A stretch of 64,000 nt of DNA from a virus, in the IMG/VR virus record IMGVR_UViG_3300044712_001570, positions 1 to 64,000 of that record; one strand, 5' to 3'. Within the stretch, counting starts at the first letter, position 1; every line of letters begins with the position of its first letter. The translations under genes were made by a program, and so were the position numbers. Positions 1 through 64,000 of the stretch are shown piece after piece. Under the pieces are notes generated by a model. The model worked only from the letters and a program-made list of their open reading frames with translations. It ran no database searches and was not told the origin of the DNA.

Positions 1-583
1 ATAAACGTAATACTGTTAGCCCTGTAGGCTCTTTAGGCTTTCTATTCTTATTTATTATCTCTGCAAGCTCTTGTTGCTTTTCCTCTGTATCAAAGCCTAA
101 CTGTAATGTTGGAAGAGCAAAGCTCTCTATAGACACCTCCTGCTGTGTAGGCGCCTCAATAGCTGTAAACTTTAATATGTTATCAATCTCATTTTTAGAG
201 AACCCACTTGGCACTATATCTATATCACTTCCTATATCAGTTAGTAGTTGAGATAGTTTAACATCATCGAACACACCGCTTATCTTATTAAGACCTATAT
301 TAAGTATCTTCGCTTCATCATCTGTAATATCAAGAACAGATGCATATACATGTGTTGGGACCTTAACATTGTCTTCTTTGCATATCTCATTAATTGCTGT
401 TATTCGTTGGTGTCCACCAATAACAATCATACCTTTCTTTTGCACAACAAGGCTAAGAACACACCCATACTTACGCATAGATGCTTTAAGTGCTTCCATC
501 TCATTATCTGGCATAATGCGAGGATTATAAGATGCAAAATTTAGCTCTGATAGTTTCACCTTTTCAATAGAGGGTATTAACAT
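1..583 (-). CDS. ParB/Srx-type nuclease-fold protein, partial at left edge
   Basis: The reading frame starts at an ATG at 583 and stays open to the window edge, giving 194 residues of an incomplete protein. Around residue 58 it carries the GGHQRITA motif, typical of the ParB N-terminal fold (the GHRR-like box that binds or hydrolyses nucleotide). Before it lies an NPRIMPDNEMEALKASM segment, the usual 'which residues to ask about' helix of phage ParB-like proteins. A TDDEAKILNIGLNKISG stretch follows. The start overlaps the end of the C5 methyltransferase gene by 7 bases, so the two are co-transcribed. ParB-like proteins next to DNA methyltransferases are common in phages, and a role in DNA recognition or methylation control is an inference. 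Genuine plasmid partitioning is less likely because no ParA is seen. Confidence 0.85.
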   Translation of the reverse strand, partial: MLIPSIEKVKLSELNFASYNPRIMPDNEMEALKASMRKYGCVLSLVVQKKGMIVIGGHQRITAINEICKEDNVKVPTHVYASVLDITDDEAKILNIGLNKISGVFDDVKLSQLLTDIGSDIDIVPSGFSKNEIDNILKFTAIEAPTQQEVSIESFALPTLQLGFDTEEKQQELAEIINKNRKPKEPTGLTVLRL

Positions 584-1605
584 TTGTTCAATCTCCTGTC
601 GTAGTCAACTATAGCTTGCGCTATCTTCTTTGCATATAATGGTGGTACTGCATTACCAATAACGTATTTAGCGTTATCATGCCCTATACCATCTAGTTCA
701 CAAAACTTATACCAATCTGGGAATGATTGTGCACGAGCAGATTCACGTATATTCATACGACGCGTGGTACCGTCTGGCTTTCTAATAAAAGGTGCACTAC
801 CCCCTGAGGTGATGGTAGCAGGAATAACTTTTATGTTAAATACCCGTTCAGATGACACATAGGTTGTTCTAGATCTATCTGGTGAATGTAATGAAGATGT
901 AGTTGGTTTTACACCCTTTTGCTGTTGTATTGAGTTTGGGTCATATATATCTTCCATAGTATAAGCATTAGCAAACCATGCCTTTTTATTTTTATCATTA
1001 GCATTATGTGTCTGTAGTGGGTATAAAAATCTAATGTTGTTACTTACTAAATCATTCCGAATACCAACAATAATAACTCGTTCACGCCTAGACGCTACCC
1101 CATGTTCAGCCATATTAATAAGTCTATATTGAACTTGGTATCCTAAGTTCGCAAAGGTACTCATAATAACCTTGATAGCATCACCATGATTAGCGCTTAA
1201 TAAGCCTTTTACATTCTCTGCTATAAAATATCTAGGTTGTATTTGTTTAATAACCCTGCATAGCTCTAAATATAGTTTACCAGCTATATCATCAATGATA
1301 CCAAGTCTTGAACCCTGTGTACTAAATGTCACACATGGAAACCCACCAGTAACTATATCTATACCTTTAGGAAAGGTTTTCTGTTCTCTTATATCACCAA
1401 GAACAGGTGTATGACCAAGGTTTGCCTCATATACTTTAGCAGGTATAGGGTTTATTTCATTTGCATATAATAGTTCTATACCTGCACTTCTAAACCCTAA
1501 ATCAAAGCCACCACCACCACAAAAGAATGAGGCTAAGGATAATCCGATACGTGGGGGCGATATAGGAGGCAACTCCTGTGTGAGTATATCAACATAACTA
1601 GACAT
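577..1605 (-). CDS. dcm-like: DNA (cytosine-5) methyltransferase
   Basis: A complete 342-residue C5 cytosine methyltransferase that transfers a methyl group from S-adenosylmethionine to cytosine C5. The ordered family motifs are visible. Motif I is SFFCGGGGFDLGF (about 26-38). Motif IV is GGFPCVTFST with catalytic Cys91. Motif VI is AENVKG (129-134), motif VIII is SRRERVIIVG (172-181), and motif X is YVIGNAVPP (314-322). Residues about 190-290 would be the target recognition domain; its target cannot be read from sequence. Length is normal for the family. The ATG at 1605 has only a weak Shine-Dalgarno sequence. The gene overlaps the downstream ParB-like gene. With no restriction endonuclease next to it, it is best read as an orphan phage methyltransferase, perhaps protecting against host restriction (inference). 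Confidence 0.96.
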   Translation of the reverse strand: MSSYVDILTQELPPISPPRIGLSLASFFCGGGGFDLGFRSAGIELLYANEINPIPAKVYEANLGHTPVLGDIREQKTFPKGIDIVTGGFPCVTFSTQGSRLGIIDDIAGKLYLELCRVIKQIQPRYFIAENVKGLLSANHGDAIKVIMSTFANLGYQVQYRLINMAEHGVASRRERVIIVGIRNDLVSNNIRFLYPLQTHNANDKNKKAWFANAYTMEDIYDPNSIQQQKGVKPTTSSLHSPDRSRTTYVSSERVFNIKVIPATITSGGSAPFIRKPDGTTRRMNIRESARAQSFPDWYKFCELDGIGHDNAKYVIGNAVPPLYAKKIAQAIVDYDRRLNKC

Positions 1606-1637
1606 AGTATACCTGTGGGTGTTAGGTAGTAGTTGTA

Positions 1638-2141
1638 TTAAATACTTGATGGAGCACGAGTGATATTAGGTTGCACGGTTATGATACCTATTGCAACTGT
1701 CGTCACCCTACCAGTGCTATGCTCTTCCACTCGCACGTCATAGTTGAGTTCCTCTGGACCGTCGGCAAGGTAAGCCGTATCCACGGGGTCCAGGGCCACC
1801 GTAAAAGCCCCGTCTAGGGGGGTATCGATCACAACCCCACTACCCACCGTCTTTTGAGCCAAAGCGCGGTTATCGGCCAAACTAACGGCCCTCTTGACGG
1901 TAAACCAAATGCGTGCGGAAGTTATATCTACTGGAAGTGGGATACTTGAACCAGGTGGTGGGCGAAGGAACCGAAAGCTTTGGACGAACGAATCCCCACG
2001 AAGCATCTCAAAGTTTAGCTTCTGGGGTGCACTTCCGGAGGAACTAGCGCATGGGCATTCTGTAGCCCATGGCCTAGAAGTTTCTGGCGCGTACTGTTGC
2101 CAGGTTGGCATGTTCTGGTTTTGACTACATCCGCAAGTCAT
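1638..2141 (-). CDS. Hypothetical protein, possible Ig-like structural protein
   Basis: A 167-residue protein. The first 40 residues are Cys/Ser/Pro-rich and probably disordered (MTCGCSQ, ECPCASSSGS). The rest (about 43-165) reads as one beta-rich domain starting LNFEMLRGDSF and continuing through ITSARIWFTVKR and AFTVALDPVDTAYL to YDVRVEE. This pattern resembles the beta-sandwich N-terminal modules of phage baseplate or tail accessory proteins such as the BppU-type fold, but similarity is by eye only. Its start overlaps the stop of the upstream 88-residue gene (ATGA), so translation is probably coupled. A structural role is inferred from fold pattern and from the minus-strand late-gene context. 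Confidence 0.75.
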   Translation of the reverse strand: MTCGCSQNQNMPTWQQYAPETSRPWATECPCASSSGSAPQKLNFEMLRGDSFVQSFRFLRPPPGSSIPLPVDITSARIWFTVKRAVSLADNRALAQKTVGSGVVIDTPLDGAFTVALDPVDTAYLADGPEELNYDVRVEEHSTGRVTTVAIGIITVQPNITRAPSSI

Positions 2142-2404
2142 ACCGAGAATCCTTTCGTCGAAGCGAGGGAGGCTTGCCGTAGCATATGCATCCCATACTC
2201 GGAAGCATATGCTAGCAAAAGTGGTTTGTCTATGACCTTTCCGCGAGCGGCTATACCAATACCTCGAAGGCTATACATATCACCTATGCTTAGTACTAAC
2301 GCGAAGGTGATATCATCAAGGGTCGAAGCCTTGATGCTTATACTATCATCACCTTTGGCGGTGAGGGTTATATGTATAGGGGTATGCGAGGATGGTATAT
2401 GCAT
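2138..2404 (-). CDS. Hypothetical small beta-rich protein
   Basis: An 88-residue protein without recognised family. The N-terminal half (HIPSSHTPIHITLTAKGDDS) alternates polar and hydrophobic residues as a beta strand would. No signal peptide or membrane segment is present. It overlaps the next gene by four bases and begins six bases after the lytic transglycosylase gene ends, consistent with one minus-strand operon. There is no clear ribosome binding site, so expression may depend on coupling to the preceding gene. Possibly a structural or head-tail accessory protein, by position only. Confidence 0.6.
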   Translation of the reverse strand: MHIPSSHTPIHITLTAKGDDSISIKASTLDDITFALVLSIGDMYSLRGIGIAARGKVIDKPLLLAYASEYGMHMLRQASLASTKGFSV

Positions 2405-2410
2405 TAGGGG

Positions 2411-3040
2411 TCACAAGATAGGTTGCATCCAACCGAGGACACTCTTCTGATCAAAAACCAACTGTCGAGCATCGACCTTTCTCTTTGATAAAAGAGAAAC
2501 AAGATCTCTTAAGATCTCTTTAAGAATTAAGATCTTAAAACACGGGGGTGTTTTGATTATTTTGGAAGGCCTTAGGGAAGAGCTTTCGAAGGCTCCTAAA
2601 CCGGCCATTTTGAGTCGCCATGTAACCAACTCCGGTGCACCCCCACACCTCCCTGTGGAGTACATCCCCATTCCAGCTCGTATAAGATTTTTGTGATCTC
2701 TGCATAGTACTATGGCCTCCTTCATGACCACTAACCCTATCTCCAATCCCAACTTGCGTGAGTTTTTAACTTCGCTTGATATATAACCATGTGCCTTAAG
2801 GTGGTTAACATTAACCTGCATCACACCTATAGACCTACCGCTATCACCAACAGTAGCTGGGTCCCACTTGCTCTCGTACCAAGACCATAGCAGTAACAAC
2901 TTTTCAGTCTGTTCTTCCGATAGATTAATCAAAGCACCCCCACTTGAAACAACCTCGTGCACCTCTTGTGCAACCTGTTTACCTAGGTCTATGTGGGAGG
3001 GAGGGGTGAAGGTGAGTAAAAATGCTAATAGCTGTTCCAT
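2411..3040 (-). CDS. Lytic transglycosylase (SLT-like) with in-frame hairpin insert
   Basis: A 209-residue peptidoglycan lytic enzyme. Residues about 45-145 form an SLT/goose-lysozyme-like domain. Signs are the catalytic glutamate in WYESKWDP (about 53-60), then GDSGRSIGVMQV, the family's 'G-S-x-G-x-M-Q' box, and GMGMYSTGRCG. It would cleave the glycan strand of the cell wall during lysis or DNA entry. The N-terminus (MEQLLAFLLTF) is hydrophobic but short, so export is uncertain. After the domain, from about residue 160, the protein continues into a segment beginning IIKTPPCFKIL. That segment is encoded by four tandem hairpins and recurs in the replication protein at 32169-33407. The insert therefore forms most of the C-terminal tail and is dispensable for the catalytic fold. 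Whether the phage uses this as endolysin or virion enzyme is unclear. Confidence 0.85.
   Translation of the reverse strand: MEQLLAFLLTFTPPSHIDLGKQVAQEVHEVVSSGGALINLSEEQTEKLLLLWSWYESKWDPATVGDSGRSIGVMQVNVNHLKAHGYISSEVKNSRKLGLEIGLVVMKEAIVLCRDHKNLIRAGMGMYSTGRCGGAPELVTWRLKMAGLGAFESSSLRPSKIIKTPPCFKILILKEILRDLVSLLSKRKVDARQLVFDQKSVLGWMQPIL
2464..2560 (-). repeat. Tandem-hairpin element, copy A (in frame inside lysozyme gene)
   Basis: Read on the minus strand from 2560 down. Hairpin 1 is AAAACAC-CCCC-GTGTTTT (2554-2537). Then comes a cluster of AAGATCTT palindromes (2540-2501). Hairpin 3 is TTTCTCTTT-TATC-AAAGAGAAA (2499-2478), and hairpin 4 is GTCGA-TGC-TCGAC (2476-2464). Copy B at 32621-32717 has the same order. 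Hairpin 1 is identical in both; hairpins 3 and 4 keep pairing with different loops or different stem sequence. Weaker similarity (AGCTCTTCCCTA) extends upstream of both copies. Both copies are translated in the same frame, giving IIKTPPCFKIL. The pattern resembles small palindromic elements known to insert in frame in protein genes, such as Rickettsia palindromic elements. Confidence 0.85.
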
Positions 3041-3088
3041 AACTTGAAGTCATAGCGCACAAATAATCTGATGGGTAACTAAAAGGTC

Positions 3089-3117
3089 TTGCTATTAAGG
3101 ATGTGAACTTCTATGCT
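3089..3117 (+). promoter_or_regulatory. Candidate plus-strand promoter between terL and lysozyme genes
   Basis: TTGCTA (3089-3094) and TATGCT (3112-3117) are separated by 17 bases, a fair sigma-70-type match. It points along the plus strand although both neighbouring genes lie on the minus strand. About 50 bases downstream begins a strong terminator, so the pair brackets a short transcript. Seen by eye only. Confidence 0.4.
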
Positions 3118-3123
3118 CTCTTT

Positions 3124-3200
3124 ATCTACTGTTCTCATCCAGCAGTATGGTCATCACTGAGAGTGGGTACGCAGGGAAATAGGGCCTTGCGTACCTTTTT
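3124..3200 (+). ncRNA. Candidate small RNA, antisense-oriented in late operon
   Basis: A promoter-like sequence at 3089-3117 and an intrinsic terminator at 3166-3202 frame about 77 bases on the plus strand, in a gap holding no coding frame of note. An internal CTGTTCTCATCCAGCAG segment can form a short stem, and CACTGAGAGTG (3156-3165) a second one, before the terminator hairpin. No known RNA family is recognised. It could act on the terL or lysozyme transcripts or be an independent regulator; both are inference. The alternative is that the terminator merely stops read-through from unidentified plus-strand transcription. Confidence 0.35.
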
Positions 3201-3202
3201 AT
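3166..3202 (+). terminator. Rho-independent terminator, plus strand
   Basis: GGTACGCA (3166-3173) pairs perfectly with TGCGTACC (3188-3195) across a 14-base loop, followed by TTTTTATTT. The U-tract exists only on the plus strand, so it does not serve the flanking minus-strand genes. Confidence 0.75.
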
Positions 3203-6109
3203 TTATCTTGATGATATCGACATTCCTAACTGTGCATGAGGGTTTTCGTCCTCGTTAGCTACAAGTGCACCTGCAGCTCGTGCCATCTCCCTTGCTAACC
3301 ATGCCGACATGAGCACGTCGGGTGTATGCTTAGAAGGGCTATAAAACAAGCATGCATCTATAAACTTCTGCACCACTGGTTCCACTCGCCCGTACTTATC
3401 GTTAGGTATTAGCCATATACCATGTGATAACTCGACGAACATACTCTCGACACCATGAGTTGGGTGCACCTTGTTTCTACCAGTCGTATGAGGTTTGACT
3501 GGTAACCCAGGTGCTAACTTTCGCGTAAACTGTATTATGTATTGTTGCGCAGCATTGTTTTCAACTCGAATAATAGAGTTAAACCTTCTGTGCTTTTCTA
3601 TAATCTTGTTTATGATTGTTGGTCCATCGCACTGCAATACATCAATATCAAGAATACGTCGAAGACCAGATGGTAGAACCTCAAAGGTGAAGAACGATGT
3701 ATCATCATGTTCTTCACCTGGTTCTATCGCTAAGTCCACCCCAGTGTAGATTTGACCATCACCAAGGTACCTTTCCTGCAGTAGATGGTAATGACCTAAA
3801 TCCCTAGCTTTCTGCTTACATAACTCAATCCATTCATCCTTGCATCTAGCAGTCGCATCATCACGACAGTTATTGCAAAAGAGCTGGTTGAACCTATGGG
3901 GTAAATGGTTTCTTTTTAGCTTTTCAACTAACGGTGGAGTAAACACCTCCGGCCATAGAGGAGTTGTATTATCTGGGTCTGGTTGTTCTGATACTAATCG
4001 CAATACCTGCTCGTCAGGTTTATCTGTAGCGGGTCTAATATAGTCTGCTATCTCATCATCAATACCCCATGTATCGGGTACATCGACTCCATCCAACCCT
4101 ATCTGTGGAGGCGTTGAGACCATAATGTTTCCATCGATGGACATGCGCATAGTAGGCCAACCTGCTTTTTCCAATCGGTGAAGCATGTCGTCTGTATGCC
4201 ATGCAGTATTAGTTATAATAATCTTGGCACCCCTCAAGTCCATTCGACTAAGAACTGAGGAGTCAAAGAACTCGTACACCTTATCCCTTGATTCCTTAGT
4301 ACCTGTATTCTCCATATTGAGTATATCGTCTACAAGCACCCAGGAGAGACGAGAACCTGGTAATGCCCCACCAATACCCACTGCTACCAGCGATGGGTCT
4401 CTAATACCCTCCGGTCGGTCTACAGTTATTGATGTTTGGGTCCAAGGGTCAGAAGTACGTTGGCTAGGCCTTAGGTTTGGGAATACAGCTCGAAGCTTTA
4501 CCGATGTCTCTATATAGTCTCGAACCATCGATAATGGTTTCTTGGCTTGTTCCTGCGTTGCAGAGACTATAGCCCCTCGCATGGTAGGGTCCTTACCCAT
4601 AAGGAAAAGAGCTAATGCTGCGGTCGAGAATGTATTATGGGCAATAACCCCGCTTGCAATGAAGTTATGACCATCTGGAACAGTAAGGTCGAATACTTCC
4701 CTTTCCCCTATATCTTCAATCTTCACTACTTCATCCCATGCAACTGCTTCGTCAAAGGCAATCTTTAGCAGCTCACTTTTATCTATAAACTGTTGGGTGG
4801 ATTGCCTAATGCTGACTAGACCATTGCATGGAGTAGTAAATAGTACCTCTCGAAGGGATGCATGTGCTTTCCACTTTATGCTTCTCTTTAGTGCATTGAT
4901 ATTAGGTGTAGCATCCCTTATCTGCTGCTCTATTATGTTTGCAGCTTCTACTGATATACGAGCAAGACCAGTATTTGGATTCCTTTTCTTTGCTACATAT
5001 CTTTTTAATGCCTGGGCTTTATGCCCCCATAAGGGGAAGTACTCCGAGAATGCTTGTATCGAGGTAGACCTAATCTCTAATATCCAGCTATCAAAGTATT
5101 TATCCTTACACTTTGCCTTTCGATAGGTATAGCCAGATTGAATAGAGAAACGAAGTAGCAATAGCTGAAGTTGTTGAATCAGCTCTTTACTTGCCAATGT
5201 TATGCAAGCGCCATTGGTCTTCGATATGGTGCCATCACATCCCCATAGGGTATTAATAAATACCTGTACAAGCTTATTAGGTAACCTAAACACCTGTTCC
5301 GGAATGTGCTTATGCTTGCTCAACTTTCCCCATAAACCACATTCCTTTATGAACTCACGAAGATTAGGAGCATTTACAATCGAGTAGGTTCCCTTAGCAG
5401 ATGGAACTTCTCTAAGCTCACCCTCTATCATGTTTTCAACTGCATGCCTGACCTTTTCGACAAGTATAGGGTCTGGTTTAGTAAAGCTTAGTTTACCACC
5501 AGTTAGGCTCCCATCGGCTGTTAGCACCGCTAGAATGGTTACCCAAGCTTCGCTACCTATAGGGATTTTATACTCCTTAGGTTCTGGTACATAACGTGGT
5601 GTTCCTATAGTCTCACCTATGCGAATACTTTCCGCATTGCTCCACCCTAGTGGGGTTAGGTATGGATGCTCGGGTGTTGTCTCTACCTGCAGACCACTTC
5701 GCAATGTAATGCGAAGGCATCGCTTTACACCAGTTGCAATAGCAGTTGCTCGTCGTACTTGGATACCATCCTCAGGCTTCCATCCTGCTATGCTTACGGT
5801 GCCTTTGAACGATTCAATAGGCTTCCAACAGCCAGTCTTCCCATCCAGTACCAATGAACCTTTAGCTAGGCACTTAGCGTGTCCAACGGGCCAGAAGTTA
5901 ACAGAGCGTTCATGATTGAGCATAAAGTTCAATCCAACACGCTGGTGTCTAGCAACTTTTATAGGTGTTCTATGTAACTCATGCACCATAACGAATTCCA
6001 TGAAGTCATTGATATTCGTTCTAGCTGCTTGAGTTTTTCGAAGTACCCAGTTCCTTAACCCTATGACCTTTGCAGGGTCACTTAAACAATCTGGTGGAGT
6101 CACTAGCAT
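3203..6109 (-). CDS. terL: Terminase large subunit interrupted by an intein
   Basis: A 968-residue precursor; removal of a 413-residue intein leaves a 555-residue TerL, a normal size. TerL is the packaging motor that pumps and cuts phage DNA at the portal. The joined P-loop reads PVGHAK/TFST, with the intein exactly between Lys79 and Thr493. Walker B is VLVDD (591-595). The ATPase coupling motif lies near IIITNTAWHTDD (630-641). The nuclease domain shows candidate metal ligands Asp792 in YTGVDLAIEPG, Glu850 in RVENNAAQ, and Asp931 in HTPDVLMSAW. The ATG at 6109 follows AGGTGGAA and overlaps the probable TerS gene by 7 bases. Splicing is required for function because the intein splits the ATP-binding loop. 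Confidence 0.97.
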   Translation of the reverse strand: MLVTPPDCLSDPAKVIGLRNWVLRKTQAARTNINDFMEFVMVHELHRTPIKVARHQRVGLNFMLNHERSVNFWPVGHAKCLAKGSLVLDGKTGCWKPIESFKGTVSIAGWKPEDGIQVRRATAIATGVKRCLRITLRSGLQVETTPEHPYLTPLGWSNAESIRIGETIGTPRYVPEPKEYKIPIGSEAWVTILAVLTADGSLTGGKLSFTKPDPILVEKVRHAVENMIEGELREVPSAKGTYSIVNAPNLREFIKECGLWGKLSKHKHIPEQVFRLPNKLVQVFINTLWGCDGTISKTNGACITLASKELIQQLQLLLLRFSIQSGYTYRKAKCKDKYFDSWILEIRSTSIQAFSEYFPLWGHKAQALKRYVAKKRNPNTGLARISVEAANIIEQQIRDATPNINALKRSIKWKAHASLREVLFTTPCNGLVSIRQSTQQFIDKSELLKIAFDEAVAWDEVVKIEDIGEREVFDLTVPDGHNFIASGVIAHNTFSTAALALFLMGKDPTMRGAIVSATQEQAKKPLSMVRDYIETSVKLRAVFPNLRPSQRTSDPWTQTSITVDRPEGIRDPSLVAVGIGGALPGSRLSWVLVDDILNMENTGTKESRDKVYEFFDSSVLSRMDLRGAKIIITNTAWHTDDMLHRLEKAGWPTMRMSIDGNIMVSTPPQIGLDGVDVPDTWGIDDEIADYIRPATDKPDEQVLRLVSEQPDPDNTTPLWPEVFTPPLVEKLKRNHLPHRFNQLFCNNCRDDATARCKDEWIELCKQKARDLGHYHLLQERYLGDGQIYTGVDLAIEPGEEHDDTSFFTFEVLPSGLRRILDIDVLQCDGPTIINKIIEKHRRFNSIIRVENNAAQQYIIQFTRKLAPGLPVKPHTTGRNKVHPTHGVESMFVELSHGIWLIPNDKYGRVEPVVQKFIDACLFYSPSKHTPDVLMSAWLAREMARAAGALVANEDENPHAQLGMSISSR
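4634..5872 (-). mobile_element. Intein with LAGLIDADG homing endonuclease in TerL P-loop
   Basis: The 413-residue intein runs from Cys80 (CLAKGSLVL, splicing block A) to Asn492 (GVIAHN, block G), and the first downstream extein residue is Thr493. Block B is TPEHPYLTP (145-153), whose His is expected to assist the N-terminal acyl shift. Block F is HNFIASG before VIAHN. Two dodecapeptide motifs, ILAVLTADGSL (192-202) and FINTLWGCDGT (284-294), mark a DOD/LAGLIDADG endonuclease able to spread the intein into empty terL genes. The acidic residues of both motifs are present, so it looks intact. Insertion at the Walker A loop is a favoured intein site in terminases and other ATPases. Confidence 0.95.
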
Positions 6110-6633
6110 GTTCCACCTTGTGTATTCACCAAGGTTGTAGCCTTAGCTACACTAGCAAGTGCCTCAAGCTCCTGCTGCTCTGCAAGTGCTTGTGCTATCT
6201 CCTCGTTCGACATAGCCCCTATAACTTGCATAACCGTTTGGGATATCGATACGGTATTTAGTTCGATCGATTGTCGAATAGGTTCTTGGGTACCTTCAAT
6301 CTTAGATAACAACTCCTCGAACCTAGTAAGAGCACTAAAGTTTGGCTTCACATAGCTTTCTTCACCTGGGTTACCCTTACCGCTTGCCCTTCTTAGGTGC
6401 GCATAGATACGCCTTATAGCAGCACTACGTCGTCTATCCCTCGAGGAGACATCTTCCATTGCCCATGTAGTGAATACCCTTTCCTTGAGCCTTATAACCC
6501 TCTGTATGCTTATGCTCATTCCGGTCGCAGCGCGGACTGAGTTCTGTAGTTGTCGATGCGAACTTACGCCTTGTTGTAATAGTGCTTCCACAACATCTAG
6601 CTGTTGCTGCACTTGTTGTTTAGTCCATACCAT
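6103..6633 (-). CDS. terS: Probable terminase small subunit
   Basis: A 176-residue protein immediately upstream of terL and overlapping it by 7 bases, the usual TerS place. The N-terminal third (WTKQQVQQQLDVVEALLQQG, then MSISIQRVIRLKER) looks like a helix-turn-helix able to bind the packaging site. A basic region around RDRRRSAAIRRIYAHLRR follows. A helical, acidic C-terminal part with EEIAQALAEQQELEAL could form the oligomerisation segment. TerS recognises phage DNA and hands it to TerL. Sequence families of TerS are very divergent, so the call rests mainly on position and domain order. The ATG at 6633 follows AGGATAG at good spacing. Confidence 0.7.
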   Translation of the reverse strand: MVWTKQQVQQQLDVVEALLQQGVSSHRQLQNSVRAATGMSISIQRVIRLKERVFTTWAMEDVSSRDRRRSAAIRRIYAHLRRASGKGNPGEESYVKPNFSALTRFEELLSKIEGTQEPIRQSIELNTVSISQTVMQVIGAMSNEEIAQALAEQQELEALASVAKATTLVNTQGGTC

Positions 6634-6679
6634 TTATCTATCCTGCAACTATAGGGGCACTTGGTGCAACCTTTTAGGT

Positions 6680-7096
6680 ATGCAGGATGAGGAAGACATG
6701 CAGTACACCAAGAGAGCCTTTAACAATATCCCTGGGGTATGCCTCAAGTACTGTAAGAAGGTGGAAGGTACTGCTACCATCTTTATGGTGCCTGCTTGGG
6801 TCGATAGCCTGTGGGCTATAAGCAATACCCCAGACCTGCAAAAGGAATGGAGGAATACTGTAAAGCTATCGTGGGGTGATGCAAGACAACATTATAATAA
6901 AGAAGTAAACCCCACATCCTTGTTTACTGTCTTTGCTGATAGGTTCACTTCAGGTCTTAATGGCGCACATATGAGGGAGGTCATAGCAGCAACCTATACA
7001 GTTATAGCAGTTACTGAAAAGCCTACTGCACAACTAGTACAAGATACAATAACGCAGTTCATTAACTACGTGCTCGATAGGAAGGATGACGAATGA
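6680..7096 (+). CDS. Hypothetical protein, first gene of plus-strand block
   Basis: A 138-residue protein with no recognised domain. The frame extends further upstream but would run across the oppositely oriented TerS gene. The first start clear of it is the ATG at 6680, just after the leader motif GGTGCAACCTTTTAGGT; an in-frame ATG at 6698 with an upstream GAGGAAG is an alternative. Composition is that of a small globular alpha/beta protein (KVEGTATIFMVPAWVDSLW, then NPTSLFTVFADRF). Its stop overlaps the next start (ATGA). It opens the leftmost plus-strand operon, so early expression is plausible. Confidence 0.7.
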   Translation: MQDEEDMQYTKRAFNNIPGVCLKYCKKVEGTATIFMVPAWVDSLWAISNTPDLQKEWRNTVKLSWGDARQHYNKEVNPTSLFTVFADRFTSGLNGAHMREVIAATYTVIAVTEKPTAQLVQDTITQFINYVLDRKDDE

Positions 7097-7689
7097 GCTA
7101 TATGATGACACCAGACTCTGATCTAAATACTCATAATCTCTTCCCTTGCTATCATATTATTGAGGGTAATAATAAGACTACTCCAAGACCATCGTATGCA
7201 ACCGTAAGCCGCCAACATAAGTATAATGATCTAAACGATGCAATAACATGCAGTATATGCATACGTACATACCGTAAACCTATAATAGACCTATGGAAGC
7301 TATTAAAGAGGGTGAGGTGTGTACGAAGTGTTACTTCTGATTTACTATTGCATTCAGTAAATGAACCTGCACCTATTAGCATGCTAGCTTCCACAAGTAG
7401 TCATGCGCATATAGAATCAATAAAGCTTGTTAATATAAGACAGTTTTGGTACATTATGGGCCTTATTAAGTCACCCACCTATACTTATAGAGCTATAAAG
7501 ATTAGTATGGGGTGGAACAATAGGGAGCTGGTAGAGGTTATAGAACGCGTAAAGGCTTTGAATGCTATGGTTATGTTTATGGAGTCTACAATAGACATGG
7601 ATAAAAATATAAGCTTTTCTACTATCAATATAGACTACGATGACTTTATTAAACAAGTAAAGGATATGATGCATATGGGAGAGGGCTAG
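7093..7689 (+). CDS. Hypothetical protein, paralogue of the next gene
   Basis: A 198-residue protein of unknown function. It shares its plan with the 135-residue product of 7693-8100: an FPCYH box near the N-terminus, a central run of cysteines (TCSICIRTYRKPIIDL), an R/EFW box (IRQFWYIMG) about two thirds along, and a helical tail. The matching boxes in the neighbour are FLCYH, CNVCKLAFPLEVV and IAEFWNVMA. Two Cys pairs suggest a small metal site. Tandem arrangement with four intervening bases implies duplication. Confidence 0.65.
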   Translation: MSYMMTPDSDLNTHNLFPCYHIIEGNNKTTPRPSYATVSRQHKYNDLNDAITCSICIRTYRKPIIDLWKLLKRVRCVRSVTSDLLLHSVNEPAPISMLASTSSHAHIESIKLVNIRQFWYIMGLIKSPTYTYRAIKISMGWNNRELVEVIERVKALNAMVMFMESTIDMDKNISFSTINIDYDDFIKQVKDMMHMGEG

Positions 7690-7692
7690 TAT

Positions 7693-8100
7693 ATGTCTAA
7701 CCCCTCTGAGAACCTATACCTAAACGAGGATGTATTCCTTTGCTATCACCTCTTAAAGTGCTACCTGGACTATAACTTTTCCGATGCACTCAATAGTATG
7801 TGCATAACAGATATGTGCGCATCCTGTAATGTATGCAAGCTAGCCTTTCCTCTTGAGGTAGTTAGGCTTCAAGAGACTATAGCAGGCATGCGAACACTAC
7901 CTATCAGTACTCAATACCACTTTACGATAGCAGAGTTTTGGAATGTTATGGCTTATTTAGGGTACCCATCATCTAAAGATTATCAAAGTGCATGTGCTGC
8001 GCTGAACTCAAAGCTAGTGCTTAGTGGTGCTAAACAAATGAGGATTGGAGATCTTTTGAATGACGCTATGTTCATAAGGGATTCAATGCGCAATCTATAG
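7693..8100 (+). CDS. Hypothetical protein, paralogue of the preceding gene
   Basis: A 135-residue product of unknown function, related in plan to 7093-7689 (see the shared CYH, Cys-pair and FW boxes there). CASCNVC (about residues 41-47) is a likely zinc-binding knuckle. It lacks the insertion of about 60 residues found in the longer neighbour. It sits in the same operon three bases after the preceding stop. Confidence 0.65.
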   Translation: MSNPSENLYLNEDVFLCYHLLKCYLDYNFSDALNSMCITDMCASCNVCKLAFPLEVVRLQETIAGMRTLPISTQYHFTIAEFWNVMAYLGYPSSKDYQSACAALNSKLVLSGAKQMRIGDLLNDAMFIRDSMRNL

Positions 8101-8116
8101 GAAGAAGGATAAAGCC

Positions 8117-8326
8117 ATGAGTAATGATGATGTTATAACCAAGAAGTGTAGCAATGGGTGCATAGCTAGTGTTGTAGAAGCAACCAAAGGTTGGACCGAT
8201 CAACAGAAGATAGACCTCGTAGGGTCCTGGGGTTGGGAGATACTAACAGATGGTTGCGAAACAGACGAGGGGGAACAAATCGTTTGTTATACCAACATCT
8301 TTACAGAGAGTGTTATTGTCCCATAG
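8117..8326 (+). CDS. Hypothetical 69-residue protein
   Basis: A small protein with an AAGGA ribosome binding site eight bases before its ATG. It reads KKCSNGCIASVVEAT, then WTDQQKIDLVGSWGWEIL, then an acidic TDEGEQIVCYTN. No family is recognised. Cys12 and Cys16 could pair or bind metal. Transcribed with its neighbours. Confidence 0.6.
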   Translation: MSNDDVITKKCSNGCIASVVEATKGWTDQQKIDLVGSWGWEILTDGCETDEGEQIVCYTNIFTESVIVP

Positions 8327-8368
8327 CTAACGTTGAGTTTACTACCACAGCCACTAGGAATGAATAAA

Positions 8369-8551
8369 ATGACCATTAATAGTGATATCATACAGTTCAA
8401 AGAGTTAGATATTATCTGCCAATCATTCGAGAAGGGTAGCGCTAAAGGTACAGGTGCTAAGCACATGCCTATTGAATGGATGGATGCTATTGCTCAACGC
8501 TCCAAGCTGGCCCTAGTCATAGCTAGAAAGCACTGTGAGGAAAAGTTATGA
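8369..8551 (+). CDS. Hypothetical 60-residue protein
   Basis: A short protein beginning MTINSDIIQFKELDI. The start at 8369 is preferred because AGGA lies nine bases upstream; an ATG at 8360 and a TTG at 8333 are in frame but badly placed for a ribosome. The C-terminal half (MPIEWMDAIAQRSKLALVI) is probably helical. The stop overlaps the next ATG (ATGA), a sign of coupled translation. Confidence 0.55.
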   Translation: MTINSDIIQFKELDIICQSFEKGSAKGTGAKHMPIEWMDAIAQRSKLALVIARKHCEEKL

Positions 8552-8940
8552 CTCCTCCAGGAGGGGGCGACGTGTCTCCTCTCGAGCAGTTGGGACAATA
8601 CTGTTTATGGTGCAAGAACCCAATCGTCAGCTCGAGTCCTAAGAGACGGTGGTGTTCGAAAAGATGTAGGCAAACTGCCTGGAGGTCAAGGTGTCTAGCT
8701 CGAGTCACCAGAGACAATCTTGTGTCTTCGGTAGCTCGAGGTGGCGATTCCAATCTAATAGGTAGAAAGTCTATTAAGTTCGTTAACTGGCTCTTTGGGC
8801 TATTGGGTGCAGCTCAAAACGACACTCTTGATGATATGTTTCCAGGTAGTGGAATAGTCACCAGATGTTGGAATGAGTTCTGTCGCCTTGGTACCGAAGC
8901 GTCCCTTCCATCACCAGGAGACATCCATGACGAGGCATGA
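8548..8940 (+). CDS. Zinc-finger protein with methyltransferase-like GSG motif
   Basis: A 130-residue protein. Residues about 18-45 form a four-Cys zinc finger (YCLWCKNP then WCSKRCRQTAWR), a module found in many phage DNA-binding proteins. The C-terminal part contains KFVNWLFGLLGAAQNDT followed by LDDMFPGSGIVTRCW. That last motif matches the glycine-rich SAM-binding box seen in DNA methyltransferases and in short phage proteins that keep only this end. Without motif IV (DPPY or NPPY), catalytic activity is doubtful. It may be a regulatory or DNA-binding relic of a modification enzyme (inference). It overlaps the next gene by 14 bases. Confidence 0.7.
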   Translation: MTPPGGGDVSPLEQLGQYCLWCKNPIVSSSPKRRWCSKRCRQTAWRSRCLARVTRDNLVSSVARGGDSNLIGRKSIKFVNWLFGLLGAAQNDTLDDMFPGSGIVTRCWNEFCRLGTEASLPSPGDIHDEA

Positions 8941-9622
8941 GGAAAAGACCAATATTATTAAGTCGTTATATTACAATGGTAAGATTCATGAAGTGGCTAC
9001 TATGTTAGGTGGTGCACAAGCTATAGGAAGGCTAAAGTCCAGTGGTAAGGTGGACTATCAGAAAAAGGAGGGGAAGATAGATTGGTCCACCTTCGTTTGG
9101 ATTGAACCAGAAGTTACAATATCCCGCATCCGTCGGAAAGAATGCCCAGAAGCAGTTCCAGCACCTGTTATTCCTGTTAAAGAAACTAGTCCACTACAGG
9201 ATATAAAGGAGGCATATGATAAAGAGATACAGGATGCATATGAGAAAGGTCTTGTTGATGGAAAGCTTCTAGCTACTAAGCCTGTATCTATTGCGTCTGA
9301 TAAGATGAAAAAGGTCGATATACTATCTGGTTTATATAGGCAATGCTTAGAGCTGGAGATAGCACTGTGCGAGCTTTCCGAGGAAGAAGTAGCTCAAGTC
9401 ACCGCACCTATTAATAAGTTCTTCTTTACCTCTGCTAAGAAGGAAGAGGTACAAGAGGAGGAAGCTAAAGACACTATCGAAAAAAGGGGTAGATCGCATG
9501 ATGAGGAAGAAGAAGAAGATATCGACGAAGAGGAGGAAGAAGCCTACAAGGTTAAGGTTAGTAAGAAGCCTATAGTTGATAGAATAGCTATGCTAAAGGC
9601 CAGACGGGATAAGAATGTATAA
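8927..9622 (+). CDS. Hypothetical protein with strongly acidic C-terminus
   Basis: A 231-residue protein. The ATG at 8927 is chosen because AGGAG sits eight bases upstream; the frame also has an upstream ATG at 8873 inside the preceding gene. The N-terminal part (KTNIIKSLYYNGKIHEVATM, then IGRLKSSGKV) looks like a small winged-helix or repeat fold. Residues 175-210 are a long Glu/Asp run (DEEEEEDIDEEEEEAYK) followed by a basic tail. Such acidic tracts occur in phage proteins that bind basic partners. It overlaps the following sigma-like gene by 8 bases. Confidence 0.6.
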   Translation: MTRHEEKTNIIKSLYYNGKIHEVATMLGGAQAIGRLKSSGKVDYQKKEGKIDWSTFVWIEPEVTISRIRRKECPEAVPAPVIPVKETSPLQDIKEAYDKEIQDAYEKGLVDGKLLATKPVSIASDKMKKVDILSGLYRQCLELEIALCELSEEEVAQVTAPINKFFFTSAKKEEVQEEEAKDTIEKRGRSHDEEEEEDIDEEEEEAYKVKVSKKPIVDRIAMLKARRDKNV

Positions 9623-9995
9623 GTATCATAGTAAGACACTTTCACCTAGAAGCCTTAAAAAGCTTAATCGAGGTGAAAGTGTCGAAGATAACTATGATAG
9701 GCCAAAGACACGTTCTGAGTGTGGGGATGAGAGACCATGCCCATTCGTTGGATGTAGGTATCATCTCTATTTAGATGTTCATATAAAGGGTTCTATTAAG
9801 TTCAACTTTCCAGATACGGAACCTGAAGATATGCTAGTTAGTTGTGCATTGGATGTAGCGGATGAATGTCAAGAAGGCTTAACGTGCGATGATATCGCAG
9901 CCCTTCTAAATATAACCCGACAGGGTGTAGCAATGATAGAGCAATCTATTATGCCTAGGGTCAGGCGTGCCCTAAAGGATTATAAGAATGAGTAA
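9615..9995 (+). CDS. Sigma-factor region 4-like DNA-binding protein
   Basis: A 126-residue protein. The C-terminal 45 residues (LTCDDIAALLNITRQGVAMI) reproduce the helix-turn-helix of sigma-70 region 4, including the 'IAxxLNxTRxxVxxIE' pattern that contacts the -35 element. The N-terminal half has a Cys-containing RPCPFVGCRYHLYLDV segment that often precedes this helix-turn-helix in phage and delta-proteobacterial small sigma-like proteins. There is no region 2, so it is not a full sigma factor. It may modify promoter choice by host RNA polymerase or act as an anti-sigma-type decoy (inference). Confidence 0.75.
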   Translation: MYKYHSKTLSPRSLKKLNRGESVEDNYDRPKTRSECGDERPCPFVGCRYHLYLDVHIKGSIKFNFPDTEPEDMLVSCALDVADECQEGLTCDDIAALLNITRQGVAMIEQSIMPRVRRALKDYKNE

Positions 9996-10143
9996 CACCT
10001 GCTATAGATTGATTAGGCTACAAAGAAACATACAATCATTTAGCTATAATTACATGTGGTGCTATGTGCCATTATCTATCGAGGTGCAATCCTATTGGGC
10101 TGTTTGCATGGATGCACCACTACTCGAATGTAGAAAGGGTTAA
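9988..10143 (+). CDS. Small protein sharing an N-terminal repeat with 13835-14143
   Basis: A 51-residue frame starting at an ATG overlapping the previous stop (AATGAGTAA). A TTG at 10009 is an alternative start that would give MIRLQRNIQ, identical to the first nine residues of the protein at 13835-14143. The identity is at DNA level over 25 bases (10010-10034). The rest ([18 protein letters not shown]) matches nothing else here. It may be a decayed duplicate that kept the start region, or a genuine small gene; coding status is moderate. Confidence 0.45.
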
Positions 10144-10148
10144 TAAAA

Positions 10149-10376
10149 ATGTCGCCTAGTACTGAAGTCGAGGATACTCACTGGACATTTCCTAACGATG
10201 ATACTCAATATGAACGCATTAGGGTAGCCGATAAGGTATGTCACGATTGTGCTCGAAGACCAGGTCAACTGCATATGGTTGGGTGCGATTGGGAAAGGTG
10301 CCCTAAGTGTGGTGGTCAAGCTATTAGCTGCTTTTGTTGCTTGAATGAAGGAAGGAGAGGAAGAGGAGGAGTGTGA
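10149..10376 (+). CDS. Zinc-ribbon protein
   Basis: A 75-residue protein with an eight-Cys core: [19 protein letters not shown], then [14 protein letters not shown]. The C-x2-C...GCD-x2-x-CP-x-CGGQ-x3-C-x-C arrangement is a small zinc-binding module seen in many bacterial and phage proteins of unknown role. The tail is Arg/Gly-rich (GRRGRGG), suitable for nucleic-acid contact. It overlaps the short acidic gene that follows. Confidence 0.7.
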
Positions 10377-10461
10377 AGAAGAAGAGAAAGAAGAAGATTT
10401 AGGTTTTGGTAGAACACTTGTTCTATCATCCGATGGTCTAAGGCTAGTAGGAGATTACTAA
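10345..10461 (+). CDS. Small acidic protein
   Basis: A 38-residue frame starting inside the end of the zinc-ribbon gene (ATG at 10345) and stopping two bases before the RuvC-like gene start. The first half is a Glu run ([17 protein letters not shown]); the second half reads [20 protein letters not shown], which looks like a folded beta hairpin. Purine-rich sequence here also provides ribosome binding. Real gene status is likely because it fills the gap exactly, but no family is known. Confidence 0.45.
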
Positions 10462-10463
10462 TA

Positions 10464-11198
10464 ATGATTGAATATATAATAGGGTTAGACCTATCTATTA
10501 GTGGTACCGGTATATGCGTTATGCAAAGGCCACACTTTCAAAGAATAAGGTCCCCTGAAACAGTAGAAGAACAAGTAAAGATTATACATACAGAAAGGCT
10601 ACATTGCCCATTGAATGCAGATGCATCCCACTGGGAGCATACGCATAGGCTATTGCGTATTACCGATGCTATTATCGATATATGTGCTACCCACTGCATA
10701 GTAGGTCCTCCACATTATGATAAGGAATGGATAAAAGAACATAAGGATTGGTATATGCAAAGGGTAAGAACAGCTATTGACCAAACGGCCTTCTATGCTG
10801 AGGGGTATGCCTTCGGAGCAGCTTACCAAGCTCACCAGCTAGGGGAAGTAGGAGGAGCTGTTATGATAAGGTTAGCAGAGTATACTAAACCCCTTATTAG
10901 GGTTCCTGCCTCCTCCATTCGAAAGCTCCTAGTAGGGTTCTCACCCTCTAAGGCTAACAAGTGTGACCCTAAGAAGATAGTGCATGCATGTGTATCCAAG
11001 GTACTATTCAATACTGGTAGTACTAAGCCTATTACATACGATGAATCCGATGCAGTAGCAGTAGCTAACTATGGTTGCTCCGAGGAGTTCGGAAGTTGCC
11101 TAAGCCTTGGTTACACTTCCGCTCAAGCTAATGCCATAAAGGCTCCTGTACCTGTACTTACCATAAAGAAGCCTTCAAAGAAGAAAAAGAAGTCTTAG
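10464..11198 (+). CDS. ruvC-like: RuvC-like Holliday junction resolvase
   Basis: A 244-residue RNase H-fold nuclease expected to cut four-way junctions in replicating or recombining phage DNA before packaging. Catalytic acidic residues stand in expected order. Asp9 is in IGLDLSISGTGICV. Glu113 is in AFYAEGYAFGAAY. Asp193 and Asp196 are in TYDESDAVAVANYG. RVPASSIRKLLVGF (146-159) matches the 'P...vKk...G' box of RuvC and YqgF-type phage resolvases. The C-terminus is very Lys-rich (KKPSKKKKKS), a DNA-affinity tail. The start lies two bases after the preceding stop. Confidence 0.88.
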   Translation: MIEYIIGLDLSISGTGICVMQRPHFQRIRSPETVEEQVKIIHTERLHCPLNADASHWEHTHRLLRITDAIIDICATHCIVGPPHYDKEWIKEHKDWYMQRVRTAIDQTAFYAEGYAFGAAYQAHQLGEVGGAVMIRLAEYTKPLIRVPASSIRKLLVGFSPSKANKCDPKKIVHACVSKVLFNTGSTKPITYDESDAVAVANYGCSEEFGSCLSLGYTSAQANAIKAPVPVLTIKKPSKKKKKS

Positions 11199-11240
11199 GT
11201 ACGCATAGGATGGCACGCCTTGTGCAATCTTATTAGTACC

Positions 11241-11774
11241 ATGCAAACACTAATCATTCTACTCCTCACCCTACTGCTAGGGTGTGGGACTGCTAACATT
11301 GAAGACATAGCACCTATAGAGGATACCTATGATGCATCAACTATCGATGCACTGGCCTATGATAGTATCAGCACTGCAACTGATACTGCTAGGGATAGTG
11401 CTACCAGTAATCATGATGTTACATCATCAAAGGAAGATATCACAGCTAGGTATGATAGTACTCCTATGGATGGTGATACTAGCATACTGGATACTATCAT
11501 CCTCGATACTGTACCCTTGGACATCATAGGGGACATTCCTCAAGACATTTTGCAGGATGTAGATACTAAGCCTAGCTACGTCTGTCCCATAAAAAACCCT
11601 GCAACCTGTATGCTACAGACGTGCCCAGACGGTGAGACATTTTGGCTATGTCCTAAGCCTTGTGCGAAGGATGTAGCCTCTTCCCCTGGCTGCTATGGAG
11701 TCCACTGGAGCAACTGCCAATACGCTCCTAATAGTCAATGTAAGCCAGACGCTATAGGCGGATGGTGCTGCTAG
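11241..11774 (+). CDS. Predicted lipoprotein, Asp/Thr-rich with Cys-rich end
   Basis: A 177-residue lipoprotein. MQTLIILLLTLLLGC is a lipoprotein signal peptide with lipobox LLGC (Cys15), so the mature protein should be lipidated and anchored in a membrane facing the periplasm or outside. Residues 20-110 repeat short Asp/Thr/Ile units (DTYDAST, DSISTATDTARDS, DTIILDTVPLDI), a linker style common in lipoproteins of myxobacteria-type bacteria. The last 60 residues carry ten Cys and end GGWCC, a disulphide-rich domain. A surface role such as superinfection exclusion is an inference. No good ribosome binding site is seen at the 11241 ATG; a TTG at 11220 is in frame. Confidence 0.75.
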   Translation: MQTLIILLLTLLLGCGTANIEDIAPIEDTYDASTIDALAYDSISTATDTARDSATSNHDVTSSKEDITARYDSTPMDGDTSILDTIILDTVPLDIIGDIPQDILQDVDTKPSYVCPIKNPATCMLQTCPDGETFWLCPKPCAKDVASSPGCYGVHWSNCQYAPNSQCKPDAIGGWCC

Positions 11775-11788
11775 AAAGGATAACTTCA

Positions 11789-12046
11789 ATGCAAGGAATA
11801 ACATCCAGATGGGCGTTTATGCTCAAATCAGGAACCCAAGAAGATAGGCTAAAAGCTATCGAGGAACTAAAGATTGCTTGCCAAAAGGGGCAAGGCTTTA
11901 TTCCTAAGGTAGCAATCATACTACAGTTGGGTGAACGTAGTGTAACCCGACTACTAATGTCTGCAGGCCTGACCAGGTATGCAGCCGCTATTCGTGCTGG
12001 TGTAAGACCTCAAGCTGCAGGTATCGAGAAGGTGGTACAACAATGA
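11789..12046 (+). CDS. Small helix-turn-helix protein
   Basis: An 85-residue protein starting MQGITSRWAFML. The ATG at 11789 follows AAAGGA by nine bases. The middle (FIPKVAIILQLGERSVTRLL) reads as a helix-turn-helix of the Fis or resolvase type used to recognise DNA. Small transcription regulators of this kind are frequent in early phage operons. Its stop overlaps the next ATG (ATGA). Confidence 0.6.
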   Translation: MQGITSRWAFMLKSGTQEDRLKAIEELKIACQKGQGFIPKVAIILQLGERSVTRLLMSAGLTRYAAAIRAGVRPQAAGIEKVVQQ

Positions 12047-12372
12047 GTAATCAATTAATGGTTCTACATGATATGACAGTATTCAAGGTGGATGTAGGTT
12101 TAGCATTAGGTCCTATCGAATACTATGCATCTTATTCTGATGCTATGGCTGCATCTGTAAAAAGAGGCGAGTGGGGTTGTGATGCTAAGGTAGTAGAGGA
12201 AAAGCATACTATTCTAAAGTTGGAGCATAAGACATCCCTCATTATAACCAATGCACCTAAACTTCAATACTTCTATCTATCCGATGAACAGATAGAAGAA
12301 AGACGCAAGAAAGCAATGGAGAAGCTAACACCACAAGAGTTAGTTCTTTTAGGCCTAGTAAAGAAGGAATAA
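12043..12372 (+). CDS. Hypothetical 109-residue protein
   Basis: Function unknown. The first 75 residues look globular alpha/beta (MTVFKVDVGLALGPIEYYAS). The end (SDEQIEERRKKAMEKLTPQE then LVLLGLVKKE) is a charged helix closing with the LTPQEL-x-LLGL signature often found at the C-terminus of small phage proteins, possibly a partner-binding helix. It overlaps the upstream gene by four bases. Confidence 0.6.
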   Translation: MSNQLMVLHDMTVFKVDVGLALGPIEYYASYSDAMAASVKRGEWGCDAKVVEEKHTILKLEHKTSLIITNAPKLQYFYLSDEQIEERRKKAMEKLTPQELVLLGLVKKE

Positions 12373-12375
12373 CAA

Positions 12376-12912
12376 ATGAGTACAGCTATAGAGGAGAATA
12401 AACGCCTAGGGGAGCCTATGTGGCTTAGGTCTAATCCTATAGGTAGTCCTACCTCCTATGAGGTATATAACATACTATACAAGCTGCATTGTTCCTGCAC
12501 CTATATGGTTAGGCGACCTTGTTGGGATGCGGGTAGGGGTATCATAGTATCCAATAGGGATGAGTGGGGTATTACTATTCACAATATGCAGGCTACCAAT
12601 ACAGGGGTAACACTGCTGGATGAATATGTACCTACACTCAAGGATTGGTATGCTAACGACTACCAACTGTGGAGGTACTGTATACCCTTCTATTCTGCCC
12701 TAGGAAAGATATTTGATGCACAGGATGCTAACCTATGCATGATAGGCGTAGCTTTAGATATAAAGCTAAATGAGAGTGATACTTCAACTGTACCACCCGG
12801 TGTTAATATGGGTGTAGGTACATGCGATATGGAACCCCTATATTACCATAAGGATATTAGAATTGAAGACCTAAGAAAGAAGCTATGGTGGTTAAGGACA
12901 ATCTATAAGTGA
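12376..12912 (+). CDS. Hypothetical 178-residue protein
   Basis: Unknown. It is rich in Trp and Tyr (LKDWYANDYQLWRYCIPFY) and has scattered Cys (LHCSCTYMVRRPCWD). No signal peptide or membrane segment. It lies three bases after the previous stop, in one operon with the double winged-helix gene downstream. Confidence 0.6.
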   Translation: MSTAIEENKRLGEPMWLRSNPIGSPTSYEVYNILYKLHCSCTYMVRRPCWDAGRGIIVSNRDEWGITIHNMQATNTGVTLLDEYVPTLKDWYANDYQLWRYCIPFYSALGKIFDAQDANLCMIGVALDIKLNESDTSTVPPGVNMGVGTCDMEPLYYHKDIRIEDLRKKLWWLRTIYK

Positions 12913-12935
12913 CCAACATGTGAAAGGTGGAGACA

Positions 12936-13379
12936 ATGGCTATGACTGTGAAGGATAAAGTTCATACATCCATTATTGTTGGTGAAGCATTATCTATGAA
13001 GGAATTAGTCAGTAAGACTATTAAACTCTATCCTGAGTTGATAGGTAAAGACCATAGCATTAGATGCCGTATTCTAACATTACATAAGAGGGGTATACTA
13101 CGCAGGTCCTCCTACGGTACATACGTATGTGAAGTACAATATATACCACCAATCAAGCCTAAACCTAAAGAAGTCAGGGTTCACCGATACGTTAATCGTG
13201 CTGTGTATGATTATATTCGATTATTTGGTGCTAGTACTGCGAAAGACATACATAACCACATCCAGCAGGATTACCCTACCCTAAGAGTGATTGATGTAAG
13301 TTACACTTTACATAACCTACTTTGCAGGGAAAAGAAGGTTGTGCGTCTTCGTAAAGGGGTATACCAAGCGATTAAGTAG
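12936..13379 (+). CDS. Double winged-helix DNA-binding protein
   Basis: A 147-residue protein built of two winged-helix units. The first (about 1-65) runs from MAMTVKDKVH to HKRGILRRSSYGTYVCE; the second (about 85-147) from VYDYIRLFGASTAKDIHNHI to LCREKKVVRLRKGVYQAIK. Each ends in the hairpin wing typical of such folds. The ATG at 12936 follows AGGTGGAG. A role as transcription regulator, or as a Z-type DNA binder, is plausible; the target is unknown. Confidence 0.65.
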   Translation: MAMTVKDKVHTSIIVGEALSMKELVSKTIKLYPELIGKDHSIRCRILTLHKRGILRRSSYGTYVCEVQYIPPIKPKPKEVRVHRYVNRAVYDYIRLFGASTAKDIHNHIQQDYPTLRVIDVSYTLHNLLCREKKVVRLRKGVYQAIK

Positions 13380-13386
13380 GTGACCT

Positions 13387-13842
13387 ATGCTGGATGAAAA
13401 CAAGTATCAAGAGCTAAAGGAGGGGGAGGAGTTCTGCCCCTCTGGTTGTGTCTTTAAGTGGTTAAGGGAAGAGGATAATACTGAGTACTGTAGGGATTAT
13501 GGTACTCATGATAAGTATCCTACAATAACTCTGCTATCTAATCTGCTATCTACTAAACTGCAGCAACGACTATTAGACGTAAATGTAAGACCTGCAGGAG
13601 CACCAGCTCTAAGACCTATTCGAACTTCAAGGTGTATGAAGCGAAGGTGCCCATCTAAGTCTAAGTGCAAGGCTTTACTTATAGTGGGTGGGCAACCTGT
13701 ATGCTTTCTAGCGCAATCTTTATCTATAGCAAGGTGGAGAGTAGATGAACGTTCACCACAACTCAGGGTCTTTGAGTGCAATACTAAAGCAAAGGCATTT
13801 AGCGTTTTTATGGACATCTTGAATGGAGATCTAAATGATTAG
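13387..13842 (+). CDS. Hypothetical Cys-containing protein
   Basis: A 151-residue protein. FCPSGCVF near the start and RCMKRRCPSKSKCKALL with VCFLAQ later give enough Cys for one or two zinc sites. The remainder is not recognised. The GGAGGAG run at 13421-13427 is coding. It overlaps the next gene by 8 bases. Confidence 0.6.
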   Translation: MLDENKYQELKEGEEFCPSGCVFKWLREEDNTEYCRDYGTHDKYPTITLLSNLLSTKLQQRLLDVNVRPAGAPALRPIRTSRCMKRRCPSKSKCKALLIVGGQPVCFLAQSLSIARWRVDERSPQLRVFECNTKAKAFSVFMDILNGDLND

Positions 13843-14143
13843 GCTACAAAGAAACATACAGCTATTGATGCATGAAACTGACTTCATCAAAGTATTAGAG
13901 CAGCACCTGTCGGATGTACAGGTAGAAGGTATTAAAGAAAAGCTTGAAGATGAGTTCGATGGTTGGAAAACACAACACGATGACACAGAGCTTGCTGCCA
14001 TTATTGAAGATATACCAGCCATAAAAGAAGAGTGGTTTTATGGTGAGTATGAACTAACCAAAGGGGGCAAGGTTTATATTGGTTCAGAAGAGATGGATAC
14101 CGATTCGGAAACCTATGCGAACATAAACATATGGTGGTCATAA
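13835..14143 (+). CDS. Hypothetical acidic protein
   Basis: A 102-residue acidic protein with long helices (TDFIKVLEQHLSDVQVEGIK) and the segment MDTDSETYANINIWW at the end. Its first nine codons lie in a 25-base repeat shared with 10010-10034. No family is recognised. Confidence 0.6.
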   Translation: MIRLQRNIQLLMHETDFIKVLEQHLSDVQVEGIKEKLEDEFDGWKTQHDDTELAAIIEDIPAIKEEWFYGEYELTKGGKVYIGSEEMDTDSETYANINIWWS

Positions 14144-14144
14144 T

Positions 14145-14792
14145 ATGACCGAGCCTTCCCTTATGGTGGCAGTACCTGTAGGCTTTATGGAATCCCTCGG
14201 GTATGAGTTCAAAATAAAGAATGGGAGGGTTAGATGGGAATGCCTATCCTGTCATGAGCTATGGACTAATCAAAAGCTTAATATCAAGTGTAGCAGTTCC
14301 TATGATAAAGCATATAAGGGTAGTAGTGATATATGGCAATGCAACAAAAGCATTGAGTGCAAGGTTAAGGTCCTACATAGAAGTACAGTGCTTGAGGGTT
14401 ATATCATAGTCGCTAAACCTCACTACAATATAGCTAAGTCTATGGGGTTAGATGTTACCGTAAAGGATACCAAGGTAATGTATACCCGCTCCTATAACGA
14501 GCAGACTAAGAAGTATGATACTAAGACCTTTACAGAGCCTTATACCTATATGAAGGAGGAGGACTATGCTAGGTTGGAACTTCTTATTGGGTTACCCTTT
14601 AAGAAGGATTCAAGGCTAAGGTGCTTTGAAGCAATCTTAAAGAACCCGGAGACCTTTGCTGCATGTAAGTCCATCATAGCTACTGCTACTAAAAGATGGG
14701 GTAACCAGCATAAGTACATGAACCATGGGATGCTGGTAAAGGCCATAGAGACTTGCTGCAAAGTGGATAGTTCAAAGTACTCATGGCCATAG
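14145..14792 (+). CDS. Hypothetical protein with N-terminal zinc-like motif
   Basis: A 215-residue protein. The N-terminal 70 residues contain WECLSCHELW, IKCSSSYDKAY and WQCNKSIECKVK, a possible zinc ribbon with an inserted loop. The rest is Lys-rich (KVMYTRSYNEQTKKYDTK) and may bind nucleic acid. No family match by eye. It starts at an ATG touching the previous stop (TAATATG). Confidence 0.6.
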   Translation: MTEPSLMVAVPVGFMESLGYEFKIKNGRVRWECLSCHELWTNQKLNIKCSSSYDKAYKGSSDIWQCNKSIECKVKVLHRSTVLEGYIIVAKPHYNIAKSMGLDVTVKDTKVMYTRSYNEQTKKYDTKTFTEPYTYMKEEDYARLELLIGLPFKKDSRLRCFEAILKNPETFAACKSIIATATKRWGNQHKYMNHGMLVKAIETCCKVDSSKYSWP

Positions 14793-14802
14793 GGGTAGGT
14801 AA

Positions 14803-15387
14803 ATGGATATAGTGGATATAACCAAAGAAGCAGAACCCTTTGGTGTACATAACTATAGGAAGTACTTCGCTGTATATAACTCCATGTACAATGATTCTGG
14901 TAAATATAAAGATATACTATCATTAGGGTTCAAAAGGATAGTATATGAGGATGATGGTGTAGGGTTGATTAAATTCAGCGAGTATATACCTATATGGTGG
15001 TTCAACCTATGTGGTGTATTAGAGCCTTATCTATGGTCTAAAGTAGTAGTTCAAAATAATACTACATCCCATGTAGGAGCAATACAGGACTTTGATGATG
15101 CTATATTGATACCTATGTGCAGGTTACTATTCAAATCGCCTAGGCTACCTAGCCCGTGGGTAGGCTCATATGCAAGTAACCGTGTAGTAGATAGGGTTGT
15201 TAAAGGACCTAACTTGAATACAACAGTAGTACCTCATTGGAGGCATACTATCGAGATGACTACCTTTCTAGGGGAAGATCTAGAAGATAAGGTGCAAGCT
15301 CTGGTTAGTCTATTCAAGCTATTCGATATACGAGCACCCGCAAACCAAACAATGGCCAGCATAGACGCTATCTGCAAGGGGAAGTAG
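14803..15387 (+). CDS. Hypothetical 194-residue protein
   Basis: Unknown soluble protein rich in aromatic residues (YFAVYNSMYNDSGKY, FSEYIPIWWFNLCGV). A helical tail (DLEDKVQALVSLFKLFDI) ends the chain. It is part of the tightly spaced plus-strand operon, with its neighbour starting after two bases. Confidence 0.6.
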   Translation: MDIVDITKEAEPFGVHNYRKYFAVYNSMYNDSGKYKDILSLGFKRIVYEDDGVGLIKFSEYIPIWWFNLCGVLEPYLWSKVVVQNNTTSHVGAIQDFDDAILIPMCRLLFKSPRLPSPWVGSYASNRVVDRVVKGPNLNTTVVPHWRHTIEMTTFLGEDLEDKVQALVSLFKLFDIRAPANQTMASIDAICKGK

Positions 15388-15388
15388 T

Positions 15389-15835
15389 ATGAGTAACATT
15401 GATGCTGTTAAGTTAGGTGCCTTATTGGAGAAGGCCTTCCAAGACCCCCTATTCCCTACCCTACAACCCTTTCCACCTAGGGATAATGATAATAACGAGC
15501 TAGCTATCATTCAAGCAGCATATCAACAAGCTAAGGATATGGAACGCTTGAATGCTAAGATTGATGCCTTAGAAGTGAAGGCTAGAACTGTTATACCATC
15601 CCCTATTATTATACCTGCAAAGCCCGCTATCATATGGCCACAGCGTGAAGCCTATGAAGCAGAAGAACTCCTAGGGTGGCTTAGGGAGCTAAGACTACTA
15701 AAAACTGATAAAGAATACGAAAGATTATTAAGGTTAGCAGGAGCAGAGGATTTTAACCTATACCGGCAAACTCCATTACCTCCAGAAGAAAGTGCAGAGC
15801 AAAGGATACGCAGGAAGTATGGCGCAATCTTTTAG
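15389..15835 (+). CDS. Hypothetical coiled-coil/proline-linker protein
   Basis: A 148-residue protein with an N-terminal helix (KLGALLEKAFQD), a coiled segment (QQAKDMERLNAKIDALEVKA), a Pro/Ile linker (VIPSPIIIPAKPAIIWP), and a Leu/Glu-rich helix (EELLGWLRELRLLKTDKEY). No enzyme motif. Probably an adaptor or oligomeric protein (inference). Confidence 0.55.
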   Translation: MSNIDAVKLGALLEKAFQDPLFPTLQPFPPRDNDNNELAIIQAAYQQAKDMERLNAKIDALEVKARTVIPSPIIIPAKPAIIWPQREAYEAEELLGWLRELRLLKTDKEYERLLRLAGAEDFNLYRQTPLPPEESAEQRIRRKYGAIF

Positions 15836-15848
15836 ATAGGAGGTAAAT

Positions 15849-16034
15849 ATGTGCGAATACTGCAGAAGCAATAAGAACAAGCCTATTGAATACATCAAAA
15901 GATGCTCTTGGTGTGACCGCACTCAATCCGAGTCGGGTACTCCTTTCATGGAGATAGATTCCCAAGAGGGGCTACTACTCGCCTGTAGTGCATGCCAAGG
16001 TAAACGAGTTCGAAGAACAATGTCTGGATGGTAG
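15849..16034 (+). CDS. Small zinc-ribbon protein
   Basis: A 61-residue protein with three Cys pairs: MCEYCRS, RCSWCDRT and LACSACQGKR. Two of them can make one four-Cys zinc ribbon. It is preceded by GGCGCAATCTTTTAGATAGGAGG, which combines the recurrent leader motif and a strong Shine-Dalgarno sequence. One of several tiny zinc proteins in this operon. Confidence 0.65.
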   Translation: MCEYCRSNKNKPIEYIKRCSWCDRTQSESGTPFMEIDSQEGLLLACSACQGKRVRRTMSGW

Positions 16035-16045
16035 GAGTAACGGTT

Positions 16046-16252
16046 ATGGCAAACAGTACTGAGGTTGGTACAGTAAAGTTGATTAGAAAGACTGATAAGG
16101 CAATCCTTGTACAGTTCGATGAGGATGACACAGAGATGTGGATTCCAAACAGTGTAGTACACGAAGATAGTGAAGTCTTTGCAGGTATGGATGGTGATAC
16201 TGGTGAACTAGTTGTTATGGAGTGGTGGGCTAAGAAGGAAGGTTTAGTATAA
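16046..16252 (+). CDS. Small protein with 'WIPxS...GDTGxLVV' domain
   Basis: A 68-residue single-domain protein starting MANSTEVGTVKLI. GGAG stands eight bases before the ATG at 16046; an earlier ATG at 16028 is too close to it. The motif order AILVQF, MWIPNSVVHEDSEV, GDTGELVVMEWWAKKEGL is shared with residues 32-95 of the protein at 20221-20724. This domain is common in phages and bacteria and has no known function that I can name. Overlaps the deaminase start by one base. Confidence 0.65.
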   Translation: MANSTEVGTVKLIRKTDKAILVQFDEDDTEMWIPNSVVHEDSEVFAGMDGDTGELVVMEWWAKKEGLV

Positions 16253-16794
16253 TGCCAATACTAAACAATAAGTGGGCTCACCACTACCTAGGGCTTGCCT
16301 ATAAGACTGCATCCCTATCCAAGGACCCTTCCACTAAGGTAGGTGCGGTAATCGTAGGCAAGCGCAAAGAAGTGCGTTCTACTGGTTATAATGGCTTCCC
16401 TAGGGGTATCGAAGATAGAGCCATTAGGTTTGCTAGTAGGGAGGAAAAGCTACTCTACACCATACATGCAGAGGCCAATAGCCTTTATAATGCCTTACTA
16501 ACCGGAGTTAGCGTCGAAGGTTCCATTATTGTTACAACCCACTTCCCTTGTACCGAATGTGCAAAGGCTATCATTCAATGTGGTATCACTGAGGTTATAA
16601 GTGATATGCCCTCAAGTGATTACCTCGATCGGTGGGAGCAATCTATTAGGCATGCAAACAGCCTATTCATGGAAGCTGGTGTCTCCTGTGCATTCTTTAG
16701 CTACTTTAGAGGGTTAGAGTCTGGAAGCTTCGTTGATGTATCCACAGTACTCACAGATAGGCAATCAAGTCGGGGATGGCGAGAACATGGATAA
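16252..16794 (+). CDS. dcd-like: Deoxycytidylate (dCMP) deaminase
   Basis: A 180-residue zinc enzyme converting dCMP to dUMP to feed thymidylate synthesis. The cytidine-deaminase motif is complete: His72 and Glu74 in IHAEAN, and Cys100 and Cys103 in FPCTECAKAIIQCG. STKVGAVIVG (27-36) is the usual substrate-side strand, and the GYNGFPRGIED loop (45-55) is characteristic of the dCMP branch. No thymidylate synthase is present in this window, so the product probably joins a host or distant phage pathway. Confidence 0.93.
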   Translation: MPILNNKWAHHYLGLAYKTASLSKDPSTKVGAVIVGKRKEVRSTGYNGFPRGIEDRAIRFASREEKLLYTIHAEANSLYNALLTGVSVEGSIIVTTHFPCTECAKAIIQCGITEVISDMPSSDYLDRWEQSIRHANSLFMEAGVSCAFFSYFRGLESGSFVDVSTVLTDRQSSRGWREHG

Positions 16795-17284
16795 CATGCG
16801 GGGTTGTGTACCATTTGAGTTATATAGCTATAAAGGTGATGCATATAAGACTGCTCTGCGAAGGTGCACATTCACCACTATAGAGTTATCCTACCCACTT
16901 GTACCTGTATGTTTATCTAAAGTAGTCACTACTATCTTAGAGAAAGGAGTGGATGACCCATACGTCATATGGGAGTATGCATTTCAAACTATTGTGGATA
17001 CTACAATGTTTTCAGTTGTATCTGATATAGGTACAGGTAATAAGAAAATACCAGTTATAGGGTACTTAGAATTTGATATGTGCAATAAGTCTGTTGCTTA
17101 TGAACGAGCACAAGCCATACTATCCGTCCTTGAGCTAGCTAGTGAAGGTTCTGGGACTACTAGGTTCAAGGCTGTTATAGATGCCTGTATAACTATGAAT
17201 CCTTTTATCAAAAGCTATATAGATTGGTTTCATATCCTAGACCTGCATTATGCTTGGTCTGCTGCATATAGGTGGAATAGATAG
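16787..17284 (+). CDS. Hypothetical 165-residue protein
   Basis: Unknown. MDNMRGCVPFELYSYKGDA starts at 16787, overlapping the deaminase stop by 8 bases; the frame extends upstream inside the deaminase gene but lacks a good ribosome site there. The sequence is mixed alpha/beta with Tyr/Trp-rich end (DWFHILDLHYAWSAAYRW). No motif is recognised. Confidence 0.6.
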   Translation: MDNMRGCVPFELYSYKGDAYKTALRRCTFTTIELSYPLVPVCLSKVVTTILEKGVDDPYVIWEYAFQTIVDTTMFSVVSDIGTGNKKIPVIGYLEFDMCNKSVAYERAQAILSVLELASEGSGTTRFKAVIDACITMNPFIKSYIDWFHILDLHYAWSAAYRWNR

Positions 17285-17293
17285 GATGATGAT

Positions 17294-17464
17294 ATGAAAG
17301 ACTTTAATATTCATATAGAGTTCAAACTCGAAGATATGTGGGTTGGTGTCTACTGGAAGTCTAAGTATAAAGCTTCCAATCTTACTAGGCACATCGATAT
17401 ATGGGTATGCTTACTTCCCTGCCTACCTATTCATATTAGCTATTATAAGGACTTATTAGAATGA
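17294..17464 (+). CDS. Small protein, 56 residues
   Basis: Reads MKDFNIHIEFKLEDMWVGV, YWKSK, a variable middle, then HIDIWVCLLPCLPIHISYY. Its stop overlaps the next ATG (ATGA), which supports coding. The strand pattern with WVG(V)YW and W-CLLP-PIH resembles a widespread tiny phage protein, seen by eye only. It fills what would otherwise be a 175-base gap. Confidence 0.65.
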   Translation: MKDFNIHIEFKLEDMWVGVYWKSKYKASNLTRHIDIWVCLLPCLPIHISYYKDLLE

Positions 17465-18108
17465 TGACCTATAGTAGGAATAATGATATGGTCTATGAGA
17501 TACATGGGATGGTAGGGGCTATTGACCCTGCTACTAACAATATGATAAATAACCATCGAGAAGAGCTAAGGAGAATACATAGGGCTTGCTGTAAGATGGT
17601 ATCTGGTAAGGATACTAAAACCAATCATCGTATTGGTACCCTATGGCGAAGGCTTATGTATACCTCCTCATGGTTTGCTGAGGATACTTTAGAGAGTTCT
17701 ACCTATGATAGGTATAAGTACACCTATGATAGGTCTACTAAGATGGAGCGAAGTATAGGTAACAGCTTATGCTTACTGATAAGCATACTGCATGTTCCCG
17801 TGGATGATATAAAACCTTTAATAGCTCCAGAGCTAGCACCTGAGATGCATAACTCACCTAGGTTTCTTCAACTCGAAGACCACGCTGGATGGTTCGAACC
17901 TATAGTATATCAAAAGCTATTGACCCATAAAAGACTTATATCCCTGCTAGTTCGAGATGGTGAGCTAAAGTATGCTAATAAGCTTATGGAGGGTATGAGC
18001 TTCAATACAGTAGGTCTCAAAGAGACCGCTATAGATAACCTTAAAGCTATGCAGGCTTTATTGCATATCTATAGGGAGGAGATGATTGAGTTCGAGATAC
18101 CATTCTAA
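17461..18108 (+). CDS. Hypothetical helical protein
   Basis: A 215-residue, mostly helical protein (NHREELRRIHRACCKM, NSLCLLISILHVPVDDIK, LKAMQALLHIYREEMIEF). There is no membrane segment, metal motif or P-loop. Expressed by overlap with the preceding small gene. Confidence 0.6.
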   Translation: MMTYSRNNDMVYEIHGMVGAIDPATNNMINNHREELRRIHRACCKMVSGKDTKTNHRIGTLWRRLMYTSSWFAEDTLESSTYDRYKYTYDRSTKMERSIGNSLCLLISILHVPVDDIKPLIAPELAPEMHNSPRFLQLEDHAGWFEPIVYQKLLTHKRLISLLVRDGELKYANKLMEGMSFNTVGLKETAIDNLKAMQALLHIYREEMIEFEIPF

Positions 18109-18137
18109 GGTGCAACCTATTAGGTAGGAGGTTAGAG

Positions 18138-18563
18138 ATGATTCAAGTTATCATGCATCTGGTTTACCATATTAGTATCCTGGCAGTAAAGCTAGCACGT
18201 GCGGAAGATACCATAGCTGCACTCCAGAAGCAGCTCCAAGCCATGGCAAAGGATAGTGAACCTAAGCCAAGTGTAAGTGATATGGTCGATACGTTTTATA
18301 AGGATAAAGAGCCCTTAGTTTACTGTGTCACTAAACCAGATTGGAAGTGTATTTATAACCTTAAGGAATCTGCAGAGGGATTCCATCTATGTAAAAGCAA
18401 TGCAGACTGCTCACATAAAGCCATAGCACGGCATGATGATAAGTGGGAGTGTGCTAGCTGTACTCATATAGAGCATTGTGACCCTAGCATTGCACTTCGC
18501 TTTCATACAAGCAATACTGCTGCATGTACTCTCTACACAGAGAAGAAAGAAGAAAGCCAATGA
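18138..18563 (+). CDS. Hypothetical coiled-coil, Cys-rich protein
   Basis: A 141-residue protein. The first 45 residues form a hydrophobic then coiled helix (HLVYHISILAVKLARAEDTI, AALQKQLQAMA). The second half has Cys/His pairs (HLCKSNADCSHKAI, WECASCTHIEHCD) fitting one or two zinc sites. It is preceded by GGTGCAACCTATTAGGTAGGAGG, another copy of the recurrent leader motif plus Shine-Dalgarno. Overlaps the lipoprotein start (ATGA). Confidence 0.6.
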   Translation: MIQVIMHLVYHISILAVKLARAEDTIAALQKQLQAMAKDSEPKPSVSDMVDTFYKDKEPLVYCVTKPDWKCIYNLKESAEGFHLCKSNADCSHKAIARHDDKWECASCTHIEHCDPSIALRFHTSNTAACTLYTEKKEESQ

Positions 18564-18718
18564 AGACCATCCTTGTTATTGCAATCTTATTTATAGCCGC
18601 ATGTTCCCCATGGTGGACCAAACCAGTATGCGATTGCGTACAACCCGATGGCACATGCTGCAACACTCCCTCTCCAGTACCCATGACCAGTAGGAGCACC
18701 AATGCGACAACCAAGTAA
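18560..18718 (+). CDS. Small predicted lipoprotein
   Basis: A 52-residue protein beginning MKTILVIAILFIAACSPWW; lipobox IAAC puts the lipidated Cys at residue 15. The short mature part has CDC and TCC pairs and a Thr/Ser end. The size and overlap with both neighbours recall Rz1-type spanin lipoproteins, which are often nested in a partner gene. However, the upstream gene is not a clear i-spanin, so lysis function is only a possibility. Confidence 0.6.
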   Translation: MKTILVIAILFIAACSPWWTKPVCDCVQPDGTCCNTPSPVPMTSRSTNATTK

Positions 18719-19379
18719 GGAAGAAGTAGAGCTTTATACGAATGCCCTACGAGTTAAGAAGCTAACACCTGCTCAAGTAGATACTATGGTAGCAGTATGC
18801 AGTAGACATGCTTTAGTCTCTATAGCGTATAGTGATGATGCATCCACTAGTACTATCATAAAGTATATGTATGATACATATCTAGGGTTCAACCTTAATG
18901 ACTTCAGTACACTAGCATTACTATGCAGAGCCCTAGGCAATAGTGAGCATCATATAGTATCCCCATTGGAGCTGCTTATGACAGTTACTGCATTCCTATC
19001 CGAGATACCGATCGAGGTTAAGGAGGGGCAAGCACCAGAGGAGTCAAAGGGGAGTAACCCTGTTACAATCTATTGGCTCATTAGAAGAATCAATCCAGCC
19101 TTCGAGGATAAAGGGGACTGGATGTATTACGCTTGTCACCTTAAAGATGTAAAGGAATCACCATGGATGCGATGGAGTTCATTCCATATCTTTAATGATG
19201 ATAGAGTTCCTATGTATGGTTCTAGGGATTCCGCTAGAGCTAAGGCTCGCAGCCTTATGGATAGAGAGCCACAGTATGCATATGATATAGTTGAAGTATC
19301 CTTCGATGGTAGTACTTGGACACTGCTACCTAATGCAGAACGGGTGCAACCTTGGGAGGCTAACGTTAAAGACCGTTAG
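18702..19379 (+). CDS. Hypothetical protein, last gene before a terminator
   Basis: A 225-residue protein of unknown function. An N-terminal helical part (TNALRVKKLTPAQVDTMVAV) precedes a C-terminal beta-rich part with SSFHIFNDDRVPMYGSRDSA and EVSFDGSTWTLLPNAERV. That end looks like a small domain for displaying a value next to 'DGSTW'. It closes the operon: a strong terminator starts 45 bases after its stop. Confidence 0.6.
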   Translation: MRQPSKEEVELYTNALRVKKLTPAQVDTMVAVCSRHALVSIAYSDDASTSTIIKYMYDTYLGFNLNDFSTLALLCRALGNSEHHIVSPLELLMTVTAFLSEIPIEVKEGQAPEESKGSNPVTIYWLIRRINPAFEDKGDWMYYACHLKDVKESPWMRWSSFHIFNDDRVPMYGSRDSARAKARSLMDREPQYAYDIVEVSFDGSTWTLLPNAERVQPWEANVKDR

Positions 19380-19394
19380 CATACACATAAGACT

Positions 19395-19477
19395 TCCTGC
19401 CTATTGCCAAGATAGGTAGGACCGCGACTCAACACCATTACCTCCTACCCCCTCGGTGTTGAGTCGCTTTTATTTTT
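19395..19477 (+). terminator. Strong rho-independent terminator with preceding stem
   Basis: GCGACTCAACACC (19424-19436) pairs over all 13 positions with GGTGTTGAGTCGC (19455-19467), followed by TTTTATTTTT. A second stem, CCTGCCTAT against ATAGGTAGG (19395-19419), stands just before it. It ends the 6680-19379 transcription unit. Confidence 0.9.
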
Positions 19478-19509
19478 GGCGCAATCTCTAAGGTAAGAGG
19501 TAAAAGCAA

Positions 19510-19986
19510 ATGATTCCTATCAAGTACAAGGAAGTTCTGGTTCCTATAGACATTAAGACCTTGCGAGTAGGGGATACACTAAGGTGTACCAAACGCTACT
19601 TTGATAAAGCTAAAGGTTGTAATGTAATAGTACAATCAATAGATACCAACGACGTACGCTCGGTATGTATTGATTATGATAGCCATGGTGGTCGATGGGT
19701 ATGGAATCACCAGTTAGTAAAGCGCTTCATGAGAGTCACCAGGGTTATTGACTTCAAGTGGGTATGGCAAATAGGTAGCAAGTATACTTGTGCAGTTGGC
19801 AACTTCTGGCTTCATGCCTTTATCAACCCGCTTACCCATAGATGGTCCTGGAGAATATCCGAGTATGAGAACGGGCGAGTAGGTGATATTAGCAAGATAA
19901 TGCTTCTTGGTAATGCCAATAGTCAGGAGGAAGCTATGCATGCTGCAGAGTGCTTTTGCTCCATGCTATGTGAGGTAAGGTTATGA
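19510..19986 (+). CDS. Hypothetical 158-residue protein
   Basis: A beta-rich protein with RVGDTLRCTKRYFDKAKG near the start and many Trp later (FKWVWQIGSKYTCAV, HRWSWRISEYE). It is the first gene after the strong terminator. Its upstream GGCGCAATCTCTAAGGTAAGAGG holds the recurrent leader motif and ribosome site, so a new promoter probably lies near the terminator. Function unknown. Confidence 0.6.
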   Translation: MIPIKYKEVLVPIDIKTLRVGDTLRCTKRYFDKAKGCNVIVQSIDTNDVRSVCIDYDSHGGRWVWNHQLVKRFMRVTRVIDFKWVWQIGSKYTCAVGNFWLHAFINPLTHRWSWRISEYENGRVGDISKIMLLGNANSQEEAMHAAECFCSMLCEVRL

Positions 19987-20243
19987 CAGCAGAGGATATA
20001 CTCATTAGTGTATATCTTGCTAGGTTAGAGGTTCGAAAGGCTAGGCGTGCTGTTAAGGAAAGCTTGGACTTAGAGGACCCAGAGTTCGACCCTGAGAATC
20101 CCAAGCATACGGAGCATACCCTAAGGCTAAAGGAAGCCCAACGGGTTCTAAAGAACTTAGCTATAAGGGCAAGACATCTATGCATAAAGAGGCTAAAGGA
20201 AGGATATCAGGTGAAAGCCTATGAGAGACTTTATATTCGATGA
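19983..20243 (+). CDS. Small helical protein
   Basis: An 86-residue basic, all-helical protein (ILISVYLARLEVRKARRAV, LRLKEAQRVLKNLAIRARHL). A short acidic stretch with DPEFDPENP separates two helices, suggesting a helical hairpin. Overlaps both neighbours. Function unknown. Confidence 0.55.
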   Translation: MTAEDILISVYLARLEVRKARRAVKESLDLEDPEFDPENPKHTEHTLRLKEAQRVLKNLAIRARHLCIKRLKEGYQVKAYERLYIR

Positions 20244-20724
20244 TATGGAGGATGTGTATCTAAGGTGTAGTCGAAACCCTAATACACATGACTTCTCGGA
20301 AGTACCAGGAGTATGCATAGGGGTAGTAAAGGTAATGCAAGTTACCTCTAAGGCTATGATGGCTGTAGTCGATGGGGTAGAGCATTGGTTCCCCTTTAGC
20401 CAGATACACGAGACATCCCCTATTAGACCTTTCATGTCGGAGGTAGGGGATACAGGTCTACTTGTTATAAGCAAGTGGCTTGCAAAGCAGAAGGAACTTA
20501 AAGAGGTTAAGGAAGAGGATAAGCTTCAAGCCTTAGTAGATGGCGCTCATATGCTAGCAAGAACCTTCTATGAGATGCAGGGCTTTATAGCTAATGAAGG
20601 CTTTAGGTTAGATAAAGCCTTGCATACTAGGGAGAAGATGTGTTGGCATATGGCGTGTAAAGCCTATGAGCTACTGCTAAAGACTGATATTGATGAAGTC
20701 ATCAAAGAGCTAGAGGAGGAGTAG
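20221..20724 (+). CDS. Protein with 'WFPxSQI...GDTGxLVI' domain and helical tail
   Basis: A 167-residue protein. Residues about 28-95 repeat the domain of the 16046-16252 product: IGVVKVMQVTSKAMMAVVDG, HWFPFSQIHE, GDTGLLVISKWLAKQKEL. The remaining 70 residues are helical (HMLARTFYEMQGFIANEGF). It may be a domain fused to an oligomerisation tail. The start overlaps the preceding gene by 23 bases. Confidence 0.65.
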   Translation: MRDFIFDDMEDVYLRCSRNPNTHDFSEVPGVCIGVVKVMQVTSKAMMAVVDGVEHWFPFSQIHETSPIRPFMSEVGDTGLLVISKWLAKQKELKEVKEEDKLQALVDGAHMLARTFYEMQGFIANEGFRLDKALHTREKMCWHMACKAYELLLKTDIDEVIKELEEE

Positions 20725-20725
20725 A

Positions 20726-20947
20726 ATGCCAACGTATGAATACAAGTGCCCTTTATGTGGAGTAGTCAAAGAGGTGGAACACTCAGTAGCAGAGCTGGAT
20801 AATATCGTTCTCCCCTGTAAACTATGCCTTGATGTAAGAAACAAGGCAGTTGAGATGAAACGACAGATTAGCACAAGTACCTCCTTTCGACTTGTAGGAG
20901 GTGGGTGGGCTGCGCATGGGTATGTAACACCAGGAGTTAATAAATGA
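20726..20947 (+). CDS. FmdB-type zinc-ribbon protein
   Basis: A 73-residue protein opening MPTYEYKCPLCGVVKEVEH, the signature start of the FmdB/CxxC-CxxC regulatory family. The second Cys pair is LPCKLCLD. The end (FRLVGGGWAAHGY) is also the FmdB 'F-x-L-x-GxGW' tail. Family members are small putative regulators of unknown mechanism. Confidence 0.85.
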   Translation: MPTYEYKCPLCGVVKEVEHSVAELDNIVLPCKLCLDVRNKAVEMKRQISTSTSFRLVGGGWAAHGYVTPGVNK

Positions 20948-21198
20948 GCAACGAGTATATGAATGGGTCTATTGCCTTGGAAAGGGCTAACCAAGCTTCC
21001 GTTGATTCCTTGAATAGATCAATAGCAGAGGTTAAACGGCAGGGAGTTAAGCTAGGTGCAGCTTCCTTGCTCTTAGAGATTATCCGAAGGAAAAGCATCC
21101 TTTGCCTTAGCTCTACGCTATATCCGCTAGGGCGAGCGATGGAGACTTTATGCTATGAAACAAGGGGTATCGGAAAAGGTAGGGAGTGTTGCACGTGA
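20944..21198 (+). CDS. Hypothetical 84-residue protein
   Basis: A small basic helical protein (ALERANQASVDSLNRSIAEV, ASLLLEIIRRKSILCL). No motif is recognised. It overlaps the FmdB-like gene by four bases (ATGA) and its end overlaps the following GTG start. Confidence 0.5.
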   Translation: MSNEYMNGSIALERANQASVDSLNRSIAEVKRQGVKLGAASLLLEIIRRKSILCLSSTLYPLGRAMETLCYETRGIGKGRECCT

Positions 21199-21704
21199 AA
21201 CATTATAGGGTTGTATCTGCTAGCGCTCCTAGCCTTGGAGGGGTAAACTTCCCCTTGTTTGGCAAGAGAGGTAAGGTGACTATGGGAGCATTTACCGATA
21301 AAACATATGGCTGGGTACTCAACGATAAGACCTGGTACAAGGTTTATATATGTATCTCAGAGAAACGAAAGGTTGCTGTAGTAGCTTTATTCCATGGTGA
21401 AGTGTTCTTTGACCTTGAATCTGGCTGGGAGATTAGCAGGGATAATATATGGGATATTCAAATACCCTGCAATATTAGGCTTAGACTATATACTGACCAG
21501 GGGAAAGTAGATAGAGAGCTACTCGATAGCTTGCAAGTACTGATGACTAAGTTCATAGTTCATCCGTCAAGTATGAGTCGTATGCACCAGCTTGAGTTGA
21601 AGGAACTGTTGAGTGCATGGGAGAGGGAGGAAAGGTCTACTTTAGTGACTAAAGAGATGCCAGTCTATATCACGGGGGATTGTAAAGAGGTTGGTGGAGG
21701 GTGA
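21195..21704 (+). CDS. Hypothetical 169-residue protein
   Basis: The GTG at 21195 is preferred since AGGGAG lies eight bases upstream; a GTG at 21186 is in frame. The protein has a beta-rich first part (WVLNDKTWYKVYICISEKR, VAVVALFHGEVFFDLESGW) and a helical end (LQVLMTKFIVHPSSM). It is the last gene of the operon before a bidirectional terminator. Function unknown. Confidence 0.6.
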   Translation: MKHYRVVSASAPSLGGVNFPLFGKRGKVTMGAFTDKTYGWVLNDKTWYKVYICISEKRKVAVVALFHGEVFFDLESGWEISRDNIWDIQIPCNIRLRLYTDQGKVDRELLDSLQVLMTKFIVHPSSMSRMHQLELKELLSAWEREERSTLVTKEMPVYITGDCKEVGGG

Positions 21705-21751
21705 CCGATTCGTCCGCTTAAATGCTAGTAGAGCTATTATTAAAGCATAAA

Positions 21752-21777
21752 AGCCCTCTGTTTGGTAACAGGGGGCT
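21752..21777. terminator. Bidirectional terminator between convergent operons
   Basis: AGCCCTCTGTT (21752-21762) pairs with AACAGGGGGCT (21767-21777) over 11 positions with loop TGGT. On the minus strand the stem is followed by TTTTATG; on the plus strand by an AT-rich run reaching TTTT at 21785. It separates 21195-21704 (+) from 21803-21988 (-). Confidence 0.8.
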
Positions 21778-21802
21778 ATATACATTTTGGGTATTGGCTT
21801 AG

Positions 21803-21988
21803 CTATGGTGCTACATCTATCTGAAGTACTAGCTGCCTTGTATCATAATCATAGCTAGCTTGTATAAGGTGATAGGTAGTAGTACCATCTATAGAAACTA
21901 TCCTGAGGGTGTCTTCTTTTGTACCATCAAAACTTTCCTCAAGTACTGCTTTCACTAGTACTAGTAGGCCTTCTCGAACGTTACTCAT
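21803..21988 (-). CDS. Hypothetical 61-residue protein
   Basis: A small alpha/beta protein (REGLLVLVKAVLEESFDG, YHLIQASYDYDTRQLVLQID). It overlaps the upstream 57-residue gene by 8 bases. Last gene of a short minus-strand operon that ends at the 21752-21777 terminator. Unknown function. Confidence 0.55.
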   Translation of the reverse strand: MSNVREGLLVLVKAVLEESFDGTKEDTLRIVSIDGTTTYHLIQASYDYDTRQLVLQIDVAP

Positions 21989-22154
21989 TAGCTTTTCCTT
22001 TCACAGCAACTGGTCCATCTACTAGCTCGTAGTCGCCCTCATTAGTATCATGCCACTTCATTAGGGCATGTTCACTGTCGTATGCTTTGCAGTACCAATA
22101 GGCTTGGTGTGTTTCCTTGGTGTCGGCTGTATAGGTAATCCTAAACAGTTTCAT
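21981..22154 (-). CDS. Small protein, 57 residues
   Basis: Starts MKLFRITYTADTKETHQAYW, continues YCKAYDSEHALMKWHDTNEG and ends VKGKANE. The lengths of strands and the pattern F-R-I-T-Y suggest a compact ferredoxin-like or single-sheet protein. The stop overlaps the next gene's ATG, which supports translation. Function unknown. Confidence 0.6.
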   Translation of the reverse strand: MKLFRITYTADTKETHQAYWYCKAYDSEHALMKWHDTNEGDYELVDGPVAVKGKANE

Positions 22155-22159
22155 ACCTA

Positions 22160-22432
22160 CTACCTCCTAGCCCTTGCGAGGGCAGAACGAACGTTATTAA
22201 TAAAGCCAATCATGTCAGTATGATTAGCTTTCGATGTTATAATCCTTGGCTCGTGCTGGTCTACAAGTAGACCAATAGCATTAAGGCAAGTACGAAGCAC
22301 TCGCACTTCCGCCTTGAGCTTTGCGTTTTCAAGCCTAGTGTTAGCGCATATAGCGTTTAGGCATAACTCATTCATTGTTTTGGTTACCCTTTGCCCTATA
22401 GGCATATTAGGTACAGACGATGGTGTAGTCAT
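22160..22432 (-). CDS. Hypothetical coiled-coil protein
   Basis: A 90-residue helical protein: MNELCLNAICANTRLENAKL, then KAEVRVLRTCLNAIGLLV. The middle is a likely coiled coil and the tail is Arg/Ala-rich. It begins 28 bases after the tRNA-like structure at 22460-22595. Function unknown. Confidence 0.5.
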   Translation of the reverse strand: MTTPSSVPNMPIGQRVTKTMNELCLNAICANTRLENAKLKAEVRVLRTCLNAIGLLVDQHEPRIITSKANHTDMIGFINNVRSALARARR

Positions 22433-22459
22433 GGTTCCCCCTTGGTTGATTATTTAAAG

Positions 22460-22595
22460 AGCTGCTAGGGGGATTCGAACCCCCTAGAACCCCTTCGTTT
22501 ACACCAATGAATGCATGAAAAGGACCTTCATATGAAGGAATGAAAAGTATTGGCAACACTATATCATTCATTAGTATAAATTCTGTTCTCACAGC
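22460..22595 (-). ncRNA. Possible tRNA-like structure (weak)
   Basis: On the minus strand, GGGGG-TTCGAAT-CCCCC (22484-22468) is a perfect T-arm with canonical loop. TAGCAGC follows (22467-22461) and can pair at six of seven positions with GCTGTGA (22595-22589). Between them CTAATGAATG (22574-22565) pairs with CATTCATTGG (22513-22504) over 10 positions. That is the same acceptor, long helix, T-arm order as the element at 40982-41104. The T-stem also extends by CTA/TAG, so a plain hairpin is an equally good reading, or a decayed tRNA end such as an attachment-site core. Confidence 0.3.
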
Positions 22596-22620
22596 CATAG
22601 GGGAGGAAGCTCCCCTTGTG

Positions 22621-23223
22621 TTATTTATTACTCATATGTTCGTCATCATACTGGGCTTGCGCCCATACTTTTTCAGCGAACTCATTTATCCTATTTATAA
22701 TAAGTAGGTCACCATTATCATCGTCGGTGCCATTATCGGCATCAAGGTACTCTATTAGGGATTCTATATTTTTATGATTCCCACCGTGTCTACACTCGCG
22801 TACAAGCTGCCCGACTATACCGTTATAATAGTCGGCAGCTTCCCATATCCTAACGTCTCCTGACATGCCTTGTATCATTGAAGCTATCAAACCCATAAGC
22901 TCCTGCCCATCCTCGGTAAGGGTACCTATAAGATTAGTTTGATGATTATACTCTGAGGAATATTCCTCTAATGCTTTTTCAAATCTGGGCTTTACCTCCT
23001 CCTCAATCCAGGATGTAACGCTTTCCTTTTGCATATTAGGTAATGTAAACGCATGGCTACGGCCATGGTATAAGTCAAAAGAGGATCCCTGACCCTTTAG
23101 TTCTGTATCGACTAATATAGTTTTTTTCTCGAAGTCGAGAGTCATAGTGGGGCGCCAGCAAGCGCCATGAGGGGAGTTATCTACACCTATGGTATCCTTG
23201 ATTGTGACTTCGATTGTAGTCAT
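22621..23223 (-). CDS. Hypothetical 200-residue protein
   Basis: The ATG at 23223 is chosen because GGAGGAG lies seven bases upstream; an ATG at 23238 is in frame. The N-terminal half is beta-rich (MTTIEVTIKDTIGVDNSPHG, TMTLDFEKKTILVDTEL). The second half is helical and acidic with DADNGTDDDNGD. No known motif. It is followed by GGGGA-GCTTCC-TCCCC (minus strand), a weak stem after the stop. Confidence 0.6.
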   Translation of the reverse strand: MTTIEVTIKDTIGVDNSPHGACWRPTMTLDFEKKTILVDTELKGQGSSFDLYHGRSHAFTLPNMQKESVTSWIEEEVKPRFEKALEEYSSEYNHQTNLIGTLTEDGQELMGLIASMIQGMSGDVRIWEAADYYNGIVGQLVRECRHGGNHKNIESLIEYLDADNGTDDDNGDLLIINRINEFAEKVWAQAQYDDEHMSNK

Positions 23224-23411
23224 TAGTATCTCCTCCATGTAGTACTGGGTTTGGGTTTAGGCCAAGCGCTTGTATCTTTAGGGATATTGTCCTTATCCCC
23301 GTAATAGTTAATAAAGTGGCATCCGCAGTTCCCGCAGAAAGCGTAGTAGTCGACCTCAGTATCTTTACCGAGATCGTCGTCACAATCGGGGCAGGTGCAT
23401 GAGCAGGCCAC
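23223..23411 (-). CDS. Small zinc-ribbon protein
   Basis: A 62-residue protein with CSCTCPDCDDD at the start and FCGNCGCHFINYY in the middle, enough for one four-Cys zinc ribbon. It ends TSAWPKPKPSTTWRRY. The stop codon shares a base with the next start. A nucleic-acid or protein adaptor role is likely for this class but not shown. Confidence 0.65.
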   Translation of the reverse strand: MACSCTCPDCDDDLGKDTEVDYYAFCGNCGCHFINYYGDKDNIPKDTSAWPKPKPSTTWRRY

Positions 23412-23606
23412 TTAACCCTCCAACTTAGTTGAATAGTAGTTGCCCTTTTTCCAGGCGAGCTCAAGGGAGGAGCGTGGGAACTCCTCCGTGATTAGAGGAG
23501 CAAGCTTTACTTGTTCCTCTACAGGAATCTCAAGGTAAGTAGAGATATGGGGATACTCCATCCCCATCTCAAAGGCTTGTTCGATTGCGTTTGCGCTTGT
23601 GGTCAT
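23412..23606 (-). CDS. Hypothetical protein after divergent control region
   Basis: A 64-residue helical protein starting MTTSANAIEQAFEMGMEYPH at 23606 and ending NYYSTKLEG. The frame continues upstream to 23717 but that part is low-complexity intergenic DNA. The 30-base module before 23606 is duplicated before the oppositely oriented gene at 23903, which fixes this start. No Shine-Dalgarno sequence is present, so the message may be leaderless or nearly so. Confidence 0.6.
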   Translation of the reverse strand: MTTSANAIEQAFEMGMEYPHISTYLEIPVEEQVKLAPLITEEFPRSSLELAWKKGNYYSTKLEG

Positions 23607-23902
23607 GCTTATAGTATATGCACTAGGTATGCCAAGGTTTGCGCACCTACCCCTATTATAGGGATCGCGCAATACCCCTAGTATTATGGGCATTATAAGG
23701 ATAGCCATCCTTTGCACTACTTGGCTAATCTTTGCATACCTTGCACATCTTTACATGCCTAGCTTTCCCCTTCAAAACTAAGGTTTTGCCCTATAGCTAC
23801 GACTTATTTGCATGGTATCTATAAAACCCTTATAAAACCTACAGGTTTTGCATAGGCTATAGGTTAGCCAAGGTTGGCACACCTAGTGCATTATGGGTAT
23901 GC
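23607..23902. promoter_or_regulatory. Divergent control region with inverted operator/promoter modules
   Basis: A 296-base AT-rich gap between divergent genes. Both starts are preceded at identical distance (29 bases before the A of ATG) by TTGGCA-Y-ACCTAGTGCAT, on the minus strand at 23635-23618 and on the plus strand at 23874-23891. A related TAGTATTATGGGCATT lies at 23679-23694, and the plus copy sits in the palindrome GCCAAGGTTGGC. Other elements are CCCTATTATAGGG (a palindrome with TATAAT on the minus strand), TTATAATG on the minus strand near 23695, and repeats of TTTGCAY (23711, 23731, 23818, 23848). No coding frame fits. It likely holds divergent promoters with shared regulator sites. 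Confidence 0.65.
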
Positions 23903-24097
23903 ATGAACGCAACCCCTGACCAGATAAGCAATATAACCCTCACTAACTGTAAACTTATTGCTACTTTTAAATATGTAGAGCAAAACCTTATTAGACTAGA
24001 TTATAATAATATAACCCTTCACCTTACTAAAGAAGAAGCTATAGGCCAAAAAGCCTACATGATCGCCATGGGCTGGAAGGTTTCTAATCGCGCATAA
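23903..24097 (+). CDS. Hypothetical 64-residue protein
   Basis: A small protein (ISNITLTNCKLIATFKYVEQ, then NNITLHLTKEEAIGQKAYM) with alternating strands and one helix. The ATG directly follows the duplicated control module without Shine-Dalgarno sequence. The stop codon lies inside the 5' strand of a tRNA-like acceptor stem. Function unknown. Confidence 0.6.
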   Translation: MNATPDQISNITLTNCKLIATFKYVEQNLIRLDYNNITLHLTKEEAIGQKAYMIAMGWKVSNRA

Positions 24098-24137
24098 TGG
24101 TTGTTATCTGGTGGGTTCGATTCCCACCATGCGCCCT
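24090..24137 (+). ncRNA. Possible tRNA-like minihelix (acceptor plus T-arm)
   Basis: GTGGG-TTCGATT-CCCAC (24111-24127) is a perfect T-arm with canonical TTCRANY loop. ATGCGC (24129-24134) pairs with GCGCAT (24090-24095) as an acceptor-like stem across a 15-base strand. There is no D or anticodon arm. A GTCGC/GCGAC hairpin follows and then the ribosome site of the 24176 gene. It may be a tRNA 3'-end remnant, an attachment-site core, or a processing signal. No CCA is encoded. Confidence 0.4.
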
Positions 24138-24175
24138 GTCGCAGTTTTTAGCGACTATTAAAGGAGAATCATATC

Positions 24176-24922
24176 ATGGCACGAAAGTCAAAAGCACCTA
24201 CACAAGAACAAATTAATGCAGTCCTTGCAGAAGAAGGTCTAATGCTTGCTCGTAAGGACGAGCAGGGGGCTTTCCAAACAGAAGTCCTAGGCACCGTGTA
24301 TTGGGTCAAAAGTGATATATCAAAGGAAGATGAGGATGGTATTGAGGATGAAGATGTAGATGGGGAAGAAGAAGATGAAGTGGAAGTGGAAGCTCCCCCA
24401 CCAGTTGTCCCTATTGCAGCACCCGCTCCTACTTCTACTTCCAATAAGAATGCATACACTAAGGACTTTCTAAAGCGTAAAGCGAAAGTTCTTAAGGACC
24501 TAGGGTACTTCCATGGCTGGTGTCCGGGAGTATATGTCTCATATGCTAAGCGTCTTAGAGACGATATGAATCTAGTATCAGGTTCCCACCAGACAGACGT
24601 AGGGAAAAAACTGGCTGGAGATCTGTTAGCAGCTGTAAAGGCTATTGATACCGCTATTGAAACAATGCGATCGTTACCAGCAGGTTGGAAGCCAGAAAAG
24701 ACTGAGCAAGCTAAAAAGTCCAGTGGCCCCTCTGCTTTACAAGTAGGGGATAGGGTAGCCCTCACAGATAAGGCTCGCAAGAGTGGGGGATATGATGGCT
24801 TGCTGACAGATTGTAATGAGACATTCAGAGTTCTCCTTGCAACGTCATCTATTACCCGCGTTCAAAGCGAGCACGATGGGGTGTTGACACTACCACGAAA
24901 GGACCTTGAACTAGCTAAGTAG
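24176..24922 (+). CDS. Hypothetical protein with acidic linker and KOW-like end
   Basis: A 248-residue protein. The first 55 residues are a small alpha/beta part with QINAVLAEEGLMLARKDEQ; then comes an acidic run (EDEDGIEDEDVDGEEEDEV) and a Pro/Ala linker. A central helical domain has LKDLGYFHGWCPGVYVSYAK. The end (LQVGDRVALTDKARKSGGYD, then VLTLPRKDLELAK) is a small beta barrel like SH3/KOW domains. AAAGGAGA precedes the ATG. It precedes the MoxR/VWA block and may belong to that unit. Function unknown. Confidence 0.65.
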   Translation: MARKSKAPTQEQINAVLAEEGLMLARKDEQGAFQTEVLGTVYWVKSDISKEDEDGIEDEDVDGEEEDEVEVEAPPPVVPIAAPAPTSTSNKNAYTKDFLKRKAKVLKDLGYFHGWCPGVYVSYAKRLRDDMNLVSGSHQTDVGKKLAGDLLAAVKAIDTAIETMRSLPAGWKPEKTEQAKKSSGPSALQVGDRVALTDKARKSGGYDGLLTDCNETFRVLLATSSITRVQSEHDGVLTLPRKDLELAK

Positions 24923-24980
24923 ACCTATTGTTCTTAGCTTATGGATTTGCTTAATACTCCCACCCTATTAGGAGTTAGGT

Positions 24981-26159
24981 ATGAGACAAGATCGGTTAAT
25001 GCACGCAGCATTCTTCACCCCACTTAGTGGGGGGAGATGGGGATTACCCATAGTGTTTGAGGGTATCCCGGGTATTGCAAAGTCTTCACTAGTTAGGGAC
25101 TTCGCAGCTAAATGCGAGGTACCACTGCACATATTAGATGCATCATCAGGTGAGGGTGCATACGGGGTTATCCCTATGCCTATGGACCATAAGGGGGTTC
25201 TATCCACCCGGTATCCTATCCCTGAGTGGGCAGTAGATATGCTAACGAATGACGTTGGTGTAGTTTTCGTGGATGAACTAACATCCACACCACCACTCAT
25301 TCAAGCTGCTCAGATGGCGCTTATTCTTGATCGTCGAATAGGTGGTCACACGCTACCTCAACGCGTTAGAATATTAGGAGCTTGTAACCCCACTGACCAA
25401 GCGACTTATGGACACGAGATAGCTGCTCCTTTAGCTAATAGATGTGTATGGGTGCATGTTGACCCTCCTTCAGTGGAGGAGCATGCATCCTATATGATGG
25501 GGCTAACTTCTGACAAGTCCCAAGAAAAGGTTAGCGCTTCCCAAGAGGAAGCACGCGTACTAGCAGAATGGCCCAAAGCATGGGCTACTGCTGTAGGTTT
25601 AGAGATAGGGTTCCTTTCAAGGAACCAGGGCTATAAAAACGGTGTACCTACAGACACATCAGGACAGCAGAAGAAAGGGAGTGATATAGGTATAGGTATT
25701 AAGTCATTCCCCTCGGATAGATCATGGGAGGCGGCCACAAGAGCCATTGCCACAGGTATAGTACATAACCTCTCAACAGAAGAAACCAACGACCTTATTG
25801 CTGGGTGTATAGGGTCCACTGCAATGAACTTAGTACGAACATATCAGGCAGAGTGCGATCTACCTGATACATCCAACCTATTAGATGGTAAGGTATCATT
25901 CACGCATTCACAGATAAGACCAGATAGAAGTGCAGCGGTCATATCATCATGTACTGCATTAGTTATCCCAAAGAGTTGCCCTAATCGAGAGAAGAGGGCA
26001 AGCGCTCTATGGAAGCTCCTGGAGTCACTTCAACTCATAATGAAAGACCTAGCTATACCAGCTACTAAGGCTTTGGTAGATAATGGTCTAGTAAGGCCTG
26101 AAGGAGTAAAGGTACTCGCCTCAGTAGAACCTATCCTGTCAGCAAGTAAGGTAAGATAG
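24981..26159 (+). CDS. MoxR-type AAA+ ATPase
   Basis: A 392-residue AAA+ protein. Walker A is EGIPGIAKSSLVRDF (27-41), Walker B is VVFVDELTS (94-102), and sensor-1 is ILGACNPTDQ. The ACNP sensor and PLANRCVWV box place it near the MoxR group. These ATPases act as chaperones that activate partner proteins carrying VWA domains. Such a partner is encoded 300 bases downstream (26456-27685), making a MoxR-VWA pair. AGGAG sits seven bases before the ATG, within a small ACTCC/GGAGT stem that could mask it. Confidence 0.92.
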   Translation: MRQDRLMHAAFFTPLSGGRWGLPIVFEGIPGIAKSSLVRDFAAKCEVPLHILDASSGEGAYGVIPMPMDHKGVLSTRYPIPEWAVDMLTNDVGVVFVDELTSTPPLIQAAQMALILDRRIGGHTLPQRVRILGACNPTDQATYGHEIAAPLANRCVWVHVDPPSVEEHASYMMGLTSDKSQEKVSASQEEARVLAEWPKAWATAVGLEIGFLSRNQGYKNGVPTDTSGQQKKGSDIGIGIKSFPSDRSWEAATRAIATGIVHNLSTEETNDLIAGCIGSTAMNLVRTYQAECDLPDTSNLLDGKVSFTHSQIRPDRSAAVISSCTALVIPKSCPNREKRASALWKLLESLQLIMKDLAIPATKALVDNGLVRPEGVKVLASVEPILSASKVR

Positions 26160-26180
26160 TTTATCCTAAGGGGTATATCC

Positions 26181-26456
26181 ATGATCAAAACTGGAACAGG
26201 TTGGTTAGTGATAGAGGAACCAGCAACCGGCGTAGTTGACATATGTAAGGTCGACTACAACAATGGGTGGTCAAATAATAATCCTGGTGGGTGGACGTAC
26301 CAGGATTATTGTCACTCACATGGTCGTGTTTCACTTGAAACCATAGATCGCCTTGAGGCAGAAGAGTTCGCCAATAAAGCGGTGCAGTATTACAGATCCT
26401 GTGGGTTTGAGGATAGTCGAGTTTTCCATAACTATGACTGTAAGGAAAATATCTAA
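26181..26456 (+). CDS. Hypothetical protein between MoxR and VWA genes
   Basis: A 91-residue protein starting MIKTGTGWLVIEEPATGVVD with a Gly/Asn/Trp-rich middle (NNGWSNNNPGGWTYQDY) and a helical end (IDRLEAEEFANKAVQYY). Overlap by one base with the VWA gene implies coupled translation. Possibly an accessory of the ATPase pair; no family is recognised. Confidence 0.6.
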   Translation: MIKTGTGWLVIEEPATGVVDICKVDYNNGWSNNNPGGWTYQDYCHSHGRVSLETIDRLEAEEFANKAVQYYRSCGFEDSRVFHNYDCKENI

Positions 26457-27685
26457 TGGCAAGCAGCCCTGACATTAACTTCGCATCCGCAATGCGCATA
26501 GCTAAAACAGCTATGCCATATATGACTGGAATGCTTATTAGATTCCAACTAATAATGCGCCCAGGTATGGGGACTATGGGAGTCGATTCTAAGTTCCGAC
26601 TCTACATGGACCCTGCGGTATTAACTCAGTGGTCGGTACATGAGATAGCAGGTGTACTCATTCATGAGTGTATGCACCTGTTCCTAGACCATCCTGGGAG
26701 GTGCGGAAGTAGAGACACAGGGCTATTCAATATTGCAGGTGACTTAGCTATTAATCCAGGTCTCAAAGCTGCAAGGCTACAGTTACCAGAGAAAGGGGTA
26801 ATGCCCTCGGATTATGGGTTACCAGATAATCTAACAGCTGACGAATATTACGTTAAGTTATTAGAGATTGGAGGTGGGGGTATCACTAATCCCAACCCTA
26901 ATGGTAAACCAGGTACTGGTAACTGCGGAGGGTGCGCTCATTCTAAAGATGATAATGACCAGACACAACAAGCCCAAAGCCTTGGAGCGGAGGGGGTAGA
27001 TTCCTCTACTAAGCATCGAGTAGCTAAGGCTATGGCGGAAGAGATGCTCGCACATGCTAATGGTAAAGGGCGGGGTAGTGTGCCCGCCGGATGGTTAAGA
27101 GAAGCAGAACTACTATGCAAACCTGCTACCATTCCGTGGGAGCGGGAACTTCAACGAATACTATTGACAGCCTGTGATTATAAGGCAGGTGCAGTAGTTC
27201 ATACATTCAATAATCCTAGCCGTAGACAAGCAGGGTTAGGATATGGGGTTGGTAGCCCACGACTACCATATACCAGATGCCCTATTCCCGAAGTATGTAT
27301 CTTCTTCGATACATCCGGCTCTATGAGCAAAGAGAACGTAGAGACAGGGTTGATTGAAGTGCAGTCAATCCTGAAAAGAGTTGGTGCTAATATAACGTTC
27401 ATGTGCTGCGACCATGCAGTGCATGCTATTGTGAAAACTAATGATATTAATGTTATACTAAAGAACCTAAAGGGTGGTGGAGGTTCAAGCTTCACACCTG
27501 CTTTTGATGCCATAAAAACCCTAAAGAATGCCCCGAATATTGTGGTAGCATTCACCGACGGTGACATAGGAGTTCCGGAAGAGTGTCCTCCTGGGCTCAC
27601 AGTTATATGGTGCCTAGTTGAGAGACACCATACCCCACCTACCGAGGCATGGGGCAGAGCCGTATGGTGCGTTAATAAGGATTGA
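26456..27685 (+). CDS. VWA-domain protein with HExxH metallopeptidase-like domain
   Basis: A 409-residue protein of the 'VWA-like predicted metallopeptidase' group. The N-terminal half has LIHECMHLFLDH (69-80), a zincin motif with HECMH and downstream acidic residues. The C-terminal third is a von Willebrand A domain with the MIDAS sequence FFDTSGSMS (about 283-291), a downstream GGGGSSFTPAF, and VAFTDGD. The MoxR ATPase encoded just upstream is the expected partner. This pair could remodel or cleave a host or phage protein during infection; the substrate is unknown. Confidence 0.9.
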   Translation: MASSPDINFASAMRIAKTAMPYMTGMLIRFQLIMRPGMGTMGVDSKFRLYMDPAVLTQWSVHEIAGVLIHECMHLFLDHPGRCGSRDTGLFNIAGDLAINPGLKAARLQLPEKGVMPSDYGLPDNLTADEYYVKLLEIGGGGITNPNPNGKPGTGNCGGCAHSKDDNDQTQQAQSLGAEGVDSSTKHRVAKAMAEEMLAHANGKGRGSVPAGWLREAELLCKPATIPWERELQRILLTACDYKAGAVVHTFNNPSRRQAGLGYGVGSPRLPYTRCPIPEVCIFFDTSGSMSKENVETGLIEVQSILKRVGANITFMCCDHAVHAIVKTNDINVILKNLKGGGGSSFTPAFDAIKTLKNAPNIVVAFTDGDIGVPEECPPGLTVIWCLVERHHTPPTEAWGRAVWCVNKD

Positions 27686-27757
27686 TAACCGTGCCGACCT
27701 ATGGCACCCTAGCCAAGCTATTACCCACAATAGCTATTTACTAGCGGAGATTCGAAC

Positions 27758-28618
27758 ATGACTAACCCAGGTCTTGTAAGCGTCATGGACGCTCAAAATG
27801 CAGGTGCAATCGTTTGGTGGACCCTTGAAGGGCAATGCTCCTTAGCAGAGCTAACGACCAAGTTCGATGAGCTTGGACTGCCAAGCGATTGGCTTCCTAG
27901 TGCCCCTTCACCAGCGCAATCACTCAAGAGGGCGATCGATAGTGTAAGACAGCCTAAACAACTACTAGCTGCACATCCTAGTGGTGGTTACGCCGTCTAT
28001 CAACAAGCGGAGATAGATATAGATGGAGACCCAGAACTTAGGGTTGTCCTTCATGCATACCTAAACGAGGAGGGTGCTTTCTGTATCCGAAAGACTACCA
28101 ACGAGGAGCTAAAGGATAAGCTCCTTGATGCATACAATAGAGAGTGCACTATTCTAGCTGCTCAAGATATTAGCCATTGGCTAATCAATGTGTTAGCCAA
28201 GAAGCTGTTTGCCTTATCATTACGAGATAGGGGTGGAGTGTACTTTATTACATCATCAGCTGTAGAACGATACAGCTCACTTGTTAGTGTATTATCAAGC
28301 CTTCAAGCAAGCTATAAGCTGTATCAGATACCAGCTATGAAGAGCAAAGATGCCATAGCTGCTATTATTGATGCTATAACATCCGAGACTAATAAGTATT
28401 CCGAAACTGTATTCTCCCATCTATGCGAAGAAAAGATGGGGAAACGAGCATTAGAAACACAACTAAAGGAGTCTACCAACTACCTCAATAAGATTAAGAT
28501 CTATGAGGAAGTTGTAGGAGAGAACCTGGATAAGCTAAGGGCTCAACTAACAAACCTTCAAGCTTGTGTTAGTGCATCTATCCTTTCCCTTGAGCCATCG
28601 GAAGAAGAAGCACAATGA
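27758..28618 (+). CDS. MoxR-associated protein (DUF6744-like)
   Basis: A 286-residue protein. The start VVWWTL-like box (AGAIVWWTLEGQCSLAEL), GLPSDWLPSAPSPAQSLKRA and the following basic beta part recall DUF6744 proteins, which often sit beside MoxR/VWA genes in phages. This name is from memory, not a search. The C-terminal 100 residues form a coiled coil (LCEEKMGKRALETQLKES, NLDKLRAQLTNLQA). Overlaps the sigma-like gene by four bases. Function unknown. Confidence 0.65.
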   Translation: MTNPGLVSVMDAQNAGAIVWWTLEGQCSLAELTTKFDELGLPSDWLPSAPSPAQSLKRAIDSVRQPKQLLAAHPSGGYAVYQQAEIDIDGDPELRVVLHAYLNEEGAFCIRKTTNEELKDKLLDAYNRECTILAAQDISHWLINVLAKKLFALSLRDRGGVYFITSSAVERYSSLVSVLSSLQASYKLYQIPAMKSKDAIAAIIDAITSETNKYSETVFSHLCEEKMGKRALETQLKESTNYLNKIKIYEEVVGENLDKLRAQLTNLQACVSASILSLEPSEEEAQ

Positions 28619-29247
28619 CACAGCTAAAGACTACAATCGCACTAAAGCATGCGGATAATGTAGCAACTGCGGTTGCTGCTAGATATTATAAATCAAACCC
28701 AAGTGTGGTCTCCTTTGAAGACCTAAAACAAGAAGCTTGGTTGACTATAGTTGATATAGACCATAGAGGCGGTTTCAATGCTACCAAAGGCGTAGAGTTT
28801 AGATACTACGCCTTTCAAGGTTGCGTTCGAATGCTGCAACGCATGATGTGGTCCAATAGCTCCCCAGTATCAGGGGTACATGCATCTAAATCCGATGCTA
28901 GGGATTATGCATGTAAAGGTCTAGCGTTTGATGATATAGCGGACCCAAGTAAAGTAAGGATGGCTAGTACTAGCAAACGTTTTTATGTATCGTTTAGCGA
29001 AGAAACATCAACCCTACCAAGCCAAGAAGAGGACTATCACTCCAATCAAATAAGAGCTGCACTAATAGATGCAGCTATGAGAGCTAGCATACCAATAGTA
29101 GCTGTTAGTGTTTTATTAGGTGAGGCTTCTATTGAGGAAGCTTCTAATGCATTAGGATGTACACCTAAACAGATGGAGGGTCACGCTAAGTACCTACAAT
29201 CGATTCTCAAGTTTGATCCAACCCTTTGGAGACTATGGAAAGAATGA
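28615..29247 (+). CDS. Sigma-70 region 2-like protein
   Basis: A 210-residue protein. Residues about 28-85 (SFEDLKQEAWLTIVDIDHR, GVEFRYYAFQGCVRMLQRMM) follow region 2 of sigma-70: 'DL-x-QE-A' core-binding helix and the aromatic strand/helix that melts the -10 element. A second helical unit with IEEASNALGCTPKQMEGH near the end can serve as region 4. It could direct polymerase to phage late promoters, or serve as a DNA-binding regulator. Compared with host sigma factors it is short. Confidence 0.75.
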   Translation: MTQLKTTIALKHADNVATAVAARYYKSNPSVVSFEDLKQEAWLTIVDIDHRGGFNATKGVEFRYYAFQGCVRMLQRMMWSNSSPVSGVHASKSDARDYACKGLAFDDIADPSKVRMASTSKRFYVSFSEETSTLPSQEEDYHSNQIRAALIDAAMRASIPIVAVSVLLGEASIEEASNALGCTPKQMEGHAKYLQSILKFDPTLWRLWKE

Positions 29248-30101
29248 AAGCTAATAAAAAAACCGCATCTGTATCCGCATTAGCAACGCAGTCCATCGTT
29301 ATGGATTCTATTGTTGAATCAGGCCTTAACCCTAACTCAATGGGTAAAGATGCCTATCGACAACTGGTTGCTAATATACGCTTGAAAGGATTCCTTCAAG
29401 CAATTCTTGTTAGACTTGTAAAGCCAGAAACAGGTGGTAGCTATTACCAACTCATAGATGGCGCACATCGTATCAAAGCGATGAAGGAGATAGGTGAAAC
29501 CAACATTCCTGCAATGATATTGGAATGCTCCGAGCCGGAAGCTATTGCACTTCGCATAGCTATGAATAGGCTTCGTGGTCAGGTTGATTTGGGTATTGCT
29601 AAGCAGCAACTCGAAGACCTATTGAAAACACATCTATGGACCGCAGACCAAGTAGAGATAACAGGCTTTAGTGCTCAAGAGATTGCAGACCTTATACAAC
29701 CTGTATTACCAGACCCGGAGCCTAATAACTCCATCCTAACATCACCAGATGATACAGGGGATGCACCTGCTACAGAACTCTCTGATGTATCGTTTACATT
29801 AGAGGTTGGAGGATTCGAATCCAAGTCTGCACTCAATACCATTCGAAAGAAACTGGTATCACTATCTACGGTTTCCCCTAAGCCCACCCTTGCAAGTGCA
29901 TTGCGTTATCTTATTGATAATGCTAACCCATCAATCTTCCCCATCAAGAAGAAGTCATCGAAGCCGAAGTTCCTCTACCAGGTATGGGGGAGGGACAATG
30001 CAAACCAGCCAGAGCTAATCCAAACCTATAAGAATAAAAAGCAAGCAGACGAGGAAGCTGCACTGGTTGGTGGTACGGTTACCGAAGTGCTAGATGACTG
30101 A
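29235..30101 (+). CDS. ParB/Srx-domain protein
   Basis: About 288 residues. The ATG at 29235 has GGAG three bases upstream; 29244 is an alternative. The ParB N-terminal fold spans about 25-130: LNPNSMGKDAYRQLVANI, QLIDGAHRIKAMKEIG (the GHR-type box), and ECSEPEAIALRIAMNRLRG. The C-terminal 60 residues (PKFLYQVWGRDNANQPELIQ, KQADEEAALVGG) look like a small DNA- or RNA-binding domain. It differs from the ParB-like protein at the left edge, so the phage encodes two. Probably regulates transcription or replication rather than partitioning. Confidence 0.85.
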   Translation: MERMKANKKTASVSALATQSIVMDSIVESGLNPNSMGKDAYRQLVANIRLKGFLQAILVRLVKPETGGSYYQLIDGAHRIKAMKEIGETNIPAMILECSEPEAIALRIAMNRLRGQVDLGIAKQQLEDLLKTHLWTADQVEITGFSAQEIADLIQPVLPDPEPNNSILTSPDDTGDAPATELSDVSFTLEVGGFESKSALNTIRKKLVSLSTVSPKPTLASALRYLIDNANPSIFPIKKKSSKPKFLYQVWGRDNANQPELIQTYKNKKQADEEAALVGGTVTEVLDD

Positions 30102-30109
30102 AAGGAATA

Positions 30110-30313
30110 ATGAACTACACGTTAGAGACTAAGAGGCTACATAGCTCCAACTACGCAATGAAGTTAGTTATTAGTATTAATGGTACCATAGTTAAAACAT
30201 TAGATGCTGTGGTACCATCGTTTGATGCAGCACTTCGTACAACGGAGGCAATAGTACATGGCCAGCGTGAATACCCTATATGTATCGAGTCATGTAAACA
30301 TTGCAATGCTTAG
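30110..30313 (+). CDS. Hypothetical 67-residue protein
   Basis: A short beta-rich protein (KLVISINGTIVKTLDAVV) followed by a helix and a CIESCKHC end with three Cys. Function unknown. It overlaps the next small gene by 8 bases. Confidence 0.5.
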   Translation: MNYTLETKRLHSSNYAMKLVISINGTIVKTLDAVVPSFDAALRTTEAIVHGQREYPICIESCKHCNA

Positions 30314-30557
30314 ACGTGGCCTTATAACTACAACCATACTTGCACAAGCTATTGCCAGACCAACTCGCTATATCCGAAGATTAATAACAAGGCGCAATGT
30401 AATAGCCATAAGGGATGGGTACTCTTACTATATAGACCTTCTATCAGTAGAGGTCTATTATAGGACCTGTCGCAATACCATTGTACTACAACAGCTATCG
30501 GAGCTACGTAGGCAAATTCAACAGTACCTATTAAGCAGGGATACCAAATGCTATTGA
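30306..30557 (+). CDS. Hypothetical basic protein
   Basis: An 83-residue Arg-rich protein (MLRRGLITTTILAQAIARPT, RYIRRLITRRNVIAIRDGY). The ATG at 30306 overlaps the upstream gene; an ATG at 30258 further upstream is in frame but inside it. No ribosome site is clear, so coupling is assumed. Probably nucleic-acid binding. It overlaps the helicase start by 10 bases. Confidence 0.5.
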   Translation: MLRRGLITTTILAQAIARPTRYIRRLITRRNVIAIRDGYSYYIDLLSVEVYYRTCRNTIVLQQLSELRRQIQQYLLSRDTKCY

Positions 30558-31969
30558 ACATGCATAATACGACATGCGCTATTGTTAGTGCAACAGAAGC
30601 CGAGATGAAGTGGATAAGTGGGTACTTATCCTTTAGCAACTCGAAGGCATACTTTAGTGGGGGACCATCTAAGATAGGTCTTGTTAATGAGTTCAATAGG
30701 TCATTCCCCACAGGGTTCCTCCCTATGATTCGAAAGGCTGCTGCTACCGAGAATATTGAGATTCTTGCCCACGATAAAAGGATTGCACCAGCGACCTTTG
30801 ATGCTGACGCGGAGATCACTTATTTAAGAGACTATCAGCTAGATGCATTAGATGCAGTAGACTATCATAAGCGGGGTATACTCAATCACGCCACTGGAGC
30901 TGGAAAAACTCTGCTCACTGTAGCACTAACACAAGCCTATCAATGTCCTTGGGTTCTACTAACTCATAGAGGAAACCTAGCAGAGCAGACAGAGGATGAA
31001 TACAATAGTCGAACCGGACTAACATGTTCCACCCTTCGTAAGGGGGATAACTGGGTTAATGGTACCGGTAACCTAACCATATTCACATTCCAGTCTATTG
31101 CTCATAGAGTGCATGAACCTGTTATTAAAAACATACTTCTACAAGCTGGTGGGCTTATGATTGAGGAAGCCCATGTTCTACCCGCTGCAACGTTCTATAA
31201 AACGGCCCAAGCGTGCCCGGCCTACTTCCGGGTAGGTCTTTCTGCAACCCCGCTTGTACGGGGCGATAGACGGTCCATAATGGCCATTGCATCCCTTGGG
31301 CCGGTGATTCATAAAGTCTCTGCAGAAGAACTCATAAATAGAAACATATTAGCTAGGGCTAATATAACTATGTATGAGTACATGCATACTAAGCAAAGGT
31401 CTACAGACTATGCAGAAGTAAGGGAGGAGGAGATTGTAGATAGCGATGAACGTAACGAGTTGCTAATAGATATAATCCGAAAGGCAGAGAAACCATGCCT
31501 AGCCTTTATAACTATCAAAGACCACGGCTTTAAGCTTAATAGGTTATTAGAACGTGCTGGGTTCAAGTCCTTGTTTGTGTATGGTACCAGCTCCCTATCA
31601 TATAGAAAGAGGGTATGTAAGGACCTTAATAATGGGAAGCTAGATGTATTAGTAGCATCTAAGATACTTGATACGGGGCAAAACATACCTGAACTTCGTA
31701 GTGTTGTTAACTGCTCTGGAGGTAAGAGTGTTATAGAAGTAGTGCAGAAGTTAGGTCGTGGTATGCGACGCACTACTACTAAGACTGAGTTCGATATGTA
31801 TGATGTATATGATAAGGGCTGTGGATGTGACCTAGCAGCTAAAGAGATGTTAGGTGAAAGGAGGTATGCACATAAGGCATGCGAATGGTTGGAACGTCAC
31901 ACCAAGATGAGGTGGAAGGCGTATACAGTAGAGAAACATTCTGTCAAGGTTGAGCCATTTACCCGTTGA
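30548..31969 (+). CDS. SF2 DEAD/DEAH-box helicase (UvsW/Rad25-like)
   Basis: A 473-residue SF2 helicase with the RadD/UvsW-like order. An N-terminal accessory domain covers about 1-88, with the Q-like motif LRDYQLDALDA. Motif I is ATGAGKT (115-121), motif Ia is LLTHRGNLAEQ, motif II is IEEAH (205-209) in place of DEAH, motif III is LSATP (231-235), and motif VI is QKLGRGMRR (about 381-389). It would unwind or anneal branched DNA at replication forks and initiate recombination-dependent replication. A terminator follows within two bases of the stop codon. Confidence 0.92.
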   Translation: MLLNMHNTTCAIVSATEAEMKWISGYLSFSNSKAYFSGGPSKIGLVNEFNRSFPTGFLPMIRKAAATENIEILAHDKRIAPATFDADAEITYLRDYQLDALDAVDYHKRGILNHATGAGKTLLTVALTQAYQCPWVLLTHRGNLAEQTEDEYNSRTGLTCSTLRKGDNWVNGTGNLTIFTFQSIAHRVHEPVIKNILLQAGGLMIEEAHVLPAATFYKTAQACPAYFRVGLSATPLVRGDRRSIMAIASLGPVIHKVSAEELINRNILARANITMYEYMHTKQRSTDYAEVREEEIVDSDERNELLIDIIRKAEKPCLAFITIKDHGFKLNRLLERAGFKSLFVYGTSSLSYRKRVCKDLNNGKLDVLVASKILDTGQNIPELRSVVNCSGGKSVIEVVQKLGRGMRRTTTKTEFDMYDVYDKGCGCDLAAKEMLGERRYAHKACEWLERHTKMRWKAYTVEKHSVKVEPFTR

Positions 31970-31970
31970 C

Positions 31971-31998
31971 TTGCGCCAAAGAGCGGCGCAATCTTTTC
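31971..31998 (+). terminator. Rho-independent terminator after helicase gene
   Basis: TTGCGCC (31971-31977) pairs with GGCGCAA (31985-31991) over 7 positions across AAAGAGC, followed by TCTTTTCTTC. The 3' arm coincides with the recurrent GGCGCAATCT motif. Confidence 0.65.
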
Positions 31999-32021
31999 TT
32001 CTCCCCTATGGAAGGTGACCC

Positions 32022-32159
32022 ATGACTATACTGGATGAGATGCATAGTAGAAGGCTGAATGGACCCATACAGCAACTAGTGAATGCGCTAGGCTGTGGGT
32101 GGTCTAGCGAACAACCATTTGCTAGCATCTCCGCTGTTGTGTGGGTCCCTTCAGCCTAG
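32022..32159 (+). CDS. Short frame within structured region (uncertain)
   Basis: A 45-residue frame beginning MTILDEMHSRRLNGPIQQLV and ending ISAVVWVPSA. AAGGTG is seven bases before the ATG. The same DNA forms a long imperfect inverted repeat (32052-32157), so a structured RNA or a leader peptide may be the real function. No protein family is recognised. Confidence 0.35.
   Translation: MTILDEMHSRRLNGPIQQLVNALGCGWSSEQPFASISAVVWVPSA
32052..32157 (+). other. Long imperfect inverted repeat, possible structured RNA
   Basis: AGGCTGAATGGACCCATAC (32052-32070) pairs with GTGTGGGTCCCTTCAGCCT (32139-32157) over 17 of 19 positions. Inside, CGCTAG (32086-32091) pairs with CTAGCG (32104-32109). It lies between the helicase terminator and the replication gene, so it is in the 5' leader of that gene and could control its expression. 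Confidence 0.6.
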
Positions 32160-32168
32160 CTTAATAAC

Positions 32169-33407
32169 ATGTATACTACTCAACTATCACGTAGTAAGGC
32201 GAAGCCACATTCGCTTAGTGCTAAAGAGCTGGAGAGACGTATAGGCTCTACTACCTATATGGTATGGCAGGGTATATATGATGCTCGCAACGTATGGACT
32301 GGCACTACTCTTATATCTCGTGATGAACTAGCTACCGAGTTAGGTATATCCCCTCATACTGTTAAAGACTGTTTATCCCGTTTACATAAGCTGCAACTCG
32401 TTAGGACTGTAGGTCGCATGCAGGGCGGGAGAGTATGGCGACATATAGTTGGTTCCATATGGCATGGTCAGCTATGCCTACCTGTCAAGGTCTATGATGC
32501 ACTCATGCTCAACAAGGGTCGTGGAGGGTTCCGTGCGAACGCCGGACGACCAAGAAAAGATGGAAATCCACCTATGCGAAGAAGCTCTTCCCTACCCCCT
32601 CAAGATAGCTCTGCATTGATAATCAAAACACCCCCGTGTTTTAAGATCTTAAATATTAAAGATCTTAAGATCTCTGTTTCTCTTTCTGAAGAAAGAGAAA
32701 GGCAAGCTGGTGCTTGCGTCGATTCTAAAACTTTAGTCGGGAGGGATATAGCTCAACGCTTACCGGGTGTACCGAAGTTCATAAGCGTTAGTACTCTCTC
32801 GAATGTATATACACCCGATCCGCCAAGGCTAGACCCTAAAGCACACCCGCATGTTCATACCCGACTGATAGTGAAGTGGATTGAGGGTTGCTATAAAGCA
32901 TACCTAGGTAAGCGCTGTTGGATGTTTATATCCGAGAAGAAACCACTCGAACAGTCTAAGCGGTTTCCGCTATTGTTAGATGCAGCTAAAGCTTTTATTG
33001 AGAATGATATATCACCCGCGCTTTGGTTTGCATGGTCATTCAACTTCTGGAATCAGAATAAGACTAAGAAGGCTATGCCACCACTTGCATGGTTATTATC
33101 TCCTAAGCGTATGGCAGAACGTAGTGGATGGTTTCATTCAGAAGCTGCATTCACTATGGGATGCCGTATGCAGTACAATGATACTGAGCGCAAGTTCATG
33201 CTATTGCAGCATCGTATGATTACTGAACTTTCTTTATTAACCGTTGAGGAGTGTACTGATTACAAGGTGCAATCTATTGTTCATAAATACTTTCCGAAAG
33301 GGTTATATGACAACATTGTTCAAGAGATAAAGTCGGATGCTATTATGAGACAGATGGAACTCAGTGATGCAGTTGCAAGAGGAGAATGGTTATGGGGAGC
33401 CCTATAG
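32169..33407 (+). CDS. Winged-helix replication protein with in-frame hairpin insert
   Basis: A 412-residue protein. The N-terminal 110 residues form a winged helix (ISRDELATELGISPHTVKDC, LHKLQLVRTVGRMQGGRVW) like phage and plasmid replication initiators. A basic linker (FRANAGRPRKDGNPP) follows. Then comes the in-frame hairpin-element segment IIKTPPCFKIL (about 153-185). The rest (RLIVKWIEGCYKAYLGKRC onward) is a helical domain that may bind the helicase encoded next. Position before a DnaB-like helicase and primase supports a role in origin recognition or helicase loading. The insert lies in the linker between domains. Confidence 0.75.
   Translation: MYTTQLSRSKAKPHSLSAKELERRIGSTTYMVWQGIYDARNVWTGTTLISRDELATELGISPHTVKDCLSRLHKLQLVRTVGRMQGGRVWRHIVGSIWHGQLCLPVKVYDALMLNKGRGGFRANAGRPRKDGNPPMRRSSSLPPQDSSALIIKTPPCFKILNIKDLKISVSLSEERERQAGACVDSKTLVGRDIAQRLPGVPKFISVSTLSNVYTPDPPRLDPKAHPHVHTRLIVKWIEGCYKAYLGKRCWMFISEKKPLEQSKRFPLLLDAAKAFIENDISPALWFAWSFNFWNQNKTKKAMPPLAWLLSPKRMAERSGWFHSEAAFTMGCRMQYNDTERKFMLLQHRMITELSLLTVEECTDYKVQSIVHKYFPKGLYDNIVQEIKSDAIMRQMELSDAVARGEWLWGAL
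32621..32717 (+). repeat. Tandem-hairpin element, copy B (in frame inside replication gene)
   Basis: Hairpin 1 is AAAACAC-CCCC-GTGTTTT (32625-32642). The AAGATCTT palindrome cluster covers 32643-32674. Hairpin 3 is TTTCTCTTTC-TGAA-GAAAGAGAAA (32677-32700), and hairpin 4 is GCAAGC-TGGT-GCTTGC (32702-32717). Hairpin 4 shares no stem sequence with copy A yet holds the same place, and hairpin 3 gains one base pair with a different loop. The order, spacing and reading frame match the minus-strand copy at 2464-2560. Confidence 0.85.
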
Positions 33408-34765
33408 TTCATGCAAACGTTCCCATGGGTGTTACACCCTACGGGTTTGATAGTAACTACGAAAGAGCAGTTGTTTATTATCTAGCATCTAATCCTAAGT
33501 TCTTCGGTCGTATAGGTAGTGCTATTGAACCTGATTGTTTAGCAGATGAAACAGCTCGCAGTATTACTAGGGCTGCACAATCGATAGCACATGACTGTGG
33601 TACCGGTCCTGATAGTACAACCCTTATTCTTCAGCGTATGCGTGGATGGTTCAAAGAGGGTAAGATATTAGAAGAAACTGTTTATAACGCAGTTGAATAC
33701 TTTGATGCTGTAGAAGCAGATATGTCAAAGCTTCCATCATGGGAGAAGTGCTTACCCGATCTTATAGCTATCATTAAACGCCGTATGGAGTGGACAGCAC
33801 TTCAAACAGGTCTAAAAGAATACTCACATCGTGGTGATACTAGTCGTGTAGTTGATATATTCAATAAGGCTAAAAGACTAGGTACAACCGATGATGGAGT
33901 AGGCTCCCGCATAGGCAGAGCGTCCCTACAAGGTATTAAGGTCTTAGCAGAAGCTGATAAGGTGCAAACAGGTATCTTAGAGCTTGACGACTATCTTCGA
34001 GGTGGAAGAATGCGGGGTACCCTTTGGATGTGGATGGGTAGACCTGGAAGCGGTAAGTCTATGGGTTTAGTAGGGGATGCATGTGCAGCAGCCTATCAAG
34101 GCCACCTAGTATGCGCTGCGACATGTGAGTTAGCTCAAAGTCTATGGGAAGCTCGAATCAATGCTCACCTAACGGGTATCTCGATCGATGAGATATTAGC
34201 TAACCCAATGTGCATTGAGGAGCAGATAGATACTATAACAACCGCACCAGGCTTTGGTGGTATCATAGTTAAAGCTTTTCAGTCTGGGGTATCAACAGTA
34301 GAAGATGTATTTGATTGGACTAAGCATTGTGAAGATATGTATGGGTGTAAATGCTCTACCCTTGTTGTTGATTATCTTGATAAGCTAAAATCAAGGGAGA
34401 GGATTAAAGATAGATACGAGGAGCTAGGGGTTATATCAGATAAGCTTTTCTATTATGCAAGGGATGGTGAACGTTGGTCCACTACAGCTACACAAGCTAG
34501 GAGAGGTGATAAGAATAAAAAAGGTAAGTCCTCCAGATTAGAGCAGGAGGATATGGGCGACAGCGATCTTAAGTCTCGTAATACCGATTACCTATGTACT
34601 ATCAATCCAGAGGATGATGGGTATAATAGTCTATTCATTGCAAAGAACAGGGTTGGTCCTGCTGGTAAATCCGTAGGACCCTTCCCGACAGACTTCTCCA
34701 TAGCCAGGCTTGCACCTACTGTATTCCTTCCCCCTTGGAGTGGTAACACACCATGCCCACAATAA
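33392..34765 (+). CDS. DnaB-like replicative helicase
   Basis: A 457-residue RecA-fold helicase. The ATG at 33392 is chosen because AGGAG is seven bases upstream; an ATG at 33386 is in frame. The N-terminal 150 residues (DSNYERAVVYYLASNPKFFG) resemble the DnaB N-terminal domain. Walker A is GRPGSGKS (about 216-223), then Walker B LVVDYLDKLK (about 324-333). Later motifs are ATQARRGDK and a DLKSRNTDY loop. It would unwind the fork for the primase encoded after it. Length and arrangement are typical of phage DnaB-like helicases. Confidence 0.9.
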   Translation: MGSPIVHANVPMGVTPYGFDSNYERAVVYYLASNPKFFGRIGSAIEPDCLADETARSITRAAQSIAHDCGTGPDSTTLILQRMRGWFKEGKILEETVYNAVEYFDAVEADMSKLPSWEKCLPDLIAIIKRRMEWTALQTGLKEYSHRGDTSRVVDIFNKAKRLGTTDDGVGSRIGRASLQGIKVLAEADKVQTGILELDDYLRGGRMRGTLWMWMGRPGSGKSMGLVGDACAAAYQGHLVCAATCELAQSLWEARINAHLTGISIDEILANPMCIEEQIDTITTAPGFGGIIVKAFQSGVSTVEDVFDWTKHCEDMYGCKCSTLVVDYLDKLKSRERIKDRYEELGVISDKLFYYARDGERWSTTATQARRGDKNKKGKSSRLEQEDMGDSDLKSRNTDYLCTINPEDDGYNSLFIAKNRVGPAGKSVGPFPTDFSIARLAPTVFLPPWSGNTPCPQ

Positions 34766-34986
34766 TAATAAGATGGGCTATTAGATGCCATATATTAGGT
34801 TCGAAGGTTATACTATGGGTTAAGCGTACCAACCATGATTGGTGGCCTGGATGGACTCCTAATAAATCCGAACGGTGGTTACTACGAAGTAAAAAGGAAG
34901 CTAAGAAGATTGTAAAGTATCGTAGGTATTATTCCGCTCCTCAAAGGCTAAAGGTAACCTTAGTAAAGGTTCGGGTACATGCGTGA
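34753..34986 (+). CDS. Hypothetical basic protein
   Basis: A 77-residue Arg/Lys/Trp-rich protein (IIIRWAIRCHILGSKVILWV, NKSERWLLRSKKEAKKIVKY). It overlaps the helicase and primase genes on both sides, so it should be translated with them. A nucleic-acid or helicase accessory role is possible; no family is recognised. Confidence 0.55.
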   Translation: MPTIIIRWAIRCHILGSKVILWVKRTNHDWWPGWTPNKSERWLLRSKKEAKKIVKYRRYYSAPQRLKVTLVKVRVHA

Positions 34987-35857
34987 TAGCCACGTTATTA
35001 TACAGACCCAGCTATTATCTAAACGTCCTAACTCAAAAGGTTGGGTACGTGTTAATTGTCCACTATGTGTAGAGCGTGGTGAACCTACGCCAGATAAAAA
35101 GCTATCGCTAGGTGTACAGGTTAATAGTGGTTGGTTTCATTGCTGGAGATGCGATGCGAAAGGGTTCCTAGATGGTACCGATCGAACAGACTTTGAAAAG
35201 CGAGCACCTAAAGATGGATTCAAATCCATTGACCTACCAGAAGGTTTCTTCCTTCTTGATGAAAATAAATGCGAATCTTTGCAACCAGCATGGGACTATC
35301 TGACCAATCATCGCAATCTATCAGAGGACGAGATAAGGCTGCATTGTATTGGTGCATGCCTAACAGGTAGGTTTGCAGGTAGAGTAGTTATACCAGTGTA
35401 CTCTAACGATGACCGTATAGTCTATTGGGTCACCAGAAAGTGGGTAAGAAAATGTAGTAAACCCTATTTAAATCCTTCTCATGAAAGGGAAGGGCTATTC
35501 TTTGGTGAGGAGTTATTAGTAGAAGAGAGTAGTATTCCCCTCTTATGTGTTGAGGGGGTGTTTGATGCAATAGCACACTATCCCCATGCAGTTGCAACCT
35601 TAGGTAAGGTAACAGAACCCCATCTCGAACGATTAATGAAGGTTAGGAGACCAGTGGTATTCGTTCGAGATGGGGATGCAAGAGATGAGGGAATATGCTG
35701 TGCACTACGTATGCAGATGAATGGATTTGCATATGGAACAGGGTCAGTAGACCTAGGCGCAAAGGTAGACCCGGATGAAATAACACATGAAGTATTAATG
35801 TACGAAGCAGAGTTATCTCTAACAACATGGAAAGCCATCATGGAGCAAAGACAATGA
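34979..35857 (+). CDS. DnaG-type primase (zinc ribbon plus Toprim)
   Basis: A 292-residue primase. The N-terminal zinc ribbon has Cys27/Cys30 in NCPLC and Cys55/Cys58 in HCWRC, with DKKLSLGVQVNSGWFHC between them. The Toprim domain has the conserved glutamate in LLCVEGVFDAIA (about residue 190) and the DxD in VVFVRDGDARDEG (about 231). It makes RNA primers for lagging-strand synthesis. The protein is short: no C-terminal helicase domain, which fits the separate DnaB-like gene. Confidence 0.92.
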   Translation: MRDSHVIIQTQLLSKRPNSKGWVRVNCPLCVERGEPTPDKKLSLGVQVNSGWFHCWRCDAKGFLDGTDRTDFEKRAPKDGFKSIDLPEGFFLLDENKCESLQPAWDYLTNHRNLSEDEIRLHCIGACLTGRFAGRVVIPVYSNDDRIVYWVTRKWVRKCSKPYLNPSHEREGLFFGEELLVEESSIPLLCVEGVFDAIAHYPHAVATLGKVTEPHLERLMKVRRPVVFVRDGDARDEGICCALRMQMNGFAYGTGSVDLGAKVDPDEITHEVLMYEAELSLTTWKAIMEQRQ

Positions 35858-36609
35858 ACGAACGTATCAGTATCGTAGGTCATACAACAAATCTGGTTGA
35901 TCTAATCAATGGTGAAAAAACAGGGGAACCTTATTATGAGGTATCCATTCGTATGAGGGTAAAAGACCATGGGATAGTGCTAGGGGTTCTATCCTCCATA
36001 GCTGTTATGGTTAGTCATACCAATGCACTCAACCCATGCCCATCACCTGCAGTACCAGTAGAGGTTCCACCTCGTATAGGTAAAGAAGCCCTTGAGGACC
36101 TAAAGGCTGTAAATAGCCCCACTACTTCCGAGCCTATTGCAGAACCAACCCCAGAAAGAAAAACCCGTACGAGGGCCGCTAAAGTAGTTTCCGAGGCATC
36201 CCCAGAGATGGAGGCACAAGCTAAAAAGAACTTTGAAGCTGCATCCGCTAAGGTTGAAACAGTAGCATCCAAAACAGTGACAGAGGATGATGCCTTATTG
36301 AAAGATGAGGAACCACCACAGGAACAACAACCATACCCTATGGAGAATGCAACAACTCCATTAGTTGAAGCCAAGGTGGAGCCTAAAGACTTAGGTCCTA
36401 AGTCCTCTTCTAATCTCAATATGGATGTTATCCGTAAAGCCACCAAGCTCGTTGAGATATTCAAGCATGCTATCGAGTGTGGGAACAAGACTATTGACAC
36501 ATGCTTTGAAGCTGTCAATGCAGTCAAAGATGAGAACGCGATACTTACCAGAACACCTTCTCTCAAGCAGAGGGTAAAGCAGCACTTCGAAGTATTCGGG
36601 GTTGACTGA
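35854..36609 (+). CDS. Hypothetical protein with disordered Pro/Glu linker
   Basis: A 251-residue protein starting MNERISIVGHTTNLVDLING; GGAGC is eight bases before the ATG at 35854, which overlaps the primase stop. A short N-terminal alpha/beta part (to about 60) is followed by a long low-complexity linker (PTPERKTRTRAAKVVSEASP, DDALLKDEEPPQEQQP) and a C-terminal helical unit (MDVIRKATKLVEIFKHAIE). It sits between primase and polymerase and may be a replisome linker. Function unproven. Confidence 0.6.
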   Translation: MNERISIVGHTTNLVDLINGEKTGEPYYEVSIRMRVKDHGIVLGVLSSIAVMVSHTNALNPCPSPAVPVEVPPRIGKEALEDLKAVNSPTTSEPIAEPTPERKTRTRAAKVVSEASPEMEAQAKKNFEAASAKVETVASKTVTEDDALLKDEEPPQEQQPYPMENATTPLVEAKVEPKDLGPKSSSNLNMDVIRKATKLVEIFKHAIECGNKTIDTCFEAVNAVKDENAILTRTPSLKQRVKQHFEVFGVD

Positions 36610-36611
36610 TT

Positions 36612-39179
36612 ATGCGAACTATTCCTCTCTACCCTAGCAAACCCAAGCTTGCAGTCTGCGATAACTATCCAGCCTTTAGGTGCAACAAAGATTGTGCTAA
36701 CTGCGATTTATCTACAGGTACAACGAATGTATGTTCTCCTCCGGAAGGGGATGCAGGTGGTTTGCTAGTGGTGGGAGGATTCCCATCGATTGAGGATTCA
36801 AGAGCAGGTCGACCGTTTACGAATGCTAATGGTCGACTTGTTAGGACTGCAATAACCAAACACTGGAAAGGTAGGGTGGCATTAGATAATGCTATCAAGT
36901 GTCCTCCACCTAGGAAGGATGGAAAGGTAAAGATCAAGCCCACTTATATAACCTGTTGCAGGCCTTATCTATATTCTACCTTTCAAGATGTTAAACCTAC
37001 GAGGGTTATCGTGTTAGGTAATGATGCAGCAAAGAGTGTAGTTGGTAGGGGAGTACCATCCATAACAGTTCGAAAAGGTTATACATGGTCATTCGAATAT
37101 GGATGCCCTGTATTCTTTGTTATGGACCCAGCATTCGCTATGCATAATGACAGCTACAGGGAGTGGTTCGAGGAGGATATGCAACATGCCTTGACCTGGG
37201 CACCACCACCACCTGTATGGGATGCACGTGCTGGCTTAGTGGAATCGGAGCAGGATGCCAAAGAAGCACTCGAGGTTCTAGCGACAGCAGATTGGGTATC
37301 GTTCGACGTAGAAGCTGCTGGACTAATGTTCAACGCTAGCTATCGGCTATTGAGTGCAAGCTTTACTGCAAAGGTTGATAATAACCTTGAGACATTCGTC
37401 TGGACTAGCAGAGGACTTAATACCGCATTCAATGCGTATAAAAAGATTCTAGAAAGTAGTATACCTAAAGTAGGAGCTAACATTAGGTACGATGGGTTAG
37501 CAAACCAAGTACTATATGGTATACATCTTAATAACATTATTAGTGATGTTAGGTTGGAAGCTAAGCTACTTGATGCAGAGTGTAGTGGTAAGCTCGAAGC
37601 TTTAGCAGAACGAGTAGGAATGGGAGGCTGTAAAGAAGAACAAGAAGCTGCAATGCTAGCAGGTGTAAATAAAGTAAACGCTATACTTCGTTCTGTTAGA
37701 ACTAAAGGCGCTAATGAGTTTAACTTAGGTTTACTTAGAGCCCAAGGTATAGATGATAAGCTTTATCCAGTAGTAAATGGACCTTATGATTATGAAGCCG
37801 AAAGATGGTCATATGCAGTAGTAGAAAAGAATCAACTGTATTCCTATAATGCGAGGGATACCTTAGCTACTGCTTTGGTAAAGGATTCAATCCAACCTCA
37901 GATGGAAGCTAATGAAGCTCTTAGTACTGTATGGAATGATATAGTACTACCAGCTAATGAAGCTTTCCAATGGGTTGAGTACTGGGGCTTTGGTGTATCT
38001 ATACCTGATATCATGGCCTTTAGCGCTTCACTGGACAATGATATAGCACAGGCGGAAGAAAAGCTTAATGAGATTGCTAATCGTATAGGCTGCCGTAATG
38101 TGAACTGGAGGAGTGCAGCACAGGTAGGGCCTATACTATTCGATAAGCTTAAGTTACCTGTTATTGAATATACCAATGATAATGAAGATACGTATGCTAC
38201 AGGTGGTGATGTATTAGAAGCGTTAGTAGGTAAGCACGCTATTATAGAGCATCTATTAGCCTTTCGTAAGGCAGATAAGCTTCAATACTTTGGTTCTGGT
38301 ATGCTACCTCATGTCAGAGAGGATAGTAGGATACATACAAGCATCTTATTGGATGGTGCCCGTAGTGGCCGTTCCTCTTCTATTAAGCCAAACCTTCAAA
38401 ATATTCCTAAGATTGCAAGGAAGTACTTCGTAGCCTCCCCAGGTAATCTATTAGTACAGCTTGACTATAAGCAACTCGAACTAGTCATAGCCGCTATGGT
38501 TTCTGGTGACCCTGAGATGTGTCGAATCTTTAGGGAGGGGATAGACTTCCATAGGTTTACTGCAAACGTTGTTAGTCAGCTTATGTGGGGTATTCCACCA
38601 GAAGCCGTAACAGGAGACCATCGAAGTAAGGTCAAGCCAGTAGTATTCGGTAAGTTATACGGCAAGACAGATGAAACCCTAGCTAAAGACCTTGGGTGTT
38701 CTGTTGCAACGGCTAGAAAGGTTATAGGTAGTATATTCGATAAGTTCAGTATCCTTAACCGATGGTGCAAGGACATTCAAAGGGAGGCTACACGAACAGG
38801 GGTTACTCATACCTATTGGAATAAAAAGAAAGCTCGTATGAGGTGCTTGCCACATATAACAAGCAATATGAAGGGGTTAAGGATAACAGCGGAGAACGGT
38901 AGCTATAATACTCCTATTCAAGGTACTGCTAACGACTTCCTATTAGTAAGCCTTGTACAGATAATAAGACGCATATTGCAGGATAAACTACCTGCTAGGG
39001 TATGCATAACGGTGCATGACTCTATAGTGATGGAGGTGGAGCAGTCGCAAGCTTATGATGTAGCTCGCATGGCTAAGAAGATTATGGAATCACAACCAAG
39101 TGCAGGAGCAGATGTCCCTTTGACAGCAGAAGTTGAGATAGGTCAAAGCTGGGGTCAACTAGTAAAGGTAAACCTATAA
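36612..39179 (+). CDS. polA-like: UDG-DNA polymerase I (family A) fusion
   Basis: An 855-residue replicative polymerase. Residues 1-200 form a family 4/5 uracil-DNA-glycosylase-like domain with Fe-S-type cysteines (Cys24, Cys28, Cys31, Cys97, Cys115), VVGGFPSIEDSRAGRPFT and RVIVLGNDAAKSVVG. Next is a 3'-5' exonuclease with FDVEAAG (about 232), GANIRYDGLANQV and YNARDT. The polymerase domain shows motif A LDYKQLE (about 616), motif B RSKVKPVVFGKLYGKT, and motif C VHDSIVME (about 800). It synthesises and proofreads phage DNA. The glycosylase domain's proline-containing loop is unusual and may sense uracil rather than cut it (inference). Confidence 0.95.
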   Translation: MRTIPLYPSKPKLAVCDNYPAFRCNKDCANCDLSTGTTNVCSPPEGDAGGLLVVGGFPSIEDSRAGRPFTNANGRLVRTAITKHWKGRVALDNAIKCPPPRKDGKVKIKPTYITCCRPYLYSTFQDVKPTRVIVLGNDAAKSVVGRGVPSITVRKGYTWSFEYGCPVFFVMDPAFAMHNDSYREWFEEDMQHALTWAPPPPVWDARAGLVESEQDAKEALEVLATADWVSFDVEAAGLMFNASYRLLSASFTAKVDNNLETFVWTSRGLNTAFNAYKKILESSIPKVGANIRYDGLANQVLYGIHLNNIISDVRLEAKLLDAECSGKLEALAERVGMGGCKEEQEAAMLAGVNKVNAILRSVRTKGANEFNLGLLRAQGIDDKLYPVVNGPYDYEAERWSYAVVEKNQLYSYNARDTLATALVKDSIQPQMEANEALSTVWNDIVLPANEAFQWVEYWGFGVSIPDIMAFSASLDNDIAQAEEKLNEIANRIGCRNVNWRSAAQVGPILFDKLKLPVIEYTNDNEDTYATGGDVLEALVGKHAIIEHLLAFRKADKLQYFGSGMLPHVREDSRIHTSILLDGARSGRSSSIKPNLQNIPKIARKYFVASPGNLLVQLDYKQLELVIAAMVSGDPEMCRIFREGIDFHRFTANVVSQLMWGIPPEAVTGDHRSKVKPVVFGKLYGKTDETLAKDLGCSVATARKVIGSIFDKFSILNRWCKDIQREATRTGVTHTYWNKKKARMRCLPHITSNMKGLRITAENGSYNTPIQGTANDFLLVSLVQIIRRILQDKLPARVCITVHDSIVMEVEQSQAYDVARMAKKIMESQPSAGADVPLTAEVEIGQSWGQLVKVNL

Positions 39180-39448
39180 TGTATAAGATATGCATCCTAT
39201 TATTAGTATTACAAGCATGTGGAGGTAATGTATCCCATGAATGCTTGCAGTTAGGTAACCCTCATGGCTTAGCAGAAGGTTGTCAAGCTAGGGCTTGGGT
39301 TATTGATGAAAACCTTCCTGCCCCATCATGTATCGAAGTAAAGGGGCAATCTCTACTTGTAGAGCGAATGGATAATGCTCCTTTATATACTGGTACTTGT
39401 TCCCTTTGGTCCTATCCACAATCAATAGTAGTTGAGGTTAAACCATGA
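39179..39448 (+). CDS. Small predicted lipoprotein
   Basis: An 89-residue protein with the signal MYKICILLLVLQACGG; the lipobox LQAC gives lipidated Cys14. The mature part has further Cys (HECLQLGN, GCQARAWV, SCIEVKGQS, GTCSLW) for disulphides, so it should fold outside the cytoplasm. The stop of the polymerase gene overlaps its start. It might be a surface exclusion or envelope protein; no family is recognised. Confidence 0.65.
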   Translation: MYKICILLLVLQACGGNVSHECLQLGNPHGLAEGCQARAWVIDENLPAPSCIEVKGQSLLVERMDNAPLYTGTCSLWSYPQSIVVEVKP

Positions 39449-39891
39449 ATCATATCGAAGAAGTAGTCACAGTAAAGGAAGCAACCTCTATTGATAATAA
39501 CCAACTAAACGAAGAGTTTATACGTTTACCATCCGATCTATCCTACTTCTCTAACCTATATGCAGAAGCATGTGATGCATCTGCAAGGGCTAAGCTTTTG
39601 AAGGAGATGGCAGAAGCAGCTGTAGTACAAGAGCTACGTAGTACTAATGATAAGATAAATGTGGATATGGTTAAAGCTCTTGTTACTTTAGATGAAACAG
39701 TAGAAGCAAGTCGGCGCAATCTTATAACAGCAGAAACAAATGAAGTTCGATTGAAAGGAGTATGTGACGCTATACGAGCTAAGAAGGATATGTTAGTCTC
39801 TATTGGTGCAAACATTAGAGCGGAGTCTGAAGGTAGTCCACTAATAAGACAACAATCCCGTGCAATGCGGGAGAGTGAATCGGATAGGTAG
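39445..39891 (+). CDS. Hypothetical coiled-coil protein
   Basis: A 148-residue helical protein (LYAEACDASARAKLLKEMAE, TVEASRRNLITAETNEVRL, RAKKDMLVSIGANIRAES). The lack of aromatic residues and the heptad-like pattern suggest a coiled coil. Its 3' end overlaps the tRNA gene by 10 bases. Genes of this type often accompany SSB genes in phages, hinting at a role in recombination (inference). Confidence 0.6.
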   Translation: MNHIEEVVTVKEATSIDNNQLNEEFIRLPSDLSYFSNLYAEACDASARAKLLKEMAEAAVVQELRSTNDKINVDMVKALVTLDETVEASRRNLITAETNEVRLKGVCDAIRAKKDMLVSIGANIRAESEGSPLIRQQSRAMRESESDR

Positions 39892-39958
39892 CCCAATAGG
39901 TTAGGGTCCTCGGCTCATAACCGAGTTAGTGCGGGTTCGAGTCCCGCCCTATCCACCA
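39882..39958 (+). tRNA. tRNA-Met (anticodon CAT) or tRNA-Ile2
   Basis: A canonical cloverleaf of 77 bases. The acceptor GGATAGG (39882-39888) pairs with CCTATCC (39948-39954), followed by discriminator A and encoded CCA (39956-39958). The D-arm is GCCC...GGGT. The anticodon stem is CTCGG (39909-39913) with CCGAG (39921-39925), and the loop is CTCATAA with anticodon CAT at 39916-39918. The T-arm GCGGG-TTCGAGT-CCCGC is perfect. The first pair G-C argues against an initiator; elongator Met or lysidine-modified Ile cannot be separated here. The 5' end lies inside the preceding coding sequence. Confidence 0.96.
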
Positions 39959-39998
39959 CCCATTGAAGGGTGCATGAAAGTAGAAAGTAGGTCGTATA

Positions 39999-40787
39999 AT
40001 GGCAAGTAATCTAGTTAAATGGGGTTCGTTTGATATTGGTGTTGCAGAGGAAGAACGCAAAGCTGTTGATGCAGAAACAGCCTCAACCAGTGTATACATT
40101 ACCCTAAAGGAGGGGGATACTACTGTTAGGTTTCTTCCACCTCCTGTTGGGGTACAGAATCCCTTTATGCGAACGCATAGACACTTTATCCGTCTAGCTA
40201 ACCTTGAGCATCCAGTGGTCTTTAACTGCCCCCGTATGCTAGCCAAACAACCCTGCCCCGTATGTGAGCAGGTAGATAAGCTAAAAGCTTCTGGTAATCG
40301 TGCGGATTACAAGAAGGCAGGTAGTTTCCTCCCTCGGTTATATATCTTTGCCAATGTCATTGATAGAGCCCAGGAAGAACGGGGGCCTCTTATTCTTCGG
40401 TTTGGAAAGACTATATTCGATCAACTCATGGAGATTCGTACTGACCTCAAGAAGGGTGGTGACTATACTAATCCAGAAGAGGAAGGGTTTGATATTATCA
40501 TTACTCGCAAGGGTAGTGGGATGCAGGATACCGAATACTCGGTATATCCATGCAAACGCAACTCCGAGCTAGGTGATCTATCTTGGATTGATAAGCAACA
40601 CAATCTAGTCAAGGAACGTGAAGTCCTTACCTATGACGAGATTGTGGATATGCTTAAGGGTGAAAATAATGACAATGAACGTTCATCTAATAGGCGTGAA
40701 GCTGCGGGTGGACGAGGAAGAGGAGGTGGTAGAGGACGAAGTGTTCAGGATGATGCACAAGATGCTGAAGTTTGGGATGCAGATTAA
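39999..40787 (+). CDS. gp32-like single-stranded DNA-binding protein
   Basis: A 262-residue T4 gp32-type SSB. The oligonucleotide-binding core spans about 30-190: TVRFLPPPVGVQ, the zinc-type cluster FNCPRMLAKQPCPVCEQV (74-91), and LPRLYIFANVIDRA. The tail has GGRGRGGGRGRS followed by the acidic tip DDAQDAEVWDAD, as gp32-like SSBs use for protein contacts. It coats DNA during replication and recombination. Transcription probably ends near the hairpin at 40802-40824. Confidence 0.9.
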   Translation: MASNLVKWGSFDIGVAEEERKAVDAETASTSVYITLKEGDTTVRFLPPPVGVQNPFMRTHRHFIRLANLEHPVVFNCPRMLAKQPCPVCEQVDKLKASGNRADYKKAGSFLPRLYIFANVIDRAQEERGPLILRFGKTIFDQLMEIRTDLKKGGDYTNPEEEGFDIIITRKGSGMQDTEYSVYPCKRNSELGDLSWIDKQHNLVKEREVLTYDEIVDMLKGENNDNERSSNRREAAGGRGRGGGRGRSVQDDAQDAEVWDAD

Positions 40788-40801
40788 CTAGTTTTTTAGC
40801 C

Positions 40802-40824
40802 GTCTCCTCTGCTCGAGAGGAGAC
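40802..40824 (+). terminator. Strong hairpin after SSB gene (no U-tract)
   Basis: GTCTCCTCT (40802-40810) pairs over nine positions with AGAGGAGAC (40816-40824), loop GCTCG. A T run precedes it on the plus strand but does not follow it, so it may be an RNA-processing or stability stem rather than a terminator. Confidence 0.4.
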
Positions 40825-40841
40825 AATGGAAGGAATATAAC

Positions 40842-40955
40842 ATGTACAGAATGTTGAAAGCATTGCACGCTATAATGTATAAACCAACAATAAGTTGGTA
40901 TACCGTTATAGTGGTATGCGTAGTTCATGAGTTCATATCATTATATAAAACATAG
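40842..40955 (+). CDS. Small membrane protein
   Basis: A 37-residue frame with AAGGA seven bases before the ATG. It reads MYRMLKALHAIMYKP, then TISWYTVIVVCVVHEFISLY, a hydrophobic stretch long enough to cross a membrane once. It lies between the SSB hairpin and the tRNA-like RNA. Tiny membrane proteins of this size are common in phages, but no family is recognised. Confidence 0.5.
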   Translation: MYRMLKALHAIMYKPTISWYTVIVVCVVHEFISLYKT

Positions 40956-40981
40956 GTAGTTGGCCGGTGAGAGCCGGCTTA

Positions 40982-41104
40982 GGAGTGGCTTGGTGCACAG
41001 ATAGTTTGGCTAGCATGAACATGACATGGATTCCCCACACGCCCTTCCCCACCCGTGTGGCCTAGCTAAACATCTGATAGAGGGTTCGATTCCTTCTCAC
41101 TCCA
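40982..41104 (+). ncRNA. tRNA-like RNA with tmRNA-like architecture
   Basis: Acceptor GGAGTGG (40982-40988) pairs at all seven positions (one wobble) with TCACTCC (41097-41103), discriminator A41104. The T-arm is GAGGG-TTCGATT-CCTTC (41080-41096), stacked directly on it. In place of D and anticodon arms there is a nine-base loop (CTTGGTGCA) and a 15-bp helix: CAGAT-A-GTTTGGCTAG (40998-41013, bulged A) against CTAGCTAAACATCTG (41062-41076). The helix is capped by two hairpins: CATG-AACATGA-CATG and CCACACG/CGTGTGG (41035-41060). A GCCGG/CCGGC hairpin precedes it. This is the layout of a tmRNA tRNA-like domain, but no tag frame is seen. A gene starts 13 bases after it. Confidence 0.65.
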
Positions 41105-41116
41105 CGAGGTAAATAC

Positions 41117-41383
41117 ATGGGTAATCCACTCAAAAGATACGTAAAGGTTGAAGTCCTTGTTAGCGCATCTGGTAAGGGTAAGAAGTGCCACGAATCTTGC
41201 CCTTACCTAAACCGAATGATAGATGAGTTAGAAGGTACTCGTTCAAAGAGTTGTTTATTATTTGATTCACCTTTATCTATATCCGGTAATAATAGTGACA
41301 TTATGCGTTGTCCAGAATGTGTACAAGAAGCAGTAATAATAGATGTTAATAGATTAAAAACAGAATCAAAGGAAAAGCCATGA
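41117..41383 (+). CDS. Hypothetical Cys-rich protein
   Basis: An 88-residue protein with GKKCHESCPYLNRM, KSCLLF and MRCPECVQEA, matching a two-part zinc site. GAGGTAAATAC precedes the ATG, so its ribosome site directly follows the tRNA-like element. Overlaps the SbcD gene by four bases. Function unknown. Confidence 0.6.
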   Translation: MGNPLKRYVKVEVLVSASGKGKKCHESCPYLNRMIDELEGTRSKSCLLFDSPLSISGNNSDIMRCPECVQEAVIIDVNRLKTESKEKP

Positions 41384-42513
41384 AGATTGCATTCTTTGGT
41401 GACGTTCACCTAGGCAACCATAAAAGGGCAGGAGGAGAGATACTTGCGGGGCTCAATGCAAGGTGCCTGCAAAGCCTTCGAGCCTTTAGGAAAGCTATAA
41501 CCCTATGTATTGACCAGGGTTGTAAGATAGCGGTTATTACAGGTGACCTATTCGATTATGATAGGCCAGAGGCTCAACTTATAACCAAGGTGCAAGAGAT
41601 ACTTGCTAGCATTCCACCTGACTTCGTTATCTATTGTATGGTAGGTAACCACGACCAAAGAAGCGAGCTTATAGGGGACCATGCACTTGGTCCTATAAGT
41701 GGGTTAGTACAGGTTATAGATCAACCCTATTCAACCTTGATCACAGTTGATACTGTTAATGGTAAACCATTTAATGCAGTATTAGATATTATACCTTTTA
41801 CATCTAAGCCTGCTATAGATGCTTTGCAGGAGTACCAAGTAGCAAGGAGTAAGTCTCCTTACCCTGCTAACCTCCCTAGGGTACTTGCAATGCACTTTGG
41901 TTTACAAACGAAAGATATAACACCACCTTGGCTATTAGATGCAAAGGATGGTGTTAATGTAGAACGAGTACTTCTACCAATGTGTCAGAAGTATAACATA
42001 GCAGCAGTCTTTGCTGGTCATTACCATTCAGGGGGTCAGCATACTATTCCTGATAGTTTACCTATAGCTACTCAATGTGGTGCTTTGGTACCAACCGGAT
42101 GGGACAACCCAGGTGCAGGCTATGGTAATGTATGGATACTGGATATACAAGGGGAAGGTATAGATGCAACTCTCCATAGAGTACCAGGTCCTAGGTTTCT
42201 ATCTGATATGGATGATGTTAGGTTATGTAATGAGGATGATAATATCTATCTATCAGTTATAGGTGAGAACCAAGATAGTATTCGAGATATGGTTAGTACT
42301 GGTAAACTAGCTTATGGTGAAGTTCTACCAGCGGTATCTAAGACTAAGCTACAGGATGGTCTTAATAAGACTAAAGGTCTTGTTACTATTGATATAGCCA
42401 TAAAAGACTTTATCGAACGATGGTATGGCGATACCACCACTCTTCCACCAGGAATAACCAAGGAAGCTATAACCAGTAGGGTACGTAAATACCTAGCAGG
42501 AGCACAGTCATGA
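41380..42513 (+). CDS. sbcD-like: SbcD/Mre11-type nuclease subunit
   Basis: A 377-residue calcineurin-like phosphoesterase. The five metal motifs appear in order: GDVHLG (8-13), GDLFD (about 56-60), GNHDQ (about 89-93), MHFGL, and GHYHSG (about 215-220). It forms the nuclease half of the Mre11-Rad50/SbcCD (T4 gp47) complex that trims DNA ends and hairpins. The partner gene follows with a four-base overlap. Catalytic residues look complete. Confidence 0.93.
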   Translation: MKIAFFGDVHLGNHKRAGGEILAGLNARCLQSLRAFRKAITLCIDQGCKIAVITGDLFDYDRPEAQLITKVQEILASIPPDFVIYCMVGNHDQRSELIGDHALGPISGLVQVIDQPYSTLITVDTVNGKPFNAVLDIIPFTSKPAIDALQEYQVARSKSPYPANLPRVLAMHFGLQTKDITPPWLLDAKDGVNVERVLLPMCQKYNIAAVFAGHYHSGGQHTIPDSLPIATQCGALVPTGWDNPGAGYGNVWILDIQGEGIDATLHRVPGPRFLSDMDDVRLCNEDDNIYLSVIGENQDSIRDMVSTGKLAYGEVLPAVSKTKLQDGLNKTKGLVTIDIAIKDFIERWYGDTTTLPPGITKEAITSRVRKYLAGAQS

Positions 42514-44171
42514 TAACTGTATCGAAGGTGGTCATTGAGAAGTTTATGAATCATAAGAAGACCACTCTTACCTTTCCATCAACAGGTCTAATAGTAATAA
42601 CAGGGCCTAATGGAGCAGGAAAGAGTTCCTGCCTGGAAGCTATATCCTTTTGCTTATGGGGAAAGACCCTACGGGGTACAGACCCATGGCCTAGTGATGA
42701 TGGTGGAAGAATATTGGTACAGTTAGCTAATGGTATGTGGGTAGAGAGAAACCAGACTAAAAGCATTAAGGGTAGGGTGCTCTTTGCAGGAGGAAGAAAC
42801 GAAGACCCTATATCCTTTGCTACTATGACTAAGGCTCAAGAAACCCTTGATTCAAAGCTATGTAGTTTTGATTGCTGGAGTAAGTCCAGTATCTTTTCCT
42901 CTGCAGATGCAGCTACCTATTCCGATGCTACTGACATGGAGCGAAAGCTTCTCCTGGAGGGTATCATAGGTTTGGATGGTTGCTCCAATGCCCATGAGTT
43001 ATGTAAGGCAGACCTTAAGAGTACCAGGCCTCAACTCATGTCTGCCGATAGTAGGGTTGCATTGGTGCAATCTAAGATTGACCTAGCTAATCAACAAGTT
43101 AGGGCAGCAAGTACTAGATTAGAGGAATGTTCGAGAAGTGCACCACAATCTGCAACATTGGAAGCTACTAAGGCCAAACTTGCAAAGCAACAGGAATCTA
43201 TGCGCAAGTTAGAGCGACAGATTGAACATGACACTAACGTTCATTCAGAGATGCAAGCTAGGGTATACAAGGCTCAGTTTCTAGTTAAGAACACTAAAGC
43301 TTCTTTAGATGCAGCAACCAAACAACAGTGTGAAGCTTGTGGGCAAACCATAGTAACCGATAGTACTAAGATAAAGAACTTACAGGATGCACTTGCTGCT
43401 AGTACTTCAGAGCTTGAATCTCTTCTAGTATTAGAGCAGGAGATTAAAGGTGAGATACCCTATAACAAGGAGCTTCGTGCAGAACTAAAGGTATCGATCG
43501 ATAAGCTATTGGTTGATTACTATAAGCTTTCAGAGTTGGAAGCTGTTAGTTCAAGTGCGAAGGCAGAACACCAAGCTGCACTCGATAGGGCTAATATTCT
43601 TCTCTTAGAGAGTCAAGAGGCCTTAAAGATTGCTCAAGAGGATGTAGAGCGGGTAAAGGCAGAGATAGCCTTGATTGAGTGTGCGGAAAAGGTATTAGGG
43701 ATAAAGGGGGTACGAGCTACAATACTAAGCAATGCCCTGCCTGGTTTGGAGGAGGTAACCAATACATGGCTATCTCAGTTGAACCCAGGTGTAAGTGTTA
43801 GGCTAACTCCTACTGAGAAGAATGGAGTTATAGAGGCGGTACCATTAGATATTAATGGTGTTAATGGTAAAGGCTATAAGAGCACATCCGGCGGTGAAAG
43901 GAGAAGGTTAGATGTAGCCTTAGTGCTAGGGCTAGCAGAGATGGCTAGTGGTGTAACTATTAGGGATACCAATAGCACTCTATTCTTCGATGAGGTTGCA
44001 GACTCCCTAGACAAGGACGGTCTCATAGCAACTGCTCGAATATTCCATGCATTAGCTACTACAAGGTGCGTTGTATTGATAACCCACAGGGAAGAGTTAT
44101 TGGACCAGTTGCAACCTAAAGAGCACTGGAAAGTTATGAACGGCTCTGTAACAGTTGAAAGGAAGTGGTAA
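42510..44171 (+). CDS. sbcC-like: SbcC/Rad50-type ATPase
   Basis: A 553-residue ABC ATPase. Walker A is GPNGAGKSS (32-40). A long coiled coil runs from about 170, with a zinc-hook CEACGQ (about 273-278) at its apex, then returning helices. The signature is TSGGERRRLDVAL (about 458-470) and Walker B is LFFDEVADSLD (about 490), ending with the H-loop in VVLITHREE. It powers SbcD on phage DNA ends (T4 gp46-like). Its last 17 bases recur after the next gene. Confidence 0.93.
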   Translation: MITVSKVVIEKFMNHKKTTLTFPSTGLIVITGPNGAGKSSCLEAISFCLWGKTLRGTDPWPSDDGGRILVQLANGMWVERNQTKSIKGRVLFAGGRNEDPISFATMTKAQETLDSKLCSFDCWSKSSIFSSADAATYSDATDMERKLLLEGIIGLDGCSNAHELCKADLKSTRPQLMSADSRVALVQSKIDLANQQVRAASTRLEECSRSAPQSATLEATKAKLAKQQESMRKLERQIEHDTNVHSEMQARVYKAQFLVKNTKASLDAATKQQCEACGQTIVTDSTKIKNLQDALAASTSELESLLVLEQEIKGEIPYNKELRAELKVSIDKLLVDYYKLSELEAVSSSAKAEHQAALDRANILLLESQEALKIAQEDVERVKAEIALIECAEKVLGIKGVRATILSNALPGLEEVTNTWLSQLNPGVSVRLTPTEKNGVIEAVPLDINGVNGKGYKSTSGGERRRLDVALVLGLAEMASGVTIRDTNSTLFFDEVADSLDKDGLIATARIFHALATTRCVVLITHREELLDQLQPKEHWKVMNGSVTVERKW

Positions 44172-44173
44172 CC

Positions 44174-44704
44174 ATGTTATCCGATATTTTATTGTATGTA
44201 GTTGTATTTGGATTAATTATTGTTGCGTATATATCAGGGAGGAGCTGTGTACGCCCTATAAAGGATGGTTTTGATAAAAGCCATCTATATCAACACGCCA
44301 AAGCTGAACTAAAAGACTATAGTATTGAGTCTAATAACGAGGTGCTTGAGCTTTTGAGGGTATTTTATAACCAAGGCCATTCTGGTTGTTCTGCGTCATT
44401 TGTAACGGAACAGTTTTATAAACTCGCAAAATTCCAGCCGTTGCGCCCATTAACTGGTGAAGATAGTGAATGGATTGATGTAACTCCTGACCATTTTCAA
44501 AATAATCGATGCAGTGGTGTGTTTAAAAATAAAAAGACAGGCATTGCGTACTTTTTAGATGGTAGGGTGTTCAAAGATAAAACAGGAGCATCCTATACTT
44601 GCTCTGCATCGAAAACCCCAATTACATTCCCATGTTATCCAAAAACTGAGTATATGGATCGCGAGGCAACAGAAGAGGAAAGAATCGAAGGTTGTAAGCT
44701 ATAA
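44174..44704 (+). CDS. Membrane-anchored phage protein with conserved C-terminal domain
   Basis: A 176-residue protein. MLSDILLYVVVFGLIIVAYI is one N-terminal membrane segment, so the rest should lie on one side of the membrane. The C-terminal 80 residues (LRPLTGEDSEWIDVTP, RCSGVFKNKKTGIAYFLDG, TFPCYPKTEYMDR) follow a widespread phage domain of unknown function. The ATG at 44174 is preferred over a GTG at 44165 because GGAAG lies nine bases upstream. Confidence 0.7.
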   Translation: MLSDILLYVVVFGLIIVAYISGRSCVRPIKDGFDKSHLYQHAKAELKDYSIESNNEVLELLRVFYNQGHSGCSASFVTEQFYKLAKFQPLRPLTGEDSEWIDVTPDHFQNNRCSGVFKNKKTGIAYFLDGRVFKDKTGASYTCSASKTPITFPCYPKTEYMDREATEEERIEGCKL

Positions 44705-44744
44705 ACACCCTAGTTAGTCATAGCTATTGAAAGGAAGTGGTAAG

Positions 44745-45620
44745 ATGATACCCATTTATATACAAGTGATTGCTTTTATTATCTATGGTATTCTATGGTA
44801 CTCAATAGGGTTTACTAATGGTAACCGGGTTCTTCGTATGCTTGAGAGAAAAGCTAATTCAAGCGGGTATACTTCGTTTACCGAATACATTACTGATAAC
44901 CTAGTTAAAGCTAAGTATCCAGGCCTACATTATGTAGCTAAGACATTGCTAGGTATTGATGTAGATATGGAGGGCTTTAGGAAAGAAATAGCTAAAGAGA
45001 GGGAAAGAGTAAGAGAGTTTTCTAAACTAAATAAAGAGTACCTTGAAAAGATATCTAAGCTTGAAGAGGAGGTATGTAATCTTCAGCAGAAGCCACCACA
45101 ACCAAAGAAGGACACATTAGATATTCAGCACCTATACGGGTTCTACTTAATAGGTGTAAACCATTTAGAACTTAAAGGTGATAGCAATAGAGGGGATAGT
45201 TCTAGTACATGTGAAAGGCCTAGCATAACCCTCAATGAGTTGATTGCATATACATGGGGCAATAAGTTATCAAAACCTAATACAATGATGTCCTATACAG
45301 ACTTTGAAGAGGAGATGAAAAAGGAGCTGCATAGTGTCTATTATAAAGACGAGGACACACCACCTGTAATATTACCAACATATATCATACGTATCCACGA
45401 TAAAGATGGGTATACAAATGGTTATGTAGGTAGTAATACCAATATATGCTTTGATAGATTGAATGCAGCTACATTCCAAAGCATTCTATTAGCTGAGAAT
45501 CATCTTAATAAATTTAAAACTACCTACCCACAGTTCAATCCAGTTCTGTGTACAATAGATAAGGATGATAAGATTACTCCCATCGAGGCAAACGATAACG
45601 TATCGCAACCCGGTCTCTAA
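44745..45620 (+). CDS. Membrane-anchored coiled-coil protein
   Basis: A 291-residue protein. MIPIYIQVIAFIIYGILWYS is an N-terminal membrane helix, then a coiled coil (KERERVREFSKLNKEYLEKI). The C-terminal 150 residues are soluble and unrecognised. The ATG at 44745 follows AAGGAAG; a TTG at 44727 lies inside a 17-base repeat copied from the end of the SbcC gene. Its end overlaps the convergent minus-strand gene by 47 bases, an unusual tail-to-tail overlap without a terminator. Confidence 0.65.
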   Translation: MIPIYIQVIAFIIYGILWYSIGFTNGNRVLRMLERKANSSGYTSFTEYITDNLVKAKYPGLHYVAKTLLGIDVDMEGFRKEIAKERERVREFSKLNKEYLEKISKLEEEVCNLQQKPPQPKKDTLDIQHLYGFYLIGVNHLELKGDSNRGDSSSTCERPSITLNELIAYTWGNKLSKPNTMMSYTDFEEEMKKELHSVYYKDEDTPPVILPTYIIRIHDKDGYTNGYVGSNTNICFDRLNAATFQSILLAENHLNKFKTTYPQFNPVLCTIDKDDKITPIEANDNVSQPGL

Positions 45621-45864
45621 CTCCCTTTGCAAATCCTAATAGCCCTAGCTTCCTAAGCTGACTAAAGAAGTTTCGCTTAGTACAAGCTAGGGCTTTTGCT
45701 ACTCCCTCATGGGTCACATACTTAGCATACCATTCCACTATATTAGCTTTAAGAACCTCTATCCCCCTAGCCTTAGCCACTTCGGCTAGCCACCCGGAGG
45801 CTTTCCTGCCCTTATAAACGCAGGGGCGAGGGGGGCTGGTGAATAGAGGGCGAAAGGTAATCAT
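45574..45864 (-). CDS. Hypothetical basic helix-turn-helix protein
   Basis: A 96-residue basic protein. The second half (YVTHEGVAKALACTKRNFFS, QLRKLGLLGFAKGV) is a likely helix-turn-helix. It is the last gene of the right-hand minus-strand operon and overlaps the convergent gene at 44745-45620. It could be a DNA-binding regulator or a structural accessory; position alone does not decide. Confidence 0.55.
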   Translation of the reverse strand: MITFRPLFTSPPRPCVYKGRKASGWLAEVAKARGIEVLKANIVEWYAKYVTHEGVAKALACTKRNFFSQLRKLGLLGFAKGVRDRVAIRYRLPRWE

Positions 45865-46130
45865 TGTGTTTTATTCGGGTCCTGGGGTTCCTCCTTGGGT
45901 AAATAAACCGCCAAGGCGGGAACCTTCCGGAGGTGAATAAAGACCGCTCGCATAAGCCTTATAAATAGGGCAAGCCTTGGCTTTTCCTTCTGCAGCTTGG
46001 ACCATTCTGCTGGAGTCCTTTGCCACATGACCCAGTTGAATAAAGCCCCTACTAATGGGATGACTATAAAGATAACCGTTAGGGGGTTATTAGCAGCCCA
46101 TAGTTGCATAGCAATAATCCATTTATCCAT
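45861..46130 (-). CDS. Small membrane protein, possible holin
   Basis: An 89-residue protein. The ATG at 46130 (MDKWIIAMQLWAANNPLTV) follows GGAGATACTACCT, a good ribosome site; an ATG at 46181 is in frame. Residues about 15-37 (PLTVIFIVIPLVGALFNWVM) form one membrane helix; the tail is basic (KLQKEKPRLALFIRLMRAVF). Size, single helix and basic end suit a holin or lysis accessory, but the endolysin gene lies elsewhere (2411-3040). Function inferred. Confidence 0.55.
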   Translation of the reverse strand: MDKWIIAMQLWAANNPLTVIFIVIPLVGALFNWVMWQRTPAEWSKLQKEKPRLALFIRLMRAVFIHLRKVPALAVYLPKEEPQDPNKTQ

Positions 46131-46173
46131 AGGTAGTATCTCCTGGTCTATCGTAAAGCTTAAAACAATCCAG

Positions 46174-46368
46174 TTATCCATTTGCTACACACCTAGCATG
46201 AGACTTTGCATAGTTCTGCACATGCCTTCGCCATAAGCCAGACTCGCAGAACGCAAAGTGTGTTTGACCACAATGGGTGCACTTTAGAAGAATCTTTATG
46301 GGATGACTACCCTCTGGTGTACCTACAACATGCTTAGCCCATGGAGGGCTATAGTCATTTGGTCCCAT
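46174..46368 (-). CDS. Small zinc-finger-like protein
   Basis: A 64-residue protein with LKCTHCGQTHFAFCESGLWR and HARCVANG, giving CxxC and Cys/His ligands for one zinc. It overlaps its upstream neighbour by 14 bases. Function unknown. Confidence 0.55.
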   Translation of the reverse strand: MGPNDYSPPWAKHVVGTPEGSHPIKILLKCTHCGQTHFAFCESGLWRRHVQNYAKSHARCVANG

Positions 46369-46546
46369 TGGCTTTCATCTCCATAAGTTCCTTTTCAAGC
46401 CTTTGCACTTGTTGGGATAGTGCAGCCTTCTCTTGCACTAAGACTTCCATCTCAGATAGAAGAGATGCTACTTGGGAGGACATTAGTTCATGTACTGCAC
46501 CAATAGCATTGGTTGCAGATGCAACTAGATTCTTTACGTTTTTCAT
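46355..46546 (-). CDS. Small coiled-coil protein
   Basis: A 63-residue helical protein: NLVASATNAIGAVHELM, then SEMEVLVQEKAALSQQVQRL, EKELMEMK. A parallel coiled coil is expected. It overlaps both neighbours, sharing translation with them. Function unknown. Confidence 0.55.
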   Translation of the reverse strand: MKNVKNLVASATNAIGAVHELMSSQVASLLSEMEVLVQEKAALSQQVQRLEKELMEMKANGTK

Positions 46547-46986
46547 CGGATAACCTGTGGGTGGTGCTTTCCGTTATGTAATGCAACCAAGAGATAATCC
46601 TTGGTTTCTCTTGTTGATCTAATATCCCTAGGGTCTACACCTCGTATTCGAGTAGGTGGAGCAGGAGGCTCTGGAGTAATAACATTCACATCATCCATAT
46701 GGGTATCCCTCCACCCATCCATTACCCTATCGGCATAAACATCAGGTGCTATTGAAGGAGCTTCAAAACATCTTTCGGATGCTTCATAGCCTCTTGTATA
46801 TCCACTTCGATAGCATTCGTTTGCAAATGAAATAGCCATAGCCTCCCATTCGTCTGCAGAGGCATTCGGATGGGAGGCTCTAAACAACTGGATTATCTTG
46901 GCTAATCTAGGGGGTGGTTGTGGTCCTTCATACCAAACACCAAACAACCACTCTATCCACTTCCGCAAGTGTTTTATGAGTGCCAT
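46543..46986 (-). CDS. Hypothetical 147-residue protein
   Basis: An N-terminal basic/Trp helix (LIKHLRKWIEWLFGVWYEG) precedes a helical segment (ASADEWEAMAISFANECYRS) and a Pro-rich, Arg-rich linker (TPEPPAPPTRIRGVDPRD). It lies just after the tail protein at 46994-48751. It may be a tail-assembly or head accessory protein; no family match. Confidence 0.6.
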   Translation of the reverse strand: MALIKHLRKWIEWLFGVWYEGPQPPPRLAKIIQLFRASHPNASADEWEAMAISFANECYRSGYTRGYEASERCFEAPSIAPDVYADRVMDGWRDTHMDDVNVITPEPPAPPTRIRGVDPRDIRSTRETKDYLLVALHNGKHHPQVIR

Positions 46987-46993
46987 TCACCAA

Positions 46994-48751
46994 CTATACA
47001 CCATAGCCAACGATGTATCCATAGTTTCGGTAGGCTACTCCTGTGTAGTTAGCAGTCGATACCATCTTGCTCATAAAGATCTTGATTCGAGTAGAGCTAG
47101 TTCCGTAACCAGCTGCATCAGGAGACGGTTGCAGATAAACTCTAATGCGCTTCTCATAAATAGATGCAGGTGGGTCACCTAGGTATGGTGTTTGGCTTAC
47201 GATGTAGGCTCTATCAATAATAGAGTTTTCTGCCTGCACATCAACTTCGTTAGCTCCACCTAGCGTATCACTAACAGCTGCTACGTTTACTAATATATCA
47301 ACATATTTAGCATTAGCAGGTATTGCTGATGCCCCCGCAGTTGTAATATTAGTTCCGGAAGGTGTTAGGGTTGTTTCCCACTGGTACCAGGACGACGAAT
47401 CAGTTGTCTCGGTAAATACGAGGGAATGCGCTATAGTTCCTCGCCATGGGAAGGATAGACCAGGTGAAACCCAACCTGCAGAAGCAGGTTCGATATGAGT
47501 ACCTAATATATTGATAGGGCAATAAGCTGCAGTACCTGAACTCGAATAGGTAAACTCTGCAACTTGAACACCTAACCATGGGGCATTACCAAACCCCATA
47601 GAAGCTTTGAGACTTGTAGTAGGAGTAATATAACCACTTCTCACAACACCTATTGCGGATTTAGCAGCCGTTGCAAAGACTCCATTAGGACCCTTTGGAA
47701 ACCTGCCCGTTATAGCTGCTGTTGCATAGGTATCCGCAGCAACTACAGATTCCAGTGCCCTTGCATATCGAACGAATCTAGTAGGGAACTGGTATGGTAT
47801 AAAGCAGCAAAGTACATTTAGATGTCCTGCTGTTAGGTCTAATGCCCTACAGTTATTATTAGCACTTGCTATATCAACGTAGTCAATATCGGTACCAAAG
47901 CTTCCCTCAGATAAAGTTGGGAACATTAGCCCACCAAGCTCTACCCCGGAAACCTTAGCTTTCCAAACTCCATACTCCCTAGTCTCTGCTGCTCCCGATC
48001 GAACACCCCATACGTTGTTTTCGTTAGAATATTCGATATGTACCGAGCTAGCCGCTCCACCTTCATACGTTGGATTAGGTGCATCCGCAAAGTATCTAAC
48101 ATCGTAGAAGTCGCAGCTAGCGAAGTTAGTACTTGATGGGTATACAAGAATAACCGCTAGGGGAATCCAGTCAGGGTCGATGGTAGGAGCTACACCAACG
48201 GTACCAACTCGAATGCGCCAATCAAATATAGCTTCACTTACCTTGGTAACCGGGTTGGGTACGAACTTTCGTGTGGTCTGGTTATAGATATCCCTACTGA
48301 CACCTGTCTCGGTTGCAGTGTCTACCGGACGGCATTCAACTATATCCACCCGGGTATTACCACCACTATTAGGTGTAAATACCAACGTAGTTATATCTGT
48401 TAGCCCTGGAGTACTTGCAGATATAATATCAGAATCATCTGTACTGCCAGTGGGTCCAGTCCAATAAAGAACTGTACCAGGGTCTACTAATAAGTAGCTT
48501 GGTGCATCTGGACGAACCATAAGACCACCAATAATGCGATGGTGACTAGGTGCAGACGCATGAACAGGGTCTGCACTCCATTCTGCATCGACACCAGGAT
48601 AGGCACCATTAGAACCAATCTTTCTTCTTTGCCCTTGATGCTTCTGCGCAGTAGTTCTTGCCTTCGCAATAAAGGCTTGCATCCGCATAAAGTCATCGGA
48701 GACTAGCCGTTCGCGTGTATTGAATACTTCTCTCTTTTCGCCGTTTGCCAT
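46994..48751 (-). CDS. Tail/baseplate structural protein
   Basis: A 585-residue protein. The first 60 residues (EKREVFNTRERLVSDDFMRM, QAFIAKARTTAQKHQG) match the start of many phage tail proteins that sit after baseplate J-like wedge genes. The rest is beta-rich with repeated Thr/Ser/Gly strands, as in virion proteins. Twelve bases separate it from the preceding wedge gene. Probably part of the baseplate periphery or a tail fibre connector; the exact role cannot be assigned. Confidence 0.7.
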   Translation of the reverse strand: MANGEKREVFNTRERLVSDDFMRMQAFIAKARTTAQKHQGQRRKIGSNGAYPGVDAEWSADPVHASAPSHHRIIGGLMVRPDAPSYLLVDPGTVLYWTGPTGSTDDSDIISASTPGLTDITTLVFTPNSGGNTRVDIVECRPVDTATETGVSRDIYNQTTRKFVPNPVTKVSEAIFDWRIRVGTVGVAPTIDPDWIPLAVILVYPSSTNFASCDFYDVRYFADAPNPTYEGGAASSVHIEYSNENNVWGVRSGAAETREYGVWKAKVSGVELGGLMFPTLSEGSFGTDIDYVDIASANNNCRALDLTAGHLNVLCCFIPYQFPTRFVRYARALESVVAADTYATAAITGRFPKGPNGVFATAAKSAIGVVRSGYITPTTSLKASMGFGNAPWLGVQVAEFTYSSSGTAAYCPINILGTHIEPASAGWVSPGLSFPWRGTIAHSLVFTETTDSSSWYQWETTLTPSGTNITTAGASAIPANAKYVDILVNVAAVSDTLGGANEVDVQAENSIIDRAYIVSQTPYLGDPPASIYEKRIRVYLQPSPDAAGYGTSSTRIKIFMSKMVSTANYTGVAYRNYGYIVGYGV

Positions 48752-48763
48752 GTTCGTAGTCTC

Positions 48764-50419
48764 CTATACGCAGCCATTAGATTCTATGTAAATATCGAAC
48801 GATACACCACCTGCTTTGCACCTGTCGAGTGCAGCCCAGATGCTTGCATAGACTTCACTTTGGTTATTATTCTCACCATCAAAGCATGCAAACTGTTCGT
48901 CTACTGCCGTTGTATCAAGCGCATTTTCTATTGGAAAGATATCGCCAATAGCTCCATCAAAGGCTGCACCAAATATGTTTTGAGACATATCCGGTACACC
49001 CATAAGAAAGAAGCCCCTCATCTCCCTAACCGAAAAGAGTACCTTCCATTCATCAGTAGGGGTTAGGGTAGGGTCGATATCGAATGCAAAGTTGGTAGCA
49101 GGGTCTTGTACTGCATCTTGACTAGAACCTGCATCGAAGTATAGACCAGCCAACTTATTCATGTCCCCTGCTTCTCTAAAGCAGGCTCTTGAACCTAATG
49201 GGGCTAATATTCGATTAACAGCTCTAATCAAAGCATTAGGGGCAACTACATCAGCTATCTCAGCTACCCTAGTTCGATAGCTTGCATCTAGTTCACCGCC
49301 TGCCCTATCTATTCCTCTTCCTCTGCCTATCTCGTCCAGCCATGCATTATCACCACCAGTAGGTGATAATGTATTGGTAACAACTAGCCCATAACCAGTT
49401 GTAAAGCTAACTACTTCCCAGTCTGGTACAGCTTGGGTTGTTATGGTGGATGCGTATGCAATACGACCTACTATTGCGCTAGCACCTGATGTTAAACCCA
49501 TAACTGCATCTGTTAGTGCAGCAGGTGTACCAGATATTAGTTGGTACACCATAAGGCTTTCCCCATGAACACTAGTAGGACCTAATAGTAATATTCCTGT
49601 TCCTTGTATAGCTCCGCCAGTCCCACCTGTTCGAATCTCAATAGCTTCACCATCGGTAAAGGTTCCGGTAGGGGTTACAGCAGGTGAGAAAGGGGTATCG
49701 AGTAGAATCTCCCCACCATGAACACCTACACTAGGTGGTGCATACCCTATAATCCTAGATGCTTTATTATCATTAGCACCATTAGTGAACTGAATATAAT
49801 ACCCAAGCTGAGACGGTAATAATACGTCAGGCTCCATTCCAAGCGTTAGCAAGGATTGAATACCTGATGTAACGGATATAGCAGTATTATTAAAGTCTGC
49901 TCCGAACTCTACTACCCCTGTCAGACTATCCGGTAGGGGGTTATTATACCCATACCCATCCTTCTCTGCTATGGCCCATACAGTCTTTGGTCCCATCTCA
50001 CCAGGTGCAAAGACTAGGGGTTGCTCAAGCAAGAATATTCTTCCTGTTTCCGCAACTACTCCACCATTCTCACCCCAGTCTATTTGCTCCTCTTGGACTT
50101 GGAATCCTGTCTCTAATACGAGTGGTTCTTGTAGCCGAAGGGTTCTTGAGAAGGTTAGTTCCACCCTAGCCCTAGCTCCACCACTTGCTGGCAGGTCACT
50201 TTGGCCACTCCAGGGGGATATAAACATGGACTGAAAGGTTCGATTGATAGCACCACTTACACGAGCAGCTTGCTCACATGCTTGGGTAATAACCTCCAAG
50301 CCATTACCAGAGCCAGCCTTCTCAAGTGCTTGTGCATACCGTTCATCTACTGACGAACGCCATATGGCATACATATCCGCAAGAGTGTATGCCCCTATTT
50401 TGGATGAACCTTTTTTCAT
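48764..50419 (-). CDS. Second baseplate J-like wedge protein
   Basis: A 551-residue protein. The N-terminal 90 residues are helical (YTLADMYAIWRSSVDERYAQ). A beta-rich centre and a C-terminal unit with GGELDASYRTRVAEIADVVA then PNALIRAVNRILAPLG follow the baseplate J family, which forms wedges of contractile-tail baseplates. It adjoins the clearer J-like gene and its start shares a base with that gene's stop. The last 150 residues are extra relative to Mu gp47-like proteins, perhaps a fibre-binding part. Confidence 0.75.
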   Translation of the reverse strand: MKKGSSKIGAYTLADMYAIWRSSVDERYAQALEKAGSGNGLEVITQACEQAARVSGAINRTFQSMFISPWSGQSDLPASGGARARVELTFSRTLRLQEPLVLETGFQVQEEQIDWGENGGVVAETGRIFLLEQPLVFAPGEMGPKTVWAIAEKDGYGYNNPLPDSLTGVVEFGADFNNTAISVTSGIQSLLTLGMEPDVLLPSQLGYYIQFTNGANDNKASRIIGYAPPSVGVHGGEILLDTPFSPAVTPTGTFTDGEAIEIRTGGTGGAIQGTGILLLGPTSVHGESLMVYQLISGTPAALTDAVMGLTSGASAIVGRIAYASTITTQAVPDWEVVSFTTGYGLVVTNTLSPTGGDNAWLDEIGRGRGIDRAGGELDASYRTRVAEIADVVAPNALIRAVNRILAPLGSRACFREAGDMNKLAGLYFDAGSSQDAVQDPATNFAFDIDPTLTPTDEWKVLFSVREMRGFFLMGVPDMSQNIFGAAFDGAIGDIFPIENALDTTAVDEQFACFDGENNNQSEVYASIWAALDRCKAGGVSFDIYIESNGCV

Positions 50420-51549
50420 TACTGGATAACCACTAGGTCAGTTGTTGTTCTAATGGTTTGCCCTGGTGTTGGTATAATATCCCCTACAGGTGCTACTACA
50501 CTATTCTGGTCTATTATTAGACCATCCTCTTTATATCTACTCAATACAACTAATATATCTGCAACTGTTAGTTTTGCATTAACAGGTAGACTATTAATGT
50601 ATTCAACTACAGAGGATTGAACATTACCCGCCAAGGCAACTGTATCTACATTAGCTCTAAAGGCTAACTTCAATAGTATACTCACTAGCTGTGGTTTACT
50701 TGTCATTACTATAACAGCTATACCACCTGCCCTATATTCTAGTAGTTGAGTCTCGACTTTCTTAGCCAATGCAGCAGACGCAACTCCTGAGGAGTCCGAG
50801 ATGTATAGGATAACAACCCTCGCCGGTAGCGTAAGAATGACACCATTGAGGTTGAGAGTTTCAGTAACTTCGACGGCTTGTGCAGATACAACACCCGGCA
50901 CCTCCCTAGCACCGAACTCGATAGCACCCAAAGTTCCACGCCTAGCAGAAGGCCAAAAATCACGACCACGTTCTCTAAAGTCATCGTTACCCTCCGCATC
51001 CTCTCCACCAGCCGCAGCCTCGTCGTTATTGACTTGAATCGTAGGATCAAAGAGTGCCCCAGGAGTCACAATCGATCGGATAGTGTTTGCACCTGCTTGT
51101 GTAGCTTTGCCTGCTTCTGCAGCTCGTACATCTGCAATAGATGTTAGGTCTGTTGTTCCAAAGCTTGCAGCACTGGTTGTTATGTACACCGCACCAGACA
51201 AGGTTCTTATCTGGGTATCTTTAGGGATAACGCCAGACGTCCCACTTGTTGCTCGATAGAACCTAACCGTTCCAACTGCACTAGATGCCCCCTTTCGAAG
51301 CATCTTGTATTCATCATATAACCATCGGTCTAGGTCTTGGTCTTCGCAACCATCAAGTGTTTTCTTGGCTACTTCATACCCTAGTTGGTCGACAACGCGC
51401 TTTAGCATTACCGATACAGACCCAACAAAGATATTAGCATCGGAGCCAAGTACATCGACTTGCGTAGGGTCAATGCGCTTTGCACGTTGCACTAGATGGT
51501 CTCTACCAAGTGCATACAAATCGAGTCTAGTGGGCATATCGAGAGGCAT
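50419..51549 (-). CDS. Baseplate J-like protein (Mu gp47/P2 gpJ type)
   Basis: A 376-residue baseplate wedge protein. The N-terminal part holds LGSDANIFVGSVSVMLKRVV and LDGCEDQDLDRWLYDEYKM. A beta region with RFYRATSGTSGVIPKDTQI follows (the 'G-x-IPxGT-x-x-x' box). The key segment is GNDDFRERGRDFWPSARRGT, the 'D-x-x-R-x-R-...P...GT' signature of J proteins, then REVPGVVSAQAVEV. It links the hub to the tail tube and sheath in contractile tails. It is the strongest evidence for myovirus morphology together with gp25 and the spike. Confidence 0.88.
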   Translation of the reverse strand: MPLDMPTRLDLYALGRDHLVQRAKRIDPTQVDVLGSDANIFVGSVSVMLKRVVDQLGYEVAKKTLDGCEDQDLDRWLYDEYKMLRKGASSAVGTVRFYRATSGTSGVIPKDTQIRTLSGAVYITTSAASFGTTDLTSIADVRAAEAGKATQAGANTIRSIVTPGALFDPTIQVNNDEAAAGGEDAEGNDDFRERGRDFWPSARRGTLGAIEFGAREVPGVVSAQAVEVTETLNLNGVILTLPARVVILYISDSSGVASAALAKKVETQLLEYRAGGIAVIVMTSKPQLVSILLKLAFRANVDTVALAGNVQSSVVEYINSLPVNAKLTVADILVVLSRYKEDGLIIDQNSVVAPVGDIIPTPGQTIRTTTDLVVIQ

Positions 51550-51608
51550 GCGGATAATAGTAACACTACAAGAGTCTCGGAGCCATTACGGCTTTTGGTG
51601 CAATCTCT

Positions 51609-52361
51609 ATGATAAGAATGGAATCACTAAAAACCACGCAGGATACGTTTATCGAGATAGTGAATACCTACACTGCTTGCCCTCATTGTGTAGCCACTAC
51701 TACCAACCCTAATAAATTAACTAGGGTGCTTGAGATTCGTAGTTGCCATGAAAGGTATGCAGTAGAGAACATCACTAGAAACCCTTTATTCGTAGGTAGT
51801 AGTGATGGGAGTCGTGACTATAGTATTCATTCCTTATCCGAAGTTAATAGACGAAGAGCACGTTCTAAAAGTGCAATAGAACCACAATCCAACTGGGTTC
51901 TAGGTATGTGTGCTGTTTCATCGTTTAAGATATGTGGTGTAGAATACATACCTAAATGGGTTCAAAACCTATTTGATCTACATCCAACTGCAGATGATAC
52001 TCGACGTATTAAGTCCATGCTTGCAAAGCGAAACATAGAGCTATTCAAGAGCCTTCTTGATAAAGATGAAACGATTCTTAAGAAGGAAGTTACTAATCCC
52101 ACAACCATAACAGCTCTTACACATAGGCCGGTTTCGATTCTTGCGGATACCTTATGGTCTACAGCTAGTATCGAACAGCTTACTGCATTCAATAGTGTTT
52201 TCTCATTATCTATGGGGGATACAACGAACGTATGGCCAAAGAGAAACATAAAACCAGTCCTAGACTTTATCAATAATGTACTTCTTGAAAACCCTACTGT
52301 TCCGGAAGTGCTAGCTCATATTTTGACGGTGACCCTTCGAAAGGTTCAACCAGTACGATAA
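51609..52361 (+). CDS. Lone plus-strand gene within baseplate operon (moron-like)
   Basis: A 250-residue protein on the opposite strand to all neighbours; an ATG at 51618 is an alternative start. The leader motif GGTGCAATCTCT (51597-51608) directly precedes it. TACPHCVA near the N-terminus gives one CxxC and SCHERY a third Cys, a possible zinc ribbon. A helical C-terminal half follows (DTRRIKSMLAKRNIELFKSL). Its end overlaps the convergent gp25-like gene by 68 bases. The layout matches a moron (added, separately transcribed gene) in a late operon. No family is recognised. Confidence 0.7.
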   Translation: MIRMESLKTTQDTFIEIVNTYTACPHCVATTTNPNKLTRVLEIRSCHERYAVENITRNPLFVGSSDGSRDYSIHSLSEVNRRRARSKSAIEPQSNWVLGMCAVSSFKICGVEYIPKWVQNLFDLHPTADDTRRIKSMLAKRNIELFKSLLDKDETILKKEVTNPTTITALTHRPVSILADTLWSTASIEQLTAFNSVFSLSMGDTTNVWPKRNIKPVLDFINNVLLENPTVPEVLAHILTVTLRKVQPVR

Positions 52362-53160
52362 TGGTTGCAAGACCATTCGTAGTAGTTCGCATCTGCACTT
52401 TACCCTTCTTAACACCCGGGTCTTGCGTTATCTGCTTTTCATAGTCTGCTATCTTGGTCTGTCGCTCCGAAGCAGTTAGCAACCTTTTACCAAGGTCATA
52501 GATACCAACACCCCATCCAGGTAGATGAGCAAAGCCATCTTTCTTGGTTATACCTATGCGAAGTACTCTCTTCTGCAATCCTATAGCACCGTCATCATAT
52601 GCATAATCACCTGTATCATCTGCTCTGTAGGTACCTAGGTATTCATCGACATTAGGTAACCCAAGTAAAGACTTTGCTGTTTGCGGATTAGCAAAGTCTC
52701 TTCCACTAGCTTCTAATGCACTGTTAGCAGGTTCTACCTTCTGGTGCATTGATGGGATGCTAGCAGTTGTTACAGTGAATACATATGCAAGGTTATTGGT
52801 CCATAGCCAATCTGCTTGAAGGGAATATTGGGCAGGCCATGGAGTCATAGGACGGTCTAGGTATAAGTCAATAATACTTTGACCTAAGGCATCGGTACCA
52901 ACTTCAACAACGCTAACAACCGTCACAGGCCATACCGTGGACCCCTCTAGCCCTGTTGTATTAGCTACGGGTGAAACAACCCACTTAGCAGGGTAGGAAG
53001 CGTCCTCTGCATCTAAAAGGCCTGTAAAGTAGGCCGCAAAGGGCAATGTCACCCGGATCACATTCTCCCGTAATGCAATAGCATCTGCGGTACCTGTCAT
53101 AGGGGTGATAGAACTTCCATCACCCCATGGAGTGCTTCCCCATAGTGTTCCATAAGGCAT
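52294..53160 (-). CDS. Baseplate wedge protein with gp25-like C-terminal part
   Basis: A 288-residue protein. The N-terminal half (MPYGTLWGSTPWGDGSSITP) is a beta-rich structural part. The C-terminal half follows the gp25/gpW wedge domain: KRVLRIGITKKDGFAHLPGW, GVGIYDLGKRLLTASERQ, a lysozyme-like fold found at the wedge base, then PGVKKGKVQMRTT. It would join tail tube and wedge. The overlap with the plus-strand gene at its 3' end is unusual for a structural gene. Confidence 0.75.
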   Translation of the reverse strand: MPYGTLWGSTPWGDGSSITPMTGTADAIALRENVIRVTLPFAAYFTGLLDAEDASYPAKWVVSPVANTTGLEGSTVWPVTVVSVVEVGTDALGQSIIDLYLDRPMTPWPAQYSLQADWLWTNNLAYVFTVTTASIPSMHQKVEPANSALEASGRDFANPQTAKSLLGLPNVDEYLGTYRADDTGDYAYDDGAIGLQKRVLRIGITKKDGFAHLPGWGVGIYDLGKRLLTASERQTKIADYEKQITQDPGVKKGKVQMRTTTNGLATIIVLVEPFEGSPSKYELALPEQ

Positions 53161-53684
53161 TAGGGGTTCCTCGCTGTATGGCTAGACTGTTGATGCTCCG
53201 TCTTTAAAGCGTTCACCATATTGGTATACATGTTCCACTGAGCCCATGCGACACCAGCTATTCCAACTAGTATTCCAACTAGCATAGGAACAATCCACGC
53301 TTCCCTGCTTAGCTTGGTTTTTATTCGTACAGATGCATCCTTCTCTGCAACCTTTTCTCTTTCAGCTCGTTGTGTTTCAAACTGTATGAGCTGCTTGAGA
53401 TCAGTCGATTGCTCTTTGAGCATACCTTCATGACCTTGGAGCTTGGTATCGACTGCGGATGTATGGCGTTCCCATGCCCGGAAGGTTGTTTGCATCTCGT
53501 GTTCACTCCTATCACTGACTGTCTTGGCTTCTAGCGCTTGGTCCTGTGCCCGCTTTACCTCACTACGCACATGATTCACTTCATTCGTAAGAGTATTAAT
53601 GGAACTATGAAGCAGACGCACATCCTCCGATAAGGATTGGATTGCGTGCTGCATCTGGCATGGTTGGTCGTGATTAGGCGGCAT
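53160..53684 (-). CDS. Coiled-coil membrane protein
   Basis: A 174-residue protein: coiled coil from about 10 to 110 (VRLLHSSINTLTNEVNHVRS, DQALEAKTVSDRSEHEM), then a basic segment and a membrane helix near the C-terminus (VPMLVGILVGIAGVAWAQW). Placement in the baseplate operon before the fibre gene suggests a tail or lysis (spanin-like or pinholin partner) function. It lacks a recognisable family. Confidence 0.6.
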   Translation of the reverse strand: MPPNHDQPCQMQHAIQSLSEDVRLLHSSINTLTNEVNHVRSEVKRAQDQALEAKTVSDRSEHEMQTTFRAWERHTSAVDTKLQGHEGMLKEQSTDLKQLIQFETQRAEREKVAEKDASVRIKTKLSREAWIVPMLVGILVGIAGVAWAQWNMYTNMVNALKTEHQQSSHTARNP

Positions 53685-53695
53685 ATGTCACCTCA

Positions 53696-56600
53696 TTATC
53701 CAAGGTCTGTTGGAGTTCCACCACGTTTTAACCGATAGTGAATACCGCAGTTACCTATAGCGAAGTTCGCTTGTGATGTATTTAACGTCTTGGATGTTTT
53801 GAAGGTATCGCTCAGGTTAGTACCCAAGCGAGCTAACAAAACCTTCAACCATAAACCTGCACCTGGTGTAGCTGGTGGGGCTATTGTGGCTAATGCCTTG
53901 TACTTATACTTAAATAAGTCCGCACCTGAGAATGGAATAGTTACGGATATATTCGTACTAGTCCAACCAGTGTCAGCAGGTATCTCATCACCATTCTTTG
54001 TGTAGCAATACTTTAGTAAAAAGTAGGCTACTAAATCAGTACTAGGTGGGGGTGTAGCACAAGGTGCATAATGCATATGCAACATGAGGTTCGATAGCTG
54101 GTCCCATGCATGTGGAAGTTCAAAGTTATAGGATAGATAAACATCCCTATCATGCCTTAAGTATGCAGATATTGACCCTGCTACATCTCTCCATGGTTCA
54201 TAAGTTATCACGCTACTTCCAGTAGCTGCGACGAATGGGCTGACGTTATAATCTTCCCATACAGATTGAGTATTGTTTAGTATTATCCACTTAGCTAATG
54301 TTACATCATAATACAACCTAGCGGATGCATATGGGCCTAATACAATATCAGAACCTGCTGGATTAACGATTCGATTTGCGGCAGCAGAACTGGAACTAGA
54401 ATGGCTTAATGTGATTGAGTACGTAGAGTCTACATTGATGATATCTTTATAATGAAGTTTGAATCCGGTCTTTGGGTTGTAATCTTGTGGGGTAACCGCT
54501 AATAGACCTGTAATTGTTCTATCAGCACCGTTAGTAGATACCCTAACAAGAGCAGCTGTATTCCAATCGGTGGGAGCATAATCGTTCTGATTAGCAGCAA
54601 GTGCAGTTGGAGTAATAACAGGATGCTCAGATGCAGGGTCGACCCGAGCCCTAGGGCAGCTTGCACTCCAGTTAGATGCGTTTGGTTGGCTTGGTTCTAT
54701 ATAAGACGAATCATCACAATAAACGGATATAACACCAGCACCGGATAGACAATCCGCACCTATTCTTGACCCATCAAGAAGATAGATACGAAGGTCTGCT
54801 GTACCTGCAGACGAAAACATATTGGGTCCATAAAACTCGCTGCGTCTACATATGATAACAGTTCGAGCACCTGATGTAGTACTACAGTCAAAGGTTATGC
54901 GCTTATTATCTAGCTGCAAGAAGTAGCAGTTTTCAATCTCACATTCTTGTGCCATTAGATTGAAGTTGAATAACCCGCGACCATCTGGTGTAACTAGGTT
55001 ATCCCTGTTAATATATAGGTTTTTAATTCCTTTAGGATTTACAAATTGTGTTGAGGAAGTACTACTAGATACTTGCTGAAACCCTAAGGTTCTATTGTTT
55101 ATAGAGTTCCCACCTACAGCACCACTAGTGGCAGACCGAACATCACCAACTAAAACACCACGTGCTTGTAGGTCCCATGTTCCAAAAGGTATCTTATATT
55201 CATCTGGTGATGGGTACATAGCACCACCATCACTTATTAGTATTTGTTGAATACCTGTAGTGGAGTTACTAAATACTGACATCAGGTTAGACCAGCTCTT
55301 ATAGCTAGCACCTAGGTCGGAGTTACCAAATGTTAAATGGCTTGTAGACCAATCGTAGATAGCACCGGGTTGAAAGTACTGTTCACTATCGAACTTACTA
55401 TGGCACGTCTTTTCAAGGGTATAATACCCCATCATATCTGAGTTGATAATAGCATTAGAGTTAATAGTAGAGAATGGTTCCATTCGTATGGTGGAGCCAC
55501 TACCACTACCGAGAACATCTATACTAGATGCACTAGCAGCAGAACTTGTAGTTGGGGAACCTTGAATGGTTGTTCCTTCACCTACTACTAATGTACCTGA
55601 TGTTCTTAGTCTAACTACAGGAACAATCTTAGCATCTGCTGGATTAGTTAAAAGAACACATTGTTCGAGTTTAGTAACCCCATATACATCTATAATAGGT
55701 GTGGGGGATAAGTCATCCCTATATAGGAATAGACGTTTTACTACTATAGGGTCTCTGAATGTAGTTCTACCTTGAAGAATAGAAAGGCTAGATTCTGCAC
55801 CTACTAAGGAACCCCTACTTGCAAGATTTACCGTCTCTATGGGTAAAGGAACAGTATTGGTGGATGCAGCTCCCGCACTAAATGCAATAGTTACAGGTCC
55901 ATTGCTATATGTGAAAGCTCTTTTAACCTGGTTCCAATCGGAGTACTCCCCTATAGCTTGTGTAGGACAAACATTCTCCCCTACAGTGCTACTAGGTTTA
56001 TATGTAACTACGGATTCAGGTATACCCCTCATAATAGTGAGGTATCCATCTATTACACTATTCTCTGTATATATCTCACACCCACCGGGAACTGGTGAAT
56101 ATATACCTGTTTGCTCTATAGTTGATTTGTCACAGTATACTACTAGGGAAGGACCTTGTGGTAACCATGAGTTATTGTAATCGACCTGAACTGAATGGTC
56201 TGTAATAAGAGACCCATCTAATACATACATCTCCATATCGTTACGGGTACCAGGATAGCCCGGGTTTTCTACCCATATCATTGGAGTATTGCCATCACTA
56301 TCGATGGTAGCATTTACCATAAAGAACTTAGAGAATGGGTCAAAGACCATACGTCTTTGAGGTGTGCTTCCCCAGTCATATGCACTAGTGTTCTTAAGTA
56401 CCATATTCTCAAGAACAGCTAGATTCTTAATAACAGTTAGTACGCTTACATCTAGTGTTAGTGTTGGAGAGCCTAGCTTTACCTTATCAGATATGAGCCT
56501 TACCCTCGATTCAAAATCTAATACAATAGGCCCTGCTGTTAGGTCACCTACTGGTAGTGCTTCTGTTGCAATGGAAAAGTCTACATAGATATCGACTTGG

Positions 56601-57166
56601 CCATTGGTTTGGGTAAATGCATCCCATACCTTCGCAAAGGTGGAGAACTGATTAAAGGTTTCAGGTTTACCAGGTGCCCATATAATAACATGTGCTCCAA
56701 ACCCAGCGTATAAGTCCCTTAGTATACTATCGATAGCGGGTTTCCATCCTTGGGTTTGCCCACCATAGTTGAAGGTACTAGTTGTGGATAGGTAGCTTGG
56801 AAGCTTCCATCCTGCCCCTGGACCCTCAATAATAAAGTCCCTATCATCATAGATAGTTGTTAGAGGATTAAATATGGGACTATCAGTATTATTTAGTATT
56901 AGTCGTATCTGAGTAGTACCATATACTGCTAAAGGCCAGGTGAATGATGCATACGGTGTAGACCCATTAGCATCAACCAATACCTGACCTGGTGTTAGCC
57001 CACTACCAACAGGAGCATCCATTACGATTATCTTGTAATGGGTAATATCTGTCGAAGTATCATTCTCAATCTCGACAAGGCCTCCAGCGACAGTCCCAAC
57101 TAAAGCCCGCCCAGCGACTCCAATGATTGCACCTTGTTTGAACTTGATCTTTGCTATGGCTGTCAT
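53696..57166 (-). CDS. Large tail fibre/tailspike-like protein with triplicated beta-helix modules
   Basis: A 1156-residue structural protein and the longest gene except terL in this part. After a 120-residue attachment part, three modules follow. Each starts with an 'NFAKVW/W-x-V/L' helix (STFAKVWDAFTQ, DWNQVKRAFTYS, KSWSNLMSVFSN) and continues as parallel beta runs with 'LxxxSxIxxDxxxx-xVYCDxSxI' boxes (LDGSLITDHS, LDGSRIGADCLSG; VYCDKSTIEQ, VYCDDSSYIEP). This resembles right-handed beta-helix host-binding fibres. The last 170 residues are a different beta domain and may be the receptor-binding tip. Enzymatic activity is not evident. Confidence 0.75.
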   Translation of the reverse strand: MTAIAKIKFKQGAIIGVAGRALVGTVAGGLVEIENDTSTDITHYKIIVMDAPVGSGLTPGQVLVDANGSTPYASFTWPLAVYGTTQIRLILNNTDSPIFNPLTTIYDDRDFIIEGPGAGWKLPSYLSTTSTFNYGGQTQGWKPAIDSILRDLYAGFGAHVIIWAPGKPETFNQFSTFAKVWDAFTQTNGQVDIYVDFSIATEALPVGDLTAGPIVLDFESRVRLISDKVKLGSPTLTLDVSVLTVIKNLAVLENMVLKNTSAYDWGSTPQRRMVFDPFSKFFMVNATIDSDGNTPMIWVENPGYPGTRNDMEMYVLDGSLITDHSVQVDYNNSWLPQGPSLVVYCDKSTIEQTGIYSPVPGGCEIYTENSVIDGYLTIMRGIPESVVTYKPSSTVGENVCPTQAIGEYSDWNQVKRAFTYSNGPVTIAFSAGAASTNTVPLPIETVNLASRGSLVGAESSLSILQGRTTFRDPIVVKRLFLYRDDLSPTPIIDVYGVTKLEQCVLLTNPADAKIVPVVRLRTSGTLVVGEGTTIQGSPTTSSAASASSIDVLGSGSGSTIRMEPFSTINSNAIINSDMMGYYTLEKTCHSKFDSEQYFQPGAIYDWSTSHLTFGNSDLGASYKSWSNLMSVFSNSTTGIQQILISDGGAMYPSPDEYKIPFGTWDLQARGVLVGDVRSATSGAVGGNSINNRTLGFQQVSSSTSSTQFVNPKGIKNLYINRDNLVTPDGRGLFNFNLMAQECEIENCYFLQLDNKRITFDCSTTSGARTVIICRRSEFYGPNMFSSAGTADLRIYLLDGSRIGADCLSGAGVISVYCDDSSYIEPSQPNASNWSASCPRARVDPASEHPVITPTALAANQNDYAPTDWNTAALVRVSTNGADRTITGLLAVTPQDYNPKTGFKLHYKDIINVDSTYSITLSHSSSSSAAANRIVNPAGSDIVLGPYASARLYYDVTLAKWIILNNTQSVWEDYNVSPFVAATGSSVITYEPWRDVAGSISAYLRHDRDVYLSYNFELPHAWDQLSNLMLHMHYAPCATPPPSTDLVAYFLLKYCYTKNGDEIPADTGWTSTNISVTIPFSGADLFKYKYKALATIAPPATPGAGLWLKVLLARLGTNLSDTFKTSKTLNTSQANFAIGNCGIHYRLKRGGTPTDLG

Positions 57167-57175
57167 CGCTACTCC

Positions 57176-57475
57176 TTAACCAAAGTTTTGGTAGTCATCA
57201 TCAGGGTCCGGGTCTTGTTTAGATACTCTGCCACCACCGGGTGGAACATCTTTAGCTATATCTGTGGGGCTACTCTTTGAGCAATCCAAACCCAAGGGCA
57301 TGGAAGGCATAGAAGGAAGCACTGGTATTGGTGGAACGCTTGTAGGGGGTATTGGAAGACCAACAGGCAGCATTCCAAGACCTGGTGGAAAAGCAATACC
57401 GCAAAGCAATGACGTAGGTGTCAAGCTACTGGTTGCAGTAGAGGGGGCAGGAGCGTCCGCTATTGGTGCACTCAT
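57176..57475 (-). CDS. Small Pro/Gly-rich protein, possible spike-tip or assembly protein
   Basis: A 99-residue protein with a Pro-rich centre (GLPIPPTSVPPIPVLP, SMPSMPLGLDC) and an acidic tail (DPDPDDDYQNFG). It lies between the spike gene and the large fibre gene. Cysteines and prolines could suit a spike-tip cap, but it lacks a PAAR repeat. Function is inferred from place only. Confidence 0.55.
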   Translation of the reverse strand: MSAPIADAPAPSTATSSLTPTSLLCGIAFPPGLGMLPVGLPIPPTSVPPIPVLPSMPSMPLGLDCSKSSPTDIAKDVPPGGGRVSKQDPDPDDDYQNFG

Positions 57476-57492
57476 GCAAAAGAGTGTAACAG

Positions 57493-58482
57493 CTAGCCAC
57501 CTAAGAGGCTAGGGCATCCAACCCCATAGAGTCTGTTCTGTGCATTGATAGGTACTGTCAATGCAGTAGATAGGGCGGGTATTGCAAGTGTAGCTAAAGG
57601 TGATAGCCCCGTTGTGGATGCTGTCATAAACCCCGTAGCTACATCTTGGTCTATAAGGTTTGGGAGAAGAAGTGCAGCAAGCGAGGAACCAGTCAATGGT
57701 GCTGTAAGAGTGCTTATGCGGTATGCAAAAGCAAATAGTGCACCCTGCACAATATTATAGAGTTGTTCTGTCGTTAGAACATGTTGAACAGGCGCTGCGC
57801 CCTTAGCACTGAATTGAATCTCCCCATCTGTATAAAGGGTTGTTGCATTACCGTTCTTCCCTATTTGAAGCTGGCTTTTACCTGCTTGGAGAAGAACGTT
57901 TCCGCTATCGGTGGGTATCTGTATAACGGATTCACCATCTGCAGATTGAAGACCTATAACATCTGCATTCAATATAAGCAGAGCGTTATCACTATTAGAT
58001 ACAGTTACATTACCAGTACTATCGAATGATATGTAAGACTTAACCTTAGAGTTTCTAATCATATAGGATTGATCGAACTCGACTACGAACGGGGCTATGT
58101 GCTTTCTAAATCCAATACGATTCTCCTTAACCTGGATACCCGCTACCTCTTTAGGAAAAGCATCAATCTCGTTATTCAATCGACCTATAATGCAACAGTT
58201 CTTTTCATCCCCTTGTGGAATGACGACAAGAACCTCATCACCAGAAACGAATGGGTACCATTCCCCTTCACCAAGACCAGCTAGGGAACTGCTAACCCTA
58301 CATAACACTTCTAAACCAGATGGTTGCAGTGTTACCGCAACCAGCGGTTGACCATATTGTTCATCAAAGTTTAGAGGCTCTTGACCTTCAGTAGTACGGG
58401 ATACAGTCCCATAGCTAACCCACTGCCTAGGGTCTACTCCTGGACCACCTGCCATATCGAAGATATCGTTTGCATCAATCAT
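57493..58482 (-). CDS. Baseplate spike protein (gpV/gp5-like OB fold)
   Basis: A 329-residue protein. The N-terminal domain (about 15-120; SYGTVSRTTEG, VLCRVSSSLAGLGEGEWYPF, GDEVLVVIPQGDEKN) is an OB fold as in P2 gpV and T4 gp5. Then a beta-rich stretch with NSDNALLILNADVIGLQSAD follows, probably the trimeric spike needle. A long hydrophobic Leu/Ala helix (TALTVPINAQNRLYG) ends the chain. The spike pierces the outer membrane when the tail contracts. Start overlaps the hub gene by 4 bases. Confidence 0.85.
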   Translation of the reverse strand: MIDANDIFDMAGGPGVDPRQWVSYGTVSRTTEGQEPLNFDEQYGQPLVAVTLQPSGLEVLCRVSSSLAGLGEGEWYPFVSGDEVLVVIPQGDEKNCCIIGRLNNEIDAFPKEVAGIQVKENRIGFRKHIAPFVVEFDQSYMIRNSKVKSYISFDSTGNVTVSNSDNALLILNADVIGLQSADGESVIQIPTDSGNVLLQAGKSQLQIGKNGNATTLYTDGEIQFSAKGAAPVQHVLTTEQLYNIVQGALFAFAYRISTLTAPLTGSSLAALLLPNLIDQDVATGFMTASTTGLSPLATLAIPALSTALTVPINAQNRLYGVGCPSLLGG

Positions 58483-60326
58483 TGGCGTTCGTCCTCTGCG
58501 AGTATTCCTGCTTTTATTGGGTCTGCTCTTACCTCGATATAGTTGATACCTTCTAGGTCAATAGAGACTTCCCCCTCTTCCCAACCAATAGAGATAGCCC
58601 TACTTTTATAGATATTTTGAAAGCCTAGGTCAGTAAATGTTTTCGTATAGGCTTGAGCTAAATCCCCATGAAACCCAAGGCTTTTCATGAAGGCTTCTCC
58701 TTGGGATTGAGATTGTAAGAAGGTATCAATCTTTGATGGTTCTGTTCCACCTTCCTTATCGTCATAGTAGGTAGAACGTACTTCGAATGTATCCCCTGCC
58801 TTCATATCAAGAATATCTGGGTCACCATTCCCACCACCTAATGAGCATAAGGAATGAGTCTTAATCTTGACGGATAGTTCTGCCCTACCAAGCATCTCAT
58901 AAATAGTTTGGGCTATCACTCGTAGTGTTTTCTCGTTCTCTATTCCAGATACTCTCCATACAAGCCACTTCTCTTCCGCTCCACCATCACCGGGTACGGA
59001 TGACTGGATACCTTTACCAGTGATGCGAGTGGGGAACCTTCCAACGATGGTATTCTTTCTTCGAGGTGAGTAGCACCTAACCTCAATATTAGTAGGTGCA
59101 CTTCGAACGAAACTTCTTTCAATCTTTAGGTCTTCTATGTTTCTTCCATAAAGGAAGCGCCTAAACTTCTGCCCATCGAATCTAGGCTCGAATGGGTCAT
59201 CGGCACGCTTAACAGGTCTACTTTCATCACTATAGATAGAGCGACCTCTTTGGATGATAACTGTAGTGTCGTCTACTCTACATAGTAGACCTAATGCACC
59301 ACATACATCTGTCATATAATCCCAAACACTAAGCCCAGTATTAGCCCCTAATGCAAGGCTCGGAGGTGGTCCTAAGTTAGGTCTAAATGCTGTTTTAGAT
59401 AGTGCATCTACAAGGCCAGGCGGTGTTTCACCATAGGGTCTATATTCAACTTTCAATCCTTGGAACTGCGGAAAGTGGCTTAGGTATTGTGCTATCGCGT
59501 AGTCGATAGGAACTCCATTCCCACCACCTATGCTTCCTGTTACTTGACCATTCTCACCATAGATTTGTATAGGTGTAGTGAGTCTTGAACCTGCTATGAC
59601 CAGCTTTGCGGGAGCCTCCTGGTCAATAAGAAGCTGTGTATTATCCCTACAATCCAATCTAATAAGTGGTTCGTCTTCATTAGCCATATCGACAGCCCAC
59701 TTATCCACCCAACCTATAAACCTTCGATTCGATCGAACTACTCCGTTACCATCGGTATATGCATCAGGAACTACATTCAAAGGTTCGGATGCTCTTGTTT
59801 GACCATCCTTATTTAGCTGTCTCATCTCACCCCGAAGACCTTTTGCAAAGTCATCTGGTGAGACAGTCCCTAGGTAGTATTCAACCGCACAACTTCGAAC
59901 TGTACGAGGGTCGATAGGGCAATCAAGATAGCGAAGGGTGAGGGATAATGTATCTGCAGTCCTAATACCATTCTGTGACCAGGATGCAGAGCGAGGAATG
60001 ATTCCTTCAATCTCATGGGTTAATCCGTCTTTACTTTTAACTTGTTTTTCTGGTCCTACACCTGGAAGGGGACGATTAGCATCTTGAAGAATATACCTAC
60101 TCACACCTGTGGGAGCATTGGCATCTTGAACCACTTTAAGCGGTGCTCTTTTATCTTTTATACCACTTAGAACTTTAGTTGGTCGTGGTGGTACGGGGTT
60201 ATCTGGGGTTGAAAAAACCCTACGTGCTAGTTCGTCAAAACGAACAATAAGGCGCACCTTCGCACTTGGATAAAAAGATTCATCATACTCGGCGTCTGCG
60301 AGTAGTGGCGCCACCCTTTGAGACAT
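58479..60326 (-). CDS. Baseplate hub protein (gpD/gp27-like)
   Basis: A 615-residue protein. Residues about 85-235 hold an N-terminal hub-type fold with TADTLSLTLRYLDCPIDPRT and RFIGWVDKWAVDM; a second with LNRD-like strand/helix alternation follows. FEVRSTYYDDKEGGTEPSK near the end with a helix SIDLEGINYIEV closes the chain. Position between the LysM and spike genes fits the T4 gp27/P2 gpD hub, which docks the spike and the tail tube. Family identity is by order and fold pattern. Confidence 0.75.
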   Translation of the reverse strand: MSQRVAPLLADAEYDESFYPSAKVRLIVRFDELARRVFSTPDNPVPPRPTKVLSGIKDKRAPLKVVQDANAPTGVSRYILQDANRPLPGVGPEKQVKSKDGLTHEIEGIIPRSASWSQNGIRTADTLSLTLRYLDCPIDPRTVRSCAVEYYLGTVSPDDFAKGLRGEMRQLNKDGQTRASEPLNVVPDAYTDGNGVVRSNRRFIGWVDKWAVDMANEDEPLIRLDCRDNTQLLIDQEAPAKLVIAGSRLTTPIQIYGENGQVTGSIGGGNGVPIDYAIAQYLSHFPQFQGLKVEYRPYGETPPGLVDALSKTAFRPNLGPPPSLALGANTGLSVWDYMTDVCGALGLLCRVDDTTVIIQRGRSIYSDESRPVKRADDPFEPRFDGQKFRRFLYGRNIEDLKIERSFVRSAPTNIEVRCYSPRRKNTIVGRFPTRITGKGIQSSVPGDGGAEEKWLVWRVSGIENEKTLRVIAQTIYEMLGRAELSVKIKTHSLCSLGGGNGDPDILDMKAGDTFEVRSTYYDDKEGGTEPSKIDTFLQSQSQGEAFMKSLGFHGDLAQAYTKTFTDLGFQNIYKSRAISIGWEEGEVSIDLEGINYIEVRADPIKAGILAEDERQ

Positions 60327-60328
60327 GT

Positions 60329-61570
60329 TTAGGACCTCCCGCCAACCAATGCAGTATCGGCAAGCTTTGGAATAATAAGGTGCGTTCCCTCGGTCAAATC
60401 AGTCTGTGTCCATGGAAGTCGATTGGTCTTTAGAATATCAACTACATGGTCTGGAGTCTTATAGTAGTAGACAGATAAAGAGATTGGAGTGTCCCCTTTG
60501 CGAACAGTATGGACCGCCAGGAAGGTCCCATCTGCACTATTAGAGTAGGAATCTGCATTCTCCTGTCGGAGCCCACCAACGCGGCCACGGGGGGCTTTAA
60601 AGCGGCTTTTCATCTCGGTTGCGCGCTTTGCTATCTCCACGTTTGCAGAATGTACATCAGCAAAATAGTTTGCAGCTCTAAGAAGAGAGCTAATGTTGGT
60701 CTTAGTAGAAAGCATCTCTGGAGGTACTTGGCTCACTTGGTCCCTCCAAGTGTTTGCACTATTCACAATATTAGTAGCTGTAGATATTAGCGTATTAGCA
60801 ACACTTACAGGTGTTGTTGCACCCTTGCGAGCTATATCCAGAAACCTAGTTATGCTTTGGGTTTGCCCTGTTATCTTTCGGCTAACAGCTTGTGCATACT
60901 TATCGGGTATGGAAACCATAGCCTCAAGTTGACCAAGACTCGAAAAGCTAGTTGATAGGGGAATACTAGGATTCTTAGTCTTAAGGGTTCGAAGAATACT
61001 GGTTGTATTGATTAGCTTTTGCTGCGCTACATCTAAGGCAGCAGCTGATGCATCTGCACTATCGCTACTACTAATAACAGGTGTCTTGCGAGGTTGACCC
61101 CTACTTACCCACTCAAATTCAACATTCCAGCGTATATCGGTTATCTTTTCTGGAATGTATCCAAAGGACTTCATTCGTCCCTCACGAACAGTCCTAACAA
61201 TCTCATCTGCGTTGTAGGGTAAGGCTGCACTCCATACTACTCGAAGTAATGAACCACTTATTCGTAGTGATTCCATAGCTTCAACTAGCAGGTGAGGTTC
61301 TACAATATCGGCTGTTCTTTTACTTTCTTTCCACTTTGCAGGAGTGGATGGAAGCATGGTTCTTCGCCATACCCCTTCCCAAGTTTGGGTATGCTCCATA
61401 GGTCCCAACACTTGTTGAGTACCTACTCCATAACCTGGGTACCATTTAGTAACTAAGCGTGTCTCACCCTTCCATTCTACTGTAGGAAAAGGCAACCCCG
61501 CACCAGTCAAAACCAGTGTGCGGGGGGAGGTAACTCCAATCTCCTCGATAGTGATAACGCTTAGGGACAT
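60329..61570 (-). CDS. LysM-domain tail protein
   Basis: A 413-residue protein. It ends in a LysM-type domain (HTVRKGDTPISLSVYYYK, then HVVDILKTNRLP and HLIIPKL), about residues 350-400. In phage tail proteins this part binds peptidoglycan or stabilises the baseplate hub. The N-terminal 150 residues are beta-rich (WEGVWRRTMLPSTPAKWKES). It precedes the hub gene by two bases, as gp53-like or initiator proteins do in contractile-tail phages. Confidence 0.8.
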   Translation of the reverse strand: MSLSVITIEEIGVTSPRTLVLTGAGLPFPTVEWKGETRLVTKWYPGYGVGTQQVLGPMEHTQTWEGVWRRTMLPSTPAKWKESKRTADIVEPHLLVEAMESLRISGSLLRVVWSAALPYNADEIVRTVREGRMKSFGYIPEKITDIRWNVEFEWVSRGQPRKTPVISSSDSADASAAALDVAQQKLINTTSILRTLKTKNPSIPLSTSFSSLGQLEAMVSIPDKYAQAVSRKITGQTQSITRFLDIARKGATTPVSVANTLISTATNIVNSANTWRDQVSQVPPEMLSTKTNISSLLRAANYFADVHSANVEIAKRATEMKSRFKAPRGRVGGLRQENADSYSNSADGTFLAVHTVRKGDTPISLSVYYYKTPDHVVDILKTNRLPWTQTDLTEGTHLIIPKLADTALVGGRS

Positions 61571-62278
61571 TTATTTATAACTAGCAACAAAATCCGCTAA
61601 CGACTTGGAGATAGCTTCTTTTTCTTTAGTTTTCTTTTCAGCTTCTTCCTTAGCCTTTTTCTTTTCCTTAGCATCCATCTCTGCATCAATAACAGGCTCT
61701 TCTTCGGTATCTAATGTGGATGCATCGGTATCTAAAGACTCAAGAAACTTATCAATACCATCCCCAACCTTTTCAAGTACTTCATCAACCACTTCACTAC
61801 CTAAAGAATTAATATCTTGGAGTAGCGAGGATGCTTCTTGAATAGCGGATATGACTTCATCCGCTGCTGCTGGAGTCTCAAGTGTAGGTGGAGCTTCTTC
61901 ATCATCGTGTAGCTCAGTACCTAGCTCCTCCTCTGCATCTTGTACTTCAGGGGATTCATTTTGCATATCTTCGGGGGACTCTATGAGTTCTTCCTCTTTA
62001 GCAGTATCTACGAGATCGGATTCCTCCCTCGTAAGTTCACCACCACCCGCTAGTTTTTCTACAAGGTCAGGAAGTGCTTCATGTCCGGGTGAACCTTCAT
62101 CTGTCAAAGGAAGTCCGTCCTCTTCCTCTGCATCCTCTTCATCCTTCTTTTTCTTTTTATCTTCTTCTTCGTCAGCCTCTTCCTCTTCGTCCTCTTCGAG
62201 GTCCTTCTTATCTTCTTCGTCTTCGTCGAGTTCACCTTTGGCTTTTTTGCTGACGTATTGTGCGAGTGCTTTGGGCAT
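61571..62278 (-). CDS. Highly acidic low-complexity protein
   Basis: A 235-residue protein starting MPKALAQYVSKKAKGELDED. GGAGG precedes the ATG at 62278; an earlier ATG at 62290 is in frame. More than a third of the residues are Glu or Asp, in repeated runs (EEDKKDLEEDEEEEADEEED); the C-terminus is Lys-rich (KEKEAISKSLADFVASY). Between tape measure and hub genes it may act as an assembly chaperone or scaffold (inference). It is not a frameshifted chaperone pair, which should lie upstream of the tape measure gene. Confidence 0.65.
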   Translation of the reverse strand: MPKALAQYVSKKAKGELDEDEEDKKDLEEDEEEEADEEEDKKKKKDEEDAEEEDGLPLTDEGSPGHEALPDLVEKLAGGGELTREESDLVDTAKEEELIESPEDMQNESPEVQDAEEELGTELHDDEEAPPTLETPAAADEVISAIQEASSLLQDINSLGSEVVDEVLEKVGDGIDKFLESLDTDASTLDTEEEPVIDAEMDAKEKKKAKEEAEKKTKEKEAISKSLADFVASYK

Positions 62279-62334
62279 ATTAACCTCCAAGAGAGTTTGT
62301 CTATATTAGTAGCAAATCTTAGTCTGCGCCATAT

Positions 62335-64000
62335 CTACGATCTACCTACACTACCCATACCATAAGGGGATTGAACTCTATTAGTAGATGATCGTCTTAT
62401 ATCTCTCTCGAATACCATCATAACCCTATCAGGGTCTTGGTCTCTAAAGTCCTGCTTAATGTTAAAGGTGTTTCCATTAAAGTTTATCTGTGGAGCTAAC
62501 GCTTTATTAGCTCCGTCACCTCGAATGGACTTACGAACGTTATCAAGGAAGTTCGAGTCACCTACATCTTTAGCGAAGGTTTCAAGCGCTGTCTTAACCT
62601 CACCACCCTTATCAATAAAGGATTGAGCTAATGTTGCATTACCCTTAACCAAGCTTTGCATATAGTTCATCATCCCCTCGTTATGAGCAGCCTTAGCCTC
62701 TTCATATAGGCTCATAAACTGGGATACGCTTTGAGCACCACCTTCACCACCAATAGAACCAGTGAGCTTATTTACCTGCTCACTCATCTCATGAAACTTC
62801 TTAACTGCTGTATCGAACTGGTCAACCATACCTTGACTAGCCCAGGTGTCGGCACCCGCTATGGTTTCCCTTGCACCAGTCTTTCCATGGATACCACCAC
62901 GCTTAAATGCAGCTTCATAAGCACCGCCTTGTGCTTCTTTAATAATCCTTGCCATCTCTGCATCGGCATCTTCTTGTTTATTACCGCCGACACGTTTACC
63001 AGATGCAGCAGCAGCCTTTGCGAGTAGAGCCGCTGCACCCTCAATAGCGCTGATTATAACATCGAATACATCTTTGAATGTCTTTGCTAAGGGCTCTGCA
63101 TTCTCAACAATCCAACTAAATGCTTTTTCTGCATACGAGAATGCATCCTTTATCCACCCGGCAACTTTACCACCATCTTGTGCAAACACATTATAGAAGG
63201 TACCTACAATCTTAGACACACCTTGTATAAAGCCACCTATGTATTTACCAACTCTATTAGCTGTAATCTCAATAGCTGTAGCATTATGACTAAACCAGTT
63301 TTTTACATCGGTAAGAACTGGAAGTAGTTCATTGACTATGGGTTGTCCTATGCTTGTAGATGCAAGGTCATAAACTTCTGCAAGCGAGTTCTTTAGGCCA
63401 TCGAATCCCATAGGAATATCTTTGGCTTGCTTAGCCATTCGACGCATGCCTTCCTCGGCAACTGTCATACGTTGAACATCTGTCATACGAGCCATCTGTC
63501 TTGCTACTTCGGTAGATTCACCCTTTAGAACCTTAGTAGCTGTAACCATTCCAACTATGGCCCCTGTGCTGGAGAAGGTACCAGTTTTCATACCTTCGTA
63601 TTCAGCTGTTAGCTTTGACAGTCCTCCTGGAACTACCTTCGCAGCTTGAGCCATAGACTCGGTAATAGCTTCCGATTGTGCTCGTGTAAGCCTAGCCCTA
63701 TATGTTCCTCTTATACCTTCAGCTACAGCATTAAATGCAGCTTGTACATCATCCCTTGTAGCTCCTGCACTTATAGCAATTCTTCTAAACTGCGCGTCAT
63801 ATGCATTAGCTAATGTGCGAGCATCACCTAAAGGCATATTGGCTTTTCCACTAAGCGCAATCATCTCGAAGGTTGTAGCCTTCATCTTTTCAAGTCGACT
63901 ATTGGCTGCAAACATAGATGCAGTAATGGCCGCTATACCAGCACCAGCGGCTACTCCAGCAGCTACTCCGATAGCGCTCATAGCTGCACTACCCATAGCC
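62335..64000 (-). CDS. Tape measure protein, C-terminal part (cut by right edge)
   Basis: At least 555 residues; the frame continues past the window. Long helical stretches with Ala/Gly (GVAAGVAAGAGIAAITASMF) and coiled segments are typical of tape measure proteins that set tail length. Sequence includes LAEVYDLASTSIGQPIV and NWFSHNATAIEITANRV, common in the C-terminal halves of myovirus tape measures. Position upstream of the hub/spike/baseplate genes agrees. The start and the upstream tail-chaperone genes are not visible. Confidence 0.88.
   Translation of the reverse strand, partial: AMGSAAMSAIGVAAGVAAGAGIAAITASMFAANSRLEKMKATTFEMIALSGKANMPLGDARTLANAYDAQFRRIAISAGATRDDVQAAFNAVAEGIRGTYRARLTRAQSEAITESMAQAAKVVPGGLSKLTAEYEGMKTGTFSSTGAIVGMVTATKVLKGESTEVARQMARMTDVQRMTVAEEGMRRMAKQAKDIPMGFDGLKNSLAEVYDLASTSIGQPIVNELLPVLTDVKNWFSHNATAIEITANRVGKYIGGFIQGVSKIVGTFYNVFAQDGGKVAGWIKDAFSYAEKAFSWIVENAEPLAKTFKDVFDVIISAIEGAAALLAKAAAASGKRVGGNKQEDADAEMARIIKEAQGGAYEAAFKRGGIHGKTGARETIAGADTWASQGMVDQFDTAVKKFHEMSEQVNKLTGSIGGEGGAQSVSQFMSLYEEAKAAHNEGMMNYMQSLVKGNATLAQSFIDKGGEVKTALETFAKDVGDSNFLDNVRKSIRGDGANKALAPQINFNGNTFNIKQDFRDQDPDRVMMVFERDIRRSSTNRVQSPYGMGSVGRS

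Follow-up and report, generated by a model that had tools for sequence, protein, structure and literature searches.

In phage SPP1, one replication origin, oriL, lies within the initiator gene, gene 38, while a similar site, oriR, lies elsewhere in the genome; the initiator gp38 binds both, and oriR has been proposed to stall replication forks and trigger concatemer synthesis (PMC6316719, PMC3485210). The lambda origin is likewise located in gene O, and ectopic copies of this ori are described as causing growth arrest (PMC4488673). For P1, the passages of PMC9948254 cited here postulate an origin, oriL, inside repL, for which an AT-rich stretch is needed, and they describe no hairpin array or second copy. 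Here, we describe an array of hairpins that occurs twice in the genome of an uncultured phage, once within a putative replication initiator gene (copy B) and once at the end of a lysozyme-like gene (copy A), and compare it with these systems.

The 64-kb window analysed, meaning the whole stretch of DNA to which our coordinates refer, is part of an 88,121-bp virus record that is probably a complete genome, since its two ends share a 172-bp direct repeat. Because it encodes structural proteins (baseplate wedge, tail sheath and major head protein) together with its own replication set, namely a UvsW-like helicase, an O-like initiator, a DnaB-like helicase, a primase and a DNA polymerase, it is a contractile-tailed phage. 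It is only very distantly related to named phages: Komagataeibacter phage phiKX1 and Streptomyces phage Kromp have head proteins ~30% identical to its own. Among IMG/VR relatives, head-protein identity reaches 66%, and a fragment of 7.9 kb carries an identical head protein. Twelve relatives were read whole or nearly whole, most of the 80 loci being fragments, and the DNA search for the element covered 50 records. Genes at 41380-44171 of the window specify SbcD- and SbcC-like proteins, a nuclease pair that cuts palindromes, and yet the phage genome keeps palindromes.

SPP1 is the closest known arrangement: there, as here, a site in the initiator gene is matched by a similar distant site, repeats occur with AT-rich DNA, and the initiator gene belongs to a replication module with a DnaB-type helicase (PMC6316719, PMC3485210). 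The SPP1 sites are direct repeats, and oriR is intergenic and ~12-13 kb from oriL, whereas the present phage has palindromes, both copies lie inside open reading frames 30 kb apart, and initiator binding is only putative. Like the present locus, lambda has a tandem series of four units with dyad symmetry, next to an AT-rich stretch, in the linker region of its initiator gene. Its units, however, are repeats of one 18-19 bp sequence, in contrast to the four different palindromes found here, a difference that argues against reading the array as an origin, and lambda has no second ori copy in the sense of copy A. The likeness to P1 oriL, as far as the cited passages go, lies in the postulated position within the initiator gene and in the AT-rich stretch.

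Two inverted copies of a hairpin array

The repeated block is A+T-rich, comprises ~120 letters and contains four palindromes (Table 1). The two copies are inverted relative to each other and ~30 kb apart, with four tandem hairpins each, an arrangement proposed in the first-pass annotation and confirmed by an inverted-arm search and by blastn. The arms at 2517-2560 and 32619-32662 are 95% complementary, blastn with copy B recovers 2476-2560 on the minus strand at 86% identity (E 2.4e-22), and the local alignment of the copies scores 125, where 100 shuffles reach at most 33. Identical columns number 92 of the 123 aligned across the homologous stretch and include an exact core of 34 nt, ATAATCAAAACACCCCCGTGTTTTAAGATCTTAA. 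The sequence TTAAGATCTTAA is confined to the two copies (expected 0.01), and an exact upstream 13-mer common to both, AAGCTCTTCCCTA, had previously been overlooked.

Table 1. Positions of the two copies, their hairpins and the genes that surround them (window coordinates)
Feature	Position	Strand	Description
Copy B, stretch homologous to A	32582..32702	+	121 nt; blastn and local/hand alignment
Copy B, upstream 13-nt block	32582..32594	+	exact match to A
Copy B, hairpin 1	32625..32642	+	AAAACAC/CCCC/GTGTTTT
Copy B, hairpin 2	32641..32668	+	AAGATCTTAA twice, facing each other; 10-bp stem
Copy B, hairpin 3	32677..32700	+	10-bp stem, loop TGAA
Copy B, hairpin 4	32702..32717	+	GCAAGC/TGGT/GCTTGC
Copy A, stretch homologous to B	2476..2585	-	110 nt; blastn and local/hand alignment
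Copy A, upstream 13-nt block	2573..2585	-	exact match to B
Copy A, hairpin 1	2537..2554	-	sequence identical to B's
Copy A, hairpin 2	2509..2538	-	9-bp stem, 12-nt loop
Copy A, hairpin 3	2478..2499	-	9-bp stem, loop TATC
Copy A, hairpin 4	2464..2476	-	GTCGA/TGC/TCGAC
O-like replication initiator gene	32169..33407	+	412 aa; copy B in linker; family match, relatives
DnaB-like helicase gene	33386..34765	+	adjoins initiator gene
Lysozyme-like (SLT) gene	2411..3040	-	209 aa; last ~55 codons are copy A and what follows

Hairpins 3 and 4 are built as the annotation described them, hairpin 3 pairing TTTCTCTTT with AAAGAGAAA in copy A and TTTCTCTTTC with GAAAGAGAAA in copy B, and hairpin 4 having the stems and loops given in Table 1. 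It had been argued from these that pairing is kept while sequence changes, which would point to selection on RNA or DNA structure and not on protein. This is true of hairpin 4, where unrelated sequence pairs in each copy, beginning 1 nt past hairpin 3 in both; the chance of a hairpin with a 3-5 nt loop at a given start is 0.5% for a stem of at least 5 bp and 0.14% for one of at least 6 bp. It is not true of hairpins 1-3, whose stems are the same sequence in the two copies, save that hairpin 3 has one more base pair in copy B and hairpin 2 differs by a 2-nt insertion, and show no compensatory substitutions; with two sequences only, a covariation test has no power.

The changes between the copies lie mostly in loops and spacers, with 4 of 54 stem columns differing as against 27 of 69 others (Fisher P 5e-5 for the entire block and 0.05 when only the core, from 32619 on, is counted), a result that depends on the hand alignment. 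This bears on a simple account in which illegitimate recombination placed a copy of an initiator-gene segment at the lysozyme gene's end, where it has remained inert. Such passive duplication would fit the loss of frame agreement after hairpin 3, the non-homologous hairpin 4 and the lack of a second copy in relatives, and it is compatible with copy B being an origin; we nevertheless think it unlikely for copy A, given the excess of changes outside stems, weak for the core alone, and the fact that each copy has, at a matching offset, a hairpin 4 whose sequence differs from the other's.

As to protein, the two copies share a reading frame, no other being open in both, and encode a common peptide (SSSL...IIKTPPCFKIL...VSL), which leaves the earlier exclusion of selection on protein unsupported. 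Two of the three length differences keep this frame (12 nt; net 3 nt), and the third, a 2-nt difference in hairpin 3, breaks it, in copy A close to the end of the open reading frame. The 34 identical nucleotides contain no synonymous change, whereas flanks and loops have diverged. Because of this conservation, and because two relatives of the initiator have unrelated arrays in their linkers, selection on the element at the nucleic-acid level is plausible from sequence comparison, so that this part of the earlier proposal survives and the reason given for it, compensatory pairing, proves mostly wrong.

Both copies fold better than any of 200 shuffles (z -5.6 for copy B and -3.3 for copy A), and a GC-corrected scan of the genome (4,401 windows, hairpins of limited span) ranks copy B second for structure. 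Strong folding of the coding strand in both copies would suit an RNA element in the two mRNAs, such as a pause, stability or attenuation structure, which is where the first-pass annotation leaned. We consider this very unlikely: both DNA strands of the element fold about equally well, as palindromes must, hairpins 1-3 lack compensatory changes, lysozyme and initiator have no shared regulatory logic, and a comparison with Rfam gave no family at the gathering threshold and chance-level matches below it.

Recombination between the copies, also suggested earlier, would invert 2.5-32.6 kb and swap gene ends. It is possible in principle, as the inverted repeat of ~110 nt includes the 34 identical nucleotides and the frames remain open across the crossover. 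The product, however, would be a 199-aa initiator fragment and a C-terminal domain fused to the lysozyme, which is probably lethal. No inverted form was observed, and since the crossover splits the DNA-binding half of the initiator from its C-terminal domain, an inversion switch that is regulated in this way seems extremely improbable.

The initiator gene and the candidate origin

The product of the gene that houses copy B matches the O-like family weakly (E 2.4e-4). It has a winged helix at residues ~45-89, the element at residues ~139-185 and, from residue ~237, a C-terminal domain common to its relatives, such that copy B is located between the O-like winged-helix domain and the C-terminal domain, with DnaB and primase genes nearby; a single-sequence structure model of the protein was too poor to use. 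Copy B is the most structured stretch of the gene and among its most AT-rich, its windows having the lowest GC content in the gene, tied with one other place, and falling in the lowest 4.5% of the genome. Its offset, ~451-549 of 1239, is similar in relative position to that of the lambda iterons, at 349-434 of 900 in O. When lambda O was used as a control, the same two measures, structure and AT-richness, picked out the annotated iterons.

Relatives of the initiator are few and weak. Two of them, from the phage genomes G054 and G044, have the winged helix, the linker and the C-terminal domain, while three others consist of the C-terminal domain only, without a linker. The G054 linker, which is AT-rich, contains the hairpins TATCTCCT-AAGA-AGGAGATA and TCCGC-TTC-GCGGA as well as a longer one, ATCTTCTTTCA...TTGAAAGAAGAT, and no other part of its gene is as structured; genome-wide, it comes sixth. 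In G044, AATCAAAGGGGTCCC occurs twice in the linker and is otherwise absent from the genome. This linker has the lowest GC content of its gene and belongs to the lowest 0.07% genome-wide; the folding comparison revealed no special structure in it. The repeats and hairpins of both are unrelated in sequence to copy B, and the motif ATCAAA, common to the three linkers, is too short to count. An AT-rich linker carrying repeats or hairpins of unrelated sequence thus recurs where lambda has its origin, in a comparison of three genes, which are few, with weakly related N-terminal halves. No second copy of the array was found in G044 or in G054, the latter being a 60.6-kb fragment.

By analogy with lambda and SPP1, we give an even chance to the proposal that copy B is a replication origin inside the gene of its own initiator and copy A an ectopic duplicate, either a second initiator-binding site or a decaying copy. 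The following course of events, from binding by the initiator to whatever copy A may do, is our inference. Either the palindromes or the AGATCTTAA repeats would be the target of the initiator's N-terminal winged-helix part; the AT-rich stretch would then open, and the DnaB-like helicase encoded next door would be recruited by the C-terminal domain. Copy A would have reached the 3' end of the lysozyme-like gene by duplication, keeping its core, and it may now serve as a second binding site for the initiator, like SPP1 oriR, or be decaying. The growth arrest caused by ectopic lambda ori implies that a retained second copy would need a role or be silent. The open frame through the hairpin array would be explained by the fact that the palindromic DNA must also encode the linker of the initiator.

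The four palindromes of copy B differ from one another, and the array includes two near-identical 13-mers, TTTAAGATCTTAA and TTAAAGATCTTAA. A bolder version strikes us as quite unlikely: the origin information would reside in unlike DNA hairpins rather than in repeated initiator sites, these hairpins would be embedded in the coding frames of two unrelated proteins, and the distal copy would be a second origin or a fork barrier from which concatemer formation begins. GC skew turns at ~7 and 46 kb, at neither copy, and was rejected as an origin marker because it follows gene direction.

If copy B is an origin as proposed, the origin of an uncultured phage would have been placed from sequence alone, and the locus would be another case of the SPP1 arrangement, here with both copies within genes. 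A second-origin role would then become testable outside SPP1, and the linker would be a piece of protein whose sequence is dictated by DNA.

The copy in the lysozyme-like gene

Copy A starts a few residues past the last conserved part of the lysozyme-like domain. Three lysozyme relatives end ~10-20 residues beyond that conserved part and lack the tail, and as these are only ~26% identical the ancestral end of the protein is approximate. Since the relatives end near the domain boundary, copy A and what follows supply a tail of ~55 residues. The adjacent stretch at 2142-2410, which has no obvious minus-strand gene, contains several further long inverted repeats, and 2130-2600 as a whole folds with a z of -4.9.

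Rickettsia palindromic elements (RPE) are multi-copy stretches of palindromic DNA that are read in frame inside unrelated protein genes. From this general description, they resemble the present element, and a selfish palindromic element of this type, inserting into genes in an open frame wherever linkers and gene ends merely tolerate insertion, would account for two copies in unrelated genes that agree in sense and in the one frame open in both, and for copy A lying just past the conserved lysozyme domain. We nonetheless regard it as improbable. Unlike the multi-copy RPE, the present element has two genomic copies only, and searches of 50 related phage records and of phage and plasmid collections, together with pattern scans of IMG/VR, gave no further one; no Y1 (REP-type) transposase was found; and insertion leaves unexplained why other initiators carry unrelated arrays at the place occupied by copy B.

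Searches and other structured sites

Neither a third copy nor a relative of the element was found in the genome by blastn, in the 50 related records or in phage and plasmid collections, which may omit records very close to this genome, or when IMG/VR was scanned with hairpin 1 as an exact pattern, with the peptide that the element encodes and with descriptors of hairpins 1+2 and 2+3. A sequence profile of the element likewise gave no third copy, and no known mobile family was detectable for it. Several candidates were set aside: two matches to the peptide pattern in bacterial genomes lie in unrelated genes and are near chance expectation; matches in an Erwinia phage are of a short AAGATCTT type in an AT-rich intergenic stretch; and a 30-nt match to the upstream part in G010 is antisense within a head-region gene and is not the element.

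Self-comparison of the twelve relatives, which is blind to copies of <75% identity or <50 nt, returned a duplicated structured cassette in G009 that is a different thing from the element: an intergenic terminator/hairpin/promoter-like block of 152 nt, present twice, 26 kb apart and 92% identical (L143:4969-5120; L144:10869-11019). It consists of a long terminator-like hairpin, a second hairpin and promoter-like sequence, and one copy precedes an HNH-nuclease-like gene.

Other palindromes are dispersed in the relatives. G028 (L157-L160) has ~22 near-identical copies of AAATCCAATTGGATCGATCCAATTGGATTT, for example at record positions 522, 8522, 22477 and 74193, many of which directly precede genes, a pattern like that of phages with repeated operator sites. 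In G037 (L165-L169), the palindrome CCGTCGGTGATCGATCACCGACGG, for example at record positions 7294, 29872, 52629 and 59445, is unrelated in sequence to that of G028, and promoter-like GGTAGCCT and the beginning of a gene often come next. In the present phage, structure is strongest at 23380-23960 of the window (z -4.4 near 23461), a region that also has an imperfect inverted repeat of 53 nt (23597-23649 / 23860-23912), in part beyond long open reading frames.

Follow-up and report, generated by a model that had tools for sequence, protein, structure and literature searches.

Why would one short, palindrome-rich segment lie inside the coding sequences of both a replication initiator and a lysozyme-like protein, and in the same reading frame in both? 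The window analysed here comprises bases 1–64000 of an 88,121-base virus record, and the genome is probably complete, given that the initial 172 bases are repeated at the opposite end (record 1–172 versus 87952–88121, 98.8% identical). A sequence-only reading of this DNA had interpreted the segment as a small mobile palindromic element of the RPE kind. We favor a different answer, to which we assign a probability of roughly 0.64: the copy in the initiator gene (copy A) would be a replication origin, carried within the linker-coding DNA of its own O-like initiator, and the copy in the lysozyme-like gene (copy B) a second site for that initiator.

The two copies form the strongest internal repeat of the 88 kb when the terminal repeat is set aside, with the next best match in the self-comparison at E = 9e-5, and they are the only two in the whole genome. 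The core of copy A (32619–32702, plus strand) aligned to that of copy B (2560–2476, minus strand) with 86% identity over 87 columns (E = 2e-19) and without any difference in the initial 34 bp. Both cores are preceded by the 13-bp sequence AAGCTCTTCCCTA, located at 32582–32594 (plus strand) for A and at 2573–2585 (minus strand) for B, with a spacer to the core of ~24 bp in A and ~12 bp in B. The unit common to both copies thus begins farther upstream than previously described. Given that this duplication is shared by two unrelated genes, the module was copied in one piece, and the sequence-only reading was right in this respect, as it was in reporting that both copies lie in frame and translate to IIKTPPCFKIL.

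The same reading had described four consecutive hairpins, a description that is exact for copy A and holds only in part for copy B. The first hairpin, H1 (AAAACAC-CCCC-GTGTTTT, AAAACACCCCCGTGTTTT; 32625–32642, plus strand), has the same sequence in A and B, and H3 (TTTCTCTTT...AAAGAGAAA; 32677–32700, plus strand) has the same outer arms with differing loops. H2, which a palindrome scan placed at 32641–32668 (plus strand) of copy A with a 10-bp stem, is split by insertions into two shorter palindromes in copy B. H4 occupies the corresponding place in both copies with unrelated sequences, GCAAGC-TGGT-GCTTGC in A (32702–32717, plus strand; palindrome scan) and GTCGA-TGC-TCGAC in B (2464–2476, minus strand; fold and terminator scans), a 1.5% event at random positions; in an alternative alignment, it is possible that A merely acquired an extra hairpin ahead of GTCGAT. 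Given the split H2 and the dissimilar H4 of copy B, the constant parts of the module are H1, the outer arms of H3, and a repeated box, AGATCTTAA. In palindrome richness, A ranked first and B third among the 120-bp windows of the 88 kb, and their palindrome scores were reached by 0 and 1 of 2000 dinucleotide shuffles, respectively. The module is a real, non-random two-site element. The second rank was held by 17658–17787, a region with the near-repeat TACCTATGATAGGTA / ACCTATGATAGGT within an ORF.

The box AGATCTTAA (complement TTAAGATCT) is 9 bp long and has eight exact copies in the 88 kb, four of them in A (at 32641, 32644, 32660, and 32665), three in B (2509, 2527, and 2530), and a lone one elsewhere (28494). 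These boxes overlap and are themselves short palindromes. The four TTAAGATCT/AGATCTTAA boxes of copy A make up an AT-rich block (32641–32673, plus strand), which we propose as putative initiator-binding boxes together with an unwinding element. The best 40-bp window of A had an AT fraction of 0.80, which is in the top 0.05% of the genome and is the AT peak of its gene, while the best 40-bp window of B was in the top 0.23%; across 40- and 60-bp windows, both copies were within the top 0.05–0.25%. Boxes common to A and B in locally AT-rich DNA point to an origin. Retention of the boxes in B while the H2 hairpin was lost favors protein-binding sites over a folded strand.

The host gene of copy A (32169–33407, plus strand; 412 aa) was identified as an O-like replication initiator by weak Pfam HTH matches and by PHROG 678, ‘replication initiation O-like’, a weak and single family match restricted to the HTH part (E = 2.4e-4, residues 45–89). 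A low-confidence structural model calculated without alignments, which can be taken as a rough layout only, predicted a winged-helix N-terminus, an unstructured linker, and a helical C-terminus. Comparison to P22 gp18 by blastp returned nothing, and no initiator relatives were detected by sequence in the PDB; the weak initiator match and the missing gp18 match count against the origin reading. The gene neighborhood is in its favor. The initiator gene is followed by genes for a DnaB-like replicative helicase (33386–34765, plus strand; PHROG 19, E = 5e-37), whose start overlaps the initiator end, a DNA primase (34979–35857, plus strand; PHROG 47, E = 2e-28), and a family A polymerase. An O-like initiator, an overlapping DnaB-like helicase, and a primase in P22-like order support an origin in A, and in P22 the initiator gp18 gene is likewise directly followed by the gene for the DnaB-type helicase gp12. 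The polymerase gene (36612–39179) encodes an 855-aa protein that combines a uracil-DNA-glycosylase-superfamily domain (residues 50–187, E = 3e-13) with a 3'–5' exonuclease and the family A DNA polymerase, and looks like an unusual fusion.

The position of the module within its gene leads to the same conclusion. It spans 33–44% of the initiator gene (residues 137–183), past the DNA-binding domain, close to the annotated origins of lambda (39–48% of O) and P22 (43–61% of gene 18), and this mid-gene position supports an origin in A. The sequence-only reading had correctly assigned copy A to the linker of the replication protein and had missed the consequence, namely that phages of the lambda-O/P22-18 type hold their origin there. 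As in lambda and P22, copy A lies in the coding sequence for the middle part of the initiator, with repeated sites, initiator-binding in those phages and putative here, beside AT-rich DNA. In contrast to both, the boxes of this phage are 9 bp long, overlapping, palindromic, and bordered by hairpins that differ in sequence, the initiator shows no more than remote similarity, and a second copy of the module is found 30 kb away. Lambda has four near-equal 18-bp iterons in O, whereas here four hairpins differ from one another and the 9-bp boxes alone repeat; copy A is therefore, strictly speaking, no lambda origin and would only work like one. In lambdoid phages, the origin combines iterons with an AT-rich tract midway through O, and the number of iterons varies by in-frame insertions that add residues to O (PMC7466680), indicating that origin DNA can expand within a reading frame.

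The arrangement of two sites also has parallels. The initiator gp38 of SPP1 binds oriL, within its own gene 38, and oriR, in the late region, and it has been suggested that tight binding at oriR arrests the fork and sets off the change to concatemer synthesis (PMC6316719, PMC3485210). As with A and B, SPP1 has one site within its initiator gene and another of comparable build in the late region. However, oriR is intergenic and 12–13 kb away, while copy B is within the lysozyme-like gene at 30 kb (SPP1 was compared by description only). In P4, likewise, a single short repeat forms clusters at two separate places, ori and crr, which were found by the same scan as A and B (see below). P4 differs in that its sites are mostly intergenic (with one ORF predicted in the record across part of crr), that the alpha primase-helicase serves as initiator, and that crr comprises two 120-bp direct repeats.

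Copy B (core 2476–2560, minus strand) was recognized by its alignment to copy A and its three exact boxes, lies ~30 kb from A in opposite orientation, and is near the 3' end of a lysozyme/transglycosylase (SLT)-like gene (2411–3040, minus strand), whose Pfam SLT match (E = 0.002, residues 45–89) is under the curated cut-off. This gene adjoins the terminase genes; the large terminase gene (3203–6109, minus strand) contains an intein with a LAGLIDADG domain. We hypothesize that the winged-helix domain of the initiator would bind the repeated AGATCTTAA/TTAAGATCT boxes, that the bound initiator would melt the AT-rich DNA around them, and that the melted DNA would let the DnaB-like helicase from the adjoining gene load, with H1 and H3 as possible structural or extra contact sites. 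Copy B could then be a second origin, a fork barrier that, as proposed for SPP1 oriR, aids the theta-to-concatemer switch, or a required auxiliary site similar to P4 crr. That a late gene would combine a cell-wall enzyme with an in-frame origin copy, acting as fork barrier or second origin in the switch from theta to concatemer synthesis, is a tentative extension that we consider somewhat doubtful.

We ran a blind scan for 9-mers that occur three or more times within 150 bp. The scan returned one region in lambda, the annotated origin; two in P22, one of which was the annotated origin; two in the SPP1-like phage PM1, one within the initiator gene, at 43–53% of its length; and, in P4, the origin as top match. 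The genome studied here had five regions including A and B, while shuffled genomes averaged ~0.5. The other three clusters, at 30180, 11359, and 2181 (ATGGTACCA, ATGATAGTA, and AGCATATGC, respectively), are possibly binding sites as well. Of the phages tested, only this one and P4 (origin and crr) had a 10-mer concentrated at two separate sites, and none of 60 shuffled genomes did. Given that the scan criteria were set after the boxes had been seen, these results are a consistency check on known origins and no independent prediction. GC skew had no switch at A or B, followed gene direction, and gave no origin signal. This flat skew, the dissimilarity of the hairpins to one another, and the three further 9-mer clusters argue against the origin reading.

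Among the alternatives, the mobile element proposed in the sequence-only reading, in which a small RPE-like palindromic sequence was inserted in frame in two unrelated genes, survives best, and we consider it unlikely. RPE are 105–146 bp long and become part of proteins by in-frame fusion (PMC2229807); the module is of comparable length, palindromic, and translated in unrelated proteins in the same frame and sense. Insertion would have been tolerated, given that the two sites are a linker and a region near a C-terminus. However, in each copy of the module only one frame per strand is free of stops (2 of 6), so that any insertion leaving the host genes open was limited to two frames and the shared frame is an approximately 1-in-2 event, which constitutes weak evidence. 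RPE occur in many copies and form long stem-loops closed by terminal inverted repeats, whereas the module has two copies in 88 kb, consists of several short independent palindromes instead of one long stem-loop, and lacks a terminal inverted repeat, be it of 12 bp or longer; the outer pairing in its predicted folds was weak (~4–6 bp) and non-conserved. One of its two sites is moreover the linker of an initiator, where an origin is expected.

A mobile element would further predict many in-frame copies in unrelated genes, and our patterns and searches detected none in IMG/VR, GTDB, INPHARED, or PLSDB. Exact and gapped patterns of the module DNA had no matches in IMG/VR and GTDB, and blastn against INPHARED and PLSDB gave partial, borderline matches at most. 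A two-box pattern had three matches in IMG/VR, which we attributed to chance: one was intergenic and preceded a terminase, another was in a contig resembling an RNA phage, and the third was in a GC-rich contig, and flanking hairpins were absent from all three. This absence from the collections is weak evidence, given that the phage has no close relative in them. In IMG/VR, no relatives of the initiator, the lysozyme-like protein, the polymerase, or the helicase were found, and the terminase had two relatives, at ~50% identity, in GC-rich phages in which no initiator or helicase relative was found. Given that neither the element nor its two host proteins had a relative in these searches, we infer its function from the features of this one genome, and an origin bound by its initiator is the most likely interpretation.

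Slightly less likely again is that A and B are duplicated operators or other regulator-binding sites, recognized by a repressor or, as centromere-like sites, by the ParB_N-domain protein encoded at 29226–30101, 2.5 kb upstream of the proposed initiator. When run with 9-mers, the two-site scan also returned the lambda OL/OR operators, which are likewise clustered palindromic boxes at two sites; the two-site criterion therefore marks DNA-binding sites in general and not origins only. On the other hand, both copies are intragenic and promoter scans identified a sigma-70-like promoter at neither. Furthermore, the protein scans revealed no ParA in the set they covered, and ParB_N was the only match for the ParB-like protein.

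An RNA element shared by early and late transcripts, such as antitermination or processing hairpins of the kind represented by HK022 put, seems improbable to us. Both copies are in sense orientation relative to transcription, A folded strongly (z-score −3.9), and a hairpin is present at the H4 position in both copies despite the differing sequences. Perfect zero-loop palindromes with repeated boxes nevertheless typify DNA sites, the H2 hairpin is not retained in B, whose fold is less distinct from shuffles (z-score −2.2), and the module is located mid-operon rather than in a leader. An Rfam search assigned no family to the module and matched a tRNA alone, a tRNA-Met (CAT) at 39882–39958 that is the sole tRNA of the window. 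In the antisense direction to the host genes, H4 followed by CTTTCTCTTT was scored as terminator-like at 32702–32717 (minus strand) and at 2464–2476 (plus strand), in both copies despite their differing H4 hairpin sequences, and could function as an antisense terminator where the origin sites are proposed. Finally, a chance relic, in which part of the initiator gene was recently duplicated into the lysozyme-like gene and B is functionless, would agree with a copy number of two and 34 unchanged bp but is very improbable, as indels and changes are mostly outside H1, the boxes, and the H3 outer arms, so that it is the palindromes and boxes that were retained.

If A is the origin and B a second initiator site, the origin of a phage without close relatives in the searched collections would have been located from sequence alone. 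The two-site design of SPP1 and P4 would also extend to a phage with a P22-like initiator-helicase order, with both sites within coding sequence. A duplicated origin in coding DNA could moreover be mistaken for a mobile in-frame element, a trap for repeat surveys.

Beyond the module, an exact 25-bp direct repeat was detected at 10010–10034 and 13836–13860. A DUF2201 putative metallopeptidase and VWA-like protein is encoded at 26456–27685, adjoining an ATPase-like gene (24981–26159) without a Pfam match.
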